From contig JAMCVT010000037.1 of assembly GCA_023475565.1 (NCBI GenBank), positions 1 through 38,223 on the forward strand: 38,223 nt of DNA, given 5' to 3'. Of this stretch, positions 1 through 38,223 are shown in pieces. The DNA comes from Actinomycetota bacterium (lineage in GTDB: Bacteria > Bacillota > Desulfotomaculia > Desulfotomaculales > Desulfocucumaceae). The position numbers and the translations under genes are program-made. Under the pieces are notes generated by a model. It did no database searches. It had not been told where the DNA came from and saw only the letters and a list, made by a program, of their open reading frames with translations. Numbering within the stretch: the first letter of the stretch is position 1; each line of letters opens with the position of its first letter.

Positions 1-190
1 ATGAAGAGTTTGATGGAATTATCTATTAAAGTGCCCGGCAAGTTGCTGATGTTAAAATTTTACAGATGACACAGGTTAATTTAATATTGTCAATTTTATT
101 GAAAAAAGCTATTGACATAGTACGGCTAGATCAACAAAAATCCGCCCATTGGCGGTTGTAGGCCGTAAAAATACTGCATAGATTACCTGC

Positions 191-232
191 AAAACGGACA
201 AACCCGTATAAAAACCGGGTTTGTCCGTTTTA
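191..232 (-). terminator. Rho-independent terminator (possibly bidirectional) downstream of the coat protein gene
   Basis: Perfect inverted repeat AAAACGGACAAACCCG-tataaaaac-CGGGTTTGTCCGTTTT with a T-run, just after the CotF-like stop codon. Confidence 0.85.
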
Positions 233-246
233 TCTGCTTATAATTA

Positions 247-657
247 TTACCAGTTCCGGCCTGGGTCCTGCCCGTAGGGCTGTTGGCCGGGCTGCTGTCC
301 AGTGCCATACTGGTAGGGATGCATGCCAGGATGCGCCATGCCGATACCCTGGCCGGGGCTGGCCGCCCCCATAGCGGTCCCCGCCATCGCGCCCATTCCC
401 TGCCCGGGCTGCTGGGCCTGCATACCGGCCTGATACATCGCGGAGGCCGGGGTTGCCGGCTGTACCCGGTAGTATCCCCGGGAGTTCATTATGTCAAAAA
501 CTGTTCTGTGGGAAGCCAGCTCATCGTCATGTATCTGCATCAATGTGTTCCGCACCCTGTTGTCGGCAGATTCCAGCAGGGCCTGGTGGTAGCCGGTGGA
601 AATGTATTTTTTGTCAATAAGAAGGTCCGTCAGTATGTCCCGGTCGCTTAAATTCAT
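247..657 (-). CDS. Spore coat protein, CotF-like, with a Gly/Gln/Pro/Met-rich C-terminal tail
   Basis: MNLSDRDILTDLLIDKKYISTGYHQALLESADNRVRNTL matches the coat-F/ferritin-like pattern; SD ggaggtgag upstream. Confidence 0.8.
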   Translation of the reverse strand: MNLSDRDILTDLLIDKKYISTGYHQALLESADNRVRNTLMQIHDDELASHRTVFDIMNSRGYYRVQPATPASAMYQAGMQAQQPGQGMGAMAGTAMGAASPGQGIGMAHPGMHPYQYGTGQQPGQQPYGQDPGRNW

Positions 658-680
658 CCTTTCTCACCTCCCTTTAATTT

Positions 681-905
681 TTAATGTCCAGCTTCGCCGG
701 TCAGCCCAGCCTCCTGCAGGAGACTGTTCAGGGCTGAAATATGCCGCTGCCCCCTGTCCAGCGTCTGCTGAAGAAGCCCCTGGACAGCCTGGTCCCTGGT
801 CTGGTTCAGATATATCTGGGCTTTTTTGGCACATATCTCCTCGACCCTGATAAGTGACTGAATGTTAAGCTTTTCCATCTCGCTGATGGTCATCCCGTGC
901 ATCAC
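681..905 (-). CDS. Small helical hypothetical protein, probably coat-associated
   Basis: 74 aa ORF directly upstream of the CotF-like gene in the same orientation, with SD. Confidence 0.55.
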   Translation of the reverse strand: MMHGMTISEMEKLNIQSLIRVEEICAKKAQIYLNQTRDQAVQGLLQQTLDRGQRHISALNSLLQEAGLTGEAGH

Positions 906-1000
906 CTTTCACCCCCAGTATTTTCATTCAAAAGATATTATTTAAAAATTATGGGTTTTTTATGCATAAAAATACCGCCGTATTGCGGCGGTGCCGGTTT

Positions 1001-1064
1001 AAAGGAAAGGGGACACACCTGCTGAAGTCCGGGTATTCCTTTTCAGACAGGAATGTCCCCGATC
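1001..1064 (+). repeat. GGGGACA/TGTCCCC hairpin element, copy A
   Basis: aaaggaaaGGGGACAcacctgctgaagtccgggtATTCCTtttcagacAGGAATGTCCCCgatc; nested inverted repeats shared with copies B-D. Confidence 0.8.
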
Positions 1065-1076
1065 ATACGGCGTATG

Positions 1077-1160
1077 TCTTCTGTCTCCTGGCTTCTGGCT
1101 CCTGTCTTCTGTCTCCTGGCTCCTGGCTTCTGGCTCCTGTATTCTGAATTCTGTATTCCG
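1077..1160. repeat. Degenerate heptanucleotide tandem array, 12 units of (NNYYCYG)
   Basis: tcttctg tctcctg gcttctg gctcctg tcttctg tctcctg gctcctg gcttctg gctcctg tattctg aattctg tattccg. Confidence 0.9.
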
Positions 1161-1184
1161 ACCACATAGTAAATCAGCATGAGG

Positions 1185-2432
1185 TTATTTAAGTTCCGAC
1201 TCCACCCTCCCGGCCCATATTTCCTCCAGCTCAACCTCCACCGTGATGCCGTCGGGGCCGTGTTCCTGGTGCATTACCAGGCCCTTTTCAAACAGCAGCG
1301 GCAAAATTCCGGCCTTGGTGAAAGGCAGGAAATATCTCTTTTTGACCCTTCTCCGCTCAACAGCCACGGCCAGCCTTTCCAACAGTTCATCAAGCCCCCC
1401 GCCGGTAAGGGCGGAAATAAGCACCGGGTCGCGTTCTTCCAGGGGAGGGAGGTCTCCGCGCACACGGTCGGACTTGTTATATACGGTTATAGAGGGCTTG
1501 TGCCCCGCACCGAGGGACTCCAGCACTTTTTTAACGGTTTCTGCCTGACTCCGCGCACCGGGATGAGATATGTCTATCATATGCAGCAGGAGGTCGGACT
1601 CCATTACCTCTTCCAGTGTAGCCCGAAACGCCGCCACCAGGTGGTGGGGCAGGCTGCTGATAAACCCCACTGTATCGGTGAGCAGAACGGTTTGGTTATT
1701 GGGAAGAACCACCTTCCTGGTGGTGGGGTCCAGGGTGGCGAAAAGTTTATCCTCCACCAGCACGTCGGCCCCGGTAAGTTTCTTTAAGAGGGTGGACTTA
1801 CCGGCATTTGTGTAACCCACAATGGACACCAGGGGAAAGGGCACTTCCTTCCTCCCCCTCCTCAGTATCTGGCGGTGTTTCCTTACCTCTTCTATATCTT
1901 TTTTAAGCTCGGCAATGCGCTTCCTTATTCTCCTCCTGTCCATCTCCAGCTTTGTTTCACCTGGTCCTCTGGTACCTATTCCCCCGCCCAGCCTGGATAA
2001 ATCCGTCCTAATCCCGGTCAGCCTGGGAAGAAGATAGTTCAGCTGGGCCAGTTCCACCTGGAGCTTGCCCTCACTGGTTTTAGCCCGGCAGGCGAATATA
2101 TCCAGAATAAGCCGGGACCGGTCTATAACCCTCACGCCCACAACCTTTTCAAGGTTTACGGCCTGGGCGGGAGAAAGCTCCCGGTCACATATAACTATGT
2201 CAGCTTCAACTTCCCCGCAAAGCTCCGCCAGCTCCAGGGCTTTTCCCCGGCCCAGAAAGGTTGCCGCATCAGGCCTTTCTTTCTTTTGCAGCACCCTCCC
2301 CACCACCCGGGCCCCGGCGGTATAGGCCAGCCCTTCCAGCTCGCTGACCGACTCCTCAGCCGCTTCCCGGCCTTCCCCGGGCAGTTGGATGCCCACCAAG
2401 ACAGCGCTTTCCTCATTCTCCCGGTAAATCAT
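1185..2432 (-). CDS. hflX: GTPase HflX
   Basis: Gly-rich HflX N-domain (RLGGGIGTRGPGETKLEMDRRRI), G1 GYTNAGKST, DTVGFI, NKSD. Confidence 0.95.
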   Translation of the reverse strand: MIYRENEESAVLVGIQLPGEGREAAEESVSELEGLAYTAGARVVGRVLQKKERPDAATFLGRGKALELAELCGEVEADIVICDRELSPAQAVNLEKVVGVRVIDRSRLILDIFACRAKTSEGKLQVELAQLNYLLPRLTGIRTDLSRLGGGIGTRGPGETKLEMDRRRIRKRIAELKKDIEEVRKHRQILRRGRKEVPFPLVSIVGYTNAGKSTLLKKLTGADVLVEDKLFATLDPTTRKVVLPNNQTVLLTDTVGFISSLPHHLVAAFRATLEEVMESDLLLHMIDISHPGARSQAETVKKVLESLGAGHKPSITVYNKSDRVRGDLPPLEERDPVLISALTGGGLDELLERLAVAVERRRVKKRYFLPFTKAGILPLLFEKGLVMHQEHGPDGITVEVELEEIWAGRVESELK

Positions 2433-2525
2433 GAAACCCTCCCGCCGGCCTCCGGGCCGCTTTCCTTTATTAAAACAAGTTATTCCGGCCCCTTTGGCCG
2501 CATAGTTATGAAGTAAAAAACTGAC

Positions 2526-3419
2526 ATGGGGGGTAATATGGCAAGAACAGCCTTTCTCTCACTGACCACCCTTTTTTTCTGGGTCCTTTCCTGCACCTGT
2601 GCCCTTGCCGATTACAGCATTTTGATCAACAAAGGCATAAACCGCCTCACTCTTTACGATGATGAACAGGCAGTAAAGACATTCCCGGTGGCCACTGGAA
2701 AGAACCGGAGCCTCACCCCTGAAGGAACGTTCACCATTGTCAGCAAACTGGTTAACCCGTACTACGTCAAGAAAAACATACCCGGTGGAAGTCCCCGAAA
2801 TCCCCTGGGTCCCCGCTGGCTTGGACTAAGCTGCGGCGGAGGCGGGGAATACGGGATTCACGGCAACAACGACCCCTCTTCCATAGGAAAATACGTATCT
2901 GCAGGCTGTATACGGCTAAGAAACGAGGATGTTATATGGCTTTTTGACAGGGTGCCGGTGGGCACCCGGGTAAAAATAATCAATATCCCCCAAACCACAA
3001 ATACACCGCCTGTAACTAATTATACAGTATTTGTGGACGGCAGGGCACTTACCCTCAATTCCGGCGCAAAGCCCCTTGCTGCCGGGGAAACCTGCCTTGT
3101 TCCAGTCCGGCCCGCCATAGAGGCCATGGGCTACAGCGGCACATGGGCCGAAAAAGAAGGCAGGTTTGATATAAAGGCAGGACGGTGTACCATTTCGGTA
3201 TGGGACAACTCAAACCGCGCGATGGTGGATAACCACCCGGTTCTTCTGCCGGCCAGGTCTGTAATCTCCGAAGGGGGAAGCCTGTGCGTGCATCCCGACT
3301 TTTTCAGCGCGGCTTTGGGTGGGAAGGTTTCCCTTGAAGGGAAAGTAAGTATAAAAATTGTTTCTCCCGTGGGATTACTGGCCGGGTCGGGCTTTATCAT
3401 CCCTCCGCCGGAACTATAA
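2526..3419 (+). CDS. L,D-transpeptidase (YkuD) with C-terminal copper-amine-oxidase-N-like stalk domain
   Basis: Signal peptide; HGNNDPSSIGKYVSAGCIRL catalytic motif; C-terminal FVDGRALTLNSGAKPL...VPVRPAIEAMGYSGTW. Confidence 0.9.
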   Translation: MGGNMARTAFLSLTTLFFWVLSCTCALADYSILINKGINRLTLYDDEQAVKTFPVATGKNRSLTPEGTFTIVSKLVNPYYVKKNIPGGSPRNPLGPRWLGLSCGGGGEYGIHGNNDPSSIGKYVSAGCIRLRNEDVIWLFDRVPVGTRVKIINIPQTTNTPPVTNYTVFVDGRALTLNSGAKPLAAGETCLVPVRPAIEAMGYSGTWAEKEGRFDIKAGRCTISVWDNSNRAMVDNHPVLLPARSVISEGGSLCVHPDFFSAALGGKVSLEGKVSIKIVSPVGLLAGSGFIIPPPEL

Positions 3420-3420
3420 T

Positions 3421-3711
3421 AAAAAAGGGGCTGCCGCCCCTATCTCTATCTGTAAAGGGGCTGCCGCCCCTCGGGACTATAGCGTCCCTCACCCTGCAAT
3501 AAAGGGGGAATTCCCCTTCTTTAACCCCCTGGGAAATTATCCACATGGCATAATTTCTTATATCTTAAAAAAGGGGCTGCCGCCCCTATCTCTATCTGTA
3601 AAGGGGCTGCCGCCCCTCGGGACTATAGCGTCCCTCACCCTGCAATAAAGGGGGAATTCCCCTTCTTAACCCCCTGGGAAATTATCCACATGGCATAATT
3701 TCTTATATCTT
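3421..3711. repeat. Tandem duplication of a ~146-bp GC-hairpin-rich unit (units 3421-3566 and 3567-3711)
   Basis: The two units are essentially identical except for one T deletion (ccttctttaacc vs ccttcttaacc); each carries two GGGGCTGCCGCCCC hairpins, GGGGAATTCCCC, and GAAATTAT-N9-ATAATTTC. Confidence 0.95.
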
Positions 3712-3918
3712 AAAACACCCTCCGGACCCCCATAAAAATTTGTCGCAATAAGTATAACGTATTAGAATAGTTATGCAAAATGATTCAATTTAAAATTTTA
3801 CATTAAATATCTAAAATTTATAGCTAAATACTTGAAGGAATTGACATTTTTCTGCAGAAGCTTATTGTTATACGGAAAAGAATCATCAGAGTCAATGCCA
3901 AAACTGTATATTTAAGCG

Positions 3919-5073
3919 GTGAATAAAATGCTTTCCAATATCGGCAAGCTTGACACAATAATTACAGAAACCGTAACAGCCATTGAAAACGGCAAAAGAC
4001 AGGTCTTTGACATTGCCGAAAACACCAGGATTGAGCACCAGCGTCTGAAAATGGATCTGGAAGAGGTTCGCATGCAGGTGGCCCAACTGGTGGCAGAGGT
4101 GGACGCCCTCACCATCGATGAAAAAAAAGCCCGGTTGAGACTGGCCGAGGTAAGTAAGAATTTTAAAAGGTTCTCCGAAGATAACATAAAAAAAGCATAT
4201 GAGGACGCCCAGGAAAAACAGCTCAGGCTGGCCACCCTGAGGGGAAGGGAAAGCCTTCTCCGCTATAAAAGAAACAACCTGGAACAAAGTATGCGCAGGC
4301 TGGACAGCATGCTGGACAAGGCCGAAAATCTTGCTTCCCAGCTGGCGGTGGTGACCGGTTTCCTTTCCGGAAACCTGAAAGATTTTTACCAGAAGCTAGG
4401 CGAAATGCAGCAGGTGCAGCAGCTGGGGATAAGCATAATAAAGGCCCAGGAGGAAGAGCGGCACCGTGTTGCCAGGGACATCCACGACGGACCGGCCCAG
4501 CTTCTGGCCAATATAGTTATGAGGGCGGAATTCTGCCTGAAGCTCCTGGACATTGACAGGACAAAGGTAAAGGAGGAACTGCAAGCCCTCCAGCATATGG
4601 TTCGCCAGAGCCTGCAGGATGTCAGAAAAATAATATTCGACCTGAGGCCCATGGTGCTGGATGACCTTGGGCTGGTGCCGGCCATAAAGCGTTATGTGGA
4701 AGATTTTCAGGGCCAGTACGGCCTGGCGGTGGAGTTCATAGTCATAGGGACACCCAGAAGGTTTTCCATCGCCATAGAGGTGGCCGTATTCAGAATAATG
4801 CAGGAGTGCGTGAGCAATATACGAAAGCATGCCCAGGCCACCCTGGTGGCCATAAAGATAGAGTTTTTGAAAAATAAATTAAATGCCGTGGTAAAGGACA
4901 ATGGTGTGGGCTTCCATCCCGAAACCATAATTAACGTCGGTAAAAAAGAGTGCTTTGGGATTTTGGGAATGAGAGAAAGGACCCAGATATTAAACGGTGA
5001 AATCAATGTTATTTCCGCCCCGGGACAGGGGACAACCATTAGTGTATCAGTCCCCCTGGAAGGAGAAGAATGA
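3919..5073 (+). CDS. DegS-like soluble sensor histidine kinase (alternative ATG start at 3928)
   Basis: Long coiled-coil DegS sensor region, HisKA_3 motif EEERHRVARDIHDGPAQLLANI, HATPase motifs NIRKHAQAT and DNGVGF; no TM segment. Confidence 0.92.
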   Translation: MNKMLSNIGKLDTIITETVTAIENGKRQVFDIAENTRIEHQRLKMDLEEVRMQVAQLVAEVDALTIDEKKARLRLAEVSKNFKRFSEDNIKKAYEDAQEKQLRLATLRGRESLLRYKRNNLEQSMRRLDSMLDKAENLASQLAVVTGFLSGNLKDFYQKLGEMQQVQQLGISIIKAQEEERHRVARDIHDGPAQLLANIVMRAEFCLKLLDIDRTKVKEELQALQHMVRQSLQDVRKIIFDLRPMVLDDLGLVPAIKRYVEDFQGQYGLAVEFIVIGTPRRFSIAIEVAVFRIMQECVSNIRKHAQATLVAIKIEFLKNKLNAVVKDNGVGFHPETIINVGKKECFGILGMRERTQILNGEINVISAPGQGTTISVSVPLEGEE

Positions 5074-5771
5074 GCCGGCAGACATTTTTACAATCGGAAG
5101 GTGAAAAAATATTGTCTCCTATAAAAGTCCTTATTGCAGATGACCATATGCTGGTAAGGGAAGGTATAATTAAAATACTTACCCTGGAACAGGACATAGA
5201 GATAGCCGGCGAGGCCGGGGATGGCCAGCAGGCTGTTTCCATCGCCCTGGAGAGGCATATCGACATTGCTCTCCTGGATGTAAACATGCCCGTCATGGAC
5301 GGGATAGAGGCCTGCCGGAGGATTAAAAAAATAAAGCCCGGGGTGGGGGTCATCGCCCTGACCATTCACGACCAGGAGGAGTACCTGTTCGAATTTATCC
5401 GCGCCGGGGCCTCGGCTTACCTGCTTAAGGATGTAAGCCCCGGTCAGCTGGTGGAAACAATCAGAGGCGTGGCCAACGGCAGTTCATACATACCTCCCAA
5501 GCTTATGTCCAATGTTTTTCAGGAAATAACCCGCATGTCGGTAAATCTTGGCCCTTCCAGGCGCATTGACGACAACCAGCTGACCCCCAGGGAAGTTGAA
5601 GTGCTGCAGCTGGTAGCCAGGGGTTCCTCCAACAGGGCTATCGCCAAAAACCTGTTCATCAGTGAAAAAACAGTAAAGAACCACCTCTACCGGATATTCC
5701 AAAAACTCAATGTTGAGGACCGAACCCAGGCTGCCCTTTACGCATTAAAGAATAAACTTGTTGACTTGTAA
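5070..5771 (+). CDS. DegU-like NarL/LuxR-family response regulator
   Basis: Receiver (ADD, LLDVNMP, T, K) plus LuxR HTH (LTPREVEVLQLVARGSSNRAIAKNLFISEKTVKNHLYRIFQKL); ATGA overlap with the kinase gene. Confidence 0.93.
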   Translation: MSRQTFLQSEGEKILSPIKVLIADDHMLVREGIIKILTLEQDIEIAGEAGDGQQAVSIALERHIDIALLDVNMPVMDGIEACRRIKKIKPGVGVIALTIHDQEEYLFEFIRAGASAYLLKDVSPGQLVETIRGVANGSSYIPPKLMSNVFQEITRMSVNLGPSRRIDDNQLTPREVEVLQLVARGSSNRAIAKNLFISEKTVKNHLYRIFQKLNVEDRTQAALYALKNKLVDL

Positions 5772-5799
5772 AAATAATTTAAATCGAATTGAGTTATTA

Positions 5800-5838
5800 A
5801 AAAACAATGGGACTTGTAGAAAGTCCCATTGTTTTTTT
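5800..5838 (+). terminator. Rho-independent terminator after the degS/degU-like pair
   Basis: AAAAACAATGGGACTT-gtaga-AAGTCCCATTGTTTTTTT. Confidence 0.95.
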
Positions 5839-5958
5839 AAGGACTTAAGTCCCGATAGAGTTAGGCCTAAAAATAAATAAATTTTAATACTTTTGTAAGA
5901 TTGTTATATTTTTTGTAAAATGATAGCATTTAGGAAAATCCTTGGGAGGTGAATTATA

Positions 5959-6144
5959 ATGGTGAAACTTTTAATGAGTTTGTGGACTGAAGAAAGCGGG
6001 CAGGGAATGGCAGAGTATGGACTTATCCTGGCACTGGTGGCGGTAGTTACGATTGCTGCTTTTCAACTCCTCGGTACCGGCATCAAAACTAAAGTTAATG
6101 AGGTTGGCACCTCAATTAGAGATGCCGGCACTACTCCCCCATAA
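5959..6144 (+). CDS. flp: Flp/Fap-type pilin
   Basis: EESGQGMAEYGLILALVAVVTIAAFQLLG prepilin processing site and hydrophobic helix; SD gggaggtg. Confidence 0.93.
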   Translation: MVKLLMSLWTEESGQGMAEYGLILALVAVVTIAAFQLLGTGIKTKVNEVGTSIRDAGTTPP

Positions 6145-6252
6145 CTATCACTGCCTTATATAATCAGCTATAATTGCTAATTATAACCCGGATATCCTTT
6201 GCCCTACTTATTCTTAAGTAGGGCAAAACATTCCCTGAAAGGTAATAAAGCT

Positions 6253-6804
6253 ATGAAAGCGCTATCAGACCTCGGCTTGTATTTTTCCGATTACCTTCTC
6301 ATTCTTTTGTTGATTATCTGCATTCTGACCGATATTAAAAGCAGGCGGGTGTATAACCTGGTTTTAGTCCCTTTCCTGATAGTCTCCCTGGCAGCCGGTT
6401 TTATAACCGGGGGTTGGGCTCTGCTTCTGGAGAGCATTAAAGGGTTTATTCTGGGCCTGGTTATTCTCATTGTACCATTTTCAAGGGGTGGCATCGGGGC
6501 CGGGGATGTGAAGCTTATGGCGGTTATCGGAGGTATTAAGGGCACTGTTTTTGTAATATACGTATTCCTGGCCGGGGCCCTGGCCGGCGGACTCCTGGCA
6601 CTGGGTTTCCTGGCTGCCAACCGGCAGCTGCTGGCAACCCTTGCGGGACTGCTGCAAACATTCCTCAGACTGATGGGCAGGCATGGTGTGGTGATACACA
6701 CAGGCAGCCGGGAAAATGAGGCGAAAGCGGTATACTTCCCCTATACCCTGGCCATAGGAGCGGGGGTTATTGCAGTATACGCAGCAGGCTGGAAATCTTT
6801 TTGA
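6253..6804 (+). CDS. Flp prepilin peptidase, TadV/CpaA-like
   Basis: Aspartyl protease motifs CILTDIKSRRVYN and GAGDVKLMAVIGG; start reassigned from 6199 to the ATG at 6253. Confidence 0.9.
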   Translation: MKALSDLGLYFSDYLLILLLIICILTDIKSRRVYNLVLVPFLIVSLAAGFITGGWALLLESIKGFILGLVILIVPFSRGGIGAGDVKLMAVIGGIKGTVFVIYVFLAGALAGGLLALGFLAANRQLLATLAGLLQTFLRLMGRHGVVIHTGSRENEAKAVYFPYTLAIGAGVIAVYAAGWKSF

Positions 6805-6813
6805 GGTGGTAGC

Positions 6814-7209
6814 ATGAAAGCGCGGTTTTTAAAAAATGAACGCGGCCAGGCCATGGTGGAGCTGGCCCTGGTGCTCCCCATACTGCTTATTCTCTTTATG
6901 GGGATAATTGAATTCGGCAGAGTATACCATTCCTACCTCGTAATCACCAATGCCTCCCGGGAGGGAGCCCGGGTGGCCATTCTGGGAGGAAGCGACGACG
7001 CCATAAGCGCCCGGGTCGGTGAAGTAACCGCAGACCTTGATCAGACAAAAATCCAAACCGTGGTCACCCCTGTTCCCGCCGAGAGAAAGTCTGGGGAACT
7101 GGCGAAGATTGATGTGCAATATAAAATTCCCCTTGTTTTTCCCCTTTTCGATATTGTCATCCCGAACCCGCTGCCGCTTTCCTCAAAAACGGTAATGAGG
7201 GTTGAATGA
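6814..7209 (+). CDS. TadE-like pilus assembly protein
   Basis: NERGQAMVELALVLPILLILFMGIIEFGRVYHSYLVITNASREGARVA. Confidence 0.92.
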   Translation: MKARFLKNERGQAMVELALVLPILLILFMGIIEFGRVYHSYLVITNASREGARVAILGGSDDAISARVGEVTADLDQTKIQTVVTPVPAERKSGELAKIDVQYKIPLVFPLFDIVIPNPLPLSSKTVMRVE

Positions 7210-7224
7210 AGGAGGTGGTTTTCG

Positions 7225-8151
7225 GTGCGAAATTTCTTTTCCAGACTTATTAAAGACCAAAAGGGCATGTCTTTCTTCATAGTCTGCGTGGGTATAACCG
7301 CCCTCTTTGGCATGACCGCTCTGGTAACTGATTTCGGACGCATTTCCCTGGCCAGGCAGCGCCTGGTAAACGCTGCGGACAGCGCGGCTATGGCAGGAGC
7401 CAGGGACTTATGCTTCATCTCCGACCCCCTTACCCGTGAGCTGGAGGCCCGGCAAAGAGCTATAGATGTGGCCAAAGCCAACGGCGCCCCGGAGGAAGGT
7501 ATAACCGTAAATATAGAAAATTACAAGGTTTCCGTGGATGCTGAGCAGGACGTCAACCTGATTATGTCCAGGCTGTTCGGGGTTACCCAGAGAAATGTCA
7601 AGGCCCACGCCGCAGCCACGGTGGAAAGCGTGAAATCCTACCTGGGCATAGCGCCCCTCAGCATTAAGGATCAGACCCTTGAGTACGGGCAGATGGTCAC
7701 CCTTAAATTCGGCTCCCCGAATAGTGATACACCCGGCAACTTCGGCGCCCTGGCCCTGAACGGAAGGGGGAGTATGAATTACGAGTACAACCTGATCAAC
7801 GGGTCTCAGGAAACTGTAACTATAGGTGATGTACTGGAGACCGAGCCGGGCAACATGAGCGGCCCCACCGAGGGAATAGACGAGAGGCTCAGCCGGTGTA
7901 CAGACGGGTGCACCTTTGACAATTTCAGGCCTGGATGTCCTAAAATACTTGTCATTCCAATGCACCTGGATGACCCGCAAGGACGGGATACTATAAAAGT
8001 GACAGGCTTTGCCGCCTTTTTCGTAGACAGGGAAGCCACCCTTTGCCAAACCGATGAAATAAAGGGCTACTTTGTGCAGATGGCCTCTACGGGCAGTACG
8101 GATTCCAACAAACCTATAGTCAGCCTTTACGATGCAAAACTTGTCGAGTAA
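7225..8151 (+). CDS. TadG-like pilus assembly protein
   Basis: KDQKGMSFFIVCVGITALFGMTALVTDFGRISLARQRLVNAADSAAMAGARDL. Confidence 0.88.
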   Translation: MRNFFSRLIKDQKGMSFFIVCVGITALFGMTALVTDFGRISLARQRLVNAADSAAMAGARDLCFISDPLTRELEARQRAIDVAKANGAPEEGITVNIENYKVSVDAEQDVNLIMSRLFGVTQRNVKAHAAATVESVKSYLGIAPLSIKDQTLEYGQMVTLKFGSPNSDTPGNFGALALNGRGSMNYEYNLINGSQETVTIGDVLETEPGNMSGPTEGIDERLSRCTDGCTFDNFRPGCPKILVIPMHLDDPQGRDTIKVTGFAAFFVDREATLCQTDEIKGYFVQMASTGSTDSNKPIVSLYDAKLVE

Positions 8152-8172
8152 AGAACGCCGGGAGATGAAACA

Positions 8173-8874
8173 ATGAGAAAAAGAATAAACCTCATACTTG
8201 TTGCCGCCCTGCTATTTGGACTGGTGGCAGCATGGGGAACTTACCAGTACCTCAGGCACATGGAAAACACCTATAAAGCATCGGGGCAGTTCATACCCGT
8301 GGCGGTGGCCAAGGTCAACATCCCCGCCAGGCAGGTGATCAGCCAGCAGATGGTGGAATTCACCCAAATGCCCTCCAATTACGCAAACCCGGCCTCCCTC
8401 GGAAAGCCCGAAGAAGTAGTGGGCAAAGTAGCCAGGAGCGATATATACACCGGGGAGCAGGTTTTGAAGAATAACATCGCCAGCCCCAACGATCCGGCCG
8501 AGGGACTGGCCATGACGGTGGAGCCCGGCCGGAGAGCCATGACCGTGGCCATAAACGATATTACAGGGGTGGCCGGACTTTTAAGGCCCGGTGACCAGGT
8601 GGATGTTTTAGGCACTCTCCCCGTGGGGAACCAGACCATAACGTCACTAATCGTGCAGAATATAAGAATACTGGCGGTAAATAAAAGCACTTCGGCATCT
8701 TCCGACAACAAGCCGGGTCAGACCGGAACACTGACCCTCTCCCTGAGCCCCGGGGAGGCCCAGCAGTTAACTCTGGCCGCTGAAAAAGGCAGTATCCGGG
8801 TTCTCCTGCGGACTCCCGCCGACAAGGATTGGGTAAGTGTGCCGTCCACAAATGTCAACCATCTGGTCAGGTAA
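8173..8874 (+). CDS. CpaB/RcpC-like protein with SAF domain
   Basis: VPVAVAKVNIPARQVIS...GRRAMTVAINDITGVAGLLRPGDQVDVLGT. Confidence 0.9.
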   Translation: MRKRINLILVAALLFGLVAAWGTYQYLRHMENTYKASGQFIPVAVAKVNIPARQVISQQMVEFTQMPSNYANPASLGKPEEVVGKVARSDIYTGEQVLKNNIASPNDPAEGLAMTVEPGRRAMTVAINDITGVAGLLRPGDQVDVLGTLPVGNQTITSLIVQNIRILAVNKSTSASSDNKPGQTGTLTLSLSPGEAQQLTLAAEKGSIRVLLRTPADKDWVSVPSTNVNHLVR

Positions 8875-8899
8875 TCCAGTTAATCAGGAGGTGAAATTA

Positions 8900-10126
8900 A
8901 TGAGCACTATAACAGTTCTTATTGCCGATGACATTCCGGCAACCAGGGAAGACATAAAAAGGCTTTTATACTTCGAGGAGGACATAAAAATAATCGGTGA
9001 GGCCGGAGACGGCGATGAGGCGGTAAAACTATCCGACACCCTCAAGCCGGACGTAATACTGATGGATGTAAACATGCCCAAAGTGGACGGAATAAAAGCC
9101 TCCGAGATGATTACAGTGCGTAACCAGGAGTCCTCCATCATAATAATATCCATCCAGGGTGAGCAGGAGTACCTCCGCAAGGCCATGGCCGCCGGGGCCA
9201 GGGATTATCTGGTAAAGCCCTTCAGCAGCAGTGAACTGGCAGAAACCATCAGGAAGGCCAGCGACTACTCCCGCAAGCGGCGCCTCCGGCTGGTGGAAGG
9301 AGGCGGCCCCGCACCAATGGCGCCCCCCCGGGAGCCCGGCAAGATAATAACACTTTTCTCCAGCAAGGGTGGGGTTGGAAAAACCACAGCCGCCTGCAAC
9401 CTGGCCATAAGCCTGGTGCAAAAGGCCAGAAAAAAGGTGGCCCTGGTGGACATGGACCTCCAGGGGGGAGATATTTCAGTATTTCTTAACATTTCCGCCA
9501 AAGGAGGGCTGGCCGAGGTGGCCCTGGAGTCGGACTTCTCAGACCCTTCCCTGCTGGAGACCTACTTCTGCCCGCACATGTCCGGTATAAGGGTGCTGCC
9601 CGCCCCGGGATCGCCCGAGCAGGCCGAGCTGGTCACGGCCTCCCACGCCGAGGGCATACTGAAGGCCCTTAGGGATTCTTATGACTATATAGTGGTTGAC
9701 ACTGCGGCGGCTATAAATGATATCACTCTGGTCTGCCTGGAAATGTCTGACCAGATACTGGTGCTGCTCAACCAGGAACTCCCCTCCCTGCGGCACGCCA
9801 AGGTCAATATGGAAATATTGGAAAAGCTGGGCCTTACCTATAAAAGCCAGCTCATTCTGAACAGGTACCGTAATGACGGTCTCAAGCTGAAAGACCTGGA
9901 GAAAAATATAAACTCCACCATAAGCGTAACCCTGCCGGATGACGAGGAAACGGTGTCCGGGTCTATAAATAAGGGGCAGCCCTTTGTGATGACAAAGCCT
10001 TCCGCCGATATAACCACGCAGCTGGGGAACCTGGCCGCCACCCTGGCGCCAATCCAGGCCCAGGCCCGGGACGGAGTAGAGAACGCTCCCCGCAAATCAA
10101 TAATAGGGAAAATATTCAGCTTTTAA
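8900..10126 (+). CDS. CpaE/TadZ-like ATPase with an intact N-terminal response-regulator receiver
   Basis: ADD...LMDVNMP...IIIS...VKPF receiver followed by a ParA/MinD-like deviant Walker A SSKGGVGKTTAACNLA; start reassigned to the ATG at 8900. Confidence 0.92.
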   Translation: MSTITVLIADDIPATREDIKRLLYFEEDIKIIGEAGDGDEAVKLSDTLKPDVILMDVNMPKVDGIKASEMITVRNQESSIIIISIQGEQEYLRKAMAAGARDYLVKPFSSSELAETIRKASDYSRKRRLRLVEGGGPAPMAPPREPGKIITLFSSKGGVGKTTAACNLAISLVQKARKKVALVDMDLQGGDISVFLNISAKGGLAEVALESDFSDPSLLETYFCPHMSGIRVLPAPGSPEQAELVTASHAEGILKALRDSYDYIVVDTAAAINDITLVCLEMSDQILVLLNQELPSLRHAKVNMEILEKLGLTYKSQLILNRYRNDGLKLKDLEKNINSTISVTLPDDEETVSGSINKGQPFVMTKPSADITTQLGNLAATLAPIQAQARDGVENAPRKSIIGKIFSF

Positions 10127-10144
10127 GCCTGGAGGTAACGGCCC

Positions 10145-11518
<1,374 letters not shown>

Positions 11519-11559
11519 CCGGAAGCCGGAGGAGCCCGGCAAATCAAAACCAGAGGTGT

Positions 11560-12546
11560 GTGTTTATGGCATCGGAAATATTGTACCTGCTGGTCCTTAT
11601 CTTTGGGTCCTGCTGCCTTTTTATCATCGGGCTGCACCATGCAGTCACCGGCTACAAGACCTACGATTTTAAGAAGCGCCTGAAGGATTTGAACAGGGAA
11701 AACGATCCCGGAGAAGCCCGGGAGGAGAAGTCACTTTCTCCCTCACAGCGGCTTTTATCCAACGTTTCACGGTCAGCCCTCAAAATAGGGCTCTTTAAAA
11801 GGCTGGCCAGAATGGTGGACAAAAACCTGGCCGGGGCCGACATACCTCTCAAAAGCGAGGAATATATAATTCTGGCTGCCGGACTGTCGGTGCTGGCGGG
11901 ACTTATGGCCTTTCTCCTTCTTTTGAACTTTATCCACGGGATACTGGCCGGGCTTATGGTAACAGTAATTTCAATCCTGTGGCTAAGGGTGGCCAAGGCC
12001 AGGCGCCTCAGCAAATTCAACTCCCAGATAGGAGATGCGCTGGTAATCATGTCCAACGCGCTGAGGTCAGGCTTCAGCTTCCTGCAGGCCATGGACATGG
12101 TTAGAAAGGAACTGCCCAATCCCCTGTCCAAGGAGTTTGGCCGCACCTTCCAGGAGATGAACCTGGGGACTGCCACCGAGGAGGCCCTGGGGAACCTCAA
12201 CACCCGGGTTAACAGCGACGACCTGGATTTGGTGATTACCGCCGTCCTGATTCAAAGGCAGGTGGGCGGTAACCTGGCCGAAATACTGGACAACATAGCC
12301 TCAACCATCCGGGAAAGGATTCGCATAAAGGGGGAAATAAAAACACTGACCGCCCAGGGAAAAATGTCAGGATTTGTTATAGGCCTCCTCCCGGTGGTCC
12401 TGGCCGTGGTTATGTCTTTTATATCTCCCGATTATATGAGTGTTCTTTTTACCACCCCCTTCGGCCTGGCCATGCTGGCCGGGGCCGTTATACTGGAAAT
12501 AATCGGTATTTTACTGATCAGAAAGATTATAGATATTAAGATTTAA
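11560..12546 (+). CDS. TadB-like inner-membrane platform protein
   Basis: T2SSF domain pattern (LVIMSNALRSGFSFLQAMDMVRKELPNPLSKEFGRTFQEMNLG), order in tad locus. Confidence 0.93.
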   Translation: MFMASEILYLLVLIFGSCCLFIIGLHHAVTGYKTYDFKKRLKDLNRENDPGEAREEKSLSPSQRLLSNVSRSALKIGLFKRLARMVDKNLAGADIPLKSEEYIILAAGLSVLAGLMAFLLLLNFIHGILAGLMVTVISILWLRVAKARRLSKFNSQIGDALVIMSNALRSGFSFLQAMDMVRKELPNPLSKEFGRTFQEMNLGTATEEALGNLNTRVNSDDLDLVITAVLIQRQVGGNLAEILDNIASTIRERIRIKGEIKTLTAQGKMSGFVIGLLPVVLAVVMSFISPDYMSVLFTTPFGLAMLAGAVILEIIGILLIRKIIDIKI

Positions 12547-12562
12547 TGCGGAGGTGCTGTTG

Positions 12563-13480
12563 ATGCAGCTAATATTGGGATCGATTTTCATGGGGTCGCT
12601 TCTCCTTTTCCTTTATTTATACCACTTGCTGTTCGGTCATAAGCTTGAGATCTCCAAAAGAGCTGTGGAGGTCATGGGGCGAAAAAACCACAGCATCAGG
12701 GAAAAGGAGCTTAGCGAGTCCATTGGCAAAAGGGTTTTCAGGCCCGTGCTGAACAGGCTTGTAAAACTGAGCTCCCACCTGCTGCCTTCTGAAAAAGAGA
12801 CCCTTCTAAATAAGAAGATTACAGCCGCCGGAAGGCCGGGAGGGTACGGCCCAAGGGAGTTTATGGCCATTAAGCTCATATTCGCGGTATCGGGGCCGGG
12901 ACTGTTAATACTGGCCGATTCCTTTTTTGAAGTCGATTTCAATCAGTATTTCCTCCTGGTGGCGGCGTTTGCCCTGGGAGGCTGGAAGATACCGGACCTT
13001 TTCCTCCTGCAGAAGATAAGAGAAAGAAAAAGTGAGATTGAAAAGAACCTTCCCGATGTACTGGACCTCATAACGGTCAGCGTGGAGGCCGGAACCGGCT
13101 TTGACGGGGCGCTTTTAAAGGTTGTGGAAAAAGGAAAGGGCGCGCTGTCGGACGAGTTTTATATTGTCCTTCAGGAATGCAAAATGGGTAAAAACCGTAA
13201 GGATGCCTTGAGGGACATGGCCGACCGGGTGGAAGTCGATGACCTTTCCTCCTTTGTGGGATCAATTATAATGGCCGAGCAGTTGGGCATAGGAGTTGGC
13301 AACGTAATGCGCCTCCAGTCCGACCAGATGAGGCGCAAAAGGAGACAGAGGGCTGAGGAAACAGCCATGAAGGCCCCGGTAAAAATGCTGGTGCCGATGG
13401 TAACCTGCATCTTCCCCAGCATATTCGTGGTTCTGCTGGGCCCGGCCGCCATAAGCATCTACAATACATTTGCAGCGTGA
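12563..13480 (+). CDS. TadC-like inner-membrane platform protein
   Basis: T2SSF pattern (LPDVLDLITVSVEAGTGFDGALLKV...), SD gcggaggtg before the ATG at 12563. Confidence 0.92.
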   Translation: MQLILGSIFMGSLLLFLYLYHLLFGHKLEISKRAVEVMGRKNHSIREKELSESIGKRVFRPVLNRLVKLSSHLLPSEKETLLNKKITAAGRPGGYGPREFMAIKLIFAVSGPGLLILADSFFEVDFNQYFLLVAAFALGGWKIPDLFLLQKIRERKSEIEKNLPDVLDLITVSVEAGTGFDGALLKVVEKGKGALSDEFYIVLQECKMGKNRKDALRDMADRVEVDDLSSFVGSIIMAEQLGIGVGNVMRLQSDQMRRKRRQRAEETAMKAPVKMLVPMVTCIFPSIFVVLLGPAAISIYNTFAA

Positions 13481-13484
13481 GGTG

Positions 13485-13835
13485 ATGACTGTGCAGGTAT
13501 ACAACACCACCCGCGGTACAAGCCTGGCGCAGAGCGTCATCCTGGCAGACAGCTTTTTCACGCGGCTGAAGGGCCTGCTGGGCAGAAAAAATCTTCCCCG
13601 GGGGCGGTGCATGCTGATTAAGCCCTGCAGCTCGGTGCACACAATGTTCATGGCCTTCCCCATCGACATTTTATTCCTGGACGATAAAGGCAGGGTGGTG
13701 GCCATGTATGACAGCCTGCCTCCCTTCAGGCTTTCCAGGATTGTACATCAATCCCGGATGGTGATTGAGTTGCCCCCGGGAACTCTGGCCCTGACAAATA
13801 CGGCCGCCGGGGACATTATAAAGTTTTGCCAATGA
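13485..13835 (+). CDS. DUF192 family protein
   Basis: ADSFFTRLKGLLGRKNLPRGRCMLIKPCSSVHTMFMAFPIDILFLD. Confidence 0.88.
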   Translation: MTVQVYNTTRGTSLAQSVILADSFFTRLKGLLGRKNLPRGRCMLIKPCSSVHTMFMAFPIDILFLDDKGRVVAMYDSLPPFRLSRIVHQSRMVIELPPGTLALTNTAAGDIIKFCQ

Positions 13836-13868
13836 ATTACCAAATATTGAGAACAGCGAGGTGTTTTT

Positions 13869-14822
13869 ATGGCCAACAGGCTGGGCGCAAGGTCGATTAC
13901 TTTTAAGATGAGTCTCTACATGTCCCTGCTGATTGTCTTTCTAATGGCTGCTGTGGGCTGCGGCAATTATTACAACTCCAGGGAAACTCTGAGAATACAG
14001 GTTTTGGAAAAAGGCTGGGGCATAGTGCGGTCCGGATCGGCCTTCGCGGCAGAGCACCTGCAGACCGGAAACCCCAATCTACTGCAGGAACACCTGGAAA
14101 ACATCCGCGCCAACGATGATGTAAGCTTTGCGGCTATAATAAGCGCCTCCGGGAAAATTGTGGCCCACACCGACAAAAAACAGATCGGAAATAATATAAA
14201 CTTCGCTGAAGGGACCCCCACCGTCCGGTCGGCAGACGGGTACACCGATTTTCTCTCCCCCATTATCACCAATGGAGGCAGCACCATCGGCTTTTTCCGG
14301 CTGGGGCTGGACAACTCCAGGTACCAGCTGCTGCTGCAGGACATAATAATTAAAATGGTGCTCCTCTCCTTTGCGGCCGTAGTGGCCGGCATAATGCTGG
14401 CCAGGGTGATGGCGGGCCGTATTCTCAAAAAGCCCATCGGGGACCTTATGTCTGCCACCGAGCATATTGCCGCCGGTGATTTCGCCCACCACGTGCCTGT
14501 CCGCCACATGGATGAGCTGGGCAGCCTGGCCATCGCCTTCAACTCCATGACCGGCCACCTGGCCAACCTCTTCATGTCGGTGAGAACCAGCGCCAGTGAG
14601 CTGACCAGGTCAAGCCAGTTGATTCTAAGCCGCTCAGAGGACTTTAAGCGGGCGGTAGAGGAGGCCTGCCGGAAGGAAGACGGAAAAGAGGAGAGCCCTG
14701 CCGGGCCTGACGCCGAAAACAAAAAACAAATGGAGGCCCTGGAGGAAATCACCTTTTCCGCCCGGAAAATGGCCAGGCTGGTGGACAGGCTCAACAGCCT
14801 CTCCCTTCAGTTCAAGCTTTAA
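13869..14822 (+). CDS. Membrane sensor protein: extracytoplasmic sensor, TM, HAMP, coiled coil, no output domain
   Basis: Two TM helices flanking a Cache-like sensor, then ARVMAGRILKKPIGDLMSATEHIAAGDFAHHVPVRHMDELGSLAIAFNSM (HAMP); the ORF ends after a coiled coil. Confidence 0.82.
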   Translation: MANRLGARSITFKMSLYMSLLIVFLMAAVGCGNYYNSRETLRIQVLEKGWGIVRSGSAFAAEHLQTGNPNLLQEHLENIRANDDVSFAAIISASGKIVAHTDKKQIGNNINFAEGTPTVRSADGYTDFLSPIITNGGSTIGFFRLGLDNSRYQLLLQDIIIKMVLLSFAAVVAGIMLARVMAGRILKKPIGDLMSATEHIAAGDFAHHVPVRHMDELGSLAIAFNSMTGHLANLFMSVRTSASELTRSSQLILSRSEDFKRAVEEACRKEDGKEESPAGPDAENKKQMEALEEITFSARKMARLVDRLNSLSLQFKL

Positions 14823-14831
14823 TGCCGTTTA

Positions 14832-15030
14832 AAGGAAAGGGGACACACCGAACAAGGAATGGGGACACACCTGCTGAAGTCTAGATAATTCTTTTAAGAC
14901 AGGAATGTCCCCGATCGGTACTGGCTTTGGGGTCAGAGGAATGTCCCCGATCGGTACTGGCTTTGAGGGTCGGAGGGATGTCCCCGATTGGAAATGCCTC
15001 TGGGGGTCAGAGGAATGTCCCCGATGCATA
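14832..15030 (+). repeat. GGGGACA/TGTCCCC element array, copy B, with four ~36-37 bp repeated tail units
   Basis: Units at 14901, 14937, 14974 and 15011: aggaatgtccccgatcggtactggctttggggtcag and variants. Confidence 0.9.
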
Positions 15031-15070
15031 GACGGCGGAATTCAGAATGTGTATGTATTGCTATAACGGG

Positions 15071-15100
15071 AAAAAGGCCGTGAGCTAAAATTCACGGCCT
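15071..15100 (-). terminator. Terminator for the toxin-antitoxin operon
   Basis: Minus strand AGGCCGTGA-attttagc-TCACGGCCT-TTTTCCC. Confidence 0.85.
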
Positions 15101-15154
15101 CCCCTTTTCTGCCTGTTCTAAAATATCTTTCCTTTCTCTTAAGCAGCCTGCTCC

Positions 15155-15436
15155 CTATTCAAAATTTCGTTTGCCGTGCGTTACCTGGGTAATATAGATG
15201 GCTTCCTGCCGTATCTGGTACATGATTCTATATGAGCCGTAGATAATCTCACGTGTGTTTTCCTCGCCGATTTCCGGCACAATCCGTCCACTCTATGGAA
15301 ATTGGGACAGCCTCTCTGTGGCCATAATTATATCGGCGGTAAATTTCTCGGAATAGTAAACTGAATCCCTGGCAATATAGTCCTTAATTGACTGTAAATC
15401 CTGAAAGGCCGGTTTTGTCCAAAGCACCTTTGTCAC
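15155..15436 (-). pseudogene. ParE/RelE-superfamily toxin interrupted by one in-frame TAG codon (15293-15295)
   Basis: VTKVLWTKPAFQDLQSIKDYIARDSVYYSEKFTADIIMATERLSQFP*SGRIVPEIGEENTREIIYGSYRIMYQIRQEAIYITQVTHGKRNFE; GTG start overlaps the antitoxin TGA. Confidence 0.85.
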
Positions 15437-15609
15437 TGCTGCCTGAGAAGTAAGCCTTTCACTTCATCCACCGTGAGAATATCTCCGTTTTCAATAGCGG
15501 CCATGGCTTTTTTATGTTTCTGTAAAACGTACAGCTCATACATAATATCTTCCAGCGTGGCGGTTTCCGGCAAACTGTTGATAAGGCTGATAACCTCTTG
15601 TTTTACCAT
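15433..15609 (-). CDS. Antitoxin-like small protein of a type II TA pair (58 aa; absent from ORF track)
   Basis: MVKQEVISLINSLPETATLEDIMYELYVLQKHKKAMAAIENGDILTVDEVKGLLLRQQ; SD gaggtg; GTGA overlap with toxin. Confidence 0.85.
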   Translation of the reverse strand: MVKQEVISLINSLPETATLEDIMYELYVLQKHKKAMAAIENGDILTVDEVKGLLLRQQ

Positions 15610-15700
15610 CGATTCATCACCTCAAGAACATTGTACCACATATGTGTCTTTCATAGACCCCAAAGCTGACAATGCACAGAATTTCAGTATAAGCGTCTTT

Positions 15701-16108
15701 TCAGTATCTTCTTTTGTATAAGGTCACCGGGGGCTCCCCCATCCACTCGCCCAAATTTCTCCAAAAACCCACGTAGCGTTCCGGATACCTGTATTTCAAG
15801 TGATAGGGATATATGAGCAAAAGGCCGCTGAATATCAAATACACCAGCATCAGGATAAAGTAATAAGCGGGCTTATGTATATAATTCGATGTTATTAAAA
15901 AAAAGGTCCCACCGCAACAAATAATCAGCAGCCATACCGATCCATACCTGTCCCTGGTATAGCTGCCTACGGACTTCCAGACACCCCTGTAGCTGGAGGG
16001 GCGTTTATCCCGCAGGTAAAATGGATATAACAGAATAAAGGCTGCCATCAGATTTAACAAAACAATTACTATCCACAAAGTCACCACGACACCACCTATT
16101 TTATGCAA
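15701..16108 (-). CDS. Hypothetical membrane protein
   Basis: Four hydrophobic segments in a 135 aa ORF; repeated motif YPFYLRDKRPSSYRGVWKSVG / YPYHLKYRYPERYVGFWRNLG. Confidence 0.6.
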   Translation of the reverse strand: MHKIGGVVVTLWIVIVLLNLMAAFILLYPFYLRDKRPSSYRGVWKSVGSYTRDRYGSVWLLIICCGGTFFLITSNYIHKPAYYFILMLVYLIFSGLLLIYPYHLKYRYPERYVGFWRNLGEWMGEPPVTLYKRRY

Positions 16109-16235
16109 TTAAGCTACCATATTAATTTATATTATTTTAACAGCCCAATTTCAACCACTTTTGTCTATAAACCACTGTCAGGTGTCTATCTTTTGGCCTA
16201 CACTGACTGAAAAGTGCGTCATGTGGTGAGACATA

Positions 16236-16264
16236 AAACGGGGGCCTTCAAAGGCCCCCGTTTA
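16236..16264 (-). terminator. Bidirectional terminator downstream of ychF
   Basis: AAAACGGGGGCCTT-ca-AAGGCCCCCGTTT. Confidence 0.92.
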
Positions 16265-16266
16265 TA

Positions 16267-17358
16267 CTATACGTTAAATCTAAAATTTATTATATCCCCG
16301 TCCTGAACGATGTACTCCTTACCCTCCAGCCTGGCCAGGCCCTTTTCCTTAACCCTGGCCATGCTTTCCTGCTCCGCCAGGTCTTTGTAGCCCACCACCT
16401 CGGCCCTTATAAAGCCCCTTTCGATGTCGGAGTGTATCTTTCCGGCCGCCCTCCTGGCGTCGGTCCCCTTTTCAATGGTCCAGGCCTTCACCTCATCCTC
16501 CCCTACAGTAAAGAAGGATATCAGCCCCATGGCTTCATATACGGCCCTGGTCAGCCTTTCGGCCCCCAGTTCCTCCAACCCAAGATCCGCCATGAAAAGT
16601 CCCCTGTCCTCGGCGGGAAGCTGGCTTATTTCCATCTCCATAAGCCCGCAGACCTCTATAAGTCCTGTTCCCCTCCGGCCTGCCAGTTCAGCCAGTTCAC
16701 TCTTCCCGGGGTAGTCTCCCTGCCTGAACTGGTTTTCATCTGTATTGACCACAAATATAATGGGCTTATCTGTAAAAAAACTGTAATTTACAAGGGCCTG
16801 CCTTTCCGACTGGCTCAGATCCTGTTTGACTACCGGTATTTCCTTTTCCAGCCCGGCCAGTATCTTTTTCATTATCTCAAGCTCTTCCAGGCTTTCCTTC
16901 TTTATCTTTTTGCCGCCCTCAATGCGCTGTATTCTTCTTTCCACAAAATCCATATCCGCCAGGAGCAGCTCCACGTCTATAGTTTCTATATCCCTGACCG
17001 GGTTTACGCTTCCATCCACATGAAGGACATCGGGATTGTCAAAGGCCCTGACCACATGGACCAGCAGATCAGCCTGCCGTATCCCGTCCAGGAAGGCATT
17101 GCCCACTCCCTTTCCCTGGCTGGCCCCCCTGACCAGTCCCGGAACGTCGCTTACTTTCACCTGGGCGCAAACTGTTTTTTTTGGCCTGTACATCCCCGAC
17201 AAAAAATCAACCCTACGGTCGGGAACATCGGCCATACTTACATTGGTATCTGATTTCCCGGTGATAAATCTGGATGTTTCAACCCCGGCATTGGTAACCA
17301 AATTGAAAACTGTAGTTTTGCCCGCCATGGGCAGTCCGATAAGTCCGGCTGAAAGCAA
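16267..17358 (-). CDS. ychF: YchF-type translation-associated GTPase/ATPase
   Basis: GLIGLPMAGKTTVFNLVT, DVPGLVRGASQGKGVGNAFLDGIRQAD, VVNTDE, C-terminal YIVQDGDIINFRFNV; TTG start with SD ggagtg. Confidence 0.94.
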   Translation of the reverse strand: MLSAGLIGLPMAGKTTVFNLVTNAGVETSRFITGKSDTNVSMADVPDRRVDFLSGMYRPKKTVCAQVKVSDVPGLVRGASQGKGVGNAFLDGIRQADLLVHVVRAFDNPDVLHVDGSVNPVRDIETIDVELLLADMDFVERRIQRIEGGKKIKKESLEELEIMKKILAGLEKEIPVVKQDLSQSERQALVNYSFFTDKPIIFVVNTDENQFRQGDYPGKSELAELAGRRGTGLIEVCGLMEMEISQLPAEDRGLFMADLGLEELGAERLTRAVYEAMGLISFFTVGEDEVKAWTIEKGTDARRAAGKIHSDIERGFIRAEVVGYKDLAEQESMARVKEKGLARLEGKEYIVQDGDIINFRFNV

Positions 17359-17459
17359 CTAAAACACTCCAATCGCCATAATGCCTTTGTCATGCCACCT
17401 GCTATATTTTAGCAGACAAAAAGCATTATCACAACAGCCACCCTGGAGTATTAAGCACA

Positions 17460-18098
17460 TCAAACGAACCTTTTAGCCGCCTCCCGGGCGTTCTCCACGG
17501 CCTTTGCCTTTATTTCCCCGGCTTTATCCGGCATATAGGCCATCCCCTCGACTATCACCGATTCAATGGACTCCACTCCCAGGAAAGTCAGAATGGCCCT
17601 TATGTAGCGGTCCCCGAATTCAAAATCCTTCGCGGGGCCCTGTGAGTAGAACCCCCCACGGGCCTGTATGTGCACTGCCTTCTTGTCCTTCAAGAGGCCC
17701 ACCGGGCCCTGATCGGTATACTTGAAGGTTTTTCCCACCACTACAATGGTGTCTATATACGCCTTCATCTTGGGCGGAATGCTCAGATTCCACAGGGGGG
17801 TGACAAATATGTACTTGTCAGCCGCCACAAACTGGTCGGCCATCTGGTTTATCCGGGCCACTTTGGACTGCTCCCCCGGAGTCAGCCTGTCGAAGTGCTC
17901 CCCCTGCTGCAGTTTTCCCCAGCCGCTAAGCACGTCCGGGTCCACGTAGGGTATGTCGGTCTTGTAAAGGTCTATGCTGACTATCTCGTCCCCCGGGCTT
18001 TCCTTACGGTAGGCCTCCAGGAACTCCCCGGCCACGGAAAGGCTGAAAGACTGGTCCGCGGGCTTGGGGTTGGCGGTTACAAAAAGAACGGTAGCCAC
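17460..18098 (-). CDS. azoR: FMN-dependent NADH-azoreductase
   Basis: Flavodoxin-2 fold: [49 protein letters not shown]. Confidence 0.9.
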
Positions 18099-18125
18099 TG
18101 CAAATCATCCCTTCTTGTATTCTTT

Positions 18126-18163
18126 TAAGCCACAGAGCACGCAGAGGACACAGAGATTTTTTA
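18126..18163. repeat. CCACAGAG-type intergenic repeat (copy 1)
   Basis: taagCCACAGAGcacgcagaggaCACAGAGatttttt. Confidence 0.6.
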
Positions 18164-18290
18164 AGAAGGAACTCTTATTTACGGTACAAACAGGCAGCAG
18201 GAATTCCCTGTCTCCTGTCTCCTGGGTATTCAGGGCAGTAATTATATTCTTATATATTTTCCCCCATATTATACCTCCGGCGGGGTTGGA

Positions 18291-19583
18291 CTAATCCCTG
18301 CTCCTGTATATAAGGTGCTCCATAATGAGCACCGAAAGCACCCCGATCACAAACCCGTTTCCCATTACCGGCCTGACCGCCGCAGGGAAGGTGGCCAGCA
18401 CCTGCACAGGCAAAAAAGAGATTATTATGCCCAGCATAAGCGGCAAACCCAGCACCAGGCCGCTTTCGAGGTCGAAACCATCACCCGACCCAAAGGCCAC
18501 CAGCAGGCCGGCCGCAATCTGGGAGCACATTATATATATGAGAACACTCCCCACCACTGTAGAGGGGATGCCCCCCAGAAAAACTATGGCCCCGGGCATA
18601 AAAGCCAGAGCCAGCAAGCCCAGGGCAGAGGGTATCAGTGTAAACCTGGAGGCGCAGCCTGTGGATGCTATCACACCGGGGCTCATGGAATAGTTCACCG
18701 GCCCTATAACACCAAAAAAGCCGGACAGCACTCCAGCCAGCCCGGTGATGGATATGCCCCGGGTGATCCGCCCCGGCATATCCTGCAGACCCAGCATTTC
18801 ACCAACTGACTGTATGGACCCCAGGTCGTTTATGGATAGGGCCAGGTAGCAAACCAGAAAGGCTATCAGTATCCCCGGATCAACCACAAGATTAAAGTGC
18901 AGGTCTTGATAGAAGGCAGCCGCCGGCTGCAGGCCAGGACCCCCGGCAGCAGTTTTAGCGGGAAATATTAAAAGATGGGCCAGGGCGCCGGCTATTATGG
19001 CCCATACGATGAGCGTTGACTTCCAAATCCCCTTAAGGCTCCTGTTGGCCACAAACATGACCAGCACCAGCAAAATGGAAAAGGACAGCTTTTTCAAGGG
19101 ATGCGCCTGTACTTCCGGCCCCAGTACAAGACCTGTGATGGTGGGTGTAAGGGTAAAGGCAATCAGTATAAGTATCGAGGCCACCACCCTGGGCGTAAAA
19201 AGCTTCTTTAGATATCCGAACATCCCTGTGGCGCCCACCGCTGCCAGGGCCGCGCCCCCTATGAGCACCGCCGTGTATACAGCCTCCGGGGTTCTACCCA
19301 GGCTTGCCGCCACTCCCACCAGCAGAACCGCCGCCGGCCCCATGATGAGGGGCAGCCGGTGGCCCCATAAAATCTGAACCAGAAGGGCTGCCCCCGACAC
19401 GAAGAACAATTTCTGTATGTAGGCCACCCGGGCAGCGGCATCAAATGAGTGCAGCCCCGCCACCACATTACCGATGATAATTACGGTGGGCACCGATATA
19501 GCCAGCCACTGCAGGCCGAAGGCCGCCAGCTGCCCCGGAGGGGGCGCCTCCTCCAAACCGTATCTTAATTTAAACCTGCTCAT
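18291..19583 (-). CDS. NCS2 family uracil/xanthine permease
   Basis: Multiple TM helices; LRYGLEEAPPPGQLAAFGLQWLAISVPTVIIIGNVV; ALSINDLGSIQSVGEMLG; start reassigned to the ATG at 19583. Confidence 0.88.
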   Translation of the reverse strand: MSRFKLRYGLEEAPPPGQLAAFGLQWLAISVPTVIIIGNVVAGLHSFDAAARVAYIQKLFFVSGAALLVQILWGHRLPLIMGPAAVLLVGVAASLGRTPEAVYTAVLIGGAALAAVGATGMFGYLKKLFTPRVVASILILIAFTLTPTITGLVLGPEVQAHPLKKLSFSILLVLVMFVANRSLKGIWKSTLIVWAIIAGALAHLLIFPAKTAAGGPGLQPAAAFYQDLHFNLVVDPGILIAFLVCYLALSINDLGSIQSVGEMLGLQDMPGRITRGISITGLAGVLSGFFGVIGPVNYSMSPGVIASTGCASRFTLIPSALGLLALAFMPGAIVFLGGIPSTVVGSVLIYIMCSQIAAGLLVAFGSGDGFDLESGLVLGLPLMLGIIISFLPVQVLATFPAAVRPVMGNGFVIGVLSVLIMEHLIYRSRD

Positions 19584-19656
19584 ATCAAACCCCCTGCTGC
19601 CTTTTGCTCCCGGGGGGCACCCGAGTGAACGTTTTATAGCAATCACACTGCCCCGG

Positions 19657-20487
19657 TCAGATTCCGGCAAGGTTATAAAGGTCCGTTCTCCGGTGCCTTA
19701 AAAGGGGCAGCTCCCGCCGTACCCTGTCAATTATGACCGGGTCAATATCTCCGAATACAACCTCTTCCTCCTCCCCGGCCCGGGCAACTATATCCCCCCA
19801 CGGGTCCACCAGCATGGAATGCCCGTAAGCCACGTAGTGCCCCCCGGCATCCCTGGCCGGAGAGGCCGCTATGACATATACCTGGTTATCTACCGCCCTG
19901 CAGCGGTAGAGCATATCCCAGTGGGCAGGCCCGGTGGTCATGTTGAAGGCGGCCGGGATTACTATAACCTCAGCCCCCCCGGTTACCATCAGGCGGATCA
20001 GCTCCGGAAATCTGATGTCGTAGCATATAGCCACGCCAATGGTGCAGAGGTCTGTCTTTATAACGGTGATGCCGCGCCCGGCGCCCAGGGTGCTGGACTC
20101 CTTAACCTTTACGCCCCCGGGCAGATCCACATCAAAAAGGTGCGCCTTCCTGTGCCTGCCCAGCAGCTCACCACCGGGGCCTATTACAAAGCTGCTGTTG
20201 TAAACTGTATCCCCGTCCCTTTCCGGAACCGACCCCCCCACCAGATATACATTATTCTCACGGGCGGCTTGCGAAAGCATGCTGAAAGTCTCCCCACCCG
20301 GGTATGTTTCCGCGTATTCAGGAAAGACCCCGGCCACATAAGGGCAGTTGAACATTTCCGGCAAAGCCACCAGCCCGGCTCCTCCCGCCGCCGCCCGGCC
20401 AATCATCCGGCGGGCGGTGTCCAGGTTTTTTTCCTTGCTGCTCACCACTTTCATCTGGCAGACCGCAGCCTTGAACAGTTTATTCAA
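19657..20487 (-). CDS. Carbon-nitrogen hydrolase (nitrilase superfamily, omega-amidase-like)
   Basis: E-K-C catalytic triad context: ALPEMFNCPY, GRHRKAHLFDVD, GVAICYDIRFPELIR; TTG start. Confidence 0.93.
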   Translation of the reverse strand: MNKLFKAAVCQMKVVSSKEKNLDTARRMIGRAAAGGAGLVALPEMFNCPYVAGVFPEYAETYPGGETFSMLSQAARENNVYLVGGSVPERDGDTVYNSSFVIGPGGELLGRHRKAHLFDVDLPGGVKVKESSTLGAGRGITVIKTDLCTIGVAICYDIRFPELIRLMVTGGAEVIVIPAAFNMTTGPAHWDMLYRCRAVDNQVYVIAASPARDAGGHYVAYGHSMLVDPWGDIVARAGEEEEVVFGDIDPVIIDRVRRELPLLRHRRTDLYNLAGI

Positions 20488-20981
20488 TACGGCCTCCTCC
20501 TTGATCTGCCTCCCCGGCTGCCAAGTACTTCAGCCATTATGATACCGTGGTAAACACCTTTTGGAGTGCATAGGTTTTGCAGGAACGCCCTTCTCCGGCC
20601 CGTCCCCGGGCAGTTATCCCGGACATCCCCAACGTCCCGGCAGTGAGAGGCCGGGACAGCCGCCGCCAGATCAGGCTTAATGGTTTCTTCCACTAAAGCT
20701 GTCCGGCGTCCGGCGTCCGGCTCCGGCGCAGCCGGCCGCCTTTCCCTCTCAGTCCGGGGAAGCTCCCCCTCCCCTTCCCGGGGCTCCGGATCCTCCTGCC
20801 GGCGGGCCCAGGGGCCCCGAAGGGGGGAGTCTTCAACACCTTCTCCCTCACCGGCCGTTTCCCAGCCTTCCGTATAGTCCGCGGGTCCGGTCCCGGCAGG
20901 CCGGGAAGAGTCTTCCCGGCGGGTCCATGGACCCCGGAGGGGTAAATCGTCTTCCACTATCCCATAGTCTCTAATTTTCAA
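20484..20981 (-). CDS. Hypothetical charged/proline-rich protein with two LRGPW[TA]RR repeats, overlapping the nitrilase start
   Basis: TTG start with SD aagggg; stop TGA overlaps the nitrilase TTG; repeats EDDLPLRGPWTRRED and EDSPLRGPWARRQED. Confidence 0.6.
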   Translation of the reverse strand: MKIRDYGIVEDDLPLRGPWTRREDSSRPAGTGPADYTEGWETAGEGEGVEDSPLRGPWARRQEDPEPREGEGELPRTERERRPAAPEPDAGRRTALVEETIKPDLAAAVPASHCRDVGDVRDNCPGTGRRRAFLQNLCTPKGVYHGIIMAEVLGSRGGRSRRRPY

Positions 20982-21000
20982 ATACTCAGCCCCTTACCGG

Positions 21001-22002
21001 CTATTTTTTATCATCCTGCCTGCCGGGTCGCTCCTCCATCTGTCCCACGCTGGAAATGCCCTCACGCATCCTGGTGTCCGCCAGGAGGTTCTGCATGTTG
21101 TAGTAATCCATAACACCCAGCCTTCCCTGGCGCAGCGCATCCGAAAGCGCCCTGGGCACTTCTGCCTCGGACTCAACCACCTTGGCTCTCATTTCCTCCA
21201 CCGAGGCCTTCATCTCCTGCTCCCTGGCCACCGCCATAGCCCTTCTCTCCTCGGCCTTGGCCTGGGCTATGCGCTTGTCGGCCTCTGCCTGGTCTGTCTG
21301 CAGCTGGGCCCCGATGTTTCTTCCCACATCCACATCGGCAATGTCTATAGACAGTATCTCAAAGGCGGTTCCGGCGTCAAGGCCCTTTTCCAGAACAGTT
21401 TTGGAGATTGAATCCGGGTTCTCCAGCACCTGTTTATGGGAGACCGAGCTGCCCACGGTGGTCACCACACCTTCACCCACCCTGGCCAGTATGGTCTCGG
21501 TGCCGGCCCCGCCCACCAGCCGATCAATGTTTGCCCTTACTGTGACCCTGGCCATCACCTTGACCTCTATGCCGTCCTTGGCCACCGCCGAAATGAGAGG
21601 TGTCTGGATTACCTTGGGGTTGACGCTCATCTGCACGGCCTCCAGCACATCCCTGCCGGCCAGATCTATGGCTGCCGCCCTCTCAAAGGGAAGCGGAATG
21701 TCAGCCCTTTCGGCGGCTATAAGCGAGTTCACCACCCGGTCAACATTTCCCCCGGCCAGGTAGTGGGCCTCCAGCTGGTTGACCGTTATATCCACCCCGG
21801 CCTTGTCTGCCTTGATCAGAGGGTTTACTATCTGGGCCGGGGGCACCCTCCTGAGCCTCATCCCCACCAGGGTGAATATTCCTATATGCACCCCGGCTGC
21901 CAGCGCCGATATCCACAGTCCCACCGGGATGAAGCTCAAAAGAATCCCCAGACCCGCCAGTATAAGCAGCCCCAAAATTATAGTACTCAGTATAGCTGTC
22001 AT
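21001..22002 (-). CDS. floA: Flotillin-like protein FloA
   Basis: Whole-length pattern incl. [48 protein letters not shown]. Confidence 0.95.
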
Positions 22003-22019
22003 AAAGCACCTCCTGTTTT

Positions 22020-22526
22020 TTATTCCCTGGTTTTATTATACCCCTTTACCACCACCCGGGTTCCCTCAACCCTGACCACCTCCACCGGCGCTCCAGAGGG
22101 AATGAAATTCCCCTCAGTGACTACATCCAGCCTCTCTCCGGATATTTCAGCGGTTCCCGAGGGCCTCAGAGGAGTGAGGGCGGTGCCTTTTTTACCGGCA
22201 TATACGGCCAGACCCTCCCGGGGAGCCACATAACCCTGGTCATTCTTCTGCTTGGTGTCAAGGGTAAGCCTCTTCCACAGGTTTAATTTATTAAAAAGCT
22301 TAACGCCGGCAAAAATGAACACAACTGTAATCGCCAGCGCCCACACCAGGGCCGTGGTGGCCTGGGTAACATCAACAGCCATAAGGAAAATACCCCAGCC
22401 TACAAGTATTACACCGGCCACCCCGGCCACCCCGAAGCCCGGCAGAACAAATATTTCTACAATCAGGGCGATTATCCCCAGCAGCAGTACCAGAACGGCA
22501 ATCCAGGTGTGTAATTGGGAAAACAT
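22020..22526 (-). CDS. NfeD family protein
   Basis: TM helices plus C-terminal OB-like domain ([51 protein letters not shown]); paired with floA. Confidence 0.92.
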
Positions 22527-22577
22527 ATAACCATTCCTCCTTTCCGCAAAAAAAGCACGACTCTGGTGATTATTAAA

Positions 22578-22602
22578 GACCCGGCGATTGCGCCGGGCCT
22601 TG
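22578..22602 (-). terminator. Terminator downstream of rpsU
   Basis: CCCGGCG-attg-CGCCGGG, minus-strand T-rich tail. Confidence 0.8.
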
Positions 22603-22661
22603 TATACCTAAGTATTTTGCAGTTTTTCGGCATCAATCCGCCTGCAACAGGCGTTTGAGTT

Positions 22662-22838
22662 TTAATGAAACTTGCGTTTTCTGGCCGCTTCTGACTTTTT
22701 TTTACGTTTTACACTCGGTTTTTCATAATGCTCGTGCTTTCTGGCCTCAGCCAGTACACCCGCCTTCTGACAGGTGCGTTTAAAACGCCGGAGGGCGCTG
22801 TCCAGTGTCTCATTCTTACCGACACGTACTTCTGCCAT
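22662..22838 (-). CDS. rpsU: 30S ribosomal protein S21 (58 aa, absent from ORF track)
   Basis: [58 protein letters not shown]. Confidence 0.97.
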
Positions 22839-22941
22839 TTACCATCCCTCCCTCCGCCGTACCATAAACCTTCAACATAAATACACCCCGTTGCCAGATT
22901 AAACACCATTTTATTATACATCCACAGCAGTCTGTAGTCAA

Positions 22942-23364
22942 CTAGCCCGGAGGCCAGTGTAGCGGCCTCCCACCTATCAGGTGGTAATGTATATGGAAAA
23001 CCAGCTGGCCGGCATCCTGGTTGCAGTTGCTGATCAGCCGAAATCCTTTTTCCAGCCCCATTTCACGGGCCACCCGGCCTGCAGCCAGCTGCAGGTCTCC
23101 CATTATGCCGGAATCCTTTTCCTCCAGGTCAAAAAATGTGGGAATGTGCTTTTTGGGTATGAGCAGGAGGTGAACCGGAGCTACCGGTCTAATGTCCTTA
23201 AAAACAAGCACGGAGTCATTCTCATATACTATTTCAGCCGGTATCTCCTTATTAATTATTTTACAAAATATACAGTCCTGCGTAAGACAACACCTCCCCC
23301 CGGAGAAAAATGTTAATCCTTTTGGGGATATTCTATTCAACAAGCCGCCGTTCAAATCCTTCAT
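22942..23364 (-). CDS. HIT family (histidine triad) protein; start uncertain (possible ACG start at 23283)
   Basis: QDCIFCKIINKEIPAEIVYENDSVLVFKDIRPVAPVHLLLIPKKHI...GQLVFHIHYHLIGGR. Confidence 0.93.
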   Translation of the reverse strand: MKDLNGGLLNRISPKGLTFFSGGRCCLTQDCIFCKIINKEIPAEIVYENDSVLVFKDIRPVAPVHLLLIPKKHIPTFFDLEEKDSGIMGDLQLAAGRVAREMGLEKGFRLISNCNQDAGQLVFHIHYHLIGGRPLHWPPG

Positions 23365-23367
23365 GGT

Positions 23368-24675
23368 TTATAATTTTCTGCCCTCAAGAGTGCCGCCGGA
23401 CACCTTTTCCGCCCTGACCCGGACAAATTCCCCCTTAAGGCCCTCATCCCCCGGAAAAACCACCAGCAGGTAATTGGCGGTATGGCCCTGCAGCATTCCC
23501 GGTCTGCCGTCGGCCAGGTCCTCCACCAGCACCTCAACCTCCCGGCCAATATACTGTGAGGCAAATTCCCCGGCCAGGGCAGACCCCAGGTCAATGAGCA
23601 TTTTGCTGCGCCGCTCCTTGACCTCCCCGGCCACCTGCCCGGGAAACTCCGCAGCCGCAGTGCCCTTTCTGGGTGAATACTTAAACACGTGCATGGCTGA
23701 AAACCTTATTTCCTCTGCCAGGCGATATGTATTAATAAAGTTGTCCCCGGACTCCCCCGGGAAGCCCACAATCACATCGGTGGTAATGGAAACGTCCCTT
23801 ATCCTTTCTTTTATCTCACCGGCCAGCCTTTTAAAATCAGCGGCGGTGTAATGCCTCTTCATGGCCGAAAGTATAACGTCATCGCCGCTCTGCAGGGGAA
23901 TATGGAGGTGCGGGCAGAACGGCAGCCCCCCGGCCAGTATGGATATCAAATCTTCATTTACATCCATGGGCTCCACCGAGCTGAGCCTTATCCTGGCCAG
24001 CCCCCTGACGTCAGAAAGCCTTTCCAGAAGTGAGGCCAGCCCCGGCGCACCAGGTTTATCCTGGCCGTATGCCCCGGTATGTATACCGGTCAGCACTATC
24101 TCCCGGTAGCCCGCCTCCACCATCTTCCCGGCCTCTTCCAGAACCCTGCCGGGGTCCCTGCTTCTCACAGGCCCCCTGGCATAGGGCACTATGCAGTACG
24201 AGCAGTAGTTATTGCACCCTTCCTGAATTTTTAGAAAGGCTCTGGTCCTGCCGGTGGCCGCCACGGCCGGGAGTTCTTCAAACTCCTTTATTTCTGACGG
24301 CTCCAGAACAGCACTTACCTTTTTGCCCTTTTTTATTTCCTCCACCCTGTCCACTATCCGGGATTTGTCGGCCGTGCCCATAACCAGGTCCACGCCGGGA
24401 ATCTCCAGCACCTCCCCGGGGGACACCTGGGCATAGCAGCCGGTAACCACCACCAGCCCCTCCGGGTTGGACCGGACGGCCCTTCTGATATACTGCCGGG
24501 ACTTGCGGTCGCCAGCATGGGTAACGGTGCAGGTGTTGATTACATATACATCGGCCAGCTCCCCAAAATCCACCACCTGGTAGCCCCTGGTCCTGAACAT
24601 CCCGGCCATGGAGGATGACTCGTACTGGTTGACCTTGCACCCCAGGGTGGCTATGGCCACTCTTTTGGAACTCAT
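23368..24675 (-). CDS. mtaB: tRNA t6A37 methylthiotransferase MtaB
   Basis: TLGCKVNQYES, radical SAM CNNYCSYCIVPYARGPVRSR, C-terminal TRAM-like domain. Confidence 0.94.
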   Translation of the reverse strand: MSSKRVAIATLGCKVNQYESSSMAGMFRTRGYQVVDFGELADVYVINTCTVTHAGDRKSRQYIRRAVRSNPEGLVVVTGCYAQVSPGEVLEIPGVDLVMGTADKSRIVDRVEEIKKGKKVSAVLEPSEIKEFEELPAVAATGRTRAFLKIQEGCNNYCSYCIVPYARGPVRSRDPGRVLEEAGKMVEAGYREIVLTGIHTGAYGQDKPGAPGLASLLERLSDVRGLARIRLSSVEPMDVNEDLISILAGGLPFCPHLHIPLQSGDDVILSAMKRHYTAADFKRLAGEIKERIRDVSITTDVIVGFPGESGDNFINTYRLAEEIRFSAMHVFKYSPRKGTAAAEFPGQVAGEVKERRSKMLIDLGSALAGEFASQYIGREVEVLVEDLADGRPGMLQGHTANYLLVVFPGDEGLKGEFVRVRAEKVSGGTLEGRKL

Positions 24676-24708
24676 TGCGGACCCCCCATCTTACAGGCAT
24701 TTCTTTCT

Positions 24709-24910
24709 GGTCGGGAGACGGTAGACGGGTGTTTGCATGCCCTACTTTGATGTCAGTATAAAGACTGACCCCATTTGGCCACAGACAGAGGCCACAGAAA
24801 TTTAAAGCCATTACTCATAAGGAATGCTTATTCTCCAGTCTCCCGTCTCCTGCATCAGGTATTACCTATAGCATCTCCCGTCTCCCGTCTTCTGACCCAA
24901 GGTATTACCC
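24709..24910. repeat. Composite repeat region: GGTCGG-bounded heptamers, GTCAGT hairpin, CCACAGA repeat, heptamers, CTGACC, GGTATTACCC
   Basis: ggtcgggagacggtagacggg ... GTCAGTataaagACTGACccc ... ccacagacagaggccacag ... ctcccgtctcccgtcttctgacccaaGGTATTACCC. Confidence 0.75.
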
Positions 24911-24934
24911 CTAGAGCAGTCTCATTCCCGTAAG

Positions 24935-25669
24935 CTACATGTCTCCCCACCTGTGCATGATGATGGCCAGGCACGCCGGCCCCGCCGTCTCGGTCCTCAA
25001 TATCCTGGGTCCCAGTGACACCGTAACCACACCGCTGCCTCTGGCCTCTTCCACCTCGGAGTCCTCAAAGCCCCCCTCGGGCCCCACAAATATGTATAGC
25101 CTGCCCGGCTTTTCCTCCGGCAGGGCATCCTTCAGCGAAAGGCTCTTTTCACCCTCCCAGGGCAGTATTGACAGAGCCCCCGGGGGAATACCACGCAGCA
25201 CCTCTCCCATTTCCCGGGGAGGGAAAACCTCCGGTATCCTGGCCCGGCGGCACTGCTTGGAGGCCTCCAGGGCCACCCGCTGCCACCTGGACTGCCTGGA
25301 CGCTTTCTTCTCCCCATCCAGGCGGACCACCGACCTCTTGGAGACCAGGGGCATTATGCCGGACACCCCCAGCTCGGTGCTTTTCTGAATGACGTATTCC
25401 ATCTTTTCACCCTTGGCCAGCCCCTGGACCAGAAAAACATCAATCGGAGGCTCCCCGCCGGGGCTGAAATGCTCAGTTATCCGGCAGACGATCCCGTCCT
25501 TCCCGATATGTTCAATTACAGCCACCGCCGCCCTGCCCGCCCCGTCCAGAAGGTTGATGGTATGCCCGGTCCCCAGGCGCAATACCTTTGTTATATGCCT
25601 GACATCCGGGCCGGAAACGGTGGGTCTGGGGCTGTCAAACTGTTCCGGCGGTATAAAAAAACGGCTCAT
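24935..25669 (-). CDS. rsmE: 16S rRNA (uracil-1498-N3)-methyltransferase RsmE
   Basis: SPOUT motifs IQKSTELGVSGIMPLVSKRSV, IFVGPEGGFEDSEVE, LGPRILRTETAGPACLAI; ATG at 25669 with SD aaggtga. Confidence 0.94.
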   Translation of the reverse strand: MSRFFIPPEQFDSPRPTVSGPDVRHITKVLRLGTGHTINLLDGAGRAAVAVIEHIGKDGIVCRITEHFSPGGEPPIDVFLVQGLAKGEKMEYVIQKSTELGVSGIMPLVSKRSVVRLDGEKKASRQSRWQRVALEASKQCRRARIPEVFPPREMGEVLRGIPPGALSILPWEGEKSLSLKDALPEEKPGRLYIFVGPEGGFEDSEVEEARGSGVVTVSLGPRILRTETAGPACLAIIMHRWGDM

Positions 25670-25698
25670 TCTAATCACCTTATACTGAAATTCTCACC

Positions 25699-25826
25699 GG
25701 TCGGAATACAGAATTCAGAAGTCAGAAGTCAGAATAGGCGGGCCTTTCCCTTGGGCCTAAGAGCCGGCATGCAAATATTCCGTCTCCTGTCTCCTGTCTC
25801 CTATCTCCTGACCTGAGGTATTACCC
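25699..25826. repeat. Heptamer-array element bounded by GGTCGG/CTGACC and followed by GGTATTACCC
   Basis: GGTCGGaatacagaattcagaagtcagaagtcagaat ... attccgtctcctgtctcctgtctcctatctCCTGACCtgaGGTATTACCC. Confidence 0.8.
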
Positions 25827-25831
25827 TCCAG

Positions 25832-26758
25832 CTATTTCTTTACGGCCAGGAAGGCAACCCATTCTCCCTCCCGGAGGGTATTAATAATATTCATCCCTGT
25901 TTTGCCTATAGCTGCAGCCACCTCTTCCTGCCTTCCGGAAATAATCCCGGATGCCATAAACCTGCCGCCTTCTTTTAAAAGGCTGGCAGCGGCCGGAAGT
26001 AGCTTTATAATCACATCAGCCACAATGTTGGCCACTATTATGTCGGCCCTGGTGTCCAGGCCCTCCAGAAGATTGCCTTCCTTTACGGTTATGGCGCCTT
26101 CCAGCCCATTTAGGGATACATTTTCCCGGGCTGTCCGCACGGCCCCCGCATCGGTGTCCACCGCCAGTGCCGCGGAGGCGCCGAGCTTCACCGCAGCGAT
26201 GGCCAGTATACCGGACCCGGTGCCCACATCAATAACGTATTCACCTGCCCTGACGGTGTCCTCCAGAAGGCGCATGCACATGGAGGTGCTGGAGTGAGTG
26301 CCGCAGCCAAAGGCCATTCCCGGGTCCATCTCAATCACCAGGAGACCTTCACCGGTATCCGCCTGCTCCCAGGTGGGCTTAACCATAAGGCGCTTCCCCA
26401 CCCTGAAGGGGTGGTAGTAGTCCCGCCAGCGGTTCATCCAGTCTTCATCCTCCACTTCCCTGAGGGTCACCTCCGGCGGGTATGACCGGTTAATACTCCC
26501 CAGGGCGTCCAGAAGACCGGAAAGAAGATCACCAAACCCGTCATCTGCCGGGAGGTAGCCCTTTATGCAGGGGGGCGCCTCCGGGTCCACCAGGGATATG
26601 TCCATAGCCACAGTATCTTCGCTGCCCCCGCTTACCACATCATAAATTAGGGCGGGGTCCTCTATGACAACCCCGCCTGTTCCCAATCCGTCAAATATAT
26701 CACTCACCGCGTCCATATCCTCACGGTGCACGGTGATGCCTATTTCCATCCATTTCAA
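25832..26758 (-). CDS. prmA: Ribosomal protein L11 methyltransferase PrmA
   Basis: MDPGMAFGCGTHSSTSMCMRLLE, VIDVGTGSGILAIAAVKLGA, IIVANIVADVI. Confidence 0.94.
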   Translation of the reverse strand: MKWMEIGITVHREDMDAVSDIFDGLGTGGVVIEDPALIYDVVSGGSEDTVAMDISLVDPEAPPCIKGYLPADDGFGDLLSGLLDALGSINRSYPPEVTLREVEDEDWMNRWRDYYHPFRVGKRLMVKPTWEQADTGEGLLVIEMDPGMAFGCGTHSSTSMCMRLLEDTVRAGEYVIDVGTGSGILAIAAVKLGASAALAVDTDAGAVRTARENVSLNGLEGAITVKEGNLLEGLDTRADIIVANIVADVIIKLLPAAASLLKEGGRFMASGIISGRQEEVAAAIGKTGMNIINTLREGEWVAFLAVKK

Positions 26759-26796
26759 TACTGTTCCCGCCCGTTAAACATATTTGCCCGGCCCGG

Positions 26797-27921
26797 CTAG
26801 CCCATAAAGGCGTCCTTTACCTTGCCAAAGAAGCCCTTTTCCACCCCCGCGGGGTTTTCATTACCCAGTTTGGCAAACTCCAGGATCAGTTCTTTCTGCT
26901 TTTCGGTGAGCTTGGTGGGGGTAACCACCTTAACCACCACGTGCTGATCGCCCCGCCCGTGGCCTCCCAGGTGCGGCACGCCCTTTCCCCTCAGCCTGAA
27001 TACAGACCCGGTCTGGGTGCCCTCGGGGATTTTAAAAGCCGTCTTGCCGTCCAGGGTATCAACTTCCACTTCATCCCCCAGGGCTGCCTGGGCAAAGCTC
27101 AGGGGAACTTCCACCACCACGTCGTTGCCATCCCGGCGGAAAAACTTGTGGGGCCTGACATAGATATAGACATACAGGTCACCCCTGGGACCACCCCTCA
27201 GGCCGGACTCTCCCTCTCCGGCAACCCTCAGTCTGGTTCCGCTGTCAACCCCGGCGGGTATCTTGACGTGTATACTCCTTGTTTTTCTAACCTGGCCGGC
27301 GCCGTGACAGGTGGAGCACGGTTTTTCTATAATCTTGCCGGCCCCCCGGCAGCGGTCACAGGTTCTGGACTGCACAACCCGCCCAAAGGGAGTGCTCTGG
27401 GCATACTGGATCTGTCCCGCTCCATTGCAGGCGGGACAGGTCTGGGCTTTTGTGCCGGGAGCCGCCCCGGTTCCCCCGCAGGTCCCGCACCCCTCACTTC
27501 TGGGTACCTTAATGTCCTTTTCCAGGCCAAAGGCCGCTTCCTCAAAGGCTATCTCCATATCCACCCTGAGGTCGGAGCCCTTTTCCGGGCCACGCCTGCT
27601 CCTGCCCCCGCCTCCAAAGAACATGTCAAAAATATCGCCCAGCCCGCTGAAATCTCCGCCACCGAACCCACCGAAGCCGCCGAAGCCCTGGCCGTTGGCG
27701 CCGGCATGGCCGAAGCGGTCATAGCCGGCCCTCTTTTCCGGGTCGCTTAGAACCTCGTAGGCCTCGGCAATTTCCTTAAACTTCTCTTCGGAGTATTTTT
27801 TATTATCGGGGTTGGCATCGGGGTGGTACTGGCGCGCCAGCTTTCTATATGCTTTTTTTATATCATCCGCAGAAGCTTCCCTGGAAACACCCAGCACTTC
27901 ATAATAATCCCGTTTGGACAT
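26797..27921 (-). CDS. dnaJ: Chaperone protein DnaJ
   Basis: J domain with HPD context ([11 protein letters not shown]), G/F region, four CxxCxGxG zinc motifs. Confidence 0.98.
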
Positions 27922-27963
27922 AATTAACCACCCCCCGGATATAAGTAAGCCTTGGGTCCGGAA

Positions 27964-28056
27964 GGGGTTATACCCCTACGAACCCTTAGAGCGAACTTAG
28001 TTCGAGCTATACAGCCTGTTGATCCCTGCCTTCGAGGACGGGGTCTTACAGGCTGT
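27964..28056. other. Structured intergenic RNA/DNA hairpins between dnaK and dnaJ
   Basis: GGGG-ttata-CCCC; CGAAC-tta-GTTCG; ACAGCCTGT-tgatccctgccttcgaggacggggtctt-ACAGGCTGT. Confidence 0.7.
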
Positions 28057-28121
28057 TAGCGAGATAAAACATCAACACCATACAGAATAGCACACTTTCC
28101 GGTGACCCGGCAAACCCAAAT

Positions 28122-29957
28122 TTATTTATCCTCTTTAACCTCGTAGTCAGCATCAACCACATTGTCGTCTTTTCCCCCGGCATCTTCCGGATTGCCGGAA
28201 GGGCCGCCCCCGGCCTGCTGCTGCTCATTCTGCTGGTACAGCTGGGAGGTAAGCTCATAAAGAGGCTGTGTAACAGCTTCAATCTTGTTTTTAATAAGCT
28301 CCAGGTCACTGCCCTTTAGGGCCTCCCTCAGTTCTTCCACGGCCTTGTTTACACCTTCGGCCTTGGCGCTGTCCACCTTGTCGCCCAGTTCCTTGAGGGT
28401 CTTTTCCACCTGATAGATGACGCTGTCGGCCTGGTTGCGCACCTCCACCTCTTCCTTGCGCTGTTTATCTGCCTCGGCCTGGACCTCGGCCTCCTTGACC
28501 ATTTTTTCTATATCCTGATCGGACAGCCCGCCGCCGCCGCTTATGGTTATGCTCTGGGCCTTCTGGGTGCCCAGATCCTTGGCGGAAACATTGACTATCC
28601 CGTTAACATCGAGATCAAACTTGACCTCTATCTGGGGCACTCCCCTGGGGGCCGGTGGTATTCCGGTCAGGGTAAAGCGGCCCAGGGACTTGTTGTCGGC
28701 CGCCATGGCCCGCTCACCCTGCAGAACATTTATCTCCACAGTGGTCTGTCCGTCGGCGGCGGTGGAGAATATCTGGCTCTTGGAGGTGGGAATGGTGGTG
28801 TTCCTGTCAATGAGTCTTGTAAACACACCCCCCAGGGTCTCAATGCCCAGGGAAAGCGGGGTGACATCCAGCAGCAGCACATCCTTAACCTCTCCGGCCA
28901 GCACCCCGGCCTGGATGGCCGCCCCTATAGCCACACATTCGTCGGGGTTGATACCCTTGTGGGGATCCTTGCCGAGAAACTTGCGGATGGACTCCTGAAC
29001 GGCGGGGATCCTGGTGGAGCCGCCCACCATCAGTATCCTGTGAATGTCCTTGGGCTCCAGGCCGGAATCGCTCAGCGCCTGCCTGGTGGGACCCATGGTC
29101 TTTTCCACCAGATCGGAGGTCAGCTCGTCAAATTTAGCCCTGGTCAGGTTCAGGTCCAGGTGTTTGGGGCCGTTGGCGTCAGCAGTCACAAAGGGAAGAT
29201 TTATATTGGTGCTGGCCACACCGCTCAGCTCTATCTTGGCCTTCTCGGCAGCTTCCTTGAGGCGCTGCATGGCCATGCGGTCGCCGGCCAGATCAATCCC
29301 CGAGTCTTTCTTAAACTCGGCTACCATCCAGTCAATGACCCGCTGGTCAAAATCGTCCCCGCCCAGGCGGTTGTTCCCGCTGGTGGCCTTTACCTCAAAA
29401 ACCCCTTCCCCCAGTTCCAGAATGGAGACATCAAAGGTGCCTCCTCCCAGGTCGAACACCAGTATGGTCTGGTCCTCTCCCTTTTCCAGGCCGTAAGCCA
29501 GGGCGGCGGCGGTGGGCTCATTGATGATGCGCAGCACCTCCAGCCCGGCTATTTTTCCGGCGTCCTTGGTGGCCTGCCTCTGGGCATCGGTGAAATAGGC
29601 CGGCACCGTAATCACCGCCTGCTCCACCTTCTGCCCCAGGTAGGCCTCGGCGTCTGCCTTAAGCTTCTGCAGTATCATGGCCGAAATTTCCTGAGGAGAA
29701 TAATTTTTATCGTCTATTTCCACCTTGTAGGTGGTTCCCATGTGCCTCTTTATTGAGCTTATGGTGCGGTCAGGATTGCTTACCGCCTGCCTTTTGGCCA
29801 CCTGGCCCACCAGGCGCTCCCCGGTTTTGGAAAAGCCAACCACTGAGGGTGTTGTGCGGCCTCCCTCGGCGTTTGGAATGACCACCGCCTCCCCGCCTTC
29901 CATTACGGCCACACACGAGTTGGTGGTGCCCAGATCTATGCCTATTACCTTGCCCAT
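28122..29957 (-). CDS. dnaK: Chaperone protein DnaK
   Basis: [31 protein letters not shown]; complete HSP70. Confidence 0.99.
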
Positions 29958-30021
29958 TGAATACCTTCCTTTCGCTTACATTCTTTTATATAAAACCAAT
30001 ACTGACATAATTCTGACTCCC

Positions 30022-30237
30022 AATCGAGGACATTCCTCCGACCCTAAATTCCGGAATTAGGAATTAGAAATTGGGAGAGAGCAAAAGCCATCCCGATCGG
30101 GGACATTATTGGGAATTGGGGATTAGGAATTGGGAAAGACCAACAACCACCCCGATCGGGGACATTATACCGATCGGGGACATTCCTGTCCCCAAAGGAA
30201 TACCCCAGCTTCAGCAGGTGTGTCCCCATTCCTTGTT
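30022..30237 (-). repeat. GGGGACA/TGTCCCC element array, copy C, with (TTGGGAA)-type heptamers, inside the grpE-dnaK gap
   Basis: Minus strand: aaggaatGGGGACACACCTGCTGAAG...gacAGGAATGTCCCCGATCGGtataATGTCCCCGATCGGgg...ATGTCCCCGATCGGg...GGAATGTCCTCGATTGG. Confidence 0.88.
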
Positions 30238-30853
30238 AAGTGGCCACCTTTACCATGGCCGCCCGTATTGTTTTGCCCCTTAAGGAGTAGCCCTTTCTCA
30301 ACTCTTCAATAACGGTGTTTTCCAGGTGCCCGCCTCCTTCTTCCCTCATAACCTCGTGAATTTCGGGGTTAAACTGGCCGCCCACAGCCGGAAGGGCCTC
30401 CAGCCCTTCCGAGATAAGTACGTCCCTTATCTGCCTGCTGATCATTTCAATTCCCTCGTACACTTTTTCCACATCATCATGCCTTAAGGCCAGCGCTCTT
30501 TCCAGATTGTCCAGCACCGGCAGCAGCGCCGTTATTATCTGCTCGCCGGCGTATTTCACCAGTTCCTCTCTTTCCCTGGCCACACGCCTGCGGTAATTAT
30601 CAAAATCAGCCTGCATCCTGGCCAGGCGGTTAAAATAATCCTCCGCCTTTGCCCTTTCCTGTTCCAGCTGCCCGGCCAGGCTTTCTCCGTCAACTTCCCC
30701 GGGGCTTTCCCCACTCCAGGGCTCCTCCAGCCCGGCCCGGTCCCGGCAGGCCTCCGGGGAGTCCTCCTCTGGGGCGTCCATGGTAAAGTCCCTTTCAGGG
30801 CTTACTTTTATTTCATCGCCCGGAATGCCTTCCATTTCCCGCTCTTGCTGCAT
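30236..30853 (-). CDS. grpE: Nucleotide exchange factor GrpE (ATG at 30853 preferred over GTG at 30865)
   Basis: FNRLARMQADFDNYRRRVAREREEL, LLPVLDNLERAL, NPEIHEVM. Confidence 0.96.
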   Translation of the reverse strand: MQQEREMEGIPGDEIKVSPERDFTMDAPEEDSPEACRDRAGLEEPWSGESPGEVDGESLAGQLEQERAKAEDYFNRLARMQADFDNYRRRVAREREELVKYAGEQIITALLPVLDNLERALALRHDDVEKVYEGIEMISRQIRDVLISEGLEALPAVGGQFNPEIHEVMREEGGGHLENTVIEELRKGYSLRGKTIRAAMVKVAT

Positions 30854-30876
30854 ATCCGTCCTCACCTCGCCTTTTT

Positions 30877-32436
30877 TTATTTATCCAGTTCTCTTGAATC
30901 TTTGTCCTCGCGTTTTTTTATAATGGTGTCGATCCTCAGTATGGCCTCGGCAATCTCCCCGGCAGCCTTTAAGGCATAGGTCTTTACAAGGGCCGGGTCC
31001 ACCACCCCGGCCTCAAACATGTCCATAATTTCGCCGGTATCACAGTCCACCGCCAGGGATTCGTTGCCGCTTTCCGACTGGGCGGCGGTAACATCCCCCA
31101 GCTTCTCCAGGGGATTAAAACCGGCGTTGCCCGCAATCTGGGCCATTGGCCTTTTCAGGGCCTCCACCACGCAGTCTACCCCGTAGACCGCCATTCCCCG
31201 CATATCCTTGCGGATTCTTTCCACATCCCCGGCTGCCGCCAGCTCCACCGAGCCCCCGCCGGGCACCACCCCGCCCCTTATTACCGCCTGGACGGCAGCC
31301 GCAGCGTCCTTGGCAATGCGCTCCCTCTCGCCCACCACCTCAGTGGTGGCGGCCCCCACCAGCACGGTGGCCATGGACTTGCCGCCCCCGTCCTGTATCC
31401 ATACCTGCTCAAGCTTTTCGTCGTTATATACCCGGCCTGCCCTGCCCAGGTATGCCGCCAGCTGGCCCGGGTCCTTCTTTAAGCCGTTTCTCTTAATCAT
31501 CCTGGCCCCGGTATGATCGGCGGCCTTGCGCAAATCAGTGGTTAAAACCCTCTGCACCACCATTGCGCCGGCATCGGTCAGCATTTCCTCGGCGGACTCG
31601 TTAACCCCCCGGTCCACCAGCACCAGCCCCACCTTCATATCCACCAGTTTCTGGATGTTCTGCCGAAACTGGGCCTGCAGCTCCATGTAACGGGCAAATC
31701 CGGCCTCGGTGGACAGCGCCTCATCTTCTATCTCTTCAGGCTCAAGAGAGTCGTCAATCACCAGCACAGGCACATTTTCCAGCTCCACCGGCATCTGGCG
31801 GTTCATTCTCTCTTTGCCTATTATTACACCCTTAAAAACCTGGTTATCCGCGCCCTCCTCGGCCACCACGGTATCCGCAAGCCTGAAGGAGCGGTCCAGC
31901 AGTTTTTCACTTCCCACCATCCCGGCGGCCCTTACCACCAGCTCGGCTATGTCCTCGTGGCCCCTGCCGGCAATCATGGCCACCTGCTGTATCACCGAGT
32001 CGGAAATGTGGTCAACGGCCCGGGCCCGGCGGCTTATGGCCTCTATACCGGCCCGGACGCCGGCCCGGAGTCCCTCTATAACCCTGGATACCGGAACCCC
32101 CCTGGAAACCTGTTCCACCCCGGCTCCCACCAGAGCCCCGGCCAGCACCGTGGCAGTAGTAGTTCCATCGCCTATCTCCTCCTGCTGGGCCCTGGCGATG
32201 TTGATCAGCATCCTGGCGGCGGGGTGATTGGCCTCCATCATGGTCAGTATAGTGACCCCGTCGTTGGTTATGACAACCTCACCGAATTTATCCACCAGCA
32301 TGGTGTCAAGCCCCTTGGGCCCAAGGGTGCCCTCCACAGCCGAGGCGATAGCCCTTATGGCATTGGCGTTGGATACCAGGGCCGCCATTTTTTCATTTAC
32401 CTCGGCCCCACCGCTGGCCTGCTGTTTAAGACTCAT
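30877..32436 (-). CDS. Archaeal-like (thermosome/TCP-1 type, bacterial group III) chaperonin
   Basis: GTLGPKGLDTMLVDKFGEVVITNDGVTILTMMEANHPAARMLINIARAQQEEIGDGTTTATVLAGALV; GGVVPGGGSVELAAAG; AGFNPLEKLGDV; SD in hrcA 3' end. Confidence 0.95.
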   Translation of the reverse strand: MSLKQQASGGAEVNEKMAALVSNANAIRAIASAVEGTLGPKGLDTMLVDKFGEVVITNDGVTILTMMEANHPAARMLINIARAQQEEIGDGTTTATVLAGALVGAGVEQVSRGVPVSRVIEGLRAGVRAGIEAISRRARAVDHISDSVIQQVAMIAGRGHEDIAELVVRAAGMVGSEKLLDRSFRLADTVVAEEGADNQVFKGVIIGKERMNRQMPVELENVPVLVIDDSLEPEEIEDEALSTEAGFARYMELQAQFRQNIQKLVDMKVGLVLVDRGVNESAEEMLTDAGAMVVQRVLTTDLRKAADHTGARMIKRNGLKKDPGQLAAYLGRAGRVYNDEKLEQVWIQDGGGKSMATVLVGAATTEVVGERERIAKDAAAAVQAVIRGGVVPGGGSVELAAAGDVERIRKDMRGMAVYGVDCVVEALKRPMAQIAGNAGFNPLEKLGDVTAAQSESGNESLAVDCDTGEIMDMFEAGVVDPALVKTYALKAAGEIAEAILRIDTIIKKREDKDSRELDK

Positions 32437-32441
32437 TTAAG

Positions 32442-33485
32442 TTATCTCCATCCCTTAAACATTTTTTCCAGAGTATCGGAAAGGTTCAGGGTCATGTGCT
32501 CTACCACACTGACCACCCAGGCGTAGTCCATCCTGGTGGGCCCCAGCACTCCTATCTTCCCTATGGGCTGCCCATCCAGGTGATAGGTGGCCACAACCAC
32601 GCTGCAGTCCTTTACCTCTTCCCTGTTCAGCTCGCTGCCTATGCGGACCGTCACGCCGCCTTCCTTATAGTCTCTTTCCAGCAGATTCCTCAAGAGGCCC
32701 TCCTGATCCAGAAGGCTCAGCAGTGTTTTTACCTTTTCTATATTATGGAATTCGGGCTGGTTCAGTATATTGAAAACCCCGCCCAGATATATCTTATCTT
32801 CCTTTTCCATGGACAGCCCCTCCTCCAGGAGGTGTACCGCCAGGTCCAGTATGTTTTTGTGCTTGGACAGCTCAAAATATATTTCCCTGATCAGACCCAA
32901 CTTTATCTTGTCGATGTTGAGTCCCTGCAGCCTGGCGTTGAAAACCCCGGAGACGGTGTCCAGGTCGGTCTGGTTTACCCCTTCGGGCACTTCTATTATA
33001 TTGTGCTTTATGGTCCCTGTATTGAGCACTACAATAACCATGGCCTGGCCGGGGTTCATAAGCACCAGCTGCATGTGCTTCAGGGCGCTTGTGTCGGTCC
33101 TGGGGGTAATTATCATAGAGGCGTAGTTGGTTATCTGGGACATCATAGAGTTGGTCTGACTGACCACCTGCCCGATGTCCTTTACCTTATTCTCGTACCC
33201 CTTTCTTATAATCTCCTCTTCTTTTTTGGAGAGGTCCTTTTTCTTCATTAAAAAGTCCACATAATATCTGTATCCTTTTTGTGACGGAACCCTTCCGGCA
33301 GAAGTATGGGGCTGCTCGATGTACCCAAGTTCCTCCAGATCCGACATCTCGTTCCTGATGGTGGCCGGGCTGACCCCCAAATCGAATTTCCTCGCAATGG
33401 TGCGTGATCCCACCGGTTCCGCCGAGGAGATATAATCCATTATTATGGCCATCAGAACCTGCTGCTTTCGGGTATCCATTTTCAT
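32442..33485 (-). CDS. hrcA: Heat-inducible transcription repressor HrcA
   Basis: KQQVLMAIIMDYISSAEPVGSRTIARKFDLGVSPATIRNEMSDLEELGYIEQPHTSAGRVPSQKGYRYYVD. Confidence 0.98.
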   Translation of the reverse strand: MKMDTRKQQVLMAIIMDYISSAEPVGSRTIARKFDLGVSPATIRNEMSDLEELGYIEQPHTSAGRVPSQKGYRYYVDFLMKKKDLSKKEEEIIRKGYENKVKDIGQVVSQTNSMMSQITNYASMIITPRTDTSALKHMQLVLMNPGQAMVIVVLNTGTIKHNIIEVPEGVNQTDLDTVSGVFNARLQGLNIDKIKLGLIREIYFELSKHKNILDLAVHLLEEGLSMEKEDKIYLGGVFNILNQPEFHNIEKVKTLLSLLDQEGLLRNLLERDYKEGGVTVRIGSELNREEVKDCSVVVATYHLDGQPIGKIGVLGPTRMDYAWVVSVVEHMTLNLSDTLEKMFKGWR

Positions 33486-33505
33486 AACGGATCACCACCT
33501 TTTTG

Positions 33506-33532
33506 TTAGCACTCTCATTTAGCGAGTGCTAA
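33506..33532 (-). promoter_or_regulatory. CIRCE operator (HrcA binding site)
   Basis: Perfect TTAGCACTC-tcatttagc-GAGTGCTAA, 21 bp upstream of hrcA. Confidence 0.98.
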
Positions 33533-33545
33533 TTCCCATACGTAA

Positions 33546-33574
33546 AAAATAGCACCGGACAATTATTTTGTCAA
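33546..33574 (-). promoter_or_regulatory. SigA-type promoter for the hrcA operon
   Basis: Minus strand TTGACA-N17-TATTTT immediately upstream of CIRCE. Confidence 0.8.
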
Positions 33575-33651
33575 GCGTTATAGGAATAAAAAAGAAACGC
33601 CACAATATTTAGGATAACCAAAATACACTAACAGGCATTCCTTTACGGTAA

Positions 33652-33753
33652 GAATTCAGAAGCCAGAAGCCAGAAGTCAGAATGAGCCTGCATTCCTTAA
33701 TAGCTCAGATATTCTGGATTCTGGCTTCTGGCTCCCGACCGGAGGTATTACCC
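33652..33753. repeat. Inverted heptamer-array element downstream of hemW, with GGTATTACCC end motif
   Basis: cagaagccagaagccagaagtcagaat ... attctggattctggcttctggctcCCGACCggaGGTATTACCC; arms form a near-perfect ~22-bp stem. Confidence 0.85.
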
Positions 33754-33763
33754 TTTAGCTATT

Positions 33764-34900
33764 TTATACAAACTCTGAAAAAACACGGTTGCCCAGCATG
33801 AGTCCCCTCCTGGTAAGGCGTAAGCAGCCGCCCTCGATACCGATGAGCCCCTGATTCTCCAGGCGCCTTACAGGCTCACCGTAGACGTCTTCTATCTCCC
33901 TGCCGAATCTTTTCCTGTATTCCCCGGTATCCAGCCCCTCAATAAGGCGCAGTCCCAGGAACACCGCCTCGGACATGGCAGTTTTCAGGTCCACCTCCTC
34001 TTCCCAGTCAACGGGAAGTTTACCTGACTCAAGGCTGTCGATGTAGCCCTTCAGGTCCGGCCGGTTGGAAAAGCGCCTGCCCCCCAGGTAAGAGTGGGCC
34101 GAGGGGCCCAGACCCAGGTATTCACCCCCGCGCCAGTACCTGAGGTTATGGCGGCAGGCCCTGCCGGGCAGTGCGAAATTGGATATCTCGTAATGAAGGT
34201 ACCCCTTTTCTTTCAGAAAATCTATAAGCAGTTCGTACATTTCGGCCTCAGTGTCTTCCGGGCACTGTTCCAGCGCCCCGCCCCGGACCCTGTCATACAG
34301 GGGAGTGCCTTCCTCCAGCTGAAGGCTGTAGGCCGATATATGTTCCGGGCGCAGATCCCCCACCGCCTTAAGGCAGCTTTCCCAATGGCCGGGGGTCTGG
34401 CCGGGAATACCAAAAATAAGGTCAATGTTTATATTGTCAAAACCGGCCTCCCGGGCCTCCCAAAAGGCTTCCCGGGCCTGGGAAAAGGAGTGTATCCTGC
34501 CCAGGGTGTCCAGCAGCTCCTGCCGGCAGGACTGGAAGCCTATACTGATCCTGTTGACCCCGGACCTCCTGAGAGACAGCATTTTTTTAAAGTCCACTGT
34601 GCCGGGATTGGCCTCCACGGTTATTTCGGTGCTGCCGGAAACGTTAAAAAAGAAAAAAATACTCTCCAGCACAGCAATGAGAGAGTCTCCCGGCAGGCAG
34701 GTGGGAGTGCCGCCGCCCACGTAAACGCTGTCTAACGCCTTTTGTTCCGGCTGCAGCAGCCCGGCGCGGATTTCCGCCTCCCTCATAAACGCCCTGATAT
34801 ACTGGGAAGCAGCCTCCTCCTCTACAGGAAGGGAAGTGAAATCACAGTAATGGCATTTCCTAATGCAAAAAGGAATGTGTGTATACAGTCCTGTGGCCAA
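33764..34900 (-). CDS. hemW: Heme chaperone HemW-like radical SAM protein
   Basis: LYTHIPFCIRKCHYCDFTS, YVGGGTPTCLP, VEANPGT, GFQSCRQELLDTLGR. Confidence 0.93.
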   Translation of the reverse strand: MATGLYTHIPFCIRKCHYCDFTSLPVEEEAASQYIRAFMREAEIRAGLLQPEQKALDSVYVGGGTPTCLPGDSLIAVLESIFFFFNVSGSTEITVEANPGTVDFKKMLSLRRSGVNRISIGFQSCRQELLDTLGRIHSFSQAREAFWEAREAGFDNINIDLIFGIPGQTPGHWESCLKAVGDLRPEHISAYSLQLEEGTPLYDRVRGGALEQCPEDTEAEMYELLIDFLKEKGYLHYEISNFALPGRACRHNLRYWRGGEYLGLGPSAHSYLGGRRFSNRPDLKGYIDSLESGKLPVDWEEEVDLKTAMSEAVFLGLRLIEGLDTGEYRKRFGREIEDVYGEPVRRLENQGLIGIEGGCLRLTRRGLMLGNRVFSEFV

Positions 34901-34929
34901 TGCAATACCCCCGGCTCCTTTTAAAAGCC

Positions 34930-35040
34930 CCCTACAATCGGGGACATTCCTGTCTAAAAGGATTGCCTATACCGATCGGGGACATTCCTCTGACCCTCAA
35001 AGCTCAGCTCCAAAGAGAGGTGTGTCCCCTTTCCACTTTA
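34930..35040 (-). repeat. GGGGACA/TGTCCCC element, copy D
   Basis: Minus strand aaaGGGGACACACCtctcttt...gagggtcagAGGAATGTCCCCGATCGGtataggcaatccttttagacAGGAATGTCCCCGATTG. Confidence 0.85.
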
Positions 35041-35106
35041 TAGCCCCGTGAAAAATATGTAAAGCTTTCTTTCTGACATAAAAGAATCCAGGTTATAAAC
35101 CCGGAC

Positions 35107-35940
35107 TCAATTGCACCCGAAATTATCTCCCAGTATTGCTTTCCACAGCTCCAAAGACTTTTCGGAGCTCCCTTCATTTAAGGCCCTGCATGACAGGCTG
35201 TACGCATCTTCAGCTCTTTCAGCGGCAGACTTTAATTCCCCCAGGGACACCGGCTCCCTCACCGCCGGGCAGCTTAAGAATTCCGGAAGAAAAACCGTCA
35301 TACTCCAGAACACCGAATTTATAAGCTCGGCAAAGGTCTTGGAAAACTCATTGACCCTGTAGTAAATAAGCAGCTCCAGGAAATATGAGTTAAACGGCTC
35401 CCCGATGTTCCGGTTCCAGGCCTTGATAAGCTTCACCAGGCTTTTAAACCTGTCGCCCGACGACCCCTCCTTGGTGTTAAAAAGCTCTTCCTGCCGGGCA
35501 GGGTTGGTTTTCAGCCATCCTCCTATACCGTTGGCCACCATGTAATTGCCATTGGACAGCTTTATGGACGGAACCAGGTCAATGTCCGGGGGCGGCGAAA
35601 ATCTTACCGTGAGAACCTGCCCCCCCCTGCCGGCATGAATGTCCAGCTGGTCCGAGGCAAGACTGTGCTTTACAAAATTGAGCAGCTTTCTTGAATTTTT
35701 CTGGCATTCGTAAAAATATTTAGGGCTTATTACCGCATGAAGCTTAATGCTGTCCTGGGAGCCTGCATAAGTGCCCCGTCTGTAAGAACCTCCCCAAAAG
35801 ACCCCGCTTATTTTAATCTCCTTTTTGATCAGGCCCTTAATAAGGCTGTTTCTTTCCTTAACAGCCCTGACGTGATCCCCGGGCAATTCCAAACCTTTTA
35901 GAAAATGTTGAAAAGCCTGTTCTTCAGCGGGCATGGACAT
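35107..35940 (-). CDS. Orphan CD-NTase/SMODS-like nucleotidyltransferase homologue with substituted catalytic DxD (SxK)
   Basis: GGSYRRGTYAGSQDSIKLHAVISP (expected GSY.RGT.....D[IV]D), PDIDLVPSI, GGWLKTNPARQEELFNTKE, LVKLIKAWNRNIGEPFNSYFLELLIYYRV, C-terminal SLELWKAILGDNFG. Confidence 0.8.
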   Translation of the reverse strand: MSMPAEEQAFQHFLKGLELPGDHVRAVKERNSLIKGLIKKEIKISGVFWGGSYRRGTYAGSQDSIKLHAVISPKYFYECQKNSRKLLNFVKHSLASDQLDIHAGRGGQVLTVRFSPPPDIDLVPSIKLSNGNYMVANGIGGWLKTNPARQEELFNTKEGSSGDRFKSLVKLIKAWNRNIGEPFNSYFLELLIYYRVNEFSKTFAELINSVFWSMTVFLPEFLSCPAVREPVSLGELKSAAERAEDAYSLSCRALNEGSSEKSLELWKAILGDNFGCN

Positions 35941-36037
35941 TCCTCCCGGTTTTTTAAATACAAGGCCTCCGGTTCCCCTAAGAACAGAAGGCCTTATATA
36001 ACCTTTAGTCAGTGCCTGTCAAGCAGCGATCACCTTT

Positions 36038-37462
36038 TTAGATATCATAGTAAAGCATGAACTCGTACGGGTGCGGGCGGAGCCTGATGGCATCCACTTC
36101 CTTTTCAATCTTGTAGGAAATCCATGTTTCCAGCATATCCTTGTCGAAAACGTCTCCCTGCAAAAGGAATTCCTGGTCTTCCTGCAGAGCTTTGAGGGCC
36201 TGTTCAAGAGAGCCCGGCACCGACCCTATCCGGCCGGCCTCTTCCGGCGGCAGATCAAAGATATCCTTATCCATGGGTTTGCCGGGGTATATCTTATTCT
36301 TGATTCCATCCAGCCCGGCCAGCAGCAGAGCCGCAAAGGCCAGATAAGGGTTGCAGGACGGATCGGGCGGACGGTACTCAACCCGCTTGGCTTTCGGGCT
36401 GTTGGAGTACATTGGTATCCGCACGGCGGCGCTGCGGTTCCTCTGGGAGTACACCAGATTTACCGGGGCCTCGTAGCCGGGCACCAGCCTCTTGAAGGAG
36501 TTGGTGGTGGGGCTGCAGATGGCCGTAAGGGCAGGGGCGTGCTTCAATAGGCCGCCAATGTAATAAAGGGCGGTCTCGCTCAGCCTGGCATAGCCTTTCT
36601 CATCGTAGAAAAGAGGCTTTCCGTCCTTCCAGAGGCTCTGGTGCACGTGCATGCCTGAACCGTTGTCCTGGAAGATGGGCTTGGGCATGAATGTGGCGGT
36701 CATGTTGTTTTTCCTGGCCACGTTCTTTACAATGTACTTGAACATCATCAGGTTATCGGCCATACGGGTTAGGGAACCGAATTTCATATCAATTTCGGCC
36801 TGGCCGGCGGTGGCCACCTCGTGGTGCTGGCACTCCACAGGAAGACCGGCTTCAATCATGGTCATGACCATCTCATTGCGGAGGTCCTGCATGGAGTCGG
36901 TAGGCGCCACGGGGAAGTAGCCCTCCTTGTAGCGGGGCTTGTAGCCCAGGTTGGGGTTTTCTTCCCGGCCGGTATTCCAGCAGCCCTCGGTGGAGTCGAT
37001 AAAATAAAATCCCGAGTGCTGGTTCTGGTCATACCTGATGCCGTTAAAAACAAAGAACTCGGCCTCCGGCCCCCAGAAGCTCTGGTCGGCTATCCCGGTG
37101 GACTTGAGGTATTCTTCAGCCTTCATGGCGATGTTGCGCGGGTCACGGCTGTACTTTTCACCGGTCAGAGGGTCGTAGACGTTGCAGATAAGGCTCATTG
37201 TGGCTACCTTGGAAAAGGGATCAATAGAAGCGGTCTCCGGGTCAGGCAGGAGTATCATGTCACTCTCGTTAATAGCCCTGAATCCGCGGATACTGGAACC
37301 GTCAAAACCCAACCCCTCGGTGAATATGCTTTCGTCAAACTCGGTGATGGGGACCGAAAAATGCTGCCAGATCCCCGGAATATCGATAAACTTTATATCG
37401 ACCATTTTTACGTCTTTATCACTGGCAAATGCCAGTACATCCTTGGGAGTTTTCATTTCCAT
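36038..37462 (-). CDS. glnA: Glutamine synthetase type I
   Basis: [75 protein letters not shown]. Confidence 0.97.
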
Positions 37463-37551
37463 ACCTCCTCGTTAAACCTTCTCTTTGACCGGGTAATATT
37501 AAAGGGCAAGCGTTTACTTATATCGTTATGGATACCCCCCTTCAGACCTTG

Positions 37552-37606
37552 TTAATAAAAAATGCCCCATGCCGGCCACCTTAACAGTAGCCGGCATGAG
37601 GCATCG
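37552..37606 (-). terminator. Terminator downstream of lepA
   Basis: Minus strand ATGCCtcATGCCGGC-tactgttaaggtg-GCCGGCATggGGCATTTTTTATT. Confidence 0.9.
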
Positions 37607-37742
37607 TTACCCCGTTGAACTTCTCAGTTCCTAAAAGAAAAACATCTCTGTTTTCAGATATTTAATTTGTTTTATTATACAAAAAACTGAGAATAAATCA
37701 ATAGCCAGTCAGCCGGTTGGCTTATATTTTTCTTTTAATAAT

Positions 37743-38223
37743 TCAGTCCCTTACATTAAGCACCGCCATAAAGGCCTCCTGGGGAATCTCCACACTGCCC
37801 ACCTGCTTCATGCGCTTTTTGCCTTCCTTCTGCTTTTCCAGAAGCTTTCTCTTCCTGGAGATGTCACCGCCGTAGCACTTGGCCAGAACATCCTTGCGCC
37901 TGGCCTTAATGGTCTCCCGGGAAATTATCCGGTTGCCGATGGCCGCCTGAACGGGCACATCAAACAGCTGGCGGGGAATAAGCCCCCTCAGCTTTTCCAC
38001 CAGCAACCGGCCCCGGCTATAGGCCTTGTCGGCGTGGACTATGCAGGTCAGGGCGTCCAGGGGGTCCCCGTTGATCATTATGTCCAGCTTTACCAGTTTG
38101 CTTTCCAGGTAGCCGGAAAGACCGTAGTCCAGGGAGGCGTACCCCCTGGTTCTGGATTTGAGATGGTCAAAGAAGTCAAATATTATTTCACTTAAGGGGA
38201 GGTTATAGGTCAGCATAACCCTG
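37743..38223 (-). CDS. lepA: Elongation factor 4 LepA, C-terminal part (5' end outside window)
   Basis: [96 protein letters not shown]. Confidence 0.96.

Follow-up and report, generated by a model that had tools for sequence, protein, structure and literature searches.

Genes and heptamer arrays in the window

The window, 38,223 nucleotides of DNA, spans the whole of contig C79 in a draft genome of 2.72 Mb (G000), and the identities of its hflX, mtaB, rsmE, prmA, hrcA, and hemW genes were confirmed with NCBIfam, which bears out the names rsmE, prmA, and hemW used in a preliminary description of this DNA. The stop codons lie at 24935 (rsmE), complement 25832–25834 (prmA), 33764 (hemW), and 1185–1187 (hflX, from the list of open reading frames). 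A thermosome-like, archaeal-type chaperonin gene (30877–32436; NCBIfam E 1e-86, under the family cut-offs) adjoins hrcA; group III chaperonins are known from some Firmicutes.

Downstream of hflX lies a one-armed array of 12 CAGRANN heptamers, inverted with respect to the plus strand (1077–1160, minus strand; regular-expression unit listing and tandem repeat finder), with an end module of the A type described below, of the form GCTTATACTG...GTCGG, on the hflX side (1146–1183, minus strand; profile match E 4.5e-6). The left end of the element between mtaB and rsmE (TTACAGGCATTTCTTTCTGGTCGG; 24691–24714, plus strand) contains GGTCGG and is diverged, being recognized from the sequence and not as a profile hit, and is followed by the direct heptamers CGGGAGA, CGGTAGA, and a partial CGGG (24712–24729, plus strand; regular-expression unit listing). 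Further on, inverted heptamers (24839–24852) lead into an inner right-end module, GGTATTACCTATAGC, which forms an extra tandem copy (24839–24873 in all, plus strand; sequence and unit listing), and an inverted heptamer array (24874–24894, minus strand; unit listing) then precedes the B-type right end GACCCAAGGTATTACCCCTAGAGC (24894–24917, plus strand; profile match E 2.8e-5), 17 bp from the rsmE stop codon.

The prmA–rsmE element begins directly upstream of the rsmE start with an A-type left end (25679–25704, plus strand; profile match E 7.4e-9), followed by a direct array with fixed first and last units, CGGAATA, CAGAATT, CAGAAGT, CAGAAGT, and CAGAATA (25702–25736, plus strand; unit listing), a spacer or loop (25737–25775), and an inverted array (25776–25810, minus strand; tandem repeat finder and unit listing). 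It closes with the B-type end GACCTGAGGTATTACCCTCCAGC (25810–25832, plus strand; profile match E 7.7e-7, pattern match with 2 mismatches), whose final position coincides with the first one of the complemented prmA stop codon. The hrcA–hemW element starts with a diverged left end, recognized by sequence comparison only (CACTAACAGGCATTCCTTTACGGTAAGA; 33627–33654, plus strand), and continues with the direct units CAGAAGC, CAGAAGC, CAGAAGT, and CAGAATG (33657–33684, plus strand; unit listing), an inverted array (33710–33737, minus strand; unit listing), and the B-type end GACCGGAGGTATTACCCTTTAGC (33737–33759, plus strand; profile match E 3.2e-10, exact pattern match), 4 bp from the hemW stop codon.

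All motifs that the preliminary description had placed at these arrays were found on re-reading the window: CTGACC-CAA-GGTATTACCC ends at 24910, 24 bp from the rsmE stop codon, CTGACC-TGA-GGTATTACCC at 25826, 5 bp from the prmA stop codon, and CCGACC-GGA-GGTATTACCC at 33753, 10 bp from the hemW stop codon, while a further GGTATTACC is present at 24858, GGTCGG at 24709 and 25699, and CCGACC at the end of the hflX array (1158–1163). The stretch between CYGACC and GGTATTACCC, given there as NNRA, is in fact the trinucleotide NNA.

Anatomy of the element

The bare 10-mer GGTATTACCC is too weak to serve as evidence on its own: allowing one mismatch, it has 6 matches in the window against 3.3 expected, which is not significant, and its 37 exact copies genome-wide only double the 18 of the reversed pattern. 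Inspection of 30 of its 37 genomic contexts yielded the 23-bp sequence GACCGGAGGTATTACCCTTNAGC, the B-type right end, of which GGTATTACCC is the outer part (a first search pattern, CYGACCNNNRGGTATTACC, had one base too many and gave few matches). With at most three mismatches, GACCGGAGGTATTACCCTTNAGC occurs 37 times in the G000 genome and its reversed control 0 times; the motifs are thus enriched at array edges, and the observation is real and larger than is visible from the window alone. GGTATTACCC had been described as a tag next to the 3′ ends of genes. It does not stand apart from the array but belongs to the terminal module, tandem copies of which, about 31 bp long and each containing one heptamer, are also found, and this rules it out as a target site outside the element.

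A full element, in the stretches around motif matches that made up the genome analysis (a sample and not a complete census of G000), consists of an end module, direct CAGRANN heptamers, a spacer, inverted heptamers, and a second end module. Full elements measure about 60–260 bp, within a family that ranges from roughly 20 to 260 bp, and the end modules, of about 23–31 bp, fall into two recurrent types, A and B. One end, GCTTAAGGGTAATACCTCCGGTCGG, is the reverse complement of the CCGACC-NNA-GGTATTACCC end, and the other, A-type, end is GCTTATACTGAAATTCTTATTCTGTCGG, present in 20 copies in G000, 13 in its congener G002, and 0 in a third congener (G001) and 18 other relatives, with 0 for the reversed control. 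Among 66 distinct B ends from the genus, many positions are more than 90% conserved and 59 ends have an inverted heptamer unit just inside, the conservation figures being partly built in by collecting the ends by pattern, which does not affect the reversed-control comparison. Some elements carry the B-type end on both sides (L082, L058) and others related A and B types, so that terminal inverted repeats, as expected of miniature inverted-repeat transposable elements (MITEs), are present.

The two heptamer arms converge, with 61 convergent against 2 divergent pairs in the genus and 6 against 0 in other genera of the class. The order of units along an arm is likewise non-random. Outermost units start with CGG in 56% of cases, compared with 5% in mid-array, though this value is in part another expression of the end module, whose GTCGG ends in CGG. 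Loop-side units read CAGAAT[AG] in 53% against 5% in mid-array, and in 67% against 11% in other genera, there on only 12 arms; positions 4, 6, and 7 of the unit vary freely. Together with the copies of the longer end (37 against 0) and the 59 of 66 ends with an adjacent heptamer, convergence and unit order uphold the earlier view of these arrays as defined elements with conserved ends and not plain products of slippage. The arms of one element are more alike in composition than those of different elements in pooled data that mix genomes (p 0.0003) and in G002 (p 0.007), and not significantly so in G000 alone (p 0.13), so that this resemblance is suggestive only.

As RNA, the hrcA–hemW element folds far better than its shuffled versions (z −7.1), followed by the prmA–rsmE element (z −3.3), and the mtaB–rsmE element folds only weakly better (z −1.5); the one-armed hflX array shows no folding beyond shuffles (z +0.5). 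No U run follows the stem on the transcribed strands of the prmA–rsmE and hrcA–hemW elements, as an intrinsic terminator would have. A known RNA family is ruled out as far as Rfam is concerned, with 0 matches in the window above the curated gathering score and matches at chance level only at the element.

Position at the 3′ ends of genes

The elements abut stop codons. Of the B ends oriented toward the 3′ end of a gene, 17 of 20 in G000 and 17 of 23 in G002 fall between −12 and +6 bp relative to its stop codon, and A ends are positioned in the same way. In these tests genes were taken as long open reading frames, and a few elements are orthologous pairs, so that the cases are not fully independent. 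For 21 elements, 86% have an end within 6 bp of a stop codon, compared with 40% expected under uniform placement in the residual gap. In the 24 co-directional gaps the corresponding values are 79% observed and 27% expected, or 50% expected when 25 bp are reserved before the start codon, and none of 20,000 simulations reached the observed proximity. The preference for sites directly after genes that had been proposed from the window thus exceeds what gap size predicts. By orientation, the 29 gaps comprise 24 co-directional, 5 convergent, and 0 divergent ones. Dispersed extragenic palindromes with a class adjoining stop codons, the pattern that characterizes REP/BIME sequences, are accordingly found here. 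At one locus (L050, with its G002 ortholog L085/L129), the array enters the 3′ end of the gene, and the C-terminal codons are array sequence that differs between the two species.

Distribution and turnover

Of 60 genomes, only those of three congeners have the B end, with 37 copies in G000, 99 in one congener, 2 in another, and 0 in 57 other relatives. The heptamers themselves are spread more widely: runs of four CAGRANN units are present in 31 of 101 genomes and 21 of 51 genera of the class, as well as in 20 of 300 genomes drawn from the phylum. The reversed control gave no match in almost any of these genomes, and the units CAGGAGT, CAGAATT, and CAGAAGT recur in distant families. The whole element has no match in plasmids or phages, which rejects carriage of the intact element by either; heptamer strings without the rest of the element are found in IMG/VR contigs.

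Congeners keep the sites, but the interiors turn over. At 26 G000 sites with orthologous flanks in G002, 20 have a recognized array or end there and 17 have CAGRANN runs; in G001, 6 of 12 orthologous sites have an array or end, 3 of them with CAGRANN runs. Heptamers, spacers, and module numbers have changed at the occupied sites, as between hrcA and hemW, where the units are CAGAAGC in G000 and CAGGAGA in G002. One site holds a 37-bp palindrome-like form in G000 and an element of ~225 bp in G002, with outer ends common to both, and for one G000 element the G002 counterpart is a 20-bp palindrome. The rsmE–prmA gap of G001 shows whole-unit replacement: CAGRANN in two congeners gives way there to GGTATTT/GGTCGTT heptamers, and the prmA stop codon marks the start of an inverted AACCTAT array.

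Several unrelated heptamer families coexist in the G001 genome (L106, L115, L122, L123, and L104, the rsmE–prmA gap), and one of its arrays apparently passes from CAGAATA into AGGCTGT and AAGCTTT units.

Possible function and origin

We consider the chances about even that the family is a non-coding, REP- or BOX-like, hairpin-forming intergenic element that acts at the 3′ ends of mRNAs and whose arrays are remodeled through slippage and copying from arm to arm. Assuming that these gaps are transcribed, the element would appear in RNA immediately after a stop codon or, within an operon, between two genes, and the transcript may fold into a long stem-loop, protecting the 3′ end of the upstream mRNA and uncoupling that mRNA from the downstream gene, as is thought for REP/BIME or BOX elements. 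Protection of 3′ ends or uncoupling of neighboring genes is suggested by analogy, since REP elements within 15 nt of stop codons, a class that affects translation, likewise place a hairpin there (PMC12306157). The arrays would grow and shrink through slippage and recombination, and the similarity of the two arms may be maintained either by selection for their pairing or by copying of one arm from the other across the hairpin. Slippage and arm copying explain the turnover of the arrays, but account for neither the conservation of the end modules nor the fixed units at the array ends.

It is unlikely, though deserving of serious attention, that the family is instead a MITE-like non-autonomous element, in which the end modules are terminal inverted repeats for a transposase encoded elsewhere, insertion occurs preferentially at stop codons, and the arrays are secondary expansions. 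The dozens of dispersed copies, the conserved inverted ends, which in L082 and L058 are of the B type on either side, and the G000 element that faces only a 20-bp palindrome in G002 all fit such an origin. Most sites, however, are common to the congeners, whose comparison revealed no clean insertion or clean empty site, and the short and long forms of one site with common outer ends fit interior change and not insertion. By eye, no target duplication was seen at the flanks inspected. Among transposases, the search for a parent gene covered the Y1 family, and it returned no such gene: no end module adjoins any of the 11 Y1 matches in the three genomes (best adjacent module score 6.6 bits), on which ground mobilization of the RAYT/IS200 type was rejected. 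Of the element with recognition ends envisaged in the preliminary description, the conserved, defined ends stand; their recognition by a mobilizing enzyme is unproven, since the analysis turned up no duplicated target, no clean insertion, and no link to a transposase. A Y1 (RAYT-like) gene of G000 is flanked by palindromes of the GGGGACAGGTACCTTGTCCC type (L163, contig C89, at about 1410, 2240, and 2650) and apparently possesses a REP of its own that differs from the heptamer element.

A bolder and improbable proposal is that what is conserved is form and not sequence, a heptad-periodic convergent hairpin that begins at the stop codon and whose unit is replaceable as a whole, as at the rsmE–prmA gap of the third congener. 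If so, many bacteria would have a dedicated process for building or maintaining 7-bp arrays at the 3′ ends of their mRNAs.

We regard it as highly improbable that the arrays are neutral microsatellites, made by polymerase slippage wherever selection tolerates them, with inverted pairs and apparent ends as by-products. Unit number and type do turn over rapidly, other heptamer families occupy some of the same gaps in G001, and heptamers are over-represented in bacteria, with slippage having been proposed (PMC4692102), but slippage does not make conserved ends of 23–28 bp, nor does it explain 61:2 convergence, fixed first and last units, or abutment to stop codons beyond the effect of gap size. 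Equally doubtful is a binding platform, in which the 7-bp repeats and ~31-bp modules would be docking sites for a DNA- or RNA-binding protein and the hairpin would be secondary, given that the regular 7-bp and ~31-bp spacing, the fixed terminal units, and the weakly specific binding of heptamer repeats of which cold-shock proteins are capable (PMC4679880) are set against free variation at unit positions 4, 6, and 7 and unit replacement at some G001 gaps, which argue against one sequence-specific reader, and against arm convergence, left unexplained.

Relation to known intergenic repeats

The nearest precedent is the GGGAATC heptamers of Xanthomonas, described as intergenic 7-bp arrays with many convergent inverted pairs, near or overlapping stop codons, and found at the same gene pairs across related species, where length and sequence vary greatly (Rehm et al., 2015; PMC4692102). 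CAGRANN arrays are alike in all of these respects, namely intergenic tandem 7-bp units, convergent inverted pairs, proximity to stop codons, and persistence at the same genes with variable length. They differ in the unit, GGGAATC being G-rich and a proposed quadruplex former, and in having conserved end modules and fixed first and last units, which do not feature in the available part of that source (PMC4692102).

The REP/BIME sequences of enterobacteria and Pseudomonas are also dispersed intergenic palindromic repeats in mosaic arrangement, though REPs are 20–40 bp long with a tetranucleotide tag and an associated RAYT gene, whereas the present family has 7-bp arrays, longer ends, and no RAYT beside its modules. 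BOX elements of Streptococcus pneumoniae combine two different end modules with a variable number of internal repeats, form a stem-loop, and vary between strains in the copy number of the interior (PMC3049150). The likeness lies in this architecture of two end modules around variable internal ones. The internal boxB module, of about 45 bp, is not an inverted pair of heptamer arrays, and BOX has a proposed parent insertion sequence, for which no equivalent was found here. STRR repeats of heterocystous cyanobacteria, to which PMC4692102 refers, are intergenic tandem heptanucleotides like the CAGRANN arrays, with different units and, to our knowledge, direct arrays only. The TAACTGA repeats of Beggiatoaceae and cyanobacteria are intergenic heptamers distributed patchily across phyla (PMC4679880) and share the 7-bp period and the patchiness, but are nearly all direct, keep to one unit sequence, lie mostly upstream of start codons, and have no converging second arm.

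The CAGRANN element thus resembles known bacterial intergenic repeats, and the family appears undescribed; in open-access papers, the heptamer strings returned one unrelated match only. Heptamer repeats have been called over-represented in bacterial genomes with no accepted explanation, and are here given an anatomy: certain units are preferred in first and last place, the arms converge, the end modules are conserved, and the element starts at the stop codon. This amounts to a searchable definition. It carries testable predictions of 3′-end protection, uncoupling of neighboring genes, or mobilization, for which congeners that keep a site and change its units provide a natural experiment.

Other repeats beside the heptamer elements

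Inverted GGGGACA...TGTCCCC motifs (for example GGGGACACACCTGCTGAAG and AGGAATGTCCCCGATCGG) characterize a second family of intergenic repeats, which occurs in the window at 1000–1065, 14830–15010, 29965–30230, and 34930–35030, and sometimes adjoins heptamer arrays. A heptamer-like GGAATTA/GGAATTG family lies within a 59-bp tandem repeat at 30053–30168, and similar GGGGATT arrays are found in G002 (L090). Repeats of the CCACAGAG/GGACACAGAG type stand inside or beside heptamer elements, both in the window (18129–18160) and in the spacers of L045, L046, and L090.
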